Assembly: GCA_905221605.1 (NCBI GenBank)
Contig: CAJNDS010000458.1
Span: 772,136-836,135, forward strand
Source: Symbiodinium natans
Lineage: Eukaryota > Sar > Dinophyceae > Suessiales > Symbiodiniaceae
Reading direction: 5' to 3'
Length of the DNA stretch: 64,000 bases
Shown: positions 1 to 64,000 of the stretch, one piece after another
Layout: each line of letters begins with the position of its first letter
Position numbering within the stretch: position 1 is the stretch's first letter
Notes under the pieces: generated by a model
Database searches by the model: none
What the model was told of the DNA's origin: nothing
The model's input: the letters and a program-made list of their open reading frames with translations, nothing else
Made by a program: the position numbers and the translations under genes

Positions 1-22
1 TTCAAGATTATCCCAACAATGA

Positions 23-3000
23 ACAAGGTTTCCATGGCAGACACTCTGCAACGGAGTTCAGATGCACATGTCGAACCTGAAGCTACGAGCCTTAGGCTGG
101 CATCTCACTGCATCTTCGTAGCTGAATCAGTACACTTTATACACTTACTCTATATACACTTATTTTGGGGTACTATTTATCCCTTATAGAATTGAAAGTG
201 TACACTTTTGGGGGGGGGGGGGGGGCTTATGAACTCAGCAACTTTAAGGCATGGTGGTGCCACGTCTTCTTGGGCATGTCGGTCATTCTCCTCGTCTCGA
301 CGGGAGCTGCGCAGTATCTTTGGCTACTTGAGCAGGAGCATCTGGTGGTGCAGCTGCCTCGGTCGATGATGGACCGGTTCAAGCTCTGCTACTCTGTCGG
401 CCTGTTCTTGTTCTCCGCAGTTCTTCTGGCGCAGTTCTGCGGATTCGGCTGCGCCGCACGCATGGCCTGCGGTTCTGTGGCCGCTGACGAAACGATGAGG
501 GTGGCAGCTTCCTGTCTCTGCGCCAACGCGGTGCTGACGGTTCTTGGGCCCTGCTTGAGCTTGTACGCACTCAAGATGCTTAGGGATACTTGGAAGTATT
601 GTTCTTACAGCTCAGTATAGGATACCTTTCTCTTATTGGGTTTAAGAGGATCATATGTGTAGGAGTATTTTTTCAGAGGGTTCTTTTAAGGGGCCATCCG
701 AGGATGTTCAGGGAGGACATCCTCATTGTCACCGTCGACACTTCCTTCCAGCTCTTAAACGTCCTTCTTCTCTCTGGGCTCGTCGGCCCGCCGCAGTTTG
801 CACTGTCCATGGCAGCGTTCCTATGGCCCCCTTAGGAATTACTTTGCATTTTGGGTTTCTAACCCTAAGCCCAAACCCTTCAACCCCTAAACCCTAAACC
901 CTAAACCCTAAACCCTAAACCCAATTTTTTAAAGGTTCTAGAAGGGGAGTATTAATAGGTTCCGGAAGCTGGCGGACCTCTCGGGCTTTGGCCTCGCCGC
1001 GAGGCGCATTGCCTTTCCCGGGCGGGTGAACGCCGGAGCCAGCGACTGCATCGTGTCACTCGGTAGGGTTTAGGGTTTAGGGTTTAGGGTTTAGGGTTTA
1101 GGGTTTAGGGTTTAGGGTTTAGGGTTTAGGGTTTAGGGTTTAGGGTTTAGGGTGTAGGGTTTAGGGTTTAGGGTTTAGGATTTAGGGTTTAGGGTTTAGG
1201 GTTTAGGGTTTAGGGTTTAGGGGGACATCTTGCATTTTCCCTTATTGGGTTTTAAGAGGATCATATTCAGGAATATGGTTTGTAAGGGAACCTATATCTA
1301 AACATGTTCTAGGTTTAATTGGTTTAAGAGGATCACATGTCTAGGAATCTTTTTCGGAGGGTTTTAAGGGCCGTCCTAGGTCATTTCCGGGCAAGTATAG
1401 CACACTCTGGGATGAAGCAGTCTCCATCGCTATGGCGCGCGAGACCTGCTCGCTGGCCTGCGTCTTTCTGACGGACCGCACGTCGGGTCTGGGCCACTTG
1501 GTATCCCAGTGGTACCCTTTACCCTGTTTTTTTTTTTTTTGGTTATGGGTGCCCTTATAAAGTAACCACCCGAAAAAAAGTGTCCCTATTTTAATGTGGT
1601 TACTGTGCTACTAAGGCCAGCATGCTGAGAACCCAGACACGCCGGGGCAGTGCTGGTGCCATGCGATCTATGGCACCCTGCCCGCGTCCACGTATCTGAG
1701 CGTGATCGAGTTGGTTCATGAAGAGCATGACACCCCTGAGAGCCAGCAAGCTCGGCAGCACATGCTCGCCTTCAAGAGGGCCGATGCAGAGGCGATGGGG
1801 CAGGTGTTGGTGATTCTTAGTAGCCGAGTGAGTACACTTTACACTTTTTGGGATGCTATAATCTCTGCAAAACCAAAAGTGTACACTTTTTTTGGATACT
1901 ATAATCTCTACAAAACTAAAAAGTGTACACTTTTTTTGGGGGCTTATGAACTCCGCAGCCCTAAACCCTAAACCCTAAACCCTAAACCCTAAACCCTAAA
2001 CCCTTGTTTGGGGGCTTGTGAACTCAGCAACGAAGGATTAAGCGTGACCAGGGCGAGTTGGAGTGGCGAAGGGAGCTGGCCGAAGCGCTGAGCATGGCGG
2101 AAGCGCGGTGTCTGCAAAACCATGCAAGAGCTCCCTGGGGATGCAGGTGGGGGTTTGGGGTTTAGGTTTAGGGTTTAGGGTTTAGGGTTTAGGGTTTAGG
2201 GTTTAGGGTTTAGGGTTTAGGGTTTAGGGTTTAGGGTTTAGGGTTTAGGGTTTAGGGGTTGGGGATGCCCTTGGACCACAATAAGGTACCCCCTAATTTA
2301 ACAAAGCCCCCAGGTGGTTCGAGGAGTGGCGGAAGCACGTGCACAAGGCAGCGCAGCTCCGGCAAACTTTGCATGTCTTCTACTTCGAAGGCCGGCAAGG
2401 TGACTGGGTCATTGTTGAGAATCATGTTACACTTTTCTGAATACTTAACCCCAATAAGGAACAAAAATGATCATGTTGAATAGGCCCTAAACCCTAAACC
2501 CTAACCCCTAACCCCTAAACCCTAAACCCTAAACCCTAAACCCTGAACCCTGAACCCTGAACCCTGAACCCTGAACATCAACCCCAAGAATGGTGCAGGC
2601 GAAGGCAAGGTCTCCTGGAAGGACCTGTGCGATGATGGCGTCAAGGAGAGTAGTCCCTAAACCCTAAACCCTAAACCCTAAACCCTAAACCCTAAACCCT
2701 AAACCCTAAACCCTAAACCCTAAACCCTAAACCCTAAACCCTAAACCCTAAACCCTAAACCCTAAACCCTAAACCCTAAACCCTAAACCCTAACCCTAAA
2801 CCCTAAACCCGAAATCGTCAAGGAGAGGGTGAGACCGATGAGTGGCCTGGGTGCCTCACAGACGGCGGAAGTGGCCTACCTGGAGAAGATGCTCGGCTTT
2901 TGTTTGCTTGTTGGGGTTTAGGGTTTAGGGTTTAGGGCTTAGGGTTTAGGGTTTAGGGTTTAGGGTTTAGGGTTTAGGGCATTTAGAGGGTTTTAAGGGG

Positions 3001-3513
3001 CAGTCCTAGTTTTGCAAAGGGTCTAAAGGCCTACCTGGAGAAGATGCTCGGCTGGCGTTTGTTGGGAGAATTGCTTGTTTGGTTTTTTCTTAGTTTGGGT
3101 TTAGGGTTTAGGGTTTAGGGTTTAGGGTTTAGGGTTTAGGGTTTCGGGTTTAGGGTTTAGGGTTTAGGGTTTAGGGTTGACCCTATCTCCAAATGGGTTC
3201 TAGGTAAGGTTTTGGCATATTCGATATTCTCCCTTATCGGGTTTAAGGGGATTATGTTCAGGAATAGCTTTCAGAGGGGTTCTAAAGGGCCATCCTAGTT
3301 TTTTTTTTTTTCAAGGGTTGTTCAGGCTTTTTTGGGATATTTTTTGGGGGGTTTTGTAACGGACCCTGTATCTCGATATGTTCAACCGGGTTTAAAGGAC
3401 AAACCGAGGATGGGCCTGAGCTACGTGGAGCATGACATCAAGGACTTCGAGGCACTCGTCCAGGCACCGCTGAAAAAGGAGCCTCCTGGCCATGCAGCTT
3501 TGCGGAGGCTAGG
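23..3513 (+). CDS. Multi-exon gene, multi-pass membrane protein of unknown function (5' end possibly outside window)
   Basis: Unrecognised protein rebuilt from exons that stay in one frame once introns are removed: about 23-113, 249-578, 703-820, 963-1062, 1390-1496, 1620-1815, 2040-2150, 2318-2413, 2575-2650, 2828-2897, then about 3411-3513. In-frame ATGs lie at 62 and 68, but the frame is open back to 23, so an upstream exon is possible. The N-terminal half has about four hydrophobic segments, such as the VFLGMSVILLVSTGAA stretch near 270. The C-terminal half is soluble, with a Cys/His-rich patch (QCWCHAIYG) near 1655, paired Trp-rich stretches (LEWRRELAEAL, RWFEEWRKH) and an ending VEHDIKDFEALVQAP. 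Three introns are TIR elements with 4-bp duplications, and at least three hold telomere-like arrays between direct repeats of exon sequence. Frame continuity across roughly ten junctions makes a real gene likely. The function is unknown, and the last junction and the 3' end are uncertain. Confidence 0.7.
114..248 (+). mobile_element. Family 1 TIR introner with 4-bp GCAT duplication
   Basis: The left end CTTCGTAGCTGA and the right end CTCAGCAACTTTAAG are imperfect inverted repeats. GCAT lies on both sides (110-113 and 249-252). Removing the element and one GCAT joins the open frames so that ..HLTA runs into WWCHVF... A G run of about 20 lies inside at 211-225. Confidence 0.75.
587..702 (+). 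mobile_element. Family 6 intron sequence (TTGGGTTTAAGAGGATCA type)
   Basis: This intron carries the TTATTGGGTTTAAGAGGATC motif, found again at 1231-1380, 3230-3300 and 59098-59150. It is bounded by the near-identical 12-mers GATGCTTAGGGA (575-586) and GATGTTCAGGGA (703-714). Splicing between them keeps the frame (..LYALKM then FREDIL..). No clear terminal inverted repeats are seen. Confidence 0.55.
1064..1223 (+). repeat. (TTTAGGG)n telomere-like array in intron
   Basis: About 22 head-to-tail TTTAGGG copies with only two or three variants (one GTGTAGGG, one TTTAGGA). The array starts directly at the exon end CACTCGG, so the exon/repeat border is immediate. Confidence 0.9.
1231..1385 (+). mobile_element. 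Two adjoining family 6 copies
   Basis: Two diverged copies of the TTGGTTTAAGAGGATCA unit lie in tandem (about 1240 and 1318) in the intron before the exon starting near 1390. They end with the family's TTTTAAGGGCCGTCCTAG tail. Confidence 0.5.
1497..1615 (+). mobile_element. Family 2 TIR introner with GCCA duplication
   Basis: The ends are CTTGGTATCCCAGTGG and ACTGTGCTACTAAG (inverted), flanked by GCCA at 1493-1496 and 1616-1619. Clean removal joins ..TSGLG to QHAENPDTPG.. in frame. A run of T lies near 1527. It shares internal GGGTGCCCTTATAA-type sequence with other family 2 copies. Confidence 0.75.
1816..2035 (+). mobile_element. Family 1 TIR introner (GATT duplication) holding a telomere-like array
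   Basis: The left end is CTTAGTAGCCGAGTGAG, the right end ACTCAGCAACGAAG. GATT flanks it at 1812-1815 and 2036-2039. Removal gives ..MGQVLVI then KRDQGELEWRR.. in one frame. The internal AAAGTGTACACTTTTTTTGG unit is doubled, and a (CCCTAAA)6 tract (1961-2003) interrupts the right part, leaving a second short copy of the right arm. The telomere-like tract therefore appears to have arrived after the element. Confidence 0.8.
2154..2258 (+). repeat. (TTTAGGG)n array in intron bounded by CAGGTGG direct repeats
   Basis: About 14 TTTAGGG copies fill most of the intron 2151-2310. The exon heptamer CAGGTGG occurs at both borders (2144-2150 and 2311-2317). Joining at the repeat keeps the frame (..APWGCRW then FEEWRKH..). 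Confidence 0.85.
2484..2573 (-). repeat. (CCCTAAA)n grading into (CCCTGAA)n
   Basis: C-rich strand array. The last five units are all CCCTGAA, so a variant unit has spread locally. It precedes the exon at about 2575-2650. Confidence 0.85.
2654..2815 (-). repeat. Nearly pure telomere-like intron between 12-bp exon duplications
   Basis: About 22 CCCTAAA units with one CCCTAA slip make up almost the whole intron. CGTCAAGGAGAG occurs at 2639-2650 and 2816-2827. Using either copy keeps the frame (..CDDGVKER then VRPMSG..). This is the cleanest case of a telomere-like tract acting as an intron. Confidence 0.9.
2899..3027 (+). repeat. Telomere-like intron between perfect 26-bp exon duplications
   Basis: The 26-bp exon segment at 2873-2898 (coding AYLEKMLG) is repeated without change at 3028-3053. 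Between them lie (TTTAGGG)n at 2915-2976 and the tail of a family 6 unit (TTTTAAGGGGCAGTCCTAG). Confidence 0.85.
3097..3404 (+). repeat. (TTTAGGG)n followed by family 6 sequence
   Basis: A telomere-like array at 3097-3177 with one TTTCGGG unit is followed by one or two diverged family 6 units (TTATCGGGTTTAAGGGGATT at about 3234). Together they form the proposed last intron of the first gene. Confidence 0.6.
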
Positions 3514-3519
3514 GGTTTA

Positions 3520-3727
3520 GGGGTTTATAGGGTTGATAGGGTTTATACGGCTTATAGGGTTTATAGGGTTTATAGGGTTTATAGGGTTTATAGGGTTTAT
3601 AGGGTTTATAGGGTTTATAGGGTTTATAGGGTTTATAGGGTTTATAGGGTTTATAGGGTTTATAGGGCTTATAGGGTTTATAGGGTTTATAGGGTTTATA
3701 GGGTGTATAGGGTTTATAGGGTTCAAG
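3520..3727 (+). repeat. (TTTATAGGG)n nonamer array
   Basis: About 22 copies of the 9-bp unit TTTATAGGG, the telomere-like heptamer expanded by TA, with occasional CTTATAGGG or TGTATAGGG. Repetitive open frames on both strands (IGF and NPI repeats) are by-products. It directly follows the last exon of the first gene. Confidence 0.9.
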
Positions 3728-4436
3728 TTGTATTCCAAGCTACCTCCAATGTAAAGCCCTGAATCACTGACAAGTTGGTCAACTCAGAATGGCACATATT
3801 GGGCACTGCAGTGGCTGGTTTCACATCTCACGCTGCAATCTCCCCCTGAAGAGCCCTAAACCCTAAACCCCAAACCCTAAACCTTAAACCCTAAACCCTA
3901 CACAGCAAGCACCTTTGCGACCCATGAAGCAAAGAGCCACCCACCCGAACTCCACTATCTGAAGCCTGAACCTGCACCTTCAGCCCTAAGCCCTCAACCT
4001 TCCCTTATATGCACCATCCCTAAACCCGAAACCCGAAACCCTAAAGCCCTAGGCAGGTTCCTAAGATTCCAGCGGCAAGGGGGAAGGGGGGTTTGTAGTC
4101 ACAACCTACAAAAAATAGGTTGTGGGGTTCTTCAAAGAACTTTGAACCTGACAATATCCTCAGTGATGGTTTCCCTTTCTTCATATGTTCTCATACTCCT
4201 GGCTCCTGGGGGGGCCTATCGGCCATCAATATGGGCGTTTTGGAGTCCAGGCACTCCCGATAACCGTAAACCCCAAAACTCCAAACCCTAATCCCTAAAC
4301 CCTTAACCCTTAAACCCCAAACTAAATCCTAAACTCAAAACCCGGAACCCTAAACCCGAAACCCTTAAAACCGCAGAACCCTAACTTGCACAGCTTCGGA
4401 CAGCCCCATATCTCTAAGGTTGAAACCATGTGCCCC
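3728..4436. other. Intergenic or intron DNA with scattered short C-rich telomere-like tracts
   Basis: No convincing exon. Short degenerate CCCTAAA tracts (3855-3900, 4020-4045, 4265-4385) alternate with unique sequence. A small hairpin lies at about 4100-4125 (ACAACCTAC and its inverse). Confidence 0.5.
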
Positions 4437-4672
4437 TAGTATGGGCCCCTTAACCCCGGGGTCCTTATATACCTGTTATATACCCTATATGTACCTTTAA
4501 GATCCTTCTGTACCTAGTCTATGCCCTATACGTACCTTTAAGATCCTCATACACCCTGTACTTGTTCTATACGCTATATGTACCGTTAAGATCCTTATAT
4601 ACCTGCTATATACCCTATATGTACCTTTAAGGGTCCCTACTATACTCCCCCGAAAAAAGGGCTAAGGGCCCA
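4437..4672 (+). mobile_element. Family 10 TIR element (AGTATGGGCCCCTTAA ends)
   Basis: The left end GTATGGGCCCCTTAA and the right end CTAAGGGCCCATATT are inverted. Related ends are found at 6265-6350, 25674-25757 and 34968-35016. The internal DNA is AT-rich with the 41-bp repeats. Confidence 0.5.
4461..4631 (+). repeat. Four tandem 41-bp units (ATATACC..TACCTTTAAG)
   Basis: Units start at 4461, 4502, 4543 and 4591. Three are 41 bp and one is 48 bp. Each ends in GTACCTTTAAG or GTACCGTTAAG. The array lies between the GTATGGGCCC and AAGGGCCCATA ends of a family 10 element (about 4437-4672), so it is an internal expansion of that element. Confidence 0.75.
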
Positions 4673-4694
4673 TATTCGACGCCCATACTTTTGA

Positions 4695-4886
4695 CCTTAG
4701 ACACACGCGAGGCGCATGAGAGGACGCTGAAGCTGTGCTCGGAGGCGTGGACGCGGCGGGTTGTGTCTGGGAATAGGGTTTAGGGTTTAGGGTTTTGGGT
4801 TTAGGTTTTAGGGTTTGGGGTTTGGGGTTTAGGGGGCGGGGTTCTAGATGGCTAGGGGTTCAGGGTTTTGGGTTTTATTCTCATGC

Positions 4887-4917
<31 letters not shown>

Positions 4918-5760
4918 GATGATGATGTTTTGCCAGCTCTTCGTCTTTTCGCTTTGGATGTGAAGACCGGTTTAAGGGGCTGCAGTGGCTTCGAGGGTTC
5001 AGGGCTTTAGGGTTTAGGGATCAGGAGGATGGGAGGGTCAGGGCCTCAGGGTGCAAGGGTTTCATGGTGTTAGGGCTTCACACTTTGACGGTTGAGGGCC
5101 TTAGGGCGTTCAAGCCAAGAGAACGAACGGCCAAAACCCTGAAATCCAACTTGTGGCGAAGGGGTGCCAGGGTCCGAGCCCGAGGTCAACATGCTGTTGC
5201 AAGAGATCCCGCAGCCGACTCTTGCGGTCGCCCGGGGCACAGCCACCGGGGTTATAGGGGGTTGGAGGGGTTTGGGGGTTAGAGGTTTTAGAGGGTTTCG
5301 AGGGCTTCGAGGGTTTACAGTGTTTAGAGGGTTTAGAGGGTTTAAATTTTGGGCTTGGCTAGGGTGTGGGGAGAACTGTCAGGACAGCAACCCAATCCAA
5401 ACTCCAGCACCGCAGCCCTGAAAGGGTTTCGGGTTCAGGCTTGAGGGGTCTAAACGAACCTTTTCCGGGATTATGTCGGAAACCTACTATAGGTGGGTTG
5501 GGGGAAGAGGGGGGGGGTATTATAGTATATCTATATAGGGGTCTAAGGGAGTTTTTTTCGTAATTCTTCCGACTCCTATATTACTTCCTTACCTTTTCTG
5601 CCAAGAGCCCACGAAGGCTTTAGGGGCTTTGGGGGGGGGGGGGGGGGGCGGGCTTCTGCAGTCTGGGGATTTTGGGTGGAGCCTCTAAGCCACGAAACCC
5701 TAAACTTTGGGTGTGCTCGGTGTAGGGTTTAGGGTTTTGGGTGGTAGGGTTTAGGGCTCT
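4695..5760. other. Mixed exon-like scraps, (GAT)n microsatellite and degenerate TTTAGGG DNA
   Basis: An exon-like scrap at about 4690-4770 reads TREAHERTLKLCSEAWTRR. A (GAT)n-type microsatellite lies at 4885-4927. Loose TTTAGAGGG and TTTCGAGGG tracts lie at 5281-5345, and a G run at 5630-5649. No gene can be assembled. Confidence 0.4.
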
Positions 5761-5761
5761 G

Positions 5762-6075
5762 TTGCCCACATGGCGGCAAAATGGTCCAGAGTTTCTGGGC
5801 ACTCACGACGCGGAGGACTTCAACGACAACCTCAACACCCTAAACCCTAAACCCTAAACCCTAAACCCTAAACCCTAAACCCTAAACCCTAAACCCTAAA
5901 CCCTAAACCCTGTTTTGGAAACCCCAACGCCGAGCCGGTGACCTTGGTGCTTGACAGACTTCTACCGGGGCAACGGATTGGAGCCAGCGCTTGGTACAAC
6001 TACGCGAAGGAGCTTTTCGGAACGGCTGGAATGGAGAGCTACACCAAGGAGCCGACCACTGCTTCGACAATCTAA
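5762..6075 (+). CDS. Two exon-like islands, unknown protein
   Basis: Island 1 (5762-5835) reads LPTWRQNGPEFLGTHDAEDF and on. Island 2 (5941-6075) is open for 44 codons and ends at TAA (TLVLDRLLPGQRIGASAWYN, later KELFGTAGMESY). They are separated by a (CCCTAAA)n array at 5836-5911. Composition and codon use resemble the nearby exons. No family is recognised, and the junction is not in a proven common frame. Confidence 0.4.
5836..5911 (-). repeat. (CCCTAAA)n array
   Basis: About 11 uninterrupted CCCTAAA units between two exon-like islands. Confidence 0.9.
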
Positions 6076-6701
6076 ACCCCACTAAGGGCTCAAAAGCCCT
6101 TGCTATGTAACCCTGATATACACTGTATCATAAGGGCCCATACTCCGGATCCCTATAAACAAGGGTAGGGACTGTACTAAGGGCCCATGCTTCCAAACTT
6201 GAGTCTAAGGATTGTTTCCTGGGCCCTGTTTACGGTCACTTGCCCTCCTTTTCAGGGTTCTGTCGTGTGGGCCCTTGGGCTGTGCAGGGTATACAAGAGG
6301 GGATATAAGGGGCCCCCTTTCAGGGCCTATATTAAGGGACCATGTACTTACCCTAAGACATATATGCTGTGCTCTGGGCACAGGCCAAGCCTAAACCCTA
6401 AACCCTAAACCCTAAACCCTAAACCCTAAACCCTAAACCCTGAGTAAGCTTCCTCGCAAGGTCCAGGGCCTCGCCACAGCCGCGGGATGCCAACTTGCGT
6501 GCTCATGTCGCGTGGAACGCACGGGGCGTTCGGGGCGCTTAGGGTTTCTTGTTTGGCTTTAGGGTTTTGTTTTGGTCAAATTGTTATTAATTTGTTTTGT
6601 TTTTGTGGTTTTTGGTTTAGGGCCTTTTGGGGCTTAGGGTTTCTTAGGACTTAGGGTTTATGAGGGTTGAGGTTGAGGCTTTAGGTTTTAGGTGTTTGTT
6701 T

Positions 6702-6743
<42 letters not shown>
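6702..6743 (+). repeat. Poly-G tract of about 41
   Basis: An unbroken G run of roughly 41, one of the longest homopolymers here. Comparable runs are at 28947-28982 (G) and 56945-56977 (C). Confidence 0.95.
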
Positions 6744-6744
<1 letters not shown>

Positions 6745-7547
6745 GGGGACGCGGGCTCAACCCTTGACCGTTAGACCCTAAATCCCCTAAAGCAAATTTG
6801 ACATAACAATTTTGCAGCGAAGCAGCCAACAAGGGCGGAGATCGACATGGAGTGGTTTTTACACGGCAGATCCGTGCAATAGTATAGACGCTTATTGCGA
6901 CAAGCTGAATTAGTCTTCGATTCTAAGGTAAAGCAGAGCACATTGATAAGATGCCGCATGGAATACATCAACGGTCCGGTACGGTGAACCGCCACATTTG
7001 CAGCTGCCGGCGGACGTGCATGTGGACTGTTTGCCGTTCATTGTGATACTTCACAACCTTCCGGCTGATACTTTATGGTCTTCTTCGGATGTTGGGTAGT
7101 CCTGAGCTGTGCGTGGCTTTTGTGTCCAAGAGAATGGGTCACTCCAATCAGTAGCGGATCATGGAAGTCCCAAAAGCAACCTGAGCAGTGGCGATCATCC
7201 GTCCCATCATCGCGACTTCACGGGGCAGTTCTGAAGCACTCTCCCTAAACCCTAAACCTTAAACCCGTCTTTCATTCGGCCTTTATTTGCAAAGCAATGC
7301 TCGATCTTTGTTCATGCGATTAAGTGGATTTTCAAGAGACACGACAATCGCTCCCCTTGCTCAGGGTTTTGGCTCTAGGGTGCAGGGCCTAGGGTTTAGG
7401 GTTTATAGGGTTCAGGGTTTAGGGTTCAGGGTTTAGGGCAGCATTACTTGTGAGCGGTGCAGTGTGAGGACTTTCTAAGACATTCAGGTCTTCCCCTGTC
7501 GAGTCTCGTTCAGTCGTCGTGCTAACAGCCCGAAGACATTTTGTCTA
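6744..7547. other. Unique sequence without a clear gene
   Basis: About 700 bp with little telomere-like DNA except at 7243-7265 and 7385-7438. Short frames exist on both strands, but none joins to a neighbour or shows a recognisable motif. Confidence 0.4.
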
Positions 7548-7676
7548 GGACCTAGAGGTAGGCCCTTATTCCACTTTGTTTTAGGCTCCCTTTAAACCCT
7601 AAACCCTAAACCCCAAAAAACCCTAAACCCTAAACCCTAAAGGGCACCCTTGTTATTCCCAGGTTACTCTGGGGTT
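7548..7676 (+). mobile_element. Family 7 TIR element with telomere-like insert
   Basis: The left end CCTAGAGGTAGGCCCTTATT and the right end CCCAGGTTACTCTGGGG are inverted and match 16570-16680 and 43149-43255. (CCCTAAA)n-type sequence (about 7594-7641) interrupts the element. Confidence 0.55.
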
Positions 7677-8980
7677 TAGTTTGTGAGTCCAGCAGAACAT
7701 CCTCATCTGGCCGCTCCCCGTTATTCCTATTGCACTGGTCGACGCAGGACTGCATACATAAATCCCCGAAAGCCCTTAATTAATCCCCTTCAGGTGCGAA
7801 GACGATCTGGAAACCCTTGGTGGATCCCAAAACTCCTTTCAACAACTTATAAAACCTAAAGCCCCCCCCCCCCCCCCCAAAGCTTCTCAACACAAACTTA
7901 TACATAAATAAATAAATATATATATATATATACACATATAAGTAAATAAAACATGAACATACACATATACTTAAGGCCCTAAAAAACCACCCCCTACCTG
8001 CCCCTGGGGAAAAAATGGGTGCCAGAAGGCGATCTCGTCCTGGCAGCCGACTCCGCAGCGTTCCAGCTGCCGGGGGCGGCCACAGGTGGCTTCTGCCCCA
8101 CCCTCGGGGAATTGAGGGTGCAGGGTTTAGGGTTTAGGGTTTAGGGTTTAGGGTGTAGAGAGGGCCCCGAAAAACCCTGAACATCCCTAAGCCCTAAATC
8201 CCCTAAACCCTAAACCATGAACCCTAAACCCGTGTTTAGGACCTTTGAGCTTTAGGGGTTAGGATTAGGGTTTAGTGTTTAGGGTTTAAGGTTTAGGGTT
8301 GAGGGTTTAGGGTGTAGGGTTTAGGGTTTAGGGTTTAGGGGGGGTGGAGGAAGGTTCCAGGGTTTCCGGTCGTCGCGTCGGAGGCTCGTGAAGCTGCGGC
8401 TCAGCTCTCTAAACACAACATGTTGCCTTTGTAGGATACCGTTGAGAGCTGAAACTGATGGAGCCTGGGACCCGCCCTGTTTATCTTCGGTTGAAGATGT
8501 CGACTCTTGTTCTTTAGGGCCTGAGGTCCTAAACCGCCACCGAGGGCGGGCAAGGTCCTTCTACAGCGGCCACGGTCATTTACCCACGAGTCACATGAAA
8601 CCTTAAACCCTAAACCCCAGACCCTACACCCTGAGCAACAAGAGTCCCATGACCTTCGAGGTCTGGGGCTTCAAAGTTTCGGATTTCAGGGCGCTCCGAA
8701 GTTTAGGGTTCAGGGTTCAGGGTTCAGGGTTTAGGGTTTAGGGTTTAGGGTTTAGGTTTTAGGGTTTAGGGTTTAGGCGCAGTCCACACTTCTTCGGCAG
8801 AGCATCGTCCACCAACCTTTTCTTTTGGTGTTCCGTTCCAGCGCGTTATACGTGAGTCCCTGCTTCTACAATTTAAGACCGTTACAAAGACCGAACTCTG
8901 AGTTTTTGCTCGTGGGGGCTGAATGTTAAGGTCGCGCGAATAACTCCCCCTCCAACCCCCGCCCCCCTGATTTGTTCGGC
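7677..8980. other. Non-genic block with AT microsatellite and telomere-like tracts
   Basis: A C run lies at 7861-7878, an AT-rich microsatellite at 7905-7965 and TTTAGGG tracts at 8122-8155, 8250-8340 and 8701-8775. A short exon-like scrap (PMTFEVWGFKV) lies near 8650. No gene can be defended. Confidence 0.45.
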
Positions 8981-9004
8981 GCTGTGTCCAATCAAAAGTT
9001 TGGA

Positions 9005-9093
9005 AAACCTAAACCTAAACCCTAAACCCTAAACCCTAAACCCTAAACCCTAAACCCTAAACCCTAAACCCTAAACCCTAAACCCTAAACCCT
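9005..9093 (-). repeat. (CCCTAAA)n array
   Basis: About 12 uniform CCCTAAA units. Confidence 0.9.
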
Positions 9094-10240
9094 TTCTGGG
9101 CCGCACGGGGCTCTTCAGGGCTCCTCTGTGCTTCACGCTAGCTAAGCCTACCTTGTCTCTAGGCAAGGAGCCTGAGTTCTCTGATCTTCCGAAAGAACAT
9201 CAGGATAACTTCTCTCAAGTTAGTCTTTTGGCTGCTCTGTCTGCAGTTGCAGATGGATCTCTGGATGCCTCGCTTGTGACGGCCCTAAAGCCGAGCGATT
9301 TTACCGCAACCAGCTCCAGCACTCTCTGGGATTGCTTCTGCTGAAGTGAAACACTCTCAGCCATACGGTCTCTGCCTCGAGCGAAAAGAGTTTGTAGCAG
9401 CAGTTCTCTCAAAGCCGTATTTCGGACATTCTCCCGGAATATTTTCCGGTATTGACACCCCTTTTTGCAGAAACAGGCTCTTAGCAACCTAGCAGAATGG
9501 AAATCGTTCATGAAACAAGCTTTTGGGCCAAAACCCCGGCCCCAAAAACCTTCCGGTATTGACATCCGGTTTCTAGGCGTGACCTTATCATCAGGGCCTT
9601 GGGCTTTAGTAATTAGACGCCCTACATCCCGAACCCCTCATGCATCTAAACCCTGCGCACTCAAAGCATCATATACACAAACACACGTGTGCAAATTGAA
9701 AAGTAGACGCGCAGTTGAATCTAAAGCCTAAACTAAGTCACTAGACCCTCAACTCATCTCCGAAGGATCAGCGATCTATGCCAATCAACAACGAAGCTGT
9801 CGTATCCTTCCGGACACGTCAAACGTCGCTGTGTTGTTGGGTTGCCGTGCTCTTTGTTGGGGACACGGGCCAAGGGCTGCTTGCGACAACTCCCGCGGAA
9901 CCGGGGCCTGTGTAACCGCGGCTTTCTTGCTCCCTGAACCCTAAACCCTAGGAATCCTGGGTGGGTGATTTGAGGTTTGGGTTTTGTACCCCATTGGTGC
10001 CAGCACAAGAAGCAACACGACATTCTTAACATTTGTCTACCTGCGCGTGCGCATATACAAACATGCAACCTTGCGACAAAACGGCGCATCCTTCCATTGC
10101 AGATAATCCAGAGAGCCTGTAGATGCAAAATCTCACATGGCAACGTGGCCCCTAAACCCTAAACCTTAAACCGGAGCTTGCCTCACATCACTCGCACCCC
10201 TGCCTTGATCGACGGAGGGTTGCCGTTAGCTGCCATAGCT
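9094..10240. other. Low-repeat island, coding status unclear
   Basis: About 1.1 kb nearly free of telomere-like DNA, with GC-balanced frames on both strands (for example + 9153-9344, KEPEFSDLPKEHQDNF). None shows a family motif or an exon partner, so coding is possible but unproven. Confidence 0.3.
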
Positions 10241-10345
10241 CTAAACCCTAAACCCTAAACCCTAAACCCTAAACCCTAAACCCTAAACCCTAAACCCTAA
10301 ACCCTAAACCCTAAACCCTAAACCCTAAACCCTAAACCCTAAACC
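10241..10345 (-). repeat. (CCCTAAA)n array of about 15 units
   Basis: A perfect heptamer array followed by a GC-rich exon-like stretch (10346-10452), then an array in the opposite orientation (10453-10559). Confidence 0.9.
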
Positions 10346-10452
10346 CACTCTCCTCCCAAGCAGCCGGCAAGTCAGGCCACACACCGGCCGTCTCTGTGGC
10401 CGCTCGAGCCTCCTCGCTGCGCTTCGCAGTGGCACCTCGGAAGCAGGAGGTG
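10346..10452 (+). CDS. Possible exon between opposed telomere-like arrays
   Basis: An open, GC-rich stretch reads QAAGKSGHTPAVSVAARASS and on. It is the only unique DNA between a C-strand array (10241-10345) and a G-strand array (10453-10559). Frame and strand are not confirmed by any junction. Confidence 0.3.
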
Positions 10453-10559
10453 GTTTAGGGTTTAGGGTTTAGGGTTTAAGGTTTAGGGTTTAGGGTTTAG
10501 GGTTTAAGGTTTAGGGTTTAGGGTTTTGGGTTTAGGGTTTAGGGTTTAGGGTTTAGGGC
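10453..10559 (+). repeat. (TTTAGGG)n array with TTTAAGG variants
   Basis: About 15 units. TTTAAGG variants recur at intervals of four to five heptamers, which suggests a small higher-order duplication. Confidence 0.85.
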
Positions 10560-10686
10560 TTGCCGCCAGTTCCACGGCTGAAAGCCTCAGCCAACTTGAG
10601 GCGCCTTCAGTTCTGCTGCCTTGCATTGCGGACGCTGGAGTTTATAACAGCCACACCTCCAAGAAACCTTAGGCTGGAGGGTGGAA

Positions 10687-10760
10687 TTTGTTGCAATTCT
10701 TGTGGCTCAGGCTTGTTCAGGGTTTTGTTGCAATTCTTGTGGCTCAGGCTTGTTCTGGGT
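10687..10760 (+). repeat. 37-bp tandem duplication
   Basis: Two adjacent copies of a 37-bp segment start with TTTGTTGCAATTCTTGTGGC and differ at one position (CAGGG versus CTGGG). Confidence 0.85.
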
Positions 10761-11102
10761 TTTGGTGAGCCCAGAGACCTCAAACCTTAAGCTGCATTCT
10801 TTGATTTGCTAGAGTCCAGACGTGTTTCCGGTCGCATTCTGATGCCAAAGCCTACAAACGCCAAAGTCCACTATCATCAACCCCCCAAACCCTAAACCCT
10901 AAACCCCAAACCCTAAACCCTAAACCCTTTAGCGTTCTGATTGCTGCGCTGGCCTTAGGAGATGGCGCTGTTGGCCGAGCGGGCGCCGCGGCACGTCTAT
11001 AGTACCTTGTAAGCCCTACTGACCCTAATATTGGGCCTTCAAGTGTGTTTTGTAGGAGGCCCCCCTCCATGGAGGGCTTATACGAGACTGCCGACTCCAG
11101 AT

Positions 11103-11280
11103 TGGTGGGTGTGTGTGTGTGTGTTTGTTTGTTTTCTGGGGTTCTTTGTTTTGTTTCTTGAGGCAGTCTTTTTTTTTTGGCGGGGGGGAGGTTTGGTTGT
11201 TGTTTTGGGTTGTGGGCTTCTTTTGTTTGTTTTGGGTTTTTGTTGCTGCTTTTTTTTGGCGGGGGGGGGGGGGGGGGTTC
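11103..11280 (+). repeat. GT/TTG-rich low-complexity tract ending in poly-G
   Basis: A (GT)n microsatellite at 11106-11130 is followed by T- and G-rich low-complexity DNA and a G run at 11261-11277. Long frames here on either strand are compositional. Confidence 0.8.
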
Positions 11281-11463
11281 ATGTTTCGTGGGCCTCTAAA
11301 GCCATCCAAGCCCAACAACCCTAAATCAGAAGAGTCCTAGAGCCCTCACATCAAGCCATGTGAAACTCTTCGAAGCCTATTTAAGAACCCGCTGCAAAGC
11401 CCAAACCCCGCTAAGTCCCACTAGATCCCTCAAACCGCCCACAACCCACACCTGAAACCCCCC

Positions 11464-11552
11464 AAACCCTAAACCCTAAACCCTAAACCCTAAACCCTAA
11501 ACCCTAAACCCTAAACCCCAAACCCTAAACCCTAAACCCTAAACCCTAAACC
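11464..11552 (-). repeat. (CCCTAAA)n array
   Basis: About 12 units with one CCCCAAA variant. Confidence 0.9.
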
Positions 11553-11591
11553 CCCCCCCCTTGAACCCTCTGCATCCCACCGGTTTTGCAG

Positions 11592-13041
11592 GTGCCAGCT
11601 GAGCGCGCGGAGCGCATGGGCCCAGAGACCCAGAGTTTCCTTGGGCATTCGTGGATTCGAGGGTTTCGTTTTGGGATGTTCCCCCTAATACGAACAGCCC
11701 TTTTGGGGTTTAGGGTTTAGGGTTTAGGGTTTAGGGTTTAGGGTTGAGGGTTTAAAGATGATCATAGGGGGCACTAGAATCCCTACTAGGGAATGCTAGA
11801 AGAAGGGAGAACATACATTCCTTAATAGGGCTGATAGTACACCTAAACCCTAAACCCTAAACCCTAAACCCTAAACCCTAAACCCTAAACCCTAAACCCT
11901 AAACCCCCCTATTCAAATCCCTATGAAGGATTGTTAGTATACAACATCCCAAGTTTCGTTGTGGACCGTCTCAAAGCTTGCCGGGACTCTAGCGTTTAGG
12001 GTTTAGGGTTTAGGGTTTAGAGTTTAGGGTTTAGGGTTTAGGGTTACCCGCGAATGGTTCTACCTACCGATCCCGGGGCGACACTGCTAATCTGTAGGTG
12101 AAGAGTGTCCCAGATACAGTATTTTGGGGGCACGGGGTTTATAGGGCCACCCTATAAACCTAAACCCTAATCCTCTCATGTAGGGTTTATAGGATCAGAG
12201 GGGAGTGGCTTCTTCGACTCACGACCTCCATCCCTATTGTCAACAAGTTCGCTAACGTTGCGAGTTCATCAGAATGAGTCCCTTCGAAGGCTAAACCCTG
12301 AGCCCTATGGGTTTAGGGTTTAGGGTTTAGGGTTTAGGGTTTAGGGTTTAGGGTTTAGGGTTTAGGTTTTAGGGTTTAGGGTTTAGGGTTTAGGGTGTAA
12401 ACTCCCGTCCCCGAACCCACGAAAGGTTTGGTGAATCGCGTGGTCCCCCGCGTGACGCTCTTTGCCGAGGCCCCCGGCTTATACCTTGGAGTTCAGGGTC
12501 TCTGGGTTAGGGTTTAGGGTTTAGGGTTTAGGGAGAGGATTTAGGGGAGAGAAGTGGGGGCGGTGGGTTAGGACTGTGGAATCTGTTAGTCCAGGGTTCA
12601 GAGGGTTGGGGGTTGAGGGCTCAGGGGGGGCAGGGTTCTCCAGAGTTTCACCTTTGTGTGGTTATAGGAGGCCCTGAACCCTAAACCCTAAACCCTCAAC
12701 CCTCAACCCTCAACCTTGAGGCTCTGGACTTCTCTTCGCAACATGGTCATCCCAACACCCTTTGGAACCCAAACCCCAAAAAGGCGCGGAAGACCAAGAT
12801 GCTAAGCCAACCTCCGGAGCTACAACCCCCAAAATGTAATCCGGGTTTAGGGTTCAATTAGGGTGCAGGACTCTCCTAGAGACCCCTACCCCCTAGACAG
12901 GCCAGATCAGACATTCCGATGATAGTACCCTTCTTTTAAGGGTGCCCCTCAACCCGAATATTTCCCTTAGATATCCCCTGCAGGCCAGGCGTTTGGCCGA
13001 GAAGATTGCAGCGATCACGCCGGAGAATCTCCAGCGAGGCC
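11592..13041 (+). CDS. Exon chain split by a family 4 element, unknown protein
   Basis: Exon pieces: 11617-11670 joined to 11961-11994 (..VSLGIRGFEGF then VVDRLKACRDSS), 12420-12492 (KGLVNRVVPRVTLFAEAPGL) and 12984-13041 (ARRLAEKIAAITPENLQRG). The first two are continuous if the element 11671-11952 is removed with one copy of GTTTCGTT. The rest are joined only by strand and order. Telomere-like arrays separate them. Membership of all pieces in one gene is inference, and no function can be assigned. Confidence 0.4.
11671..11952 (+). mobile_element. Family 4 TIR element with 8-bp duplication and two telomere-like inserts
   Basis: The ends TTGGGATGTTCCCCCT and ACAACATCCCAA are inverted. GTTTCGTT lies immediately outside both ends (11663-11670 and 11953-11960). 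Inside are a G-strand array (11704-11750) and a C-strand array (11841-11906). They make this copy 282 bp against about 103 bp for the simple copy at 17954. Confidence 0.7.
12307..12396 (+). repeat. (TTTAGGG)n array
   Basis: About 13 units with one TTTTAGG slip. Confidence 0.9.
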
Positions 13042-13062
13042 CTACCTAGGACGCTGGGACTT

Positions 13063-13172
13063 GTAGGTAACCTTTAACCTTTATGGTTATATCGAATCCT
13101 ACTGTAACCCTAAACCCCAACCCCGTGACCGCCTAGCCTTTTTTGGGCTAGTGCATTCAGCCCCTGAGGTTG
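13063..13172 (+). mobile_element. Family 8 element
   Basis: A sequence beginning GTAGGTAACCTTTAACC and ending GCATTCAGCCCCTGAGGTT closely matches 24960-25056. Short inverted ends (AACCTT/AAGGTT). It carries a small telomere-like insert. Confidence 0.5.
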
Positions 13173-13307
13173 CATTTTTGGTTTATAGGGGAAAATTGAG
13201 TTTAGAGGGTTTGGAGGGTTCATAGGGTTCATAGGGTTCATAGGGCTGACTGTTTTGAGTGATAGGGTTTAGGGCTCAGGGGAACTTCGGATCTTCCCTG
13301 TTGGATC

Positions 13308-13430
13308 ATGGGTTCCCCTACTAGCCCCCTAGGTTCCCCCCAGAATCAAGGCTATTTAGGGAGAATGGAGCCTTCTTAAGGAGGAACCTAGGAGGGCATA
13401 GTGTAGAGGGGGGTAGTATGGGAACCCATG
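13308..13430 (+). mobile_element. Foldback element (GGTTCCCCTACTAGCC ends)
   Basis: Left arm CATGGGTTCCCCTACTAGCC. The right part, GGGTAGTATGGGAACCCATG, is its approximate inverse. A relative appears at about 40796-40835. Confidence 0.5.
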
Positions 13431-13440
13431 GAAGGAGCTT

Positions 13441-14285
13441 TCATGTCGCCTCAGGAGTCTCCGATGCAGGTGTGGGACTTGTAGGGTTCGTAGGGCTTCG
13501 GGCGGGGCCTTTGGGTTTAAAGTTTAGGGCTTTGGGGTTGATTTTTTTTTTCTGTTGAGGGCTGAGGGGCTCCTGATATCTGAAGAGCCACTTGCCTCCA
13601 GCCCTATAGGAGGCCACAGGTACCCAAAAAACCCTGGTGACTTGGAGGTTCGGACGCTGTTTTCGCGCGGGTTTAGCTTCTCGAGCACAGTCTGCATGTA
13701 CATTTTTCAGGAACGCGAGAATTCGGTTAGGATGTCCTACAGCAAGAAACACTGTAAAAACCGATGTCTTTTTTGAATGTTTTGTTATCTTGTGAACCTA
13801 CAAAAATCTGGAATATCTGACACAGAAGTACACATCACTGCTTTCACTTCGGGCGTTCTAGTGAAAGGGCGCAATGGCGGCAAACAAGCACATAAAACCA
13901 TGGTTTTTACGATGTTTTTCGACATGCACACAAGGGTCAGTGTTGTGCATGTTTTCCTTTTTTGTTGCTAGTAGTGGCAGTTGTTAGTGGTTCGAGCGTC
14001 ATGACGACACACCGTTGGCATAAGCCTTGTGACAGTGCGTCTTGTCACAGAAACGTCAAACGTCCTGGTGCAGCATGTTGTGTAGAGGAGCAAAAACGCT
14101 GTAAATACCAGGGTTTTGGGCATGGATAGAGTACCATGGTCGTAACCAACCCCCCCCCCCAAAAAAAAAAAAAAAAAACACTCAAACCTATCCAAAAGTT
14201 CACGAAACAAACCGCGTTTTTTGGGTACCTGTTTCCTTATAGGACCCCCTACATGAAGCACTCAAATCTCTACCAACGCCGCCCC
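13441..14285. other. Unique AT-rich island without telomere-like repeats
   Basis: About 800 bp with two adjoining + frames (13555-13776, 13777-13971) in the same phase, split by one TGA. Their amino acid content is unremarkable and no motif is seen. Related AAAACC..GTTTTTAC half-repeats suggest a decayed foldback element rather than a gene. Confidence 0.35.
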
Positions 14286-14289
14286 CCGG

Positions 14290-14719
14290 CCAAGACCCCT
14301 AAACCCGAAACCCTCAACCCTAAACGTCTAAACCCCAAACCCTAAACCTCTAAACCCCAAACCCTAAACCTCTCAACCCCAAACCCTAAACCTCTCAACC
14401 CCAAACCCTAAACCTCTAAACTCCAAACCCTAAACCTCTATACCCTCAACCCTAAACCTCTAAACCCTCAACCCTAAACCTCTAAACCCCCTAAACCCTA
14501 AACCCTAAACCCTAAACCTCTAAACCCCAAACCCTAAACCTCTAAACCCCCCAAACCCTAAACCTCTAAACCCTCAACCCTATACCTCTAAACCCTCAAC
14601 CCTAAACCCTAAACCCTCAACCCTAAACCTCTAAACCCCAAACCCTAAACCTCTAAACCCCCTAAACCCTAAACCTCTAAACCCTAAACCCTCAACCTCT
14701 AAACCCCAAACCCTAAACC
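14290..14719 (-). repeat. Higher-order (CCCTAAACCTCTAAACCCCAAA)n array
   Basis: About 430 bp in which the heptamer alternates with CCTCTAAA and CCCCAAA to give a roughly 21-22 bp compound unit. This is unlike the pure heptamer arrays elsewhere and shows local amplification of a variant. Confidence 0.85.
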
Positions 14720-16180
14720 TTGGGCTGCCTCCGGAAGGTGCCAACTCAGGCTTCGCTCCTAAGGGCGTTGCAGCACCGAACCCTTGTTTTTTAGGGTTTA
14801 GGGTTTAGGGTTTAGGGTTTAGGGTTTAGGGTTTAGGGTTTAGGGTATATCATCTTAGGGTAGTTTCATGGGCTCTAAGTATGGTTCCTAACCTCCTTCA
14901 CAGCTCTGCAAGTGTGCAGGCAAGCTGCTCCTCTATGAGCAACTTGGGCAGCAGATTTTCCGAAGCTGTTTGTCCTAGGCCCTAGACCCCAAACCCCAAA
15001 CCCCAAACCCTAAACCCTAAACCCTACACCCTAAAGCCTTAACCGCAGCACGCCCAAGGGAGTGTCAACTTGTGCTCCCTTTCCCCGACAAAGGCAAGCC
15101 GCGAAGCCAACCCTGGCAGAGATTCTCGGCTTAGATCATCGTTAACGGTGTCATTTGTGTTGGTTTCTTAGGGGTTCTGGGTTTAGGGTTTAGCATTTAG
15201 GGTTTAGGGCTCAGGGCTTAGATCGTCTATGGCGTACCAGTTGTGTGGGCATGGGTTTAGGGTTTCAGGTTCCAGGTTTTCTGGGTTTAGTTGGGGTTTA
15301 GGGTTTAGGGTTTAGGGATTAGGGATTAGGTCTTGCCGTTTGCGGTTCAGGATTTAGGACTGAAGGCTCGATCTTGGGGTTGTGCCGTTTTTTCTTTCGG
15401 TGATCCTAGTTAGGACCGGATAACACTAGTATATTTGGGCAGCTCCTATCCCTTCGTATGCCCGAATATAGTCCCTAAGTATTTTAGTCGTGTTTCCGCA
15501 CAGTAAACCCGATTAACCCTAGGATCCCCCATAGACATAAACCCTGTAAGCCCTATAACCCTCTAAACCCTATGCACCCTATAAACCCTATAATCCCTAT
15601 AGCCTTTGTTCTGGGGGTTTCGGTTACCCATTGGGATCCTGTGATTTGGATCGACCGCGCTTGAGCGGAATAGCTGGCCATACTCACTTCTCCCCCCCCC
15701 CCCCCGCCCCCGCAATATGGTGTCGATCCAAGTTGTGTTCCTTGATGGGTCTCGCTTCTGTTAGCAGCTCTTAAGTATATGAGAGAGAGAGAGGGAGAGA
15801 GCGAGAGAGAGAAAGAGATATGTTGGGTCTTTGTAAGTAAAGAATGTAGTATAGGTGCATGGTCCATCTCGTTCCAGGCACGGCCCTATGTCTACCAACC
15901 CTGAAGCGTATCCTGCTCCCCCTCCTGCGTGCAAAATTAGGAGAGTCAAAGCAGCATGAAGACCCTCGCGCTATCACGAAATACTCCTATTCAGAGAAGC
16001 GGGAAAACCGTTGCGACCATTTTACTTCCCTGAATTTGTTCACAGTATATGGCGAAGAATATCATAGAAGCATTGCATGTGTGTATGCGGGGTAGTAATT
16101 GGGGTAGTAATAGTACGAGAAACTAGACGAAGATCCCTCAAGCTTTAGCCTTCCGAGGGTTTAGGGGTTTATTCCTCTCC
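14720..16180. other. Mixed block: exon scraps, C run and (GA)n microsatellite
   Basis: Telomere-like arrays lie at 14789-14846 and 15297-15330. A C run lies at 15692-15705 and a (GA)n microsatellite at 15780-15816. A scrap near 14905 reads QLCKCAGKLLLYEQLGQQIF. No supported gene. Confidence 0.4.
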
Positions 16181-16426
16181 CCAGGAAGTATCGCGCGACC
16201 GAGCCTGCAATGCCTGGGCCTGAGCTTGCAAAGAGGACCTCAGCAGATCCTTTAAGCTGTATGTTGGGGTTTAGGGCTTTGGGTTCAGGGTTTGGGGATG
16301 TTTAGGTGTAGGGCGAACTCCTTGGAATGGTAAGTGCTTAGGTCGTACATGGCAAGACCCAGACTTTGGATATCACAGCTGTCCCCCTACAAACCCTAAA
16401 CCCCAAACCCTGAACCCTGAACCGAC

Positions 16427-16790
16427 TTTGAGCAGAAGCGTGTCTCCAGGCTGGACATGTTCGCATCCGATGCCTCACAGGCAGGCGCCTTTAGAGGGAG
16501 GTGGCAGAGGGTTAAGGGTTTAGGGTGTAGGGTTTATAATAGGGTTTAGGGTTTAGGGTTGCAGAGTCTAGGACCCAAAGTAGGCCCTTATTCCTTGTTT
16601 TTTTAAGGGTGAAGGTGCCGTGTTTAAGCCCCTTTCAACCAAAAGGGGCACCCCTTCTATTCCCAGGTTACTCCTGGGTCTGGTTCTTTGGGAGTTCCTG
16701 CGGCTTCTCATGGAGTTGGCTGCTGTGGGGCAGGGCTTTGCGCGTTCGAGCTGTCTCCTGCTGTGCTTGTATGCAGAAGCATCCCGAAGC
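16427..16790 (+). CDS. Two exon-like islands around a family 7 element
   Basis: Island 1 (16427-16510) reads FEQKRVSRLDMFASDASQAG and on. Island 2 (16681-16790) reads LWEFLRLLMELAAVGQGF and on, then SSCLLLCLYAEAS. A family 7 TIR element (16570-16680) ends directly at the start of island 2, matching the element-as-intron pattern seen elsewhere. The function is unknown and the joint frame is unproven. Confidence 0.4.
16570..16680 (+). mobile_element. Family 7 TIR element
   Basis: The left end AGGACCCAAAGTAGGCCC and the right end GGTTACTCCTGGGTC are inverted. The internal AACCAAAAGGGGCACCC is shared with 39501-39583 and 43149-43255. Confidence 0.65.
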
Positions 16791-17953
16791 CCGAAGCCCA
16801 AAGCCCTAAACCCTGATGCCCTAGCAGCCGAAAAGCTTGCAGCCTTCAAGCCTGCAAACCCCTGAGAACTTAAATCCCAAAAGCCCGAAAGGCCCTAAAG
16901 CCCTAAAACCCTAACCCCCAACCCCAGAACCCCCCAAAAACCCTACAACCCCCAACAAACCCCCAACAAACCCTGAACAAACCCCAAACCCCAAACCCTT
17001 AACCCTAAACCGTAAACTCATCCCTGCTCAAACACGCTCCCGAGCCGAATCGATCCCCCTCCGAGCCCAGGCCTGCATTTTAACCCTACATCATCGGTGG
17101 CTTCAGGGGCTTTTCGGGCTGGGCTTAGGGTTTAGGGTTTGGGGTTTAGAGTTTGGAGTTTGGGGTTTAGGGTTTAGGGCTGTTTGCTTTGTATGCTTTT
17201 GGGGCTTTTGCGGGCTTGACGTTGAGTTTCCCATGCTGCTAGGCAAAGAGTCCTGGTGCAGACTTGCTCGTCTTTGGCACAGAGGGATAGGATTCAGGGC
17301 TTCAAGCGGTTTAGGGTGTAGGGTGTAGGGTTTAGGGTTTTAGGGCCTAGGGTTTTAGGGCCTGGGGTTTAGGGTTTAGGGTTTAGGGCAAGTCTTGAGT
17401 CCTGGGGGGGCGGGGGGAAGAGGGGGGCCTGTGTGCCCCAGGCAAACGTCAAGAAGTTTGCCAAGGGCAAGTGAAGCCCTGAGACCCGCCACAGCTTTGC
17501 GAGTGGTACAAAACAGGCGTCTCTAGAGTTTAGGGTTTAGGGCAGCCCCACCCCCACCCCAAGCTACAACCTCCAAGCAACCCCCCTGTTAAAGGGGGCC
17601 TGAGTGTACCCTCACTGGGTATCTGAAAGGGTACTTGGGTCTAGGCAATAGCCCAAAAATAGAGCATCTTCTGCGTAGGCCATTCTTTGCGGGGGATTTA
17701 GATTCTGGTACCCAAATATAGAGTGCTCAAAGTACACAGGGTACTCCCAAAAGAACCCCTCATTGACCACTAACATTGGGTAGAATTGGGGGTGCGAGAG
17801 GTGCGCCCTAAACCTTACACCACCAAGCTTGGAAACCCTAAGCCTTTAAGGTCTGGGGTGTGTGGAATTTGCCACGCTGCGATCGCAGTCCCTAAGCCCT
17901 GAACCTGAAAACCTGAAACAAAAAGTCGAAGACCCCCAGCCGTAACCCTAAAA

Positions 17954-18056
17954 CTTGGGATGTTCCCCCTTATACTAACAATCCTTAACAGGGATTAGAA
18001 CAGGGAGTACTACATCCTTATTAAGGACTGTGAGTATAAGGGGGGAACATCCCAAG
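17954..18056 (+). mobile_element. Family 4 TIR element, intact 103-bp copy
   Basis: A long inverted repeat: CTTGGGATGTTCCCCCTTAT at the left and its near-exact inverse at the right, then inner arms AATCCTTAA/TTAAGGA. Other copies: 11671, 27350, 29095, 45128, and a partial one at 57240-57296. Confidence 0.8.
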
Positions 18057-18154
18057 CCTAAGACCCCAAACCCTCAACCACCTCCTGTTCCTTATAGAAG
18101 CCCTAAACCCCTGCCCGAAAACCTCAAACCCTAAATTCTTACTGGAGCTCACTC

Positions 18155-18258
18155 CCTAAACCCTAAACCCTAAACCCTAAACCCTAAACCCTAAACCCTA
18201 AACCCTAAACCCTAAACCCTAAACCCTAAACCCTAAACCCTAAACCTAAACTCCAAAG
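18155..18258 (-). repeat. Telomere-like array between 18-bp direct repeats
   Basis: (CCCTAAA)n of about 13 units. TCTTACTGGAGCTCACTC (18137-18154) and TCTTGCTGGAGCTCACTC (18259-18276) border it and differ at one base. It resembles the exon-bordered arrays of the first gene, though coding here is unproven. Confidence 0.85.
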
Positions 18259-19036
18259 TCTTGCTGGAGCTCACTCACCCAACCTTTTGAGCCACAACGG
18301 CTTCCAAGCTGACCTTCTTGTGAGCCTTGGCCCCTTCTAGGGCCGTTTCGGGTTTAGGGTTTAGGGTTTAGGGTTTAGGGTTTTAGGGTGTTAGGATAAA
18401 CCCCTTAAGCCCTTCTACCCCCCTCCAAAGCCAACCCCCTAAACCCCCAAACCCCCCCAAAGCCCCAAACCCTAAAGCCCTTAGCCCGCTCCGAAGCCCT
18501 CCGAAATCCCACACCTAGCACTCAGGGGGTTTAAACGTTTAGGGTTTCGGGTTTAGGGTTTAGTGTTTAGTTTAGGTCAGGTGCTTAAACCTGGAGACTC
18601 TCTCAACCCAAAATGCTTCATTTCTCCTCTGTGGAAATGTCGCGCAGGTGCCTTCCGCTGCCATGGTCGGACCCCAGGACGCGGAGGGCTCTCGGTTTAG
18701 GGTTTATGGTTTAGGGCTTAGGGCTTCGGGTTAAGGGTTTAGGGGTTCAAGGCTTTAGGGGTTTAAATGCAAAGAGGGTTTGTATAAGAAGCCTCTTTGC
18801 TTCAGTTTCTTGCTTAAGGGGTTCAAAGTTTTAGGGATTCAAAATACCATCATAAACCTTAAACCCTCTTGTAGGGGGTTGAGGAGGTTTGCATCTACAG
18901 GGCATGTGGGGGCATTATGAGTGTTGGGAGGAGTCAAGGGCCCTTTAGGGCGTTAGGGTTCAGGGTTCAATGCCGCTCCAAGAGCCTGAACCCTGGTCCT
19001 TCCGATGACAAGGCCTCCCTCCTGAAGTAGACAGTT

Positions 19037-19138
19037 GGGTGTAGGGTTTAGGGTTTAGGGTTTAGGGTTTAGGGTTTAGGGTTTAGGGTTTAGGGTTTAG
19101 GGTTTAGGGTTTAGGGTTTAGGGTTTAGGGTTTAGGGC
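19037..19138 (+). repeat. (TTTAGGG)n array of about 14 units
   Basis: Uniform heptamers with one TGTAGGG at the left edge. Confidence 0.9.
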
Positions 19139-19139
19139 A

Positions 19140-21040
19140 GATTCTTGCCGTCGTTTGCCACACTACTGAAGGGTGTCAGTGGGGATTGAAAGCCTGGGTG
19201 GATAAGCGCTGGTCCTTGATCTTTGCAGCAGATGCCAGTAGTGGACCGAGGCAGCAGCTATCCCTAAACCCAAGGCCCTTGTGGTTGTTTTTTCGTGGGC
19301 GTGGGGGGGCGGGGGGGACTCTACGGCTACAACTGCCCCCAAACCCTACATCGCCAAGCTTGGGCCAGAGAAATCAGCCAGGTCTGAGACCCTAAGCCCT
19401 AAACCCCATACCCTATACCCCCTACCCTATACCCCCTACCCTAAACCCTAAACCCTAAGCCCTCAACCCTAAACCCTAAACCCTAAACCCTAAACCCCGG
19501 AATCGATGCCTCCCAAAAGGAGCCCTCGGGTCGACGCAGTGCCCGTCGCTTGGTTCCCTGCCCCTCGGCCTTAATGGGGGGGGGCGGGGGGGGGGTGGGG
19601 GGGGTTTAGGGTTTAGGGGTTTAGGCTTTCGGGTTTGGGGTTTAGGGTTTGGGGTTTGGGGTTCGAAACTGGGTTTCGGGGTTTAGGGTTTAGGGTGTTG
19701 GGTTTAGGGTGGCCCTTGTGTTATGGGATCCTACTATTCACCAGTGTTTAGGGTTTAGGATTGAGGGTTTAGGGTGGTCCTTGTTATACGGGATCCTGGT
19801 ATGGGGTCCAGGGTTTGGGGTCCCTTGTTATCATAAACCTACATACAAGGATGATAAGGCGACAGGACCTGACCAAGAAGGGGGTTTCAGGGTGTAAGGC
19901 TGCTGCTTAGTCCAGCAAAGCTTTTCTCGGCTCCAGTCGTTTTCCCCTGCAGCCTGGAACCCTCGAACCTTGTCGAACCCTGAACCCTCGAACCCTCGAA
20001 CCCCAAGACCTTAAACCCCCGCAAACCCCCGCACTCCCTCGAACCCACCCGTAAAACTCAACACCCCCAGACCCCCCTAAACCCCGAAGGCCTGAATCCC
20101 AATTTTTGGGCCACATCTCGGCTCTGACAGCACACGCCGTGCCAGGCGCATCCGTACCGGCGCGGTCCGCGCACTCCCACGGGCTGCCATCTGACATGTC
20201 GAGGTTTAGATCCTTTCAGGGCTGTTGTCATTTGTTTATCGGCTGCGGCAGTTTTGATTTCGCCGGAACCCCCCTATTTAACCCTCAACCCGAATGCACA
20301 TGTGTCTATATCTATATCTATATATACATATATGTATATATAGGCATTTATGTTTGTCAATCGCCATGTAGAACAGATGTATAAATATAGAAATGCAAGC
20401 ACTAAGCACCTGTACGAGAGCTCATCACAGCACTGAGTACCCCAAATGTGTCTTGCTTGGTCTCGGGCTAGGGTGTGCAGCAGGTCGGATTTCATAAGGT
20501 GGTTTGAAAGGGACCTTTGAGGGCATGAGGCTGTTATCTGTAGGAGTTAGGGGCAGTTCGTTGCAACAGGTTATGGCGTTGTCTAGGTTGTTCGGTGCGC
20601 ATGTCCCGGCTTGGGGGCTTGGGGGGGGAGGGGGAGGGGGGGGGCGGAGAACAGGGGTTGGAATTGGAATTAGCAGCTTCAAACATGCAGACGTCATAGC
20701 ATTCATTGCCGAGAACATGCGAACAACCACCGATCACCAACCTACATCCTATGCACTAAGCCCTGAACGCGAAACCCTCTCAATAGCAAAAAAAGCCCTG
20801 AACCCTAAACTCTAACGCCTGACAAAGTTTGGCTCGAAGCTCGACAGCCCTCAAGCCCCAAAACCCCGAAGCCTACAATGAATCAATGAACCTTGTGCAA
20901 GGGCCGCGGTGTCTCAGTCATCCGCAGAGTAAAGCACGTCTATGTCTGCTGCAACTCCCTCAAGCATGACCCTCTTCAGCAGTACCAAAGCTCTCTTTGG
21001 TCAAGTGCCCAGAACTGGTTTATCGTATAGGTCCCTAAAC
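19140..21040. other. Exon scraps and microsatellites, no supported gene
   Basis: GC-rich scraps lie at 19150-19275 and 20106-20205 (HISALTAHAVPGASVPA). G-rich runs lie at 19575-19600 and 20615-20645, and an AT microsatellite at 20308-20345. None connects in frame with a neighbour. Confidence 0.4.
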
Positions 21041-22500
21041 CCTGAACCCTAAACCCTAAACCCTAAACCCTAAACCCTAAGCCCTAAACCCTAAACCCTA
21101 AACCCTTGCTTAGGGGTTTCGGGGGGGGCTTAGGGATCTTTAGCGCTTCTGGGGCTTGGGGAACCAGGGTGTTTAGGGGATTTTTGGTTGCTTAGGGACT
21201 AGGGCTTTGGGGGTTCAGGGTGTCGGGTTTCGGGGTTTGGGGGGTTTTAAGGGGTTTTAAAGAGGGTTTTAAGAGGGTTTCAAGAGGAGTTTAGGGTTTA
21301 GGGGGGTTTAAGTGGGATTTACAGGGGGTTTCAGGGTTTTAAGGCGTCCCAAGAAGCCCCTGTCATGGACTGGGCCTCATGCTCCGCAGCGTCCTCTGGG
21401 CGCTGCTCCACGTCTCCCTCGGAACCCGGCCGGCGGAGCAGGCGAGGCCTGTAGGGTTTAGGGTTTATAGGGTTTATAGGGTTTATAGGGTTTAGGGTTT
21501 AGGGTTTAGGGATACTGGGCTTGTAGACTTAAGGTTTCAGGGTTGCGGGTTTGGGCTTCAGGGTTTCAGGGTTTCAGGGTTTAGGGTTTAGGGTCGTTTA
21601 GGGTGAAGAAAGCCATAGAAGCACGAATCGATCCACCCTCAACCCGAGCGCCCATATTTTGTGCACGCCCTGAAAGGCCCTCGGCTTAGGGCTCAGGCTC
21701 CGGATTCCTTTGTGGCGGGTAGGGCTGCTCAGGGTTCCAGGGTTTAGGGTTTAGGGTTTGGGGTTTGGGGTTTGGGGTTTAGGGTTTAGGGTTTAGGGTT
21801 TAGGGTTTGGAGTTGCAGCTTGTTTGCTCAAGGGCGCCAGAGTGGAAACGACTGGCAAGCCAAGTTGGGGTGCCGAAATCCCCTCCACGTCGGGAAAAGG
21901 GTCCCTAAACCCTAAACCCTAAACCCTAAACCCTAAACCCTAAACCCTAAACCCTAAAGATTTTTGGGCTTGGCGGGTCGGGGCTTGGGGGGTCTTCGGT
22001 TCGAAAAGCCGATGCCGCTAAGGAGTCTTGTGCCCGAGCTTGCTTCGCCTTGACTCCCTCCACCTTAGGAACCTGAGGGTTAGGGTTTAGGGTTTAGGGT
22101 TTAGGGTTTAGGGTTTAGGGTTTAGGGTTTAGGGTTTAGGGTTTAGGGTTTAGGGTTTAGGGTTTAGGGTTTAGGGTTTAGGGTTTAGGGTTTAGGGTCT
22201 TTAGTTTAGGGTTTACGTTTTACGGTTTACGGTTTACCGTCTAGGGTTTAGGGTTTAGGGTCTAGGGTCCAGGGTTTTTAGTTTAGGGTTTAGGGTTTTG
22301 TGAAAACCCCGAAACCCTAAACCCCAAGTCCCAAGCCCCAAGCCCTCGACCCTAAACCCCAAGTCCTAAGCCCTACGCCTAGGACCCTAAACCCCAATTC
22401 CTGAAACTTAAACTCCAAGCCCTAAACCCTAAACCCCAAACCCTAAACCCTAAACCCGAAACCCCTAAACGGCCAAACCCCTAACCCCTAAACCCGACGT
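21041..22500. other. Dense telomere-like block in both orientations
   Basis: C-strand arrays lie at 21042-21106 and 21904-21957. G-strand arrays lie at 21440-21510 (TTTATAGGG type), 21742-21810 and 22078-22199, followed by many variant units (TTTACGG, TCTAGGG). Only short GC-rich scraps lie between. Confidence 0.7.
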
Positions 22501-22502
22501 CC

Positions 22503-23460
22503 TCAGAGGTGGGCCGCCTTGCCGAGCGAAAGCAGGTTGGCAGCGCCATGGCCCAGCAAAAGGGGACAGGGTTCAGGGTTCAGGGGTCAGGGTTTAGGGT
22601 TTAGGGTTTAGGGTCTAGGGTTCAGGGTTCAGGGTTCAGGGTTTAGGGTTTAGGGTTTAGGGTTTAGGGGTTAGGGCTTGGGGTTTCGGGTTTTGGGTTT
22701 AGGATTGAGGGTTTCGGGTTTAGGGTTTAGAGCCCCTCTGGAAGTTGTTCACGGAGTTAAGGGTTTTTAGGGGTCCGAGTTTGAGATTGTAGGGTTTTAG
22801 GCTTTAGGGTTCCAGGGCAGCTTTTTTTTTGCAAAGATCAATGATGTCGGCAGAGGTACCCCAAGACATTGATGCTGAGATGTCCGGCCGCCGGGCTACA
22901 AAGTCAACATATTCAACATGAATTGCAAGAAACTCCTGAAAACGCAGATGAAGATGGCTTGCCTTACTGCAAGTTGCACAAAGCCCGAAAAGGATGTTTG
23001 CTTCCGGGCACTGACAGCGAGTTCGAAGTTCAAGGAATCGTTCGAGGAGCCAGCCTACCTTGCTGCACTCTTTGTCTGAAGTGCCATCGTCTCCAAAACG
23101 ATGAACAACTGGCTGGTTCTTGCTAGGGATTGAGGGAATAAGGTACTCTCTCATCCCTTAGAGGTTTATATACATATAATTATATATACATGTATATATA
23201 CGTCCCTTATTCCTTCACTCCCCACTAAGAACCAGGGCGACAAGGAAACGCTCCGGAAAGGTTGCCGCGATGTGGGGGCCAAGTTTCGAGAATGTTTCCT
23301 GACCTGGATGAGTCTCTTCTGCGACCTGCTGTCGGAGCCTGAACCGCTATAACCGTTATAACCTCAAACCCTAAAGCCTAAACTCTACACCCTAAGCCCT
23401 AAACTCTAAACCCTGGACTTGCATGTTTTCGAGCTGGCGGTGCAGGAATTCTCGGCCGCT
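22503..23460 (+). CDS. Exon chain around a family 5 element, unknown protein
   Basis: Candidate exons: about 22503-22570 (EVGRLAERKQVGSAMAQQKG), part of 22820-23112, 23236-23343 (GDKETLRKGCRDVGAKFREC, then FLTWMSLFCDLLSEP) and 23414-23460 (DLHVFELAVQEFSA). Removing the TIR element near 23113-23235 joins ..CHRLQNDEQL to GDKETLRK.. in one frame. The stretch 22820-23100 is open in more than one frame on both strands, so its true exon is uncertain; the minus strand (22804-23154) also reads open. No family is recognised. Confidence 0.45.
23113..23235 (+). mobile_element. Family 5 TIR element
   Basis: The left arm CTGGTTCTTGCTAGGGATTG and the right arm ending CCACTAAGAACCAG are inverted. The centre is an AT microsatellite (TATATACATATAATTATATA). 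Family members lie at 52650-52786 and 53767-53971. Confidence 0.7.
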
Positions 23461-23595
23461 TTAGGGTTTAGGGTTTAGGGTTTAGGGTGTAGGGTTTAGG
23501 GTTTAGGGTTAGGCCCTAGGCCAAGTAGGCCTAGGGCCTAACCCTAAACCCTAAACCCTAAACCCTAAACCCTAAACCCTAAACCCTAAACCCTC
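23458..23595. repeat. Head-to-head telomere-like arrays with a perfect 23-bp palindromic junction
   Basis: A G-strand array (23461-23511) meets a C-strand array (23540-23595) through GGCCCTAGGCC-AAGTA-GGCCTAGGGCC. The arms are perfectly complementary over about 23 bp, and the symmetry continues into the arrays. Confidence 0.9.
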
Positions 23596-23756
23596 ATCGA
23601 GGACGACCGCAGAATAAAATGAAGGTGCACGGGCCCGATGCTGCAGAAGCGGCGACAAGAAGTGCGCGTTGCATTCCCTGCTGAGGACCAGCATTCCCAG
23701 AGGGGCCTAGAAGTGGCATAAAGTACCCATGAACCTCCAAGAGCACAAGCGTTAAA

Positions 23757-23833
23757 CTAAACCCTAAACCCTAAACCCTAAACCCTAAACCCTAAACCCT
23801 AAACCCTAAACCCGAAACCCTAAACCCTAAACC
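23757..23833 (-). repeat. (CCCTAAA)n array
   Basis: About 11 units with one CCCGAAA. Confidence 0.9.
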
Positions 23834-24408
23834 CTCAACAGCCCCAAAAGCCCCAGGCTTCGCTCCGGCGCCTGCACCGCAGACTCTGCTGGAAAACGTC
23901 ACGGCCCCGACCTCGGGCTTGGAAGCGCTCTGCTTGCTGGGTGGCAGCATGGTTTGGGGTTTAGGGTTTAGGGTTTAGGGTATATAGGGTTTAGGGTTCA
24001 GGGTTCAGGGTTTAGGGTTTAGGGTTTAGGGTTCAGGGTTTAGGGTTAGGGTTTAGGGTTTGGGGTTTGGGTTTTAGGGTTTTACCTTTGTCGAAGAGAA
24101 GTTTGTTCCTGCGTCAAAGAATCACCCTAAACCCTAAACCCTGAACCCTAAACCCTAAACCCCAAACCCTAAACCCTAAACCCTAAACCCTATAAACCCT
24201 AAACCCTAAACCCTAAACCCTATCAAGGCCTGACAGCGGCAACAGCGGTCACCTCACCGATGCTCATAACCCGCCCCCCCTCCCCCCGGAACATCCCACC
24301 AGACCAGAAGCGGATTGTGGGTTTAGGGTTTAGGGTTTAGGGTTTAGGGTTTGGGGTTTTTGTGGATGGGTGGAGTGGGTTCGGGGAGTGCAGCACCAGG
24401 GATCCTAG

Positions 24409-24500
24409 GGATACTTGGGAATGATTTTTAACTTTTGGGCACTTTCATTCCTAAGAAACAGCAAGAATCATGATTTTGCTAGGGTTCCAAGTTCTGGAAA
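24409..24500 (+). mobile_element. Family 9 element
   Basis: It begins ACTTGGGAATGATT and ends TGCTAGGGTTCCAAGTTC, giving short inverted ends. Copies lie at 29035-29263 (with a nested family 4 element) and 48325-48415. Confidence 0.55.
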
Positions 24501-24514
24501 GGTCCCAAAACCCT

Positions 24515-24683
24515 GGACCCTAACACCCTAAAACCCCTAAAAACCCTAAAAACCCTAAGACCCTAAAAACCCTAAAAACCCCTAAAAACCCTAAAACCCC
24601 TAAAAACCCTAAAAACCCCCAAAACCCTAAAGACCCTAGAAACCCGAAAAAACCCTCAAAACCCTAAAACCCTAAAACCCTGA
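24515..24683 (-). repeat. (CCCTAAAAA)n / (CCCTAAAA)n expanded-A array
   Basis: Telomere-like unit with four or five A rather than three. About 80 bp further on lies a G-strand array of the same longer unit, TTTTAGGG (24760-24920). The two tracts may be related halves of an inverted duplication. Confidence 0.85.
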
Positions 24684-24759
24684 ATCCTTCCCGAGGTCGC
24701 CGGCTTCCACACCAAGGCCGGATGTGCGCGTCGGCGCTGTTTTTTGTTTGTTGCTTGTG

Positions 24760-24920
24760 GGTTTAGGGTTTAGGGTTTTAGGGTTTTAGGGTTTAGGGGT
24801 TTAGGGTTTTAGGGTTTTAGGGTTTTAGGGTTTTAGGGTTTTAGGGTTTTAGGGTTTTAGGGTTTTAGGGTTTTAGGGTTTTAGGGTTTTAGGGTTTTAG
24901 GGTTTTAGGGTTTAGGGTTC
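24760..24920 (+). repeat. (TTTTAGGG)n octamer array
   Basis: About 17 octamers in a row. A variant unit amplified locally. Also found at 38620-38695. Confidence 0.9.
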
Positions 24921-24959
24921 AGGTTTTGGGGTATAGGGTTTAGGGTTGCTTAGGGACTG

Positions 24960-25056
24960 GGTAGGTAACCTTTAACCATGTGGTTATGCAGGATCCTACT
25001 ATATAGAAAAGGTTAGCTTGTTTTGGGCTTGGGTATTCAGCCCCTAAGGTTAGGGG
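24960..25056 (+). mobile_element. Family 8 element
   Basis: Matches 13063-13172 over most of its length (GTAGGTAACCTTTAACC ... TATTCAGCCCCTAAGGTT). Confidence 0.55.
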
Positions 25057-25673
25057 GTTCCTGCCACCACTGGAACAATAGGAGACGCTCAGAGTGCACT
25101 TGGTGATCTAGATATGAGGGCGCAGGGGATTGGGTCTAGGTTCAGGTTGCAGCTAAAGCCCTAAACTTTCCTGAGGGCCTCGATAAAGTAAAGATCCTAC
25201 CGCAACTTTTCAAGCAAACAGAACCCACAAAACCCCACAAAACTCCCATGCCCCTCCCCTCCCCCCCGAATTTCTTTTGAAAGGTGTTGGAGGCTGTCAA
25301 CCAGTCGGCACTCGCGGCGTATGTGGCCTGGGCCTTAGCTAAACCCTACACCCTAAACCCTAAACCCTAAACCCTAAACCCTAAACCCTGAACCCTCAAA
25401 TGGGGTCGGAGGCTATGGGTAGGGACTCAGGGCCTACCAGAGGATAGTTCGGGGTGGGGAGTGTGGGGATGAAGGAGGCGTCTAGGGACCCTGGGTTGAA
25501 GGGCTTAGGGTTTAACCAGGGTTTGGGGTTTAGGGTTCAGGGTTTAGGGTTTAGGGTGTAGGGTTTAGGGTTTAGGGTTTAGGGTTTAGGGTTTAGGGTG
25601 TAGGGTTTAGGGTTTAGGGGTGCTTGGAGTTTGGGCTCGGCGTTCTTCATGTCTACGGGTAGCTACATGGTCC

Positions 25674-25757
25674 CTGAGTATGGGCACTTAAAAGCGTTAT
25701 ATCCCCCTCTATACCCCTTCTATACCCTATACAAATTAAGGGCCCATACATCACAAC
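25674..25757 (+). mobile_element. Family 10 TIR element, short copy
   Basis: GAGTATGGGCACTTAAAAG at the left and ATTAAGGGCCCATAC at the right, with a tandem CTATACCCC-rich centre as in the 4437-4672 copy. Confidence 0.5.
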
Positions 25758-25979
25758 CCCCTTACGGGAGGTTCGGTCCCACAGGGCGAGGCCGTATGTT
25801 CAAGCTTTCCTGTCTGCGGGTGAAGGACTTGTGGTTTTGACCATTTACCTTCTGTGGGGTATAAGGGCTACGCTAGACCCGAAACCTTACACCCTAAACC
25901 ATAAACACTAAACCCCAAACCCCAAACCCCAAACCCTAAACCCTAAACCCTATACAACCCTATACAACACCCCTCACAC

Positions 25980-28949
25980 ATCTTCGAGGCGGTGGTCTAC
26001 TTCCACCTCCCGAGCTGCCAGCCTTGTCGGGAGACCCTGCCGGCATTGCGGCAGGCGCGCACACGGCGCGGGCGCCTGGAGGGGCAGATCTGGGGCTCAG
26101 GGTTTAGAGGGTAGGGGCTAGGGTGTCTAGGGTCTAGGGTTTAGGGTCTAGGGTCTAGGGTTGTAGGGTTTAGGGCTGCAGGGTTTAGAGGGTCTGGCGG
26201 ATTTGTAGTTTATTTGGGGTTTAGAGGCCGTTTTTTGTGGGCTTGGGGCACAGTCTGAGTGAGTTTGGAGATCTGGGATTCCTGGTGTTCAGGTTCTCAC
26301 CTGCCCTCAGAAACTGCCTTGAGGCAGAGTTAGGGTTTAGGGTTTAGGGTCTAGGGTCTAGGGTTCAGGGTTAGGGTTTAGGGTTTAGGGTTTAGGGTTT
26401 AGGGTTCAGGGCTTGGAGTTGACATCTCCTCAGGGTGCTGTGCCTGCGGTCTCTGCAATGCTCGCGTTGTGAGTCGTTTGGTACTCCTTCGCAGCAACTT
26501 GCGACACACCTCTCGAGCCTGGACGCTTACATCCACACTGTGCTTTGAGGGGTTTAACAAGCCCTCCCCCACACGAAAACCCGACGCCCACGCGATGCCT
26601 CCACATAGGCCTTCCCCATGTTCTAGGACTTGGGGAGAAGTCCTACTCCCCATAGCAGCTTTAGCCTAAACCCCGAACCCTAAACCCTAAACCCTAAACC
26701 CTAAACCCTAAACCCCCCTCACCCAAAACCTTAAGAGCGTTGCTCTCCGAGGGTGGAGGAGTCCCTGCGAACGCGCCACCTGGCTCTTCACTGCCTTGTG
26801 GTGCTCTGTGGGCTTAGGGCTTCAAAGCTGAGGGTTCAGGGTTAGGGTTCAGGGTTTAGGGCTTAGGGTTTAGGGTTGGTACCCAAAATCGTATTAAATA
26901 GGGCTTTGGGGGTACCTAATTCCATATTTGTACTACAAAAAAAGAAGCTCTGGTGGGCTTAGGGCTTCAGGGGTTGAAGGGTTTCAGGCTTTGGTTTAGT
27001 CGTCTAGATTAGGTCTCCAAAGGTCCGGAGGAACTTTTATAAGGGACCTTAGAGGCTCTTTGGGGATTATTTCGGGGCTACTTAGCTATATGAGGACTAT
27101 GCGAGGTATATACAATATATATAAGGGTTATAGGGGAATAAGATTGAGGGTCCCTTCTAGGCCTCCTTACACCCCTTAAGCCCACCATGCGGGGGATCCT
27201 CAATTCGGGTCCCCTCAATTTGTGTCCCCGCTTTTGGGTTCCTTTTGTCATACGCAGCCTTTTGTTCTGGGGTACCTCCCTCCCAAAAAAGACAACAAGC
27301 AAGAGAGCCCCAGTGCCCCCAAGAGCCTAAGAATCAGGTATCCGGAGAACTTGGCATGTTCCCCCTTATACTAACAGTCCTTCGCGCGAGTTATGGTACC
27401 CCAACTAAGGACTGTGAGTATAAGGGGGGACATCCGGACATCCCAAACTAACCCTCTAAATCCTGAAAGCCAAACCCCTGGCCAACTGGCAGTGCTTCAT
27501 GAAGAGTTGCATGCCCCAAATCTGCCAGGGTTCATATCGGTTCCTGGGCCCCTTGTCAAAGACCCTAAACCCCAAATAAGCGACCGGACGTCTCCTCCAG
27601 GCCCGAACCGTACAAACTGGAAGCGCCCAAGCCCTAAACCAGGGCTTGGGTTTAGGGTTTAGGGTTCAGGGCGGGAACATACCACAACAGGTTACTTGGG
27701 GTAGCGTTCCGAGGTGTTGTGGGCACCCTAAACCCGAAGCCCTAATTTACTATAGGGTCGGAATAATTACGAATAGTACTCCCTTATGGTCCCTTTGTAA
27801 TTATGCTATAATCACCCACAAAACCCTTTTCTAATCCTAAACCCCAAACCCTAAACCCCTAAACCCTAAACTTAAACCCGAAACCCTAAACCCCAAACCC
27901 CAAACCCTAAACCCTAAACCCCAAACCCTAAACCCGAAGCCCGAAGACAGAGAACTACCCATGCGGTCCTTGGGCCCAGGCGAGGTCGTCCTGATCCGGC
28001 CTATACGACTCTTGCGCTGCACGTGGTGCCGTGGTGAGAGCCTGTTGGGTTTAGGGTTTAGGGCTTAGGGCTTAGGGTTTAGGGCTTAGGGTTTAGGGTT
28101 TAGGGTTTGGGGTTTGGGGTTTGGGGTTTTAGGGCTCAGGGTTTATTAGGGTTTACGGTTCAGGGTTCAGCTGTCCGGTACAAGGTAGCATAGTCAGCCC
28201 TAGATTGTGTGGCACACAGCCCAAAAGTTTTTCCGGACGAGAAAGTTGCTGCGCTGAACCCTAAACCCTAAACCCCAAACCCCAAACCCCAAACCCCAAA
28301 CCCTAAACCCTAAACCCCACATCCTGACACGGTTCCATAAGAGGCCTCCTTAGGTGCACTATATGAAACCCCCGAGGACCTTGCGAAGCACAACATCGCA
28401 AGTTCCTGAGTTGGGGTTCAGGGTTTAGGGTTTAGGGTGTTTAGGGTGTTTAGGGTGTTTAGGGTGTTTAGGGGGTTAGGGGGTTTAGGGGGTTTAGGGG
28501 GTTTAGGGGATTTAGGGTTTAGGGTTCAAAATTGAGGAACTAGGGAAACCAAGGAATGTTCGTCCTCGACTGCAGTGAGAGCCAGGCCTGGTAGCGAGGG
28601 CCATTAGGGCTCATGGGACATGCTGGCCATTTGCATAACCTCAAACTGGCCAATAGGGTTAGGGTTTAGGGTTTAGGGTTTAGGGTTTAGGGTATAGGGT
28701 ATAGGGTATAGGGTTTCAGAAAGGTACGCTGTGGGGCCCCGCGTTTTTTGTTTTGTTTTTAACCCTTGTTGTGTTAACGTTTTGGTTTGTCTGCATCCTT
28801 GTCTGCATGTGGTTTTGTTTCAAGGGCCGCTGCTGCGTGTTATTTTTATTCATGCACTTTAGGGTTTAGGGTTGGCCTTAAACCCTAAACCATTGTGCCT
28901 AAAGCCTGAGCAGTAATCGTATACTCTAAGCCTCAGAAGCGCCATGTGT

Positions 28950-28988
<39 letters not shown>

Positions 28989-31480
28989 CCAAGGCGCTAG
29001 GAACCGGAGCAATGTGACGACTTAGGAATGCTTGGCACTTGGGAATTTCGGGGTTTGGGGCTTGGGGTTAGGGTTCTATCTTTGGGCACTGTAGCTTGGG
29101 ATGTTCCCCCTTATGCTAATAGTCCTGAATAGGGGTTAAAAGTACGGGGCACTATAATTCCTATTAAGAACTGTTAGTATAAGCGGGGAACATCCCCACC
29201 TTCCAAGGAAACAGCTTGAAACACAATTTTTGCTAGGGTTCCAAGTTCAGGATAGATGAGGGGTGTCTTTTTGGGCTGAGGGTTTGTCATGTGGGATTTT
29301 CCTAAATCTAAAACCCTAAACCCTAAACCCTAAACCCTAAACTCAAGGCCTAGGCCGCCCCCCTACAGTTGGGGGGCGGCGCCTAAGCCCCTCGACCTCG
29401 ACGCAAGCCGACCCAGGTCGTTCGCCCGCCTCCCACAGCTGGGAGGTCGGTAGCACCCACGATGGGCCGGTACCGGAGCACGTTCTCCTCGGCACCGCTT
29501 TTCTGGCCCCCTAACCCCCTGCCCCCATCCCGGCCTGACCCCTTGCCGCCCACCTGGCCGCCCCCCTTACCCCCTCTCGGCCCTGACCACACGCCGGCCG
29601 GGGCCTCTTTATTACCTTCGAGACCTTGCTGGCACCCTTGACTCTCGGATTCAGCCAACATCATGAAACTGACTAAGTTTTGAAAAGTGGACTGTTGTCT
29701 GAGTTTAGGCCTAAACCCTAAAAGGAATAGGTTTGGGTGGCTTTGCCGCCTTGGACGGCGTGGGGTGGGAGAAAAGTGTTAGATGGCCCTCCACAATCGG
29801 GTCAAAGCTGCTCTTCGGCATCTCACGAAGCTTTCGAGCTTATTCCTAAACCTAGCCTTCACAGCATCTACGCCCTATAAACCCTAAACCCTAAACCTTA
29901 AACCCTAAACCCTGAACCCTGAACCCTAAACCTTAAACCCGAAACCCTAAACCCTAAACCCTAAACCCTAAACCCTAAACCCTAAACCCTAAAACCCTAA
30001 AACCCTAAACCCTAAAACCCTAAACCCTATACCCTAAGTGGTGGCCAGGGCCGGTTGAACAGTGGAAACTCTAAACCCTATAAACCCTAAACCCTATGAG
30101 CACTAAAACCGTATAAACACTAAGCCCTAAACGCTGAAAAAAACCCAAATCCTAGCTAGCGCCTTTTGCTTTTGGGTTTAGGGTTTAGGGTTTAGGGTTT
30201 AGGGTGTAGGGTGTAGGGTGTAGGGTGTATAGGGTGTAGGGTTTAGGCTTAGCAGGAACTTCCGGTCTCAACCTTGCACGCCCTACATCTCGTAAACCCT
30301 ACAGCCGTAAAACCCAGGCCCTTCTCCCTTCGGTTGAGGCTGCAGAAAGGGTACCCTTTTTCGTTCTCCTAGGTGACTCATAGAACATTACGCCTATGCC
30401 CTACGCCCTGAACCCGAAACCCCACAACCCTAAACCAAAGAACAGAGTGCAGGGAATAAGGCTTGTTAGGGTTTCAGGTTTAGGGTTTAGGGTTTAGGAT
30501 TGAGGGTTTTGGGTTTAGGGTACTGGTTTAGGGTTTAGGGTTTAGGGTTTAGGGTTTAGGGTTTAGGGTTTAGGGTTTAGGGTTTAGGGTTTTAGTGTTT
30601 AGGCATCCTAAGCCCCTACCGAAGCTCCCGACACTTCCGCTGCAGGCAGCCGAAGTTTGCGAGCGCTTCGCGTGGCTCGGAGCTGTGTGAGGGCTGCACC
30701 TCCCGCTAGTACGAGTACCCACACTCTTGAAAGAAAGAGGGTTTAGGGGTTCAGGGTTTAGGGTTTAGGGTTTGGGGTTTGGGGTTTAGGGATTAAGGCT
30801 TCTTAGTAGCTGAGTGAGCACACTTTACACTTTTTGGGATACTCGAATCTTCTTTAGAACTGAAAGTGTACACGTTTCGGGGCCTTATGAACTCAGCAAC
30901 TAAGGTTTAATGAGGGCTTAGCAGTATACCATCGCAATACTAACAACGGATGAGTAGCATACAAAGCACAATCCAATAGTAAAAGAACATTAGCAATAAC
31001 AACGACAGCAACATTAATTACAACAGCAACACTGATAATGACAGTCATAACAACACGAAGAACGGCAAAATACATTCTAACAACAACAATAAGAACAACA
31101 GTAATAATAACAGCAATAATAAGATCAATACCACCAATAGTGATGCTAGTAATCATAATCATGCTATTACTAACAATAAGCATATGTATAAGAATACTAA
31201 TACCGTCTTTCGATTGAAAAGTTTGGTGTTCAGGGACGGGATGGCTGTAGAGCTTCACGTCTTTGTGAGTTGTATTGTAGCCAAGAGATGAGCTTGAAAT
31301 TCTTGTGGTTTAGGGTTTAGGTTTTGGGGTTTAAGGTTTGGGGTTTGGGGTTTAGGGTTTAGGGTTTAGGGACCCTAGACCCCAAAGCTCCAAACCCCTA
31401 CCCCCCCCCCCCCCTCCCAGGCAGAGCACCTATCCGGCCATCCGGGGGTTCCGCCAGGGGCGCGTGATGACCTTCAACAG
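25980..31480 (+). CDS. Thioredoxin-fold (PDI-like) protein, dispersed exons
   Basis: Three exons carry thioredoxin hallmarks. 25980-26087 reads EAVVYFHLPSCQPCRETLPA with a CxxC (CQPC) active-site motif. 30646-30671 reads AAEVCERFA. 31421-31480 reads QSTYPAIRGFRQGRVMTFN, including the conserved cis-Pro neighbourhood (TYPAI). The last two join exactly in frame across a GT-AG intron (30672-31420). In this fold the CxxC exon lies N-terminal to the VCERF..YP part, matching the order here. Exon-like pieces between (27961-28045; 28198-28261, ALDCVAHSPKVFPDEKVAAL) may fill the gap, but I cannot prove their junctions. The expected role is disulfide exchange, and localisation is unknown because the N-terminus is not identified. 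Confidence 0.45.
28947..28982 (+). repeat. Poly-G tract of about 34
   Basis: Unbroken G run. Confidence 0.95.
29095..29198 (+). mobile_element. Family 4 TIR element nested in a family 9 element
   Basis: CTTGGGATGTTCCCCCTTAT and GGGGAACATCCCC ends. It interrupts family 9 sequence, whose left part (CTTGGGAATTTC, about 29038) and right part (TTGCTAGGGTTCCAAGTTC, ending about 29255) lie outside it. Confidence 0.6.
29345..29700. other. GC-rich stretch with C-rich hairpin; coding rejected
   Basis: A strong inverted repeat (CGCCCCCC..TTGGGGGGCG) at 29355-29378 is followed by about 280 bp of GC-rich DNA. A 93-codon minus-strand frame here is Gly/Arg-rich and low complexity, so I do not call it a gene. 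Confidence 0.4.
29880..30030 (-). repeat. (CCCTAAA)n array with CCCTGAA, CCTTAAA and CCCTAAAA variants
   Basis: About 20 mixed units, older-looking than the pure arrays. Confidence 0.85.
30802..30904 (+). mobile_element. Family 1 TIR element
   Basis: CTTAGTAGCTGAGTGAGCAC at the left and ACTCAGCAACTAAG at the right. The flanks are GCTT and GTTT, an imperfect duplication. It lies inside the proposed GT-AG intron of the thioredoxin-like gene. Confidence 0.65.
30905..31220. repeat. AT-rich (AAC/AAT)n trinucleotide-like tract
   Basis: About 300 bp of AACAACAATAA-type low-complexity DNA with no G-rich telomere unit. A similar tract lies at 33830-33985. The long minus-strand frame (30893-31258) is a product of this composition. 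Confidence 0.7.
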
Positions 31481-31827
31481 GCGCCACACGGGAGCGAGGG
31501 GTTTCGTTACGGCCCTTCCTCTAACGCTTCTGGGGGGGGGTTTCGAGTTTAGGGTTTAGGGTAGGGTTTCGGGTTTAGGGCTTCGGGTTTCGGATTTAGG
31601 GTTTGGGGCTTAGGGTCGGGGAGAGTCGTCTCTACTTTTGCTTCCGCATAGGCTTCTCTTCAGGGGGTCTAAACTAGCAATCCCTAAACCACATGGCCGT
31701 GTGTCAGTCCTATTCCTACATGTGCCAACTGCTGCTGAACTCCGAAAACGCTAGGCTAAACCCCTAATCCCTAAACCCTAAACCCTAAGCCCTAAACCCT
31801 AACCCTAAGCACTAAACCCTTCACATC

Positions 31828-31872
31828 CTCAATGCCCGCATCCTCGCCCCAGAGCTGACAGATTGGACCATC
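31828..31872 (+). CDS. Short exon-like island
   Basis: LNARILAPELTDWTI, open and well formed, between C-strand telomere-like tracts. It may belong to the gene before it, but no junction is proven. Confidence 0.3.
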
Positions 31873-32600
31873 CTAAGCCCAAAGTTGCCCACTCCACACC
31901 CCAAAAATTCTGAAACCCTAAACCGCAACCACGCTAAGACCTTACAGGCCACCCCAAACTCCCGAGTTAAAACGCCCTAAATCCTAAACCCTAAACCCTA
32001 AGCCCTAAGCCCCAAGCCCTAAGCCCTAAGCCCTAAGCCCTAAACCCTAAACCCTAAACCCTAAACCCAAACTCCCGCATTAACACGCAAAGCCTTCTTT
32101 CTTGCTGTCCCTTAGGCCACGGGAACCCGAGGTGACTCTCGGGCTGCAAGCCGCAACTTGAAAATGGGTTTGGGCGGGGGGGGGGGGTAGAGTTTAGAGT
32201 TTAGGGTTTAGGGTTTGGGGTTTAGGGTTTAGGGTTTTGGGGTTTGGGGTTGGGGTTCAGGGTGTCTGGTTCGGGGCCTTCTTTGGGGGGGTTTTGGGAG
32301 AATTGTGGGATTTGTAGGTTTAGGGTTGCGGGATGGGGTTTATAGGACTTGGGGTAGGTGTAGGGAGCTCTGGGACCCTATCAGTTTTCGTACAACAAGT
32401 AATGCCCCCCCCCCCCCATCAAAAGAAAAGGACCCTGACCCTAAGCCGTTTAACCCTAAACCCTATACTCTAAACCCCAAACCCTAAACCCCCAAACCCC
32501 AAACCCTAAACCCTAATCCCTAAGCCTTACGCCCTACGCCCTACGCCCTACGCCCAATTGTCGCTCACCTCACGTCCGAAGACGGCCTTTCATGATGTCA

Positions 32601-32700
32601 CCCAGAGGGTCCATGTGGAATTAGGTATGCCCAAAATCATGCTACATAGGGTTTGGGGGGTAGCTATTTCCATAAAGGTACTACAAATGGACCCTCTGGG
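32601..32700 (+). mobile_element. Family 3 TIR element (CCCAGAGGGTCC ends)
   Basis: Perfect 12-bp ends CCCAGAGGGTCC/GGACCCTCTGGG, with inner homology to 49270-49380 and 59211-59316. TCA lies on both sides. Confidence 0.75.
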
Positions 32701-33142
32701 TCATGTAGAGCTCTAGACTATGGACCCCTTGAAGTACGTCCCAACAATAGGACTACCCTTTAGCGCTAACCTCAAATACTCTCATCCTGATTGAAGGACC
32801 CCCCCCGCTGGCCGTACCTTCTGCTTGGTTTAGGGCTTTCAGGGAGGGGGGGGGGGGGGTGTAGGGTTTAGGGTTTAGGGTTGTCTTCGCCTACACTCTG
32901 AATCTTTGCTGGACACGAACAGAAGTCCCGCAGACAGCTAGACGAAGCCGTGAGCAAGACAATTCGATGTACATCCCCCAAGCCCTACAACTCCTAAACC
33001 CTAACCTTAAACCCTAAACCCTAAGCCCTAAACCCTAAACCCTAAACCCTAAACTCTCAGGATCGCCTGGTGGATGACACGGCTCGCACGCCCGTCCTTC
33101 TTCCTCCTAGAATCGCCCGAGCACCTTGGACTTGTTGCGGGT

Positions 33143-33222
33143 TAGGGTTTAGGGTTTAGGGTTTAGGGTTTAGGGTTTAGGGTTTAGGGTTTAGGGTTTA
33201 GGATTTCGGGTTTAGGGTTTAG
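33143..33222 (+). repeat. (TTTAGGG)n array
   Basis: About 11 units with a TTTAGGA and a TTTCGGG variant at the right. Confidence 0.9.
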
Positions 33223-33369
33223 GGCTTGGGCCGAAAGGCCTAGTGGTTGAGTCTTGAGGTTTGATGGGTTAGGGCTTAGGGCTGGTTGGGGGTTGAGGGT
33301 TTAGGGCTCATTCTTGCGAGCGTGCCCACATTACTACACAACCCCCCCCTCCCCACGTAAAGATGTGTG

Positions 33370-33420
33370 TTCTAATATATATATATATATATAAACAAAT
33401 ATATATATATATATATGCAT
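33370..33420. repeat. (AT)n microsatellite
   Basis: Two AT runs interrupted by AAACAA. Similar runs lie at 36326-36353 and 44134-44152. Confidence 0.9.
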
Positions 33421-34300
33421 ACTTGTATACATTTCAACCTAAACCCAAAAGCCTGAAGCCCCAATCTTTGTTCAGCTCTCGAAGGCACTGGAAGAACACC
33501 AAGTTCCAGAGGTTGCAGTTGTGAAGTGTTTGGGGGCGGGGGGAGGCTTAGGGGCTAGGGTTTAGGGTTTAGGAGTTTAGGGGATTTAGGGGGTTTCCGG
33601 GTTTAGGGGTGTAGCTGGTAGGGCGCAAAGGGTTGGGTGGTTTGGGGCTTCTCGGGTTTAGGGGGACTTGTTGGGGATTAGGGCTGAGGTTTGAGGATTG
33701 AAGCCCCAACCCCTAAACCCCTAAACCTTAATCCCTAAACCCCACACCCTGGGCTGTTGGGCCTCTCGCTGAGCAGAGGTTTTTGTCTCATGGCTTTGGA
33801 GGATGACAGTATGAGAATATCTAAAATGTATCAATATGTATATATATAGACAGTTAGTAATACAATAGTACAATGATGTTATACAATGACAAGAATAGCA
33901 ACAATAACAACAAAGTCTTCATAGCAACACTAGACTTAAACACATAGTAACAATAAGAAGAACAACAAGAATATTGAACGTAGGGGGGGGGTCTCTAGTT
34001 TGTAATCTGTGTGGCTCCCTAGGTGCCTGCTTCCCCAAGCGTACTCGGGCTTGAGGGTTGGGAAGGGGGGCAAGCGAGTGTTAGGTGGGGATTACTTGAA
34101 GGCTCGAGGTTGCGTGGGCGGCCGAAGTTCCCCGAAGCATCCACGAACCGTCCCAGGCACTTGGTGAGCCCCACCCTAAGCCCTAAACCCTAAACCCTGA
34201 ACCCTGAACCCTGAACCCTGAACCCAAAAAAACTATGCGATGTAGCGGCAAGTTGGGGGCTTTGAGTGGGGGCTTCATAAGGAGGCTTCTGGGCTGCTCT
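33421..34300. other. No supported gene; AT-rich tract and exon scraps
   Basis: An AAC/AAT-rich tract at 33830-33985, TTTAGGG-related fragments at 33555-33610 and a scrap near 34121 (AEVPRSIHEPSQALGEP). Confidence 0.4.
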
Positions 34301-34301
34301 T

Positions 34302-34373
34302 TCAACCCTAAACCCTAAACCCTAAACCCTAAACCCTAAACCCTAAACCCTAAACCCTAAACCCTAAACCCTG
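34302..34373 (-). repeat. (CCCTAAA)n array
   Basis: About 10 units just before an exon that starts after CTTTCAG. Confidence 0.9.
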
Positions 34374-34392
34374 AACCCGAAACCCTGTCTTT

Positions 34393-36315
34393 CAGTCCAA
34401 GAAAACCCCCTCCTGGAGGGTCCCGAGCTTCTTGCTGCTCCTCTCGGAGTCCGCGGAACAGGAGTCCGTGCGGCTCTGGGAGGACTCCCGGAGTGGCAAT
34501 GTTTAGGGTTTAGGGTTTAGGGTTTTGGGTTTTGGGTTTAGGGTTTAGGGCTTAGGGTTTAGGGTTTAGGGTTTAGGGTTTAGGGTTAGGGCTTAGGGCT
34601 TAGGGCCTAGGGCTTAGGGCTTAGGGTTTAGGGGTATGGCGCGGTTGAGGGTCTTTTTTCGGGTTCGTTGCAAGTTTCTTTCGGCAGTTGGGAGCTTTTT
34701 GGTTTTTTAAGGGTTGTTTGAGGTTTTGTTCGTTTTTGTTTTTTGTGTTTAGGGTTTGAGGGTTTTGTTTTTTTTTGGGGGGGGAGAGTTTAGAGGCTCT
34801 AGGGGTTTAGGCAGATTGCCGGAACCCAAGTGAGTCCGATGCATTTGGAAGTGTGGTCTTTTTCTGTCCTAAGCCCTAAACCCTGAATCGGTGTAGAGAT
34901 TTGTGGGGGGTTGTAGGCTTCTAGGTCTAAGCTTCATGGAAGGACTTACTTTGGGTTTGGGTTCCTGATCCCTACAATATTAAGGGGTATTGAAGGGGTG
35001 CCCTAGGGCCCATACTAAGGGACCGAGTGGATGGATGGAGGATTTGTTCAAAGGACGAGTCCATCGGCCGCAAGGCCGAACCACCTGAGGATGCCCAGGC
35101 GGTGGCATTGGCCAGAGATGGCTTGAAGCCTCTTCGCGGAACGGAGGCCTTTGATACAACATCAGAGCTGGACCTACTGGAGTGGGAATCCAACACTTGC
35201 CCGAGCTTGGGTTACAAGTACGGGAGCAAGAAAGGAGATCCTGGTGTCTTCGCCGCGGCGAAAGCCACGACGAATGCGATTCTTATGCAGTACATCGAAG
35301 CTAGCAACAAGCGAGACTTCCTTCGCAGAAGAGTCACTCCGGATATCGTATACAGCAGGACGCAAATGTCCCAGCTGAGCAACCCGAAGGTACGAGCAGT
35401 ACACGGTCGTTGTTTTCATCTCTTCGGGGGGTTTGCCTTTTTGGGGGTTGGTTTTTGGGGGTTGGGAGGGGGGGGCTGCATCGGTCTCTTTCGGTCTGTT
35501 CCAGGGTTGTGGTTTCGGGGCTGCTTGTCGGCTTCTTGTCGGGGTTGGTGTAGGGTTTGCAGGGCAGCCGCGTTCCGGAGGCCCAGGGTTTTTCTCCCAC
35601 ACGTGGTTTTTCCCTGGCCTGGTGCTTGGCTCAAGTCTAGCAGAGCAAGTTCAACTGGGACCATGCTAAGGGCCCTACAAACCCCATATAAAACCTATAC
35701 ACTATCCTAAGAGTAGCGCTGCACTTTGAGGAGCTTGCCATAGACAGCATCGAGCGGCTCAACTTTTACCTGGCCGTGCATTCACAAGGCCGTTTTGGAG
35801 GGCTTAGGGTTTAGGGCTTAGGTCTTCGGGCTTAGGGTTTAGGGTTTCGGGTTTAGGGATTAGGGTCTAGGGTCTAGGGTTCAGGGTGTAGGGCTGAGGC
35901 AAGCCTTCTTGGAGTTTACACGGGCATTCCTGAACCCACGGGCCTGTCGGATCTGGGTGTGCTGGGGGGTGCTTTGGGGTTTCGGGTTTAAGGGGTTAGG
36001 GTTTAGAGTTTCGGGTCTCCGATCTCCTTGTTTCCTTGTCCGTGTCACACAAAAGGGCCCCAAAGAAAGCCGCCGGCTACCTCCACCTAACCCCACCGAA
36101 GTAGGGCCCTTTTGTCTCTATGACAGTACACCCTGTTTAGTTTATAAGTCCTCTCCCGCTCCAAATCCTAAAACGCCCGCTGTTTTGAAGATTCTCAATG
36201 CCTCCCGAAGCCAGTGGTGGAGGCGTCTGGGATTTCCTGCCGGGAAAGCCGCCCTCCGTCCACATGTCTGGGCACGAGGCGGCGCCCAAAGAACTCCCCG
36301 TTGCGCTGGCTGAGG
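34393..36315 (+). CDS. Multi-exon gene with one long exon, unknown protein
   Basis: Candidate exons: 34393-34499 after a CTTTCAG acceptor (QSKKTPSWRVPSFLLLLSES and on); about 35020-35389, the longest unbroken exon before the RCC1-like gene (CSKDESIGRKAEPPEDAQAV, later ILMQYIEASNKRDFLRRR, SRTQMSQLSNPK); 35717-35802 (ALHFEELAIDSIERLNFYLA, VHSQGRFGG); about 36196-36315 (PPEASGGGVWDFLPGKPPS). The long exon ends at AAG|GTACGAG and continues in frame at GTAG|CGCTG. No domain is recognised. The upstream and downstream pieces are assigned by strand and order only. Confidence 0.5.
34501..34632 (+). repeat. (TTTAGGG)n array with CTTAGGG and TTTTGGG variants
   Basis: About 18 units. CTTAGGG variants cluster at the right end. 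Confidence 0.85.
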
Positions 36316-36323
36316 TTTTTTTC

Positions 36324-36325
<2 letters not shown>

Positions 36326-36354
<29 letters not shown>

Positions 36355-38000
36355 GGTACTTTGCGATCTGATTCCGTTGCTGCTAGAGTCTGTGCTGGAA
36401 GTCCGTGGAGAAGCTACCCTATGCACCTCATATAGCCCCTATACTACTCAAACCCCTAACCCCAGCTAGGTGTGATTCGGCTTGAAGGTTTCTGAGCTGG
36501 CTGCAAGCCAAAAATGCTCGGCTTAGCTCTTGTTTCCTTCGAGCCCGCTGTGGGTTTAGGGTTTTAGAGGGCTTTAGGGATACTAGGGCTTTCAGGGCTT
36601 TTAGGGGTTTTAGGCTTTTTAGGGTTTCAGGGCTGTTGGGCCTGGGGGGGCTTTAGGGCTTTCAACACATGAAGGGCTTGAGCGCCTAGAAGGGTTCAGG
36701 GCTTAGAAGAGTCAAGGGAGTCCTACTTGGACCCCGAAGAATGTGCCCCTAATGAGGTTCCCTTTGTGTATGTACTCCTAATCTGGCCCTTATATTCCCT
36801 TAAGGGGGGGTCCCCAAACCCAAGGGTACAAGCCTTAGGGGTCCAGTGTAAAATCCCTTGAAGGATGCCTCCCCTGAACTTCTTACCCCCCCAAAACCCT
36901 TCTAAACTCACCCTAAGCTCGAAGCCCTACACTACACCCAAAACCCCAAACCCCTTTAAAACCCCCCACCCTCAACCCCAAAACCCTGAGCCCTAAGCCC
37001 TGAGCCCCAGACCAGCTCAAATCCAACCTAAACCACAGGACCTTGGTCTGGATGCCCTCCCCTTCCATTGGGTGCGTGACAAGGACACTCGGAAAGGGGG
37101 GGGGGGGGGGGACTTGGGCTCGGAGGTTTAGGGTTGAGGGTTGAGGGTTAGGGTTGAGGGTGTAGGCGTTAAGCCCGAAAGCCCTAAAAACCCTGCCAAA
37201 CCTCAACCCAAAGCCTTAAACCCCGGTTCAGGCAGTGTTGAAGGGTTGAAGGTTTGGGCGCTTTAGGGGTTTGGGGTTTGGTGTTTCTCTTGTAACCTGA
37301 AAACGCTGAACCCAATTAGGTTCGATGGTTCTGGTGGCTTCTAGGATCATATTGACACCGGGGTTTATATTTCTGTTATTGGTAAGTGTATATAAGGTTC
37401 CTTTGCAATTTTGGTGAGTGTATATATTTGGTGTCCTTGTGGGGGTACAAGAAATATATACCCTACTTCATATGCAGTTCCCTTGTATGGCTTAAGGCAT
37501 ATTTTCCCTTTCAACCCTAGACCCTGCACGCAGAAGAACCTTAAACCCCATCACGAAGCCCTAAACCCTATGATGCCCCAAATAAACCCTCGCCGAACCC
37601 TAAACCCCGTGCCTGTTGAACCCGCAAACTCCCAGACCCTAGGGCCTCGGGGTTGGGACGTATCTAAGAGTAGTTGTATGGGCCCAAAAACTGGTTCCAA
37701 ACCTCAATGAAAGGGTTCTCACGTATGGGCCCTTAATTTGCAACCCTAAACCCTAAACCCTAAACCCTAAACCCTTTTAACATTCTATAAGGGACGACGT
37801 AGCTACCCTAAGAATGGAGTGCTTCGGCTTGTCTCAGAAGAGACCACTTTTTTTCAGGCCCCTATGACATGATGAGGCACTCCACAAGTTCAGGGGTTTG
37901 GGTTTAGGGCTTTAGGGTTTTGGGTTTAGGGTTTAGGGTTTTGGGTTTTGGGTTTTTCGGTTTAGGGTTTCGGGTTTTTCGGTTTGGGGTTTGAGGCTTA
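36326..38000. other. No supported gene; degenerate telomere-like DNA
   Basis: An (AT)n run at 36326-36353, loose TTTAGGG and CCCTAAA fragments, a short C-strand array at 37743-37775 and a G run at 37097-37110. Frames are short and compositional. Confidence 0.45.
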
Positions 38001-38124
38001 GATAGGGTTGCCCATGAGTAAAGAAACCACCCCATCTGCTGCCACACGCCGGCTGAAAAAACAAACAACCTCAGCAACCTGGGCACAGTGCACTTTGCAT
38101 ATCCATTCGTGGGGGGGGGGACAT

Positions 38125-38256
38125 CTTGGTAGCCCAGCGGTACCCTTTACTTTTTTTTTTTTTTTTGGGGGGGGGGGGGGGGGGTTTCTGGGTTCGCTTA
38201 CAAAGCAACCGACAAAAATGGCTGCCCTTACTTGATATTGCTCCTGGGCCACCAAG
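38125..38256 (+). mobile_element. Family 2 TIR element
   Basis: CTTGGTAGCCCAGCGGTACC and CTCCTGGGCCACCAAG are inverted. It has T and G homopolymer runs inside. The 4-bp flanks (ACAT/ACTC) do not match. A possible exon precedes it (38004-38110, MSKETTPSAATRRLKKQTT). Confidence 0.65.
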
Positions 38257-38383
38257 ACTCTTCGGGCAACCATTTGCTGATACCCCGCAAAGCCAGGATG
38301 TCTGTGGCTTGGGGCTTATAGGGTTTAGGGGTTTAGGGGTTTAGGGTTTAGGGTTTAGGGTTTAGGGTTTCAGGGTTTAGGGC

Positions 38384-41300
38384 CTGCTGCCGCCCCAAGA
38401 GGAAGTGATGCAGAACTGGATCGACATAAGCTGCCCGGACGCACGCAGGAATCCTAAAGCTCCTGAAGCTCGACACTCGGGTTTAAGGTTTGGGGTTATG
38501 GGGTTATAGGGGTAGAGGGTTTAGAGGGTTATAGGGTTATGGGGTTATAGGGTTTTAGGGTTTTAGGGTTTAGTTAGGGTTTAATTAGGGTTTAATTTGG
38601 GTTGAATTAGGGTTTAACTAGGGTTTTAGGGTTTTCAGGGCTTTTAGGGTTTTAGGGTTTTAGGGTTTTAGGGTTTTAGGGTTTTAGGGTTTTGGTGCGG
38701 GTGGGTGTGGTTCCAAAGGAGGCTTACGAAGCCCTCAACTTGAGGCCCATCCGAAGGCCCCCGAATTCCTTTACAGGTACATCAGAACCGTGGGGTCAGG
38801 GAAGCATCGTTACCCCCATACCCTAAACCCTAAGCCCTAAACTACCCTAAACTACCCGAAACTACCCTAAACCCTAAACCCGAAACCCGAAACCCATCGT
38901 TCCCCACACTTTGGGGGGTTCTGTCTTTCGGAGCAAGCAAGTCAGATCGCTATGCCTCTTGAAGTGGTTTTGCACGGTTTGCCATCGATAGTGAGTGGTT
39001 AGAAAGGTTTGAGGTTTAGGGTTTAGGGTAGTTTAGGCTTTGGAGTTTGGGGTTCAGGGTTTAGGGTTAGGCTTCGACTCTGCCCAGATGCCTGGCCGCC
39101 GGTGCCGCTGCTAGACTCCCAGAATTGCGAGGAGCTTCTGCGATCAGGCAGGGTTGTGTGCAGGGTTTAGGGTTTAGGGTTTAAGGTTTAGGGTTTTGGG
39201 TTTTGGGTTTTGGGTTTAGGGTTTAGGGTTTAAGGTTTTGGGTTTTGGGTTTTGGGTTTTGGGTTTAGGGTTTTGGGTTTTGGGTTTTGGGTTTAGGGTT
39301 CAGCAGCTCCGGGTCGAGCAATCGCTAGTAGAGCCGCTGTTTCGAGTCTCGAAACAAACCCACCCACCCAGAGATTTTATTTTCATCAGCAAGCCCTGTC
39401 CCCCAACCTCATGTTATTCATTCTGCTCGTATTCGTTCTCTTTCTGCTCGTATTCGTTGTCTTTTTGCATTTAGGGTTTAGGGTTTAGGGCAGAGACTCG
39501 GACCCAGAGTAGGCCCCTATTCCCTTTTTGTAGGGTTAAGGGTTCCCTGAGAAGCCCCTTTAAAGCAAAAAGGGTGCAGAGTTAAGGCACTTAGCTATTG
39601 CATATGAGCTGGTTCCTAAAGTAGAATGAGGATCGCAGCAATTTGCGGTGCATAAGGGTCACATACCCTCATGTTACATGCTAGTTCTGAATAGGGAATC
39701 AGGGAACCCTCGGACGGCGTTGGCCCAAGTCATGGCCCCTTTTGCCACCCTCCGTTCGAAGCTAACTGTGATAGATCCAAGAAAGGGGACCCATGTGATG
39801 TACTTGGTAGCCCAGTTGGGCCCTTCGCCCCTTTCTTGGGGTTCTGGGTTCCCTTATAGGGTAAATGGGCGCCGTTTATTATTATAATACTGTTACCGGG
39901 CTACCAAGTGTATTGCTGCTGCAAAGTCGGATTCTACATGTTAAAGCCCTGAACCCTAAAACCCTGGAGGCTTCGTCCCGGGGACTCTTGGAAGTTCTGC
40001 AAGCAGGGATTCATGATGGACTCATGTGTTTTCCCCTGCTGAAACCCACAATCCTGAACTCCCTTCCCCTAAACCCTAAACCCTAAACCCTAAACCCTAA
40101 ACCCTAAACCCTAAACCCTAAACCCTAAAGGGTTTAGGATCTAGGGTCAGATCCGAAGACCGTCCAGGGCTTGGGATTCAGGGCCCTCGCGCGCTACGAG
40201 CAGGTCTTGCAGTGGTGGTGCTCCGACATGGCCAGGCTTCTGGAAATGAAGGGGTCTAGGGTTTAGGGTTTAGGGTTTTAGGGTTTTAGGGTTTAGGGTT
40301 TAGGGGTTTATGGTTTCGGGGTGGGCTTGAGCCGCTGCATATCTGACCCTAACCTCCGAAGCCCGCAACGCAAACCCTCGCTGCCCTGACCCGTGCAGGT
40401 TCCAGAAAGTAAGACTCCCTATGTCTTGGGCCCCTCGGAAACTTTACAAAAGACAAACATCCTTTTGAGCCTTAAGCTTGCTTACTCGACATGCAGGGTT
40501 TCGGCTTTGGGACTTAGGGCTTTAGACTTTAAATTTTGGCTTAGACGACCTACTAAACTTGTAGGGTTTGGGGTTGAGGCTGAGGGTAAAAGCAGACACT
40601 TATAAGTACAGTTGCAACTGGACAATAAGTACCAATAAGTACCATGAACCTCCAAGTAGGGTTTGGGGTTGAGGGCAGAATAAGCAGACAGCTCAAGGAC
40701 TCAGACGGCGTGGCCGCATTGGCAACGTTCCGCCAGCGCGTGCTCAAGGCTGTCTTCATGCTATTTGGGGATATTCAGCCTATGTTATTCAAGGAGGGAA
40801 CCTAGGGGGGGGTAGTATAGAGGGGGGTCGCGGGGTGGTTTTGGGGGCAGACTGCCGTCAGGCTCCGCTTGTAGAAACTTGCAACCCGACTCCTACAAAA
40901 CCTTTACAACCCTAAGCTTTAGACCCAAAACCCTGACTTGAACCCTAGACCCTAAACCCCGAACCAGGCCATGAGCAACGGCGGCGGGAACCCGAACCAT
41001 GAGTTGCACCTCATCACAGATCATGGCAAGCGCAGTAAGCCTTAAACCCTGAACCCTAAACCATCAATCCTACAAAGCCAGCAGAACTTGAGCAAAGACC
41101 CCTCGCAGCAAATGAAATACGTATAAATTGTGAATATAAAACCTATAGGGTTGAGGGTTGGTGACCACAATGCTTGGTCACTATTGCTATTGCTATTACT
41201 TGTTTTTCAGGGTGGTAGTCCCTGTGAAAGCTCGCCAGACCATACTTGCAACCCAGAACAGGGTTTTGGGTTTTAGGGTTTAGGTTTCAGGGTTTAGGGG

Positions 41301-42970
41301 TAGATAGATATGCATATATACATACATATTTATATTTGCACTTGTTTTGTTTTTTATGTGTTTGGGTTACATTATCCCACAACATACTACGATCCTCTTT
41401 GAAGGTGGAACCCTGAAGCGGGGGGGGGGGGGGGGGGGGGGAGGGTTGCCCTCATGTTCGGAAGCCCCGGATAAGTTTGCAAGGACTACCTACCCGGGGT
41501 ACTGCCGGGTACTCTCTCTCAATTCTGGGGCGCCTCAACCCACATGCCCTGTTTTGGGTTTAGGGTTTAGGGTTTCGGGGTTTAGCGGTTCAGGGGTAGA
41601 GGTTTAGGGGTTTAGGGGTTTTGGGGGTTTAGGGCTTTAGGGGTTTAGGGGTTTAGGGGTTTAAGGGTTTAGGGGTTTAGGGTTTAGGGGTTTAGGGTTT
41701 AGGTTTTAGGTCTCCTTCAACGCAATGTTTCCAGGAGCTGCGAGCCAACGGGCAGTTCCTCTTCGCCTCCCTGGACCCAGACGCGTTTAACTTGCCAGTG
41801 TGCTCTCGAACGCCCTAAATCCTAAACCCTAAACTCTAAACCCTGAACCCTGAACCCTAATCCTAAACCCTAAGCCCTACCCTAGACCCTACACTCTAGA
41901 CCCTGCACCCTAAACCCGAAGCTCCAAGTCCGTATTGAGGTGTAGGCTTAGGTGACAGGGCTGCACATGTCGGACCTTCTTCAAGGGCGCCTGAGCTACG
42001 GCTGACGCTCTGCGCGGTGTAACATGCTCTCGCGCAGGATTTCACAGCTTCAGGTTTGGGGGTGCATGGGCTTGGGGTTTACAGTTGAGGGGGCTTTGGG
42101 TTCAGGGTTGAGGGGTGTATAGGGCTTTCGGGTGCAGAGGTTTCTGGCCTTGAAGAGCCCTCCTCGTATGCCTGTGTCCTGTTGGTGGGACCAGCAGGCC
42201 AACTATGAGCCTTGGACATAGTTTTCAAATCCGCTGAACCGACGGAACCCTGCACCGTATAGGCAGCCCATGTAAACGCTTAGCCCACAACCCTTTCGCA
42301 CTGTTATCCTAAGTAGTCGTCTGGACCGAATCCCAAAACTCTGCAGACCTTCCGATCAAGCCCCGTCGGGGGCCTGCTTGAAGTCCCCAACCCTTAGCCC
42401 TTAAAACCCTGAAGCCCCTTAGCACCCAAAAACAGCCTTAAAACCTTTATACCCTAAACCCTAAACCCTAAACCTTGAACCCCCTGTTAATCCTAAACGC
42501 CCTATCCCCGAAAGGACGTGGACTCTTCAGACTCGCGGGCGCTTGCGAGGCTCCCGGAAAGGGGGTTTCGGGGGTTGGTTTGGGGTTTAGGGCTAGGGTT
42601 TAGGGTTGGGGGATTTATAGGGGGTTCAGGGGATTTGGGGCTTTGGAGGGGTGAAACTGTTTTGGGCCTCCCCTTCCAAAGGGTTGAGGTTTACTCGGTA
42701 GGCCCTCGGGAGGTTGTTCAAACAGCCGAGACAGCTTCATGGCAGCTCTGGCAGGCTAGCTGTTCGGTGTTTTGTTTGACCGAAGCCTGAAGCCCCTGAA
42801 GGTCCAGAACGACGCCCTAAACCCCGAGACCCTTTTCATTCCTGACCTAACCCCTAAACCCTAAACCCTAAACCCCTCCAAATCCGACCTTGGACATGGG
42901 TGACAGGTCCTGGTTTCCACTGGTGGCGAAGAATTTCGACGCTTGCACCATGAAGCTGCTATAGGGTTTA
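38384..42970 (+). CDS. Chain of short exon-like islands, unknown protein(s)
   Basis: In order: 38384-38481 (LLPPQEEVMQNWIDISCPDA), 39072-39152 (LRLCPDAWPPVPLLDSQN), 39301-39420 (QLRVEQSLVEPLFRVSKQ), 39690-39802 joined to 39913-39946 (..PRKGTHVM then YCCCKVGFYMLK), 39967-40036 (SSRGLLEVLQAGIHDGLMC), 40150-40251 (ALARYEQVLQWWCSDMARLL), 40680-40800 (RQLKDSDGVAALATFRQRVL), 40980-41040 (MSNGGGNPNHELHLITDHG), 41735-41812 (ELRANGQFLFASLDPDAF) and 42895-42970 (DMGDRSWFPLVAKNFDACTM, ending at TAG). All are +, separated by telomere-like or TIR sequence. Only the 39802/39913 junction has direct support. It could be one gene or several, and no domain is recognised. Confidence 0.4.
38560..38695 (+). repeat. 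TTTTAGGG and TTTAATTAGGG variant array
   Basis: Units expand to TTTAATTAGGG in the middle (38570-38625), then become TTTTAGGG octamers. Confidence 0.8.
39166..39300 (+). repeat. (TTTTGGG)/(TTTAGGG)n array
   Basis: Runs of TTTTGGG alternate with TTTAGGG in a semi-regular pattern. Confidence 0.85.
39501..39583 (+). mobile_element. Family 7 element, partial
   Basis: GACCCAGAGTAGGCCCCTATT at the left and internal AAGCAAAAAGGGTGC. The right arm is missing. Confidence 0.5.
39803..39908 (+). mobile_element. Family 2 TIR introner with TGTA duplication
   Basis: CTTGGTAGCCCAG and CCGGGCTACCAAG ends. TGTA lies at 39799-39802 and 39909-39912. Removal joins ..THVM to YCCCKVG.. in frame. Confidence 0.75.
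40070..40140. repeat. C-strand array meeting a G-strand unit (CCCTAAAGGGTTTAGG)
   Basis: (CCCTAAA)9 runs directly into GGGTTTAGG at about 40130 with no spacer, an inverted junction opposite in polarity to that at 23.5 kb. Confidence 0.85.
41418..41442 (+). repeat. Poly-G tract
   Basis: About 22 G in a row. Confidence 0.9.
41560..41712 (+). repeat. (TTTAGGGG)n variant array
   Basis: Octamers with four G predominate, mixed with TTTAGGG. Confidence 0.85.
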
Positions 42971-44229
42971 CGGTTTAGGGTTTAGGGTTCAGGGTTCAGG
43001 GTTTAGGGTTTAGGGTAGGAATGCTGCTATACTAGGTAGGACCCCAGAAACTCCAAAACCCCTTGATTAAGGAATATACCTTACACCATAGTAGGGTTCC
43101 CATTGCAATTTAAGGGATATTCTTCAATGAAGGGGTTTTGGAGTCTCCAGGACCCAGGGTAGGCCCTTTTCCAAGGGTGCAGGTTCCCTTTTCTGCCCTT
43201 TAAACCAAAAGGGTGCCCTTTGAAAAAATCTATTCCTAGGTTACTCTTGAGTCTCGTATAGGGCGTCGGGTTTTTATGGCTTAAGTGGGGGTCTAGGCTT
43301 CGGGCGTAAGCAGGGTCTAGGCTTTGGGCATAAGTAGGGTCGAAAGGGTTTAGGGTTTTTTGGGTAATACCGATAGAGCTTACTTTGAGATTTGGGGCAT
43401 GGAGAGTTTGGGGTTCTGGGACTTGAGCCTAGACTGGCAGCGCTCCCATTTGCCGACAGAGGTGTACTTTAGGGGGACGTCAAGGCTTTTGGGGGGGTTT
43501 AGCGTCTGAGATAGGGGGGCGTGGCGTAGGATACCTACCAGCCGTGACGTGACCGGACCATAGCCATAGGCGCAAGAACCACGGCCTAAATTCAAGACAC
43601 ATGATGCAAACCCTTCCATTTCATGCCCTGAGCTACAGCTACTACTTGCATCGGCGCCTGAGGGGGGGGGGGGGGGGGAGCCTAGAAACCAGAAACCTGA
43701 AAGAATGCTTTCTGCCCAGAACCCTCAACCCCCCTGAGCCCTCTGTAACTTTGGGGCTTAGGGTTCAGGGTTTGGGAGTGTTCTAAGGGAAGTTCCCATG
43801 GTGCCTTGGTTTTAGACCCTTGCCTTCTTTAAAGGGGGCCGCTGGGTATATAAGGGGTATATCAGGCGTCCCCGTTTAAGGGCCCATGTTAAGCGACCAT
43901 GTAGCTACCCTAAAGAAGGGTTGAGGTTTCCCTAAGTTCCCTAAACCCTACACCCTAAACCCTACGTCAGCCGCCATAAGAGGCTTGGGCCTGTATGGGT
44001 CGCATACAATCTACTGCTTACCTGATATGGATAGAGACATAGAGTACAAAAAAACATGGTCCGCTAACTTAACACCGGTTCTTTAGCATCAGTCGCTGAG
44101 TAACCTTGTGTATAGAAACACATATTGCATATAAGTATATATATATATATACAAGGTTCCTCAGTGACTAAGGCTATATATCCGACCATCACTCCAGGCT
44201 ACACATCCTAAACCCTAAACCCGAAACCC
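42971..44229. other. No supported gene
   Basis: A telomere-like tract (42963-43015), the family 7 element, a poly-G run (43661-43678), a family 10-like fragment (43797-43920) and an AT microsatellite (44134-44152). Frames at 43380-43790 on both strands show no motif. Confidence 0.4.
43149..43255 (+). mobile_element. Family 7 TIR element
   Basis: GACCCAGGGTAGGCCC at the left, GGTTACTCTTGAGTCTC at the right. GAGTCTC occurs at 43141-43147 and 43249-43255, so the exact ends are uncertain. Confidence 0.6.
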
Positions 44230-44648
44230 TATGAGAAGATAGAAGTGATTTTGGACACTGGCGCCGATGTCAGCCTCATTCCTCTGGGGCTTGGCAAAGA
44301 GGGAGTGCCTGTGAAGAAGAAGAACGATTCAGGCATCAGAGACGCACAAGGCAGAAAGATTCCTGCACAAGGAAAGACAGCAATCAACTTGACTCTATTC
44401 AGCTCGAAGCAAGAAGCAGTCAAAATGCAAGAATGCTTCATCGTTGCGAATGTGGTCAATCCTTTGTTGGCAGTCGGAAAGCTACTCAAGAATGGCTGGG
44501 AGATTGTCAAAAAGGATGATGTCTTGATGTTGTCAGACGGTGTGTCAGACATCCCTGTTCACTACCACAAGAACTCGCTGGCTACTTATTTCTATTTGCA
44601 AGCTGGAACGAGATATGAGAGCGAGGCCTATGTGAACTTGGATCCCTA
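44230..44648 (+). CDS. Retropepsin-like aspartic protease exon, probable retroelement polyprotein fragment
   Basis: A 139-codon open stretch, one of the longest here, with the aspartic protease signature ILDTGADVSLIPLG (catalytic Asp near 44254), followed about 65 residues later by a hydrophobic ECFIVANVVNPLLAVGKLL stretch, as in clan AA proteases of retrotransposon Pol proteins. It ends YESEAYVNLD just before a CCCTAAA tract. C-strand telomere-like sequence borders both sides, with no gag, reverse transcriptase or integrase motif nearby. It is therefore a fragment, or an exon of a host gene derived from a retroelement. A possible follow-on exon lies at 44783-44866 (EEDFFPYSWTPPPEIFVF). The fold is likely, the element class is not determined. 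Confidence 0.65.
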
Positions 44649-45089
44649 AACCCTGAACCCTAAACCCTAAGCCCTCAGCCCTCAGCCCTAAGCCCTAAGC
44701 CCGAAGCCCGAAACCCTAAACCCTAAGCCCTACCCTAAACCCGAAACCCTAAACCCCAACCCAGCTGAACCCCAACCCAGCTGAGGAGGATTTCTTTCCC
44801 TACTCCTGGACGCCACCTCCCGAGATCTTTGTCTTCGCAAAGTCGAGACTGACGGTGGGAAACTCAGGAGGGTGAACGTTTTGATGAACTTTGTATTCGA
44901 GAGGTTTTGTAGGTCGTGGGCCCTAAACCCTAAACCCTAAGCTTTCCCTAAACTCTGAAATGGAGCGTTTGTGAGTTTAGGATTTTGGGTTTGAGGTGGA
45001 CACTGCAGTGTCACGCCGATGTCAGGGTTTTCCCAGAAAAAGGGTGGCCTAACAATGGGAATTATCGTACGCTTTTTTTGGGGATATGG

Positions 45090-45229
45090 GGGGTACCCCT
45101 CTTTTGGGGAACGCCCATGTCATGTCGTTTGGGATGTTCCCCCGTATACTAGCAGTCCTTAAATCCCCATTAAGGACAGAAGGGGGAGCATTCCAAGGGG
45201 TACCCCTGTGTGGTGAACCCCCATGTCCT
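45090..45229 (+). mobile_element. Family 4 element inside a diverged 33-bp direct repeat
   Basis: TTTGGGATGTTCCCCCGTAT and GGGGGAGCATTCCAAG ends (about 45128-45196). The sequence GGGTACCCCT...CCCATGTC occurs before (45090-45123) and after (45197-45229) with several mismatches. Confidence 0.55.
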
Positions 45230-45553
45230 GCTTAATTGAGGGGTATAAGGTCCCCTATATATACTAATATAGTCCCTATGCACCTAAGTAGCCCCTAAAG
45301 AACCCCCAACTAACCCCCTAAAATCCCTTCTAACCCCTTAAACCCTAGCCTCTAAACCCTAAACCCTAAACCCTAGACCCGAAAGGTCCCTTTTTTAGTC
45401 CCAACATGGAGTCTTCCAGTGTCGGCTGTGTCTGGGCCAGTCTCCCTAAACCCTAAACCCTAAACCCTAAACCCTAAACCCTAAACCCTAAACCCTAGAC
45501 TCTAGACTCTAGACCCTAGACCCTAAACCCTAAACTGCTGCCGGTTTTTCCAG

Positions 45554-45670
45554 TTGGGACTCATGGGTTGCAACGCTCAAAAAGCTACAAGCGCCAAATG
45601 TCGTTTGAACGAACGGGCCGAAGAGAAGGTGGTCTCATGGACCCTTCATGATCGCGAAGAGCAAGCCTAA
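45554..45670 (+). CDS. Exon-like island ending in TAA
   Basis: It begins after TTTTCCAG and reads 38 codons to TAA: LGLMGCNAQKATSAKCRLNE, then EEKVVSWTLHDREEQA. The start MGCNAQKA would suit an N-myristoylated protein, but the downstream stop makes it short. No family is recognised. Confidence 0.4.
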   Translation: MGLMGCNAQKATSAKCRLNERAEEKVVSWTLHDREEQA

Positions 45671-47099
45671 ACCACAAACCCCAAACCCCAAATCCGAAAC
45701 CCTGAGCCCTGGGGAGGGAGTGGGGGGATCAAGCATTCCTTAGAAAGACCTAAGACCCGAAACCCGAAACCCGAAACCCTAAACCCTAAACCCTAAACCC
45801 TAAACCGTTGGGACCCAGGGAGATGCCATCTTCTGGCCACTCTGCTCTCTCCATGGGGCTGGGATTTACGGGAGTTTTGGGGGTTTAGGGTTTAAGGTTT
45901 AGGGTTTAGGCTTTGGGGAGCTTTGTGGTTTATGGTTTAGTGTTTAGGGGTTGTGGGGGTAGAGTATGAGGCTGCGAGGGGCTAGTTAGGAGTTTAGGCT
46001 TTAGTTGCTTCGGGGTTCAGGGTTGTGCACAGTTTCCCAACCATACGGTGTTCGGATTGGAGCTTCGGTGGGCAAGCGCTCAGAAATCCCTAGTCCCTAA
46101 ACCCTAAACCCTAAACCCCATACCCCATAAACCCTAAACCCTGATGAAGCTGTATTTCATGTGCGCTGCTAGGCTTGTTTAGGGTTTAGGGTATAGGGTG
46201 TAGGGTTTAGGGTTGAGGGTTGAAGGGTTTTGGGGTTTGGGGTTTCCAGTTTGTAGTAAAAAAGAGCCTTCTGGCCTCCTTCGCTTGAGAAGCTCTGGCT
46301 TTTCAAGTCCTTCGCCCTGCGCTAAACCCTCCGACCCTTAGACACTTAAATAAACCCTCATCAGCCGGACACCCTCGAACCTAAACCCTAAACCCTAAAG
46401 CCTTAAAAACCCACCTTAGCCTCCAAAAGAGTCCCAGAAAACCCTAAATATGGGGCTGACGAAAATCAGGGACCCCTACTATTCACCCCCCCCCCCCCCC
46501 CCCCCCCCAAAGAAAAAAACAAAAGTAGGATCCCCTTCTTCTAAGGACCCCAAAAACGTACCCACTAATATTGTAAGCAAGTCCAAGGTACCAGCCAGGT
46601 TTCGCCCCAGCAGCGAACTTCACGCACCTCGGACAGGGTTTAGGGTTTAGGGTTTAGGCTTTAGGGGTTCTCGGGAGTCTGGCGGGTTGGCTATGAGGCT
46701 CGGGTTTGAGGGTTTCTGGCACGCGCGATACATGGCGATGAAGTTGAACCCGATACGCTACACCCTAAACCCTAAACCCTAAGCCCTAAACCCTAAACCC
46801 TAAACCCTACACCCTAAACCCTAAACCCTAAACCCTAAACCCTAAACCCTAAACCCTAAACCCTAAACCCTAAACCCTAAACCCTATCCCTAAGCTCTCA
46901 GCCGTCAAGCCCTTGAAACACTGAAGCCCTACCACTCTAAACCCTGACCCGCCCTGACCCGCCTCACCTTCCTGAACCTAGAACCTAAAGGCTCTCAGTC
47001 TTAACCCTAAACCTTAAACCCTAAACCCTAAACCCTAAACCCTTAACCTCTAAGGGTATGGGGTTTAGGGTTTCGAAGTCTTTTAACCCCCGTCTCCAG
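45671..47099. other. No supported gene; telomere-like arrays
   Basis: C-strand arrays lie at 45770-45805 and 46766-46885 (about 17 units). A C run lies at 46483-46508. Only scraps such as GTQGDAIFWPLCSLHGAG (45811) lie between. Confidence 0.5.
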
Positions 47100-47170
47100 G
47101 CTCGCAGAGGTTGACGAGCTCATGGGCCAATCTCAATGGTTTCATGACAACGGCCACCCGGAGCGAAGGT
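47100..47170 (+). CDS. Exon-like island
   Basis: RLAEVDELMGQSQWFHDNGH, open, after a CTCCAG acceptor-like site. Unknown protein. Confidence 0.35.
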
Positions 47171-47593
47171 CAAGTTTCTTCGTGTATGGTTTAGGGGGGG
47201 GGGGGGGGGGGTAGCCGGAGGGGGGGGGGGGGGGGGTCGGGGGGGCCGGGGGGGAGGGGTCAAGGGTTTACGTTTAGGGTTTAGGCTTTTGGGTTTGATT
47301 TTTTCAGGTTTAGGGTTTAGGGTTTAGGGTTTAGGGTTTAGGGTTTAGGGTTTAGGGTTTAGGGTTTAGTATGGAGAAGGTGCATCAGTGGACGCGAAGG
47401 GTGTGCCGGCGCCTTTTTTTCTTAGACCTGTGCACAATATCGCGCGCTCAGCAATCTTACGCTATATAGGGTTTAGGGCTTCAAGTGCTACGGTTGCTTA
47501 GGGTCTTTTGTTTCAAACCAAATTATAGATTTAAATTACCTCCATAGACCCCCCAAGTACCTCTTAAGATAACCTAAATACCCCAGGAGGGTA

Positions 47594-47747
47594 CACTTAG
47601 ACCACGATTACGGAGTACTTCAGATATCCAGGTCCTAAACCCTAAACCATAAACCCTAGACCCCCCCCCCCACTTAGACCACGATTACGGAGTACTTCAG
47701 ATATCCAGGTCCTAAACCCTAAACCATAAACCCTAGACCCCCCCCCC
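47594..47747 (+). repeat. Perfect 77-bp tandem duplication
   Basis: The unit starting CACTTAGACCACGATTACGG occurs at 47594-47670 and 47671-47747. It includes unique DNA, CCCTAAA variants and a C run. The copies differ only in C-run length. Confidence 0.9.
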
Positions 47748-47892
47748 CCCCCCCCCAGCCCCAAATGAAGGATTTCGAGGAGCCTCCTGACATACGAGCA
47801 AAAAGACTAGACAGAACCCTTAAACCCCCTGAAACCTCTACCCTAAACCCTGAAACCCTCAACCCTAAACCCTAAACTACCAAAAAACAAGC

Positions 47893-47998
47893 CAAGGAGG
47901 CATCTCCCTGGCTCTGCAGTATCTCTTGCGCTTCGACCGCTTCGGCGGGCGCTCGGCGCTCCACCGCTTGACGCCCGGCAGGGAAGCTGCTGTGGCCT
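47893..47998 (+). CDS. Exon-like island
   Basis: QGGISLALQYLLRFDRFGGR, then HRLTPGREAAVAC. A coherent open frame of 35 codons between telomere-like tracts. Unknown protein. Confidence 0.4.
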
Positions 47999-48002
47999 GT
48001 TG

Positions 48003-48320
48003 TTTAGGGTTTGGGGGGGTTTAGGGTTTAGGGTTTGGGGGTTTAGGGTTCAGGGTGTAGGGTTTAGGGTTCAGGGTTTAGGGTTTAGGGTTTAGGGTGT
48101 GGGGTTTAGGGTTTGGGGTTTAGGGTTTGGAGTTTAGGGTTTGGGGTTTAGTGTTTGGGGTTTAGGGGTTTAGGGTTTGGGGTTCAGGGTTTAGGGCCTG
48201 TTGTTTAGGGTTTGGGGGTTTAGGGTTTGGGGGGTTTGGGGTGTGGGGGGTTTAGGGTTTGGGGTTTAGGGTGTAGGGTTTGGGGTTTGGGGTTTAGGGC
48301 TTGGGGTACTAGGGTTTGGG
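48003..48320 (+). repeat. Long degenerate TTTAGGG/TTTGGGG array
   Basis: About 45 units, roughly half TTTGGGG, the most degenerate large array in the window. Confidence 0.85.
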
Positions 48321-48324
48321 GTTT

Positions 48325-48415
48325 GGGAATAATTCTGAAAGTTTGGGTACTGTACTGTAATTCCTACACAGCTGGAATTGTGTTTTTTTGCTAGGGTATC
48401 AAGTTCAGTATAGCG
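48325..48415 (+). mobile_element. Family 9 element
   Basis: GGGAATAATTCTGAAAGTTT and TTGCTAGGGTATCAAGTTC ends match 24409-24500. Confidence 0.5.
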
Positions 48416-48684
48416 TTTTGAGGTTTGCGGCTTATTGGGCGTTCTTTTCTGGGGTCTGTGAGGTCTATAGGGTTTGTGGTCTAGGGTTTAGGGGCTTATT
48501 AAGGCTTGCAGGACCCCAAACCCCAAACCCCAAACCCTAAATCCTAAACCCTCAACCCTAAACCGCTGTAGGACTTAAAGGGTCTTGGAGTTCATGAGGC
48601 TTATGGGGTTGAAAAGGTTTTGAGTTGGAGGGTGCTATTAGTTGATTAGGGTTTAGGGTTTAGGGTTTAGGGTTAGTAGGAATA

Positions 48685-48925
48685 CCAAAAACCCAACTTT
48701 TTCCGAGCAATGAGGTGGATCCGGAGCAAGTTTGTTTGGGGCTGTCCCTTGCAAAAAGATAGTTGCCTTGCCAAAGCCTACTTTTTCCATCGTGAAAACA
48801 TGGTTTTCTTGCCAAACACCAGTTATTCAAATTCAACGAGGGAAAAATTGGTTTTGTCAAGAATTCCATCCTTTTTACGAGGTAAAACCAAAAACACAGC
48901 TTGTTCCGGATCCACCTCTTTGCTC
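48685..48925 (+). mobile_element. Foldback element with GAGGTGGATCCGGAGCAAG arms
   Basis: GAGGTGGATCCGGAGCAAG (48711-48729) recurs inverted at about 48899-48917 with one mismatch. Around it are further paired stretches (AAAAACCCAACTTTTTCC...GGTAAAACCAAAAACACAGC). No coding frame is accepted within it. Confidence 0.5.
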
Positions 48926-49269
48926 TGGAGTTGTTTTGTTTTGCCGGTGTCGGTGTCGAATCCTGTGGTCGATGATACAGCTACTTAAAGTATCAAGAAC
49001 CGTACAGGAACCAGTGGGCTTGAAACGGCATTTACAAGGAAAGCAGAGAACGGTAGGTCAAGGGGTGGGGGGGGGGGGGCGGGGTGTCCGTATATGATTT
49101 ATACGATGTATAGTACCTTCCCTTCCTTATACAAGGGTGATATAGGGAATGTGTTTTTTTGTGTTTATGGGGGGGATTCTTAAGCAAATAGTAGGTACCT
49201 GCATGTCTCTCCTCAAGAACTGTCCCATGAAAAGACGGGGAATTGACTTTCCGCAAATGTTTCTTGTTT

Positions 49270-49380
49270 CCCAGAGGATCCATGGGTGGTACTATTCTGG
49301 AATTAGGTACCCAAAAACCAGACAAAATCGGGTTTTGGGGTACCTAATTCCACAACAGTCCTACAAATGGACCCTCTGGG
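49270..49380 (+). mobile_element. Family 3 TIR element with GTTT duplication
   Basis: CCCAGAGGATCC and GGACCCTCTGGG ends. Inner arms AATTAGGTACCC/GGGTACCTAATT are inverted. GTTT occurs at 49266-49269 and 49381-49384. Confidence 0.75.
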
Positions 49381-49822
49381 GTTTTAACCTTCGACGTGAG
49401 ATGCACGGGTTGGGCCCCGAAAACAGGATGTGAGCGCGCCTGCGCAGTAGCAAACACTCCCGCCAGGGTGCCCTGAAGCCACAAACTCTACGCCCCCCCA
49501 AGGCTCTTGAAGGCATAATACCCACAAACCCCAAACCCTAAATTCCCACCCTTCTCAGACCCAAGCAAGCCTGAACCGGCCTGAACTTTGTGGTGGTTTA
49601 CTGTAACTTTAGATCCTTACCCTTTTTGGGTTTGTTGGGTTTCTTAATCAGGCAGCTAAGTTAATTTGATTTATAGCTACCCTCCTGAGTGCAGCCAAGT
49701 GAAATCAGGATGTGGCTCTTCACGCCGCAACCCGCCTTCGAATTCAGGAGCCTTTAGGGTTTGGGGTTTAGGGTTTAGGGTTTAGGGTTTAGGGTTTAGG
49801 GTTTAGGGTTTAGGGAGCTCCT

Positions 49823-49933
49823 CAGATTAAGACTCCCAAGGGCCTGCCTAGAAATGCGGGAAGGGTGTGTTTTTCCTCGAACTTTGCTTGTCGGGAGGTT
49901 GAGATCTTCCAGGTGGACCTTCATTGCTTGTGA
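49823..49933 (+). CDS. Exon-like island ending in TGA
   Basis: A 36-codon frame QIKTPKGLPRNAGRVCFSSN, then CREVEIFQVDLHCL and TGA, between a G-strand array (49752-49815) and a C-strand array (49934-49988). Possibly a 3' exon. Unknown protein. Confidence 0.4.
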   Translation, partial: QIKTPKGLPRNAGRVCFSSNFACREVEIFQVDLHCL

Positions 49934-50111
49934 CCCTAAACCCTAAACCCTAAACCCTAAACCCTAAACCCTAAACCCTAAACCCTAAATCCTAAACCGT
50001 TGGGCACCAGATGGGCCCCCTTCATTTTGGCAAGAAGGTCGAGCGTGCGGAGGATGTTGGCTCTCGTCTTTCTCTGGGGTTGGTTTGGGAATAGTCCTCA
50101 ATTTCTACACG

Positions 50112-50219
50112 CGCCCGGAGGCCCTTTCTCCTTTTTCAGGGTTTTGGGGTTCCCTCATAATTCAGCCGCTTGGAGCCCAAAAAGGCTACCCTCTTTTTTC
50201 CTAGCCTACTCTTGGGTCT
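50112..50219 (+). mobile_element. Family 7-like TIR element
   Basis: GCGCCCGGAGGCCCTTTCTC at the left and CCTAGCCTACTCTTGGGTC at the right. Diverged from the other copies. Confidence 0.45.
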
Positions 50220-50320
50220 GGGAAAGGGCTTCGATCGTTTGCCTTCGTTGACTTGTGCTCAAGCTTGCAGCAGAAAGAAGGCGACCCGGTACCGAATCGT
50301 CAGCACTTCAGCAAAGAAGG

Positions 50321-53300
50321 ATGCTGAGGTGGCTTCTGGCATGTGTGCTCCCTCTTGCGGTTGTTGGAGGGAGCCCGGAGGATGCTTCCGATGCTTCCTG
50401 CATGCTCCTAGGATGCCCAGTAGTGCCCTTGTTCCCTTTTTGGGGGCGTTTCGGTTCCCTTATTTAAACCCCTTTAAGCAAAAAAAGTGGGCACCCTTTT
50501 TTCAAGCCTAGGTTACTGCGCAGCCTAGGCTCCAGGCGCACCGTAGCTCCGAGGCCCATCCGGGCCACCAGGACTTGCAGGAGGCCCTGGGCGAAAAAGA
50601 GGTCTGCAATGGCAAAGATCCGAACGTGCTCAACTTCGAGAGCTTCAACCACGGAGACGAGATCAAGCCCGATTCCATTCAAGGAGTGGGAGAGTTTTTG
50701 TTTTTTGGGTTTTGATTTGGGAATTTAGTCCTAAATGTCTACATTGGGCCCAAGTCCCATTTCCTGTAGATCTTAAAGAAACTTACCGTGTCTTGCAAGC
50801 CTCTCCTACATCCTCTTGTACATCATCTGGTCAGTTCCAGGACTTCAGCTGAAGGTCAGGGTCTTTTTGTTGGGCTTAGTGGGGTTGACGGTTTAGGGTT
50901 TTGGGCTTAAAGGTTTGCAGGAGTGACCATCACGGCCGTGCGGCGTGCCACGGAGCCTCAAGTCGGACAGCCCGAATGCCCGGCCCCTTGCTGGTGCTGG
51001 ACACGAATGGCAGGACGATTGACAAGGTTCCCCGAGAATTGCAGTTTCAAAGTTCTTTTGGGGTGTAGGGTTCAGGGTTGAGAGGGAGGTGAGGGATTAG
51101 AAGGTTTACTACAGGGTTCTTAAGGGAGGGGGTCCATGGAGGGTAAGTACCTATACTAGGGAACCTTAGGGAAGCTCAGGGAGGCTTAGGGAGTAGTGGG
51201 GAGTATTTGGGAACCTTCTTGGGTTACATACCCCCCTAGAACCCCCTTCCCTTAAGAACCCTGTAAGTTTAGAAGTTCAGGGTATGCTTTACTGATTAGC
51301 TGCATCTTAGACAAGCATTGCGGGCTGCCAGTCGAGAGATGATCGTGATGATAAACATCCGTGTCCAGCGCCCCGCTAAGACATTCTCAGGCTACCACCA
51401 AGTACTCTTCAATTAAGACTCCTTTCCGTCAGTTGAAGCCAAGTGTCGGTAATGTTGAGAATGTTCGAGAAGCTTCGAACTCAAACTTTCCTGATCCATC
51501 TTTATTTGTGTTTTCTTAGCCTCTCTGTTGCAAGCCCTGTCCAGGATCTCCAAGCATGCGGGCAGGGGGCCGACAACTGCTACTTAGTAGCTGACTGAGT
51601 ACACTTTACACTTTTTGAGATACAATAATCCCCTATAGAACTCAAAGGCTACAGAACCCTCAACTCTAAACCCTAAACTCTAAACCCATTTTGGGGGGCA
51701 TATGAGCTCAGCAACGAAGGCTATTTCATGGTGTGGTCCAAAGATGGCAACACACGCAAGGTGCAGCTCGGCTCAAGCGAAGGACACATCTCGCCATCTC
51801 TTAAGCTGTTGTCATGCATCGGCTCGCACTTGGCATCAAAGGTGCTCTGGTATTATTGAACCCTAAACCCTAAACCCTAAACCCTAAACCCTAAACCCTA
51901 AACCCTAAACCCTAAACCCTAAACCCTAAACCCTAAACCCTAAACCCTAAACCCCAAACCCCAAACCCTAAACCCTAAACCCTAAACCCTATAAACCCTG
52001 CATCCCAAAAAAGCCGGTCCTGCTTGCCAGCGGCTTTCGAGGAACGACTGCGGTGAGCATCCCGGTGTGGAGATCACAATCGAGTTTCCACGCTTCCTGG
52101 ATGCTTTCGGAAGGTTCAGTGATGCTGCACCCTTTGTCCGTTTAAAGTTTAGGGTTTACGGTTTCGGGTTTAGGGTTTAGGGTTTAGGGCTTAGGGTTTA
52201 GGGTTCGCGGTTTCGGGTTTAGGGTTCAGGGTTGAGGGTATGTTCTGATTCCCTTTACATTCTGAGGCAACATGGCTAGGCCCTAAAGCCCAAAGCCCTG
52301 ACCAGTGCAGGACTTTGCGAACCCTAGCCGATAAACCCGGGCCCTACCCAGAGAGTTGGGAGGGGTCCCATGCCCTACATGTCCCCTGAAAAAACCTGAT
52401 CAAGCCCCCGCGAAAAGGTATGTTTCATTCCTAGGTTGCCCTAAACCATGAACCCTAAGCCCTCAACCCTGAACCCTAAACCCTGAACCCTGAACCCTGA
52501 ACCCTCCAGATCAGGCCTCCATAGGCTTGTGGACATCGAGATCTGGGACCTAGAGGAGCCAACCTTCATTGACGTCTTCGGCAAGGATGACTTGCTCTTG
52601 AAGCACGTCCATGCTCCCAGTGGTCCCGCACAAGATGCCAAAGGCCCCCCGGGGTTCTCAGCAGGGAGTGAGGCAATTCGAGGGCCCTATGTCATGGTGG
52701 TGATAGGGTATACCTCATTCCCTGATTCCCTACGAAGAAGGTTATAGGGGTACCTCATTCCCTCCTTCCCTACTATAAGAAGCAGCCAGAAGGTGCGATC
52801 ATGAACCTCGACACCGGGGGCAAGAACGTCAAGAAGATTGTCATCCAGATGGGTGGATCTGGGGGCCTCCGCCAACTCCGGTCCTGCTCGCGGCCCGGTC
52901 GGCAGCCATTGGGGATGGGCTCGGAGGGTTCTTGCTGCTTTATGGGGTTTAGGGTTTAGGGTTTATAGGGTTTAGGGTTTGGGGTTTGGGGTTTAGGGTT
53001 TAGGGTTTATAGACTATAAGATCAATACCACTTCAGTCTGAGAAGCCGTATACGCTACCAGTAGCCACTAGCCCCTTAAGTTTTCCTGCAAGAAGGCCGA
53101 GCGCCCAAGACCTTCCCTGACATGCTACAGGCTTCATAGGTGTCTGGGACGTGCTTTGGGTTGGCGTTTTATGGGCTTATAAGGGTTTAGGGTTTAGGGT
53201 TTAGGGTTTCCCATTTCCTTTCATTGACAGATGCCGATGGAACGGCTGACAGTTTCATGCAACGTCTCTGTTCTTGCAAGCCCTGTACCTTAAACCTTAA

Positions 53301-55700
53301 GGCCTGGAGGGGGAGTTGTAGATCACAAAGCCGGGCTTAGATGTTGTGTAGGAAATCCCTAAACCCTAAACCCTAAACCCTAATGATTCACAGCACAGGC
53401 AATTCACCGGCCCGATCGGCGATCCCCACGTCTTCACCTTGGACGGTGACAGGTTCGACGTGTATGAGAACGGCACCTTCTCACTCTTCCAGTACTCCGG
53501 GCAGAAGATTGCGCACCCATCTACAGCATCCGAGGTGGACTGGCACCTTTACGTTCTGAACCCTGAACTCCCTAAACTCCCTAAACTCCCTAAACCCCCT
53601 AAACTCCCTAAACCCCCTAAACCCCCTAAACTCCCTAAACCCTCAGGTGGATTGGCACCTTTACGCCCACTATGGCGGGCCGTGGTGGACGACTCAATCC
53701 GTGCTGCTGGTTGATCGCTCCATGGGCCGTTTCCGTCAAGCCCTGGAGTTGACTGCCAAGGACCCCCTGGTTCTTAGTAGGGAATGAGGGAAATTAGGGC
53801 CCCATACCCTTTACCCTAAACCCTAAACCCTAAACCCTAAACCCTAAACCCTAAACCCTAAACCCTAAACCCTAAACCCTAAACCCTAAACCCTAAACCC
53901 TAAACCCTAAACCCTAGCCTGTAAGGTTTTATATAGGGTACCCCATTCCCCCATTCCCTACTGAGAACCAGCCAGAGGACTGCCAGTGGCGCAGCAGGAC
54001 GGGAGAGAACGGAGATGCTTGGCAGTCCATTCGACCTAATGGTTGTTGTATGTGGCTTAGGGTTTAGGGTTTAGGGTTTAGGGTTTAGGGTTTAGGGTTT
54101 AGGGTTTAGGGTAACCTCTCACATCTTGAGAGGGGCTATGATAAAGTGACTTCTTTTGCAAGTGATTGTAGTTATAGGGCCATGCTAAGGATTGGGTGGA
54201 GATCTCTAAACCGAGCACGCTCTCCTTGCTTGAGGGTGAGGAGCACGTCAGCAGCTTCGAGTTTTCCGACCCAACGAACCTTGTCCTCCGGATGAAGACC
54301 GAGAAGGGACTGAAGGACACCTTGGCCCTTCGCACGATCTGCAAGCGTGGGGTGATCAACATGCGCGTCAACCTGCCGAATGTGGCCGAGCGAAGGTTCC
54401 TGAAAGGCCAGATCGAAGTGGGCAACGCGCAGAAGCAGGAGATGTATGCAACAAGCCACCAGGATGCCCAGTGGTACCCTTATTCCCTTTTGTGGGGGGG
54501 TTTAGGTTCCCCTTATCAACACCCCTAAGCAAAACAAGGGCACTTTTTTTTCATCCTAGGCTACTGGGCAACCTAGGCCAGGACTGGAAAGCCCTGGGTG
54601 GGAGCACGATGGCATCAGAGTTCTTGCAGCACCTTGAGAAGAAGATGTTCCTGCAGACCTCGTGCACGGGGGCAGTGAAGAAGACGCTTGCTTGCCAAGA
54701 GGCGAAGCCCTCAACCCCCCCGTCAACCCCCCCCCCCCAACCCTTCAACACCTAAACGGCCCCTAGCTCCCCAGATCCAGAATCTCTAGTCCCTAATCTT
54801 AGCGTTTAGGGTTTAGGGTGTAGGGTTTGGGGTTTAGGGTTTAGGGTTTAGGGTTACAGCAACTCCTTAAACCCCTGAACCTCTAAACCCCTGAACCTTA
54901 AACCCCAAATCCCCACCCTCAGCGAACTCCGAGAGGGCATCCACCGTGCGGCTCTGAAATTTCAAATTCGCAAGCACTATAAAGCCCCAAACATATATTT
55001 ATATAGGGTTTAGGTTTTTTTGGGGTTTCGGTTGTTTTCTAGGGTTTGGGTTTTTGTAGGGTTTGAGTTTTTTAGTTTTTTTCTTGGCTAAGGGCTTAGG
55101 GTTTTGTAGGGGGGCTCAAACCCTAAACCCTAAACCCTAACCCCTTGCAATGCCCCAAAAGGTGAGATCCCAGTATAGGAAAATGCCAGTTGCAGTGTGC
55201 ATGAACGGTACCTGTGACAGTTCGTGATGACCAAAAAAGTCCTGGGAGTTGCGAATCCTTCCGGGTTCGGGGCCTAGGGTTTATATAAGGTTTAGGGTTT
55301 ATAGGGTATAGGTTTAGGGTTGAGAGCGTCTTCCTACTTGAAACCCACGTGGCAGCTGCAGCTGCAGCCTAGGAATGCTGAGCAGATTTGTGCAAAGCAT
55401 TTGGGCGAGCACATGCGCGATGCCGACGGCACGGATGCACAGATCTTCGCCGACTGCGTCACAGACGTCTGCAGAGGACTGATTCTTATTTTTTGACTCC
55501 GCTGATTTGTTCTCTTGATCCTTATATATTTTATGTTTTTTGACCCTTATTGTATTTGTTGATCCTTATTTAATTTGCTTGGATTTAGATCCTTATTCGT
55601 ATTTTCGACCCTTATTTAAACTGTTGTTTTGGATCCGTTACCCTGCAGAGGAGGGGAAGACTTTGCCGCGGTCACGGCTGAGCTTCTGTCCGAGGCCTGA
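50321..55700 (+). CDS. Secreted protein with von Willebrand type D-like region, about 15 exons
   Basis: ATG 50321 starts a signal peptide (MLRWLLACVLPLAVVGGS). Exons: 50321-50407, 50533-50688, 50926-51026, 51542-51582, 51724-51840, 52029-52139, 52509-52649, 52787-52867, 53398-53553, 53666-53763, 53972-54033, 54188-54458, 54581-54707, 55373-55478, 55653-55700 (TGA). Early part: NVLNFESFNHGDEIKP. Later: GPIGDPHVFTLDGDRF and GTFSLFQYSG, the GDPH start of a VWD domain, then Cys-containing stretches (ADGTDAQIFADCVTDVCRGG) like the C8-type part that follows VWD. TIR introners with 4-bp duplications account for the 50408, 51583 and 54459 introns. An intron with 21-bp direct repeats (53533/53645) and another with CTGCAGAGGA (55469/55643) also keep frame. 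In the exon near 50926-51026 the frame seems to shift (LVLDTNGRTIDK reads in another phase), so a boundary or base there is wrong or the copy is damaged. Likely extracellular or cell-surface. Partners unknown. Confidence 0.7.
50408..50528 (+). mobile_element. Family 2 TIR introner with GCTC duplication
   Basis: CTAGGATGCCCAGTAGTGCC and GGTTACTGCGCAGCCTAG ends. GCTC lies at 50404-50407 and 50529-50532. Removal joins ..SDASCML to QAHRSSEAHPG.. in frame. Confidence 0.8.
51111..51264 (+). mobile_element. TIR element with 23-bp ends (ACAGGGTTCTTAAGGG)
   Basis: ACAGGGTTCTTAAGGGAGGG at the left is the inverse of TTCCCTTAAGAACCCTGT at the right, with one extra base. It lies in an intron of the VWD-like gene. 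Confidence 0.65.
51583..51719 (+). mobile_element. Family 1 TIR introner with GCTA duplication
   Basis: CTTAGTAGCTGACTGAG and GCTCAGCAACGAAG ends. GCTA lies at 51579-51582 and 51720-51723. Removal joins ..GQGADNCY to FMVWSKDGNT.. in frame. A short telomere-like insert lies at 51656-51688. Confidence 0.8.
51859..51990 (-). repeat. (CCCTAAA)n array
   Basis: About 18 units with two CCCCAAA variants, within an intron. Confidence 0.9.
52650..52786 (+). mobile_element. Family 5 element as intron
   Basis: GGTTCTCAGCAGGGAGTGAG at the left and CTTCCCTACTATAAGAAGCA at the right are diverged family 5 ends. Removal joins ..AQDAKGPP to EGAIMNLDTGG.. in frame. The element seems to have an internal duplicate of the TACCTCATTCCCT arm. 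Confidence 0.6.
53554..53644 (-). repeat. CCCTAAACT-type tract between 21-bp exon duplications
   Basis: CTCCCTAAA and CCCCCTAAA nonamer-like units lie between a 21-bp exon segment (53533-53553, coding VDWHLY) and its copy (53645-53665), which differs at one base. The reading continues VDWHLY-AHYGGPWWTTQS. Confidence 0.85.
53767..53971 (+). mobile_element. Family 5 TIR introner with telomere-like array inside
   Basis: CTGGTTCTTAGTAGGGAATG and ATTCCCTACTGAGAACCAG are near-perfect inverted ends. (CCCTAAA)n of about 14 units fills 53815-53915. The exon continues ..LELTAKD then PEDCQWRSR... Confidence 0.75.
54058..54112 (+). repeat. (TTTAGGG)n array in intron
   Basis: About 8 uniform heptamers. 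Confidence 0.9.
54459..54576 (+). mobile_element. Family 2 TIR introner with GCCA duplication
   Basis: CCAGGATGCCCAGTGGTACC and GGCTACTGGGCAACCTAG ends. GCCA lies at 54455-54458 and 54577-54580. Removal joins ..QEMYATS to QDWKALGGST.. in frame. Confidence 0.8.
55479..55652 (+). other. T-rich intron with 10-bp direct-repeat borders
   Basis: CTGCAGAGGA at 55469-55478 and 55643-55652. Between them is a tandem-like (GATCCTTATTT)n T-rich sequence. Joining gives ..DCVTDVCRG then GEDFAAVTAELL... Confidence 0.7.
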
Positions 55701-56047
55701 CGACCTCACGGCTGCAGCAGAGCTTAGATTTTCCATCAGCAACCCTAAGGGTCCATACTTATAACTGTACTTATAGATAAGCGTACTAGGGCACTTAGGC
55801 ATTCAGTCCTAAGGGTCCATGTACCTCATGATTATATACTTCGGCCCCAAATTCTCATCGAGGAAGTACTTCAAGGCCCAAGTATTCCCTATCTAGGTAT
55901 ATGGACCCTCAGGGCAAGTACTCAAAGCACAGGCCTCACATGGTTTTTGTCCTAAAGGGCCCAAGGACCTTTAAAGTACCTCTGTGAGGCATTCCTTGGG
56001 TCCCAAAGTATTGACGGACCATGGGCTCATATGGATTCTTTGAGTAC
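55701..56047. other. Intergenic foldback-rich sequence
   Basis: Repeated AAGGGTCCATACTT and TATGGACCCTCAGGGC stretches in both orientations suggest one or two decayed TIR elements between the VWD-like gene and the next exon group. No coding. Confidence 0.45.
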
Positions 56048-56450
56048 ACTGGTTTAATTGGCTGGTGCAAAGTGCCAGTTTTTGAAGCGGCAGCATTCCC
56101 GAGGAATGCTTCGCACGACGCGCACAGCGCGACGGCGTGGACGTCAAAACTTAGCCCCCGGACCTTATCCCGTTGTGATCCTGCCAAGGCCCTGCAAGAC
56201 TAGAGTATGCACTGCCCAAGCGCATTCTAATCCTAAATCCTGAACCCTAAACCCTAAACCTTAACACCCTAAGCCCTAAACCCTAAACCTTGAAACCCTA
56301 CCCTAAAACCAACAACCCCTGAAGTTGTCTGGGAGAAAGCACTGGAATCTTCGGCCGCCATCGGATGTAGAGATGACCCGGAGAATTTCTCAAGCCTAGG
56401 AAAATGTCCCCTTCCGACCCCTAAACCCAGAATTTGTGCCACACACACAC

Positions 56451-56483
<33 letters not shown>

Positions 56484-56492
56484 CATATATAC

Positions 56493-56530
<38 letters not shown>

Positions 56531-56943
56531 TTATATATACATATACACACATCGCAACACGGTTCAGAGCTTCGAGGTTCTGCGTGGCCTGCGGCTTGAG
56601 CTATGTTTGGCACGGCCTTCATCAGCTCTTCGTGGGCCTAGGCACCCCACGGTTCAGCCAGCAGGGTTTGCGGTTTAGGGTTAGGGTTTAGGGCTTATTT
56701 AGGGTTTAGGGCTTAGGGCTTAGGGCTCAGGGCTTAGGGCTTAGGGCTTAGGGCTTAGGTTTCTGTGTCTCTCGATACCATCGTTCAGGGTTTGGGCTTT
56801 ATCGTGTTTCAGGATCAGTGTTGAGGGTTTAGGGTTTAGGTTTCAAGTTTCAGGCAAGTCATTTTGTTGAGGGTGTTTCTTGTGCGTAATGATGCCAACC
56901 TAAACCCTAAAGCCTAACGTTGCTGGAGACACTCTAGAATCCG

Positions 56944-56977
<34 letters not shown>

Positions 56978-57855
56978 ACCCCTGACGATTTGGGCCTTCC
57001 CCAACCCTCCCTAAACCCTAAACCCTAAACCCTAAACCCTAAACCTTAACCTCTAAACCCTAAACCCTAAACTGCCCTAAACCCTCAACCCTCAACCCAA
57101 AGCCCTAAACCTTTTCCGCCAGGCATATGCTCGCCCAAGACCGAGGCAGTGGTAGAGGGCCCAGGGCTTTGGAGTGAAGAAGGAGACTAGTGTTTAGGGT
57201 TTACGGTTTCGGGTTTGGGGTTTGGGGCTTAGGCTTAGAATAGGAGGTACTACAATCCCTATTAAGGACTGTTAGCATAAGGGGGAACATCCCACGGTTG
57301 CAGTTTTTGGTTGAGTGGTTCGGGTTTGGGTTTTTTGGTCTTTTGTTGGTGGCCTCCTGTGCTAGCAAATAGCCATTCAATGACTGGTGAAGATTAATTA
57401 CTGTGCAGAAGAAGCACTACTTAGGAAGAAGAAGGCCTGCCCTGGGCCCCAAACCCTAAACCCTAAACCCCAAACCCTAAACCCTAAACCCTAAACCCTA
57501 AACCCCCGGCACCCTAAACTTTCAAACCAAGAAGGCGACCTGTTGAGGGTGCAGGGTTTAGGGGTTTGGTTGCTTTTGGTGGCTTAGGGTTTAGGGTTTA
57601 TGGCTTAGGGCTTAGGGTTTAGGGTTTAGGGTTTAGAAATTGATCCTTAAACCCTATAAGCCCTAATTTCAGCACCCTAAACCCCATATTAAAAAAAAAA
57701 AACCTACAAGCCCTGCAAACCCTCTAAGCCCTATAAACCCTTAGCATGGGTTCGAGCCTCCTGGCTCAACGCAGGCCGCCAGCACTTGGGATGCTGCCTC
57801 TGATGCCTCAGGGAAGTCGCGCAAAGCGCGGAAAGGCAGCAAGAAGACCCGATAA
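56048..57855 (+). CDS. Exon chain with basic C-terminal tail, unknown protein
   Basis: Islands: 56066-56203 (KVPVFEAAAFPRNASHDAHS, open to TAG), 56312-56402 (TTPEVVWEKALESSAAIGCR), 56560-56664 (ASRFCVACGLSYVWHGLHQL), 57119-57190 (PGICSPKTEAVVEGPGLWSE, ending at TAG) and 57751-57855 (FEPPGSTQAASTWDAASD, then KSRKARKGSKKTR and TAA). The last looks like a true C-terminus with a lysine/arginine tail. Common membership is inferred from strand and order. Stops at 56201 and 57188 mean splice donors must precede them, or these are separate units. Confidence 0.4.
56440..56550. repeat. (AC)n-(AT)n compound microsatellite
   Basis: About 13 AC units, then AT/ACATAT repeats. It creates long TH and IY frames on both strands, which are not genes. 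Confidence 0.95.
56945..56977 (-). repeat. Poly-C tract of about 33
   Basis: Unbroken C run. Similar C runs lie at 58610-58634 (followed by poly-A) and 58836-58862. Confidence 0.95.
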
Positions 57856-58613
57856 CGAACACGGAGTTCCGAAACATGTCGCCTTGCCTTAGGACCTGGA
57901 AGGGGGTTATGGAGAATCCTAAACCCTGCACGAAAAAAGCCCAATTTGCAAGACCCTCAGCCCTAAATCCCCAGCCCTCTCCATTCCGTGGCGACTTAAA
58001 AACTTAAATCGTTAGGATGCCAGGCTGAATGAGGTTTGTCAGGGCTGAGGGTTTCGGGTTAAGGGTCGAGGGTTCAGGGTTTAGGGTTCGGGACTTAGGG
58101 TTTATGAGGTTCAGGATTTAGGGTTTAGATTGAGGGTCCGGGGTTGAGCACATGTTGTAATTGCCAGAGGGCTGGCATAAAGCGACACGTGCTCGACCTC
58201 CCCCACCCCCATGCCACCCATGGATCATGAGGGCCCCTAATCCCTAAACCCTAAACCCTAAACCCTAAACCCGAAGCCCTAAACCCTAAACCCTTTTTTT
58301 GGTGTCAGCCGCTATTGTCGGGTGGCTTTATTGTCTCATATGCCTGCATAAGGAGGGCTATAGACTCTGAATCGAAAAATGTGTTTTCTCAATATGTTTG
58401 CAAGGAGCTATACAAGGATGATTCTCCTAAACCCTAAACCCTAAACCGTAGACCCTAAACCTTGGATTTGTTCTTAGGCTTCTGGATCGGCGAGTTGCAG
58501 TTCGGTGATTGGGGTTTAGGGCTTCGGGCCTCAGGGTTTAGGGGCACCCCTTCACCCCTCCCCCTCCCCCCCACCCAAAAAACAAACCTAAACCCTAGAT
58601 CCTAACCACCCCC

Positions 58614-58644
<31 letters not shown>

Positions 58645-59049
58645 AAAACCCAAACCCTAAAAAGCAGGCCTCAACACCCTAAACCGGAGCTGCTCTCGGA
58701 TGCCATGCAAGAAGCGCGGGTTCAAGGTCCAGGGTTTGTGGTTGAGGGCCTTCGTTTTAAGGTTTAGGGTTTGCGGTTTAGGGTTTAGGGTGCAGGGTTT
58801 GGGGTTACGGTTTACAGAGGTGTTCGCAAAGTATGCCCCCCCCCCCCCCCCCCCCCCCCCCCTCTCAAGGGCTTCGGTATAACGCCCGTTTCAGAAACCC
58901 CAAACCCTAAAAGCCCTAAAAACCCCAAGGGTTTTTAGGGTTTTAGTACTCTTTGGGGGTTTAGGGCTGGTATGCATGAGAAGTTCAAGGTTGGTTTCGC
59001 TGCAGCTGAACTTTGTAGAGTTCGAGCTTCCGCATGGCCTGCGGTCCCC
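57192..59049. other. Non-genic DNA around the 57751-57855 exon
   Basis: Telomere-like tracts lie at 57460-57506, 57583-57636 and 58239-58290. Half a family 4 element lies at 57240-57296. C/A homopolymers lie at 58608-58648 and 58836-58862, and a CCCTAAAA/TTTTAGGG inverted junction at 58907-58946. Confidence 0.5.
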
Positions 59050-61229
59050 ATGTCGATCACGATCGAAGTGAACCTTATAAGTGGCTGGGTAGGCCCTTGG
59101 GACATTTTAAGATTTTCCCTTATTGGGGTTTAAGAGGGTCATATTTTAGGAGCACACGTTACTCTTTTTGGGATACTAGAACCCCCCACTAGAACTGGTT
59201 CAGCAACTAACCCAGAGGGTCCATTTGTAGTACTACTATGGAATTAGGTACCCCAAAAACCCTATTTAGTATGGTTTTTGGGTACCTAATTCCATAATGG
59301 TAATACAAATGGACCCTAAACCCTAAACCCTAAACCCTAAACCCTAAACCCTAAACCCTAAACCCTAAACCCTAAACCCTAAACCCTAAACCCTAAACCC
59401 TAAACCCTAAACGGTAAGGTGGCAAGAGCGTGAAGTTGCAAACGGAGCCGTCAGAGTCCATCGACGTGCTGAGCCAACGAGCGCAGCATGCATTGGCCGT
59501 CGGCAAAGGAAGCTAAGGGGTAGAAGGAGGGTTTAGGGTTTAGGGTTTAGGGTTAGGGTTTAGGGTTTAGGGTTTAGGGGGGATGCTTCATCTTATCCCC
59601 CTATATATAACCCATCTTTTTTACCCCGATATATAATAACGTATGGAGTCCCTACATACCTCAGAAGCTCCTCAATACCCCCTAAGGTCCCTTGTAAGGT
59701 TAAACCCTAAACCCTAAACCCTAAACCCTAAACCCCCCTTGAGTCCCTTGAGGAAGGCTGCTGTCCTCCTCTGGCGATGTACTGGATGGAAGAGGAAGCG
59801 TGGAAGGAGCTGGGTTGACGACTGGTGATGCGCTGACCTTTCACCTGAGGACAGTTCAGGTCTTCGTAGCTGAGTGAGTACACTTTAAAAGACGTTTTTG
59901 GGATACGATAATCCCCTCTAGAACTGAAAGTGTACACTTCTTTGGCACCCTTATGAACTCGGCAACTAAGAGGTGATCGCCACTCAGAAGCATGAGTTCG
60001 GAAACGTGGCCGCCTTCGCGGCGATCCTGGGCGACGGATCTGTGGCGGCCTGGGGCGATGCTGCACTTGGTGGCGACTGCAGCGAGGTGCAAGACCAGCT
60101 CAAGAACGTCCAGCACATCCAAGCCTCCGAAGCTGCTTTTGCAGCAATCCGAAGTGATGGATCGGTTGTGGCTTGGGGGGATCCTGAGAGTGGGGGCGAT
60201 GCCAGCAGTGTGCAAGAGGAGCTCAAGAATGTAAGGGATCTGCAGGCTTCTGAGTGCGCTTTTGCTGCCATCCGCGAGGATGGGTCGGTGGTGACCTGGG
60301 GCAATGTCGACGGTGGGGGCGACTCCAGCACCGTGGATCTCAGGAACGTGAGGCACATCCAAGCCACGAGGCGCGCCTTTGCCGCCATCCGGGAGGATGG
60401 CTCGGCAGCAGTCTGGGGTGACGACGCGTTTGGGGGCGACTGCAGTGCCGTGGAAGGTCGGCTGAAGAACGTGCAGCGCATCCAAGCGTCGGTCTTCGCT
60501 TTTGCTGCGATCTGTGAGGGCGGATCTGTGGCGGCCTGGGGTGATCCCGAAGTTGGTGGCGACTGCAGTTACGTGCAAGACCAGCTCCAGAATGTTCGGG
60601 ACATCCAAGCTACTGAGTCTGCTTTTGCTGCAATCCGTGAGGATGGATCGGTGGTGACCTGGGGATACCCTGAATGCGGGGGCGACTGCAGCGCTGTCAA
60701 AGACCAGCTCAAGAACGTCCTGCGCATCCAAGCCTCCGGGCACGCCTTCGCTGCAATCCGTCAGGATGGGTCGGTGGTGACTTGGGGCCACGCTGACAGC
60801 GGGGCCGATTGCACCGCCGTGCAAGATCAGCTGAAGAGCGTGAAGCGCATCCAGCGTTGCGGAGAGGCCTTCGCCGCCCTAAGAAGCGATGGCTCTGTGG
60901 TGACCTGGGGCGATCCGGGCAGCGGGGGCAACAGCAGCGCCGTGCAAGATCAGCTCCGAGGTGTTTCAGACATCCAAGCTTCGGTCTCCTCCTTCGCTGC
61001 GATCTTAAAAGATGGGTCGGTGGTGACCTGGGGCAGCCAATCCTGTGGGGGTGACAGCAGCGATGTTGAGCTGAAGGATGTGAGGCACATCGCAGCCTCT
61101 GAAGGCGCATTTGCCGCGATTCTGGGGGATGGATCTGTGACGGTCTGGGGTGACCCGGACCTTGGTGGTGACGGCAGCAGTCTGTGCCAGAGAGCTGAGC
61201 CATCAAGCCCCGAAATCCTGACCCCTTAA
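59050..61229 (+). CDS. Ubiquitin-like domain plus RCC1-like repeat protein
   Basis: Four exons: 59050-59085 (MSITIEVNLISG), 59424-59512, 59757-59861 and 59975-61229 (TAA), about 490 residues. Residues 1 to about 75 resemble a ubiquitin-like fold: a beta start (ITIEVNLISGKSVKL), a helix (IDVLSQRAQHALAVGKG), then RLLSSSGDVLDGRGSVEGAG and DALTFHLRTVQV. Then come ten units of about 40 residues of the form AFAAIREDGSVVTWGDP..GGDSSAVQDQLKNVRHIQAS, related to RCC1-type blades (regulator of chromosome condensation/HERC). This architecture is, to my knowledge, frequent in Symbiodinium gene models. Its biochemical role is not established, and names such as E3 ligase HERC come from the repeats alone. 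Introns: a composite of families 6, 1 and 3 plus a telomere-like array (59086-59423); a TTTAGGG/AT-rich one (59513-59756); and a TIR introner (59862-59970) that restores ..LRTVQ-VIATQKHEF. All four exons share a frame. Confidence 0.85.
59098..59208 (+). mobile_element. Composite of truncated family 6 and family 1 sequence
   Basis: The TTCCCTTATTGGGGTTTAAG unit (59114) is followed by family 1 internal sequence and right end (TTTTTGGGATACTAGAAC ... TTCAGCAACTAA). Confidence 0.55.
59211..59316 (+). mobile_element. Family 3 TIR element running into telomere-like array
   Basis: Left end CCCAGAGGGTCCATTTGTAG. The right end is cut at GGACCC, where it continues directly as CCCTAAA repeats. The shared CCC suggests that the telomere-like tract began within the element's end. 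Confidence 0.7.
59314..59411 (-). repeat. (CCCTAAA)n array of 14 units
   Basis: Pure heptamers between the family 3 element and exon 2 of the RCC1-like gene. Confidence 0.9.
59862..59970 (+). mobile_element. Family 1 TIR introner with AGGT duplication
   Basis: CTTCGTAGCTGAGTGAG and ACTCGGCAACTAAG ends. AGGT lies at 59858-59861 and 59971-59974. Removal restores the frame at the junction between the ubiquitin-like and RCC1-like parts. Confidence 0.85.
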
Positions 61230-61609
61230 GCTTCGAATGCTGAATACGAGGGCCTTCCTATAGCCCTTTGGAGCAGAATTCTGAGCCCTGACGCCCGGAA
61301 CCCTTGACGGAACCCTTGAACCTCAAAACCCATATATTTCTAACCATCGTGGTCATTCAGGCGGCAAGCCACAAGGCCTTCGCCACAAAAGAAACAAAGG
61401 GGGAAGGGGGGAGGGGGGAAGAACGGGTGCGGCAGGTTGTTCCTAAAGGATGGCTTTTCCAGGGTCGATCCCCAAACTCTACTCTAAAGCCCTGAAACCC
61501 TAAAACCCTAAACCCTACAAGCCCTAGGACCGTACAAGACCTATGATCCCATAACTATAAACCCTATGTACGAAGGACCTTTAGGTATAATGTGAGGTAG
61601 CCTCTTTGT
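61230..61609. other. Downstream flank of the RCC1-like gene
   Basis: Mostly unique DNA with a few CCCTAAA-like units (61490-61520). No exon is supported. The 61304-61495 frame shows no motif. Confidence 0.5.
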
Positions 61610-61789
61610 TTAGTATTGGGGGCCTAGCCCGGGCTTCCCCCCAATACTGAATCACCAATACTAAATCACGAGCCCGGCCCTCCCCCCAATACTAAATCAC
61701 GAGCCCGCGCTTCCCCCCAATACTAAATCACGAGCCCGGGCTTCCCCCCAATACTAAATCACGAGCCCGGGCTCGTAATTTAGTATTGG

Positions 61790-61898
61790 GGGAATTTCTA
61801 TTTCAAAGATTTCAAAGATTTCAAAGGTTGCAAAAGGCGGGGGAAACTCCCGGGAAGTTTCCCAAACCTTTTGCAACCTTTGAAATCTTTGAAATCTT
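61790..61898. repeat. Hairpin module 1 (shortened right arm)
   Basis: Left arm TTTCTATTTCAAAGATTTCA..AAGGTTGCAAAAGG, loop near GGAAACTCCCGGGAAGTTTCC, right arm CCTTTTGCAACCTTTGAAAT. The right arm stops at CTTCG and lacks the outer AATAGAAATT. Confidence 0.85.
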
Positions 61899-62166
61899 CG
61901 CCCCGGGCTTCCCCAATACTAAACCACGAGCCCGGGCTTCCCCCCAATACTAAATCACGAGCCCGGGCTTCCCCCCAATATTAAATCACGAGCCCGGGCT
62001 TCACCCCTAATATTAAATCACGAGCCCGGCCCTCCCCCCAATACTAAATCACGAGCCCGGGCCTCCCCCCAATACTAAATCACGAGCCCGGCCCGCCCCC
62101 CAATACTAAATCACGAGCCCGGGCTTCCCCCCAATACTAAATCACGAGCCCGGGCTCGTAATTTAG

Positions 62167-62297
62167 TATTGGGGGAATTTCTATTTCAAAGATTTCAAAG
62201 ATTTCAAAGGTTGCAAAAGGCGGGGGAAACTCCCGGGAAGTTTCCCAAACCTTTTGCAACCTTTGAAATCTTTGAAATCTTTGAAATAGAAATTCCC
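62167..62297. repeat. Hairpin module 2
   Basis: Full arms GAATTTCTATTTCAAAGATT / AATCTTTGAAATAGAAATTC around GGCGGGGGAAACTCCCGGGA. Confidence 0.9.
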
Positions 62298-62567
62298 CCC
62301 GGGCTTCCCCAATACTAAACCACGAGCCCGGGCCTCACCCCAATACTAAATCACGAGCCCGGGCTTTCCCCCAATACGAAATCACGAGCCCGGGCTTCAC
62401 CCCTAATACTAAATCACGAGCCCGGCCCTCCCCCCAATACTAATCACGAGCCCGGGCCTCCCCCCAATACTAAATCACGAGCCCGGCCCTCCCCCAAATA
62501 CTAAATCACGAGCCCGGGCCTCCCCCCAATACTAAATCACGAGCCCGGGCTCGTAATTTAGTACTGG

Positions 62568-62709
62568 GGGAATTTCTATTTCAAAGATTTCAAAGATTTC
62601 AAAGATTTCAAAGGTTGCCAAAGGCGGGGGAAACTCCCGGGAAGTTTCCCAAACCTTTTGCAACCTTTGAAATCTTTGAAATCTTTGAAATCTTTGAAAT
62701 AGAAATTCC
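62568..62709. repeat. Hairpin module 3
   Basis: As module 2 with one more TTTCAAAGA unit in each arm. Matching unit numbers in the two arms suggest arm-to-arm correction. Confidence 0.9.
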
Positions 62710-62976
62710 CGCCGGGCTTCCCCAATACTAAACCACGAGCCCGGGCTTCCCCCCAATACTAAATCACGAGCCCGGGCTCCCCCCAATACTAAATCACGAG
62801 CCCGGGCTTCACCCCTAATACTAAATCACGAGCCCGGCCCTCCCCACTAAATCACGAGCCCGGGCCTCTCCCCAATACTAAATCACGAGCCCGGCCCTCC
62901 CCCCAATACTAAATCACGAGCCCGGGCTTCCCCCCAATACTAAATCACGAGGCCCGGGCTCGTAATTTAGTATTGG

Positions 62977-63107
62977 GGGAATTTCAAAGATTTCAAAGAT
63001 TTCAAAGATTTCAAAAGTTGCAAAAGGCGGGGGAAACTCCCGGGAAGTTTCCCAAACCTTTTGCAACCTTTGAAATCTTTGAAATCTTTGAAATAGAAAT
63101 TCCCCCA
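62977..63107. repeat. Hairpin module 4
   Basis: The left arm lacks the outer TCTATT. The right arm retains AATAGAAATT. Immediately to its right, 31-bp monomers change orientation. Confidence 0.85.
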
Positions 63108-63272
63108 ATACTAAATAACGAGCCCGGGCTCGTGATTTAGTATTGGGGGGAAGCCCGGGCTCGTGATTTAGTATTGGGGGGAAGGGCCGGGCTCGTGATT
63201 TAGTATTGGGGGGAAGCCCGGGCTCGTAATTTAGTATTGGGTGGAAGCCCGGGCTCGTAATTTAGTATTGGG

Positions 63273-63415
63273 GGAATATCTATTTCAAAGATTTCAAAGA
63301 TTTCAAAGATTTCAAAGGTTGCAAAAGGCGGGGGAAACTCCCGGGAAGTTTCCCAAACCTTTTGCAACCTTTGAAATCTTTGAAATCTTTGAAATCTTTG
63401 AAATAGAAATTCCCC
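63273..63415. repeat. Hairpin module 5
   Basis: Full arms with four TTTCAAAGA-type units, flanked on both sides by inverse-sense monomers. Confidence 0.9.
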
Positions 63416-63567
63416 CAATACTAAATAACGAGCCCGGGCTCGTGATTTAGTATTGGAGGGCCGGGCTCGTGATTTAGTATTGGGGGGAAGCCCGGGCTCG
63501 TGATTTAGTGTTGGGGGGAAGCCCGGGCTCGTGATTTAGTATTGGGGGGAAGCCCGGGCTCGTAATT

Positions 63568-63693
63568 TAGTATTGGGGGAATTTCTATTTCAAAGATTTC
63601 AAAGATTTCAAAGGTTGCAAAAGGCGGGGAAACTCCCGGGAATTTCCCCCGCCTTTTGCAACCTTTGAAATCTTTGAAATAGAAATTCCCCCA
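63568..63693. repeat. Hairpin module 6 with corrected loop
   Basis: The loop reads GGCGGGGAAACTCCCGGGAA then TTTCCCCCGCC, so pairing continues further into the loop than in modules 1 to 5, where the right side reads TTTCCCAAACC. Confidence 0.85.
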
Positions 63694-64000
63694 ATGCTAA
63701 ATTACGAGCCCGGGCTCGTGATCTAGTATTGGGGGGAAGCCCGGGCTCGTGATTTAGTATTGGGGGGAGGGCCGGGCTCGTGATTTAGTATTGGGGGGAA
63801 GCGCGGGCTCGTGATTTAGTATTGGGGGGAGGGCCGGGCTCGTGATTTAGTATTAGGGGTGAAGCCCGGGCTCGTGATTTAGTGTTGGGGGGAAGCCCGG
63901 GCTCGTGATTTAGTATTGGGGGAAGCCCGGGCTCGTGGTTTAGTATTGGGGAAGCCCGGGGGGAATTTCTATTTCAAAGATTTCAAAGACTTCAAAGATT

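Follow-up and report, generated by a model that had tools for sequence, protein, structure and literature searches.

The origin of introns has long been an unsolved question, and for many recently gained introns no source sequence can be named. The locus described here raises this question for a telomere repeat. The window, i.e., the whole stretch of 64,000 nucleotides of DNA that was analysed, lies on contig C458 of the 759-Mb genome of Symbiodinium natans, which is related to coral-dwelling algae, and the coding sequence of its gene 1 is interrupted by an array of the unit CCCTAAA with the same exon bases on both sides. How did such a tract come to lie within coding sequence, and is it removed as an intron? 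The initial annotation of this DNA had described about 22 CCCTAAA units and little else, bounded by a 12-bp exon duplication, and both parts of this description were confirmed. TRF gave a period of 7, 23.0 copies and 98% matches for the array, in which 21 units are exact CCCTAAA, and only the letters TAGT on one side and one T (position 2815) on the other separate it from the two copies of CGTCAAGGAGAG, which are the only exact copies of this stretch on the + strand of the window (Table 1). The borders of the focal intron read AAG|GA...AAG|G and were fixed by the AG|G rule; splice points slid anywhere within the 12-bp repeat give the identical mRNA.

Table 1. Positions in the window of gene 1, the focal intron with its parts, the neighbouring introns and the array intron of gene 2.
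Feature	Position	Strand	Basis or detail
Gene 1, readable part	35-3480	+	Spliced alignment; residues from 180 of homologue P0001 onward
Gene 1 exons near the focal intron	2036-2146, 2314-2399, 2599-2645, 2823-2887, 3409-3480	+	Spliced alignment
Neighbouring intron, TTTAGGG array (60%), 7-bp border repeat CAGGTGG	2147-2313	+	Homology
Neighbouring intron, CCCTAAA array, 3-nt border repeat	2400-2598	+	Homology
Duplicated exon stretch, copy 1, CGTCAAGGAGAG	2639-2650	+	Exon end CGTCAAG and intron start GAGAG
Focal intron, 177 nt, GA-AG, phase 0	2646-2822	+	Spliced alignment to P0001 and P0003
Filler TAGT, from copy 1 to array	2651-2654	+	Sequence
CCCTAAA array, 23 units	2655-2814	+	TRF; G-free from 2654 to 2810
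Duplicated exon stretch, copy 2, CGTCAAGGAGAG	2816-2827	+	Intron end CGTCAAG and exon start GAGAG
Neighbouring intron, two TTTAGGG arrays and second copy of a 26-bp exon-end/intron-start stretch	2888-3408	+	Homology
Gene 2 duplication, copy 1, AGGTGGACTGGCACCTTTACG	53533-53553	+	Array-flank scan
Gene 2 array intron, 112 nt, GT-AG	53535-53646	+	Border hand-set from EVDW/KVDW of homologues; aligner start 53526
Gene 2 duplication, copy 2, AGGTGGATTGGCACCTTTACG, 1 mismatch	53645-53665	+	Single copy in C1945 paralogue

The evidence for removal of the array came from protein homology. A purpose-written spliced aligner, in which GT, GC or GA donors were permitted, aligned gene 1 to P0001 with 289 identities in 440 aligned residues and without stop or frameshift, the short pieces around 575-715 and everything beyond 3480 being doubtful. 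The joined protein found 140 homologues, and among the 120 listed all those with an organism name belong to Symbiodiniaceae. The junction VK|ER was gapless within 8 residues in 107 of 111 alignments to the listed homologues. Both CCCTAAA and TTTAGGG arrays carry stops in all three frames, so the focal array is non-coding; the conserved frame is interrupted by the focal intron and restored on its removal, and the borders are of the dinoflagellate type (GA-AG|G). The homology indicates that the focal array is removed as a spliceosomal intron of 177 nt, which supports the earlier proposals that the array is spliced out and that splicing at the duplicate keeps the frame. Among 69 introns the donors were GC in 28, GA in 23, GT in 17 and TC in 1, with AGG at 63 acceptors, although these counts are no independent measure as the aligner favours such sites. 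GC and GA donors are described as normal in Symbiodiniaceae (PMC11453091, PMC8045281).

The introns next to the focal one also contain telomere arrays. For the intron preceding it, another border picked to suit a short repeat was rejected, and the homologues place this intron as given in Table 1. Downstream, an exact 26-bp repeat made of exon end and intron start (2873-2898 and 3028-3053) encloses an array at 2914-2993, so that two donor choices would yield one mRNA; the idea that its two copies form the two borders of one intron was discarded because homology places the second copy inside a longer intron.

If the tract was gained, related genes should exist in which the site is uninterrupted, and such sites were found in paralogues only (C2368, C824, C1929 and C1945). 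The homologue P0003 matches contig C824 at 100% over residues 1-556, and across its residues 585-605, which hold the focal junction, 31 of 83 genome matches run unbroken, a count that omits two nominally unbroken C824 matches whose DNA shows an intron there. In the uninterrupted paralogue on C2368 the DNA reads GATCAAGTCAAGGAAAGAGTGCGG, with the stretch present once, and it translates to a sequence identical to P0001 in the 43 residues compared. This is the closest uninterrupted paralogue read as DNA, and it is a distant empty site because P0001 is only 61% identical to the protein of gene 1. An unrelated intron at the focal site, looked for among the paralogues, was not seen at that site: the C824 and C1857 genes have introns 6 nt upstream of the aligned focal position (as do L028, L029 and L045), with no telomere units in the C824 genes and 7 in the C1857 gene. 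Introns lying 6 nt apart in paralogues suggest separate gains close together. The proposed gain with target duplication is supported by the uninterrupted C2368 gene and by three further array introns that have uninterrupted paralogues.

The first of these three, on C1857 (L030 866-970), is 105 nt long with GC-AG borders, and its array of 12 units stands between two exact copies of the 12-bp stretch ATGCAGCAGGCC; in the C824 paralogue TATGCAGCGGGCAGA occurs a single time, within an uninterrupted exon. Only two of the 69 introns, this one and the focal one, exceed 60% telomere repeat; both reach 88% and both carry exact 12-bp duplications. The second, at 34537-34684 on the minus strand of C1929, has 148 nt and a degenerate TTTAGGG array, and the duplication AAGGAYGACCAGCCRCAGATGGAATG measures 26 bp with 2 mismatches. 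The same contig carries two tandem sister genes (L036 and L059) with the uninterrupted site; where the sequences align, L036 has 84% DNA identity, and what it lacks is precisely the insert together with one repeat copy. Both changes are in the intronic copy, whereas the exonic one matches the empty sites, a pattern that constraint on the exonic copy would produce; this is the cleanest case. The third, in gene 2, has a 21-bp duplication with 1 mismatch, and the C1945 paralogue is uninterrupted; a C601 paralogue has an unrelated intron just upstream of the site. Its start was moved from 53526 to 53535 because the homologues keep E/KVDW, and the border repeat score is 3 with the border of the aligner and 18.5 with the hand-set one. 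All four duplications have AG|G at the splice point (CGTCAAG|GAGAG, ATGCAGCAG|GCC, AG|GTGGAY and AAG|GAYGACC), and introns built in this way occur on contigs that are not linked, in genes whose reading frames are intact.

Of 83 introns (53 and 30) called from family members and gene 2, the comparison of border repeats kept 69, a small sample, in which at least 3 of 10 residues on each side were identical; the other 14 fell below this and were dropped. The paralogue loci were hand-picked from the P0003 matches, multi-exon ones first, and are no random sample. Introns with 15% telomere repeat or more were counted as array-bearing (24 of 69), the remaining 45 having little or no array. In the first 44 introns the exact border repeats of the focal and C1857 introns were the longest (12 bp), the other 42 running from 0 to 10, and the 12 bp of the focal intron exceed the background of these other introns. 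A mismatch-tolerant border score of at least 11 was reached by 3 of 24 array-bearing introns (4 of 24 with gene 2 hand-set) as compared to 0 of 45 others (Fisher p 0.039 or, with the hand-set border, 0.012), this threshold having been picked after the data were seen, with the focal intron given beforehand, the gene 2 case first spotted in a scan for such repeats and some introns common to paralogues. None of 2821 mispaired intron borders reached 11, and the maximum exact repeat in 1892 pairs was 10. At a threshold of 10 the difference (3/24 vs 1/45) was not significant (Fisher p 0.12), and a rank test gave p 0.028. A long border repeat is absent in 20 or 21 of the 24 array-bearing introns, and many arrays probably entered pre-existing introns or are old. 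In many array-free introns a border repeat of 4-5 nt begins at the G of AG|G, and the intron at 55477-55650 has a 10-bp border repeat, CTGCAGAGGA, yet no telomere repeat. Short border repeats are therefore general in this genome, and a background of this kind is cautioned against for Drosophila in the work cited here (PMC3443670).

The flanks of the arrays were also compared. Among 361 arrays, with locus L023 left out, 6 (the focal one among them) had flanking repeats that scored at least 12 and whose two copies both lay within 20 nt. The same held for 2 of 1737 places matched in length and free of tandem repeats, and for none of 1801 mispaired array flanks. Over search spans of 25 to 80 nt and without a filter against tandem repeats, random places equalled or exceeded arrays in long repeats at most thresholds; once the filter was applied, still without a distance limit, arrays showed a small excess. 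Taken alone, these flank statistics are weak, and a clear excess emerges only when both copies lie within 20 nt. Elsewhere in the window, a 21-bp repeat with 2 mismatches (18133-18153 and 18255-18275) directly adjoins a 98-bp CCCTAAA array.

The supply of such tracts in this genome is large. TTTAGGG is described as the dinoflagellate telomere unit (PMC11453091), and the focal array is a tract of this unit inside a chromosome. The window holds 153 telomere arrays of 28 bp or more. Genome-wide, (CCCTAAA)3 occurs 1,184,385 and 1,185,204 times on the two strands, and its reversed control 33 and 41 times. Scaling from sampled stretches gave 58.5-61.1 Mb of telomere repeat, about 8% of the genome, in 1.06-1.07 million arrays, and direct measurement in 140 kb of scattered stretches gave 5.9%. 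Telomere arrays make up roughly 6-8% of the S. natans assembly, on both strands alike, and a single genome with some 60 Mb of dispersed telomere repeat is remarkable on that count alone; the main text of the genome paper (PMC8045281) has no occurrence of telomer or TTTAGGG. In sense orientation 13 of the array-bearing introns are C-rich and 11 G-rich, so that selection for one orientation, which was considered, finds no bias to support it over these introns. Among the four introns with long duplications, three have the C-rich strand in sense, which offers no competing splice sites because it has no G. Arrays of longer variant units, GGGTTTATA and ACCCTAAAA, lie at 3513-3723 and 24517-24681 and suggest a later change of telomere arrays.

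Other repeated sequences occupy introns as well. An introner-like element with the conserved 3' end GCTTATGAACTCAGCAAC.AAG|G was seen in the window at 110-248, at 1812-2035 and near 30879 and 51694, and in L030 at 86-207. A second element, GGGTTTAAGAGGATCA...GGCCATCCTAG with close variants, was seen at about 638-702, 1248-1379 and 3239-3300. Inside one copy of the first element (1938-2030) sits an array (1959-2004), with the GGGGGCTTATGAACTC.GCA stretch of the element on both sides with few mismatches, as if duplicated; this is an example of the arrays that probably entered a pre-existing intron or are old. The intron at L030 2034-2374 has two telomere arrays and, by eye, a copy of both adjoining exon ends between them, which would fit a tandem duplication of an exon-array-exon unit. 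At 59970-61229 the window also contains one uninterrupted reading frame of 419 aa that encodes RCC1 repeats (Pfam RCC1_2), and a search of the window against Rfam at gathering scores gave no match.

On this evidence we consider, with a probability of roughly two in three, that the focal intron is a young spliceosomal intron made of a telomere tract inserted at a staggered break. The duplications point to such a break, in which the exon would have been cut with its ends staggered by 12 bases. Repair would then have placed telomere repeats at the break, telomerase acting on a 3' end being the most likely agent; the focal array has its G-rich strand on the minus side, as extension of the right-hand end would leave it, and telomerase activity is documented in dinoflagellates by the work cited here (PMC11508785). 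Fill-in and joining may have left the 12 bases that are now present on both sides. The duplicated AAG|GA would have supplied donor and acceptor together, because in dinoflagellates a donor may be GT, GC or GA and the acceptor is AG, as a rule with a G after it, and excision of one copy with the array would restore the exon, a step that the protein homology supports. Other exons of the genome appear to have gone the same way, as in the three further cases. A wider reading is that S. natans is a telomere-driven intron factory, in which gene breaks are filled with telomere repeats and a sizeable share of introns so began or grew, perhaps until today; a scar would become a silent intron at once because dinoflagellate splicing needs little beyond AG|G at both ends. 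We hold this wider reading tentatively and give it somewhat less than an even chance.

The source of the tract could be different. Telomeric RNA may have been reverse-transcribed into the site, by LINE-type target priming or as an RNA patch at a break, with a target duplication of variable length, and the later steps from the duplication to both splice sites would be unchanged. The duplications of 12, 12, 21 and 26 bp fit such a route, as LINE target duplications include lengths of 12 to 26 bp, and the presence of arrays in both orientations fits it too. Retroposition is reported as common in this group (PMC8045281), and retrotranscribed telomeric RNA is named as an alternative for interstitial telomeres in PMC7215372. 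Inspection by eye, however, showed no evident nick motif common to the four duplicated stretches, and neither a tail nor any other RNA-derived sequence turned up; we regard this route as unlikely. The differing lengths of the duplications suggest that staggered breaks or target-primed reverse transcription are likelier than one transposase. It is very unlikely that a mobile introner element that happens to bear telomere repeats was inserted by a transposase, even though introners are known in dinoflagellates (PMC11453091, PMC7789003) and repeated intron elements are present in the window: by eye the focal and C1857 introns have only telomere units in common and no shared non-telomeric ends, and the long duplications (12 to 26 bp over the four cases) differ from the 3-5 nt direct repeats of introners reported for Amoebophrya (PMC7789003).

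Growth in place was weighed as well. A tandem duplication of a short exon stretch may have come first, with a telomere-like seed that lay between the two copies then growing by slippage; that arrays go on changing once they exist is shown by variant units and higher-order arrays elsewhere in the window. The focal array, however, is nearly perfect, by eye none of the four duplicated stretches holds a seed, and one-step insertion instead of slippage is what PMC7215372 presents for primates, which makes slippage highly improbable. That the array is unspliced, the gene dead or the assembly wrong at the focal site is hardly credible, since even with gene 1 running off the readable sequence on the left and an assembly described as a hybrid of short and long reads (PMC8045281), the spliced gene has no stops or frameshifts and the same build stands on unlinked contigs with intact frames.

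Insertion of a telomere tract at a staggered break remains the reading we prefer for the focal intron. The observation itself is confirmed and the intron gain is supported by comparison of paralogous sequences; the combination is surprising and a variant of known processes. In the S. natans cases both the source (a telomere repeat) and the mark of entry (an exon copy of 12-26 bp) are plain, and sister genes without the insert are present in the same genome. If true, this would tie break repair with chromosome-end repeats to the making of gene structure, and would show how an insert with stops in every frame is tolerated in coding sequence. Full-length transcripts exist for S. natans strain CCMP2548 according to the genome paper (PMC8045281).

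A telomere repeat that is itself the intron was a combination not found in the literature, among the matches listed, and each of its parts resembles a known system. As compared to the dinoflagellate introners treated in PMC11453091 and PMC7789003, which are likewise intron-creating insertions with direct repeats at the borders, the array introns of S. natans have longer duplications and nothing in common beyond the telomere unit. The AGGT proto-splice-site model, as set out in PMC3443670, also lets a duplicated AG|G target yield donor and acceptor so that removal restores the exon, but its insert is a transposon or an exon copy, whereas in S. natans it is a telomere tract; GA and GC donors serve besides GT, and the donors of dinoflagellates make the scheme easier. 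Short interstitial telomeric sequences of mammals (primates, rodents and horse) are alike in that a tract at one locus is cleanly absent from the related one (PMC7215372). In the horse loci of that report telomere repeats enter breaks, with target duplication at 3 of 66 loci, like that of the S. natans introns, and with deletions commoner; its human loci, as presented there, include no case in a coding exon, whereas the S. natans tract interrupts exons and serves as an intron. The staggered-break introns of Daphnia described in PMC4202315 share with those of S. natans the direct repeat of exon bases at opposite intron ends, and their repeats measure 4-12 bp, whereas in S. natans repeats of 12-26 bp enclose a filling of telomere units.
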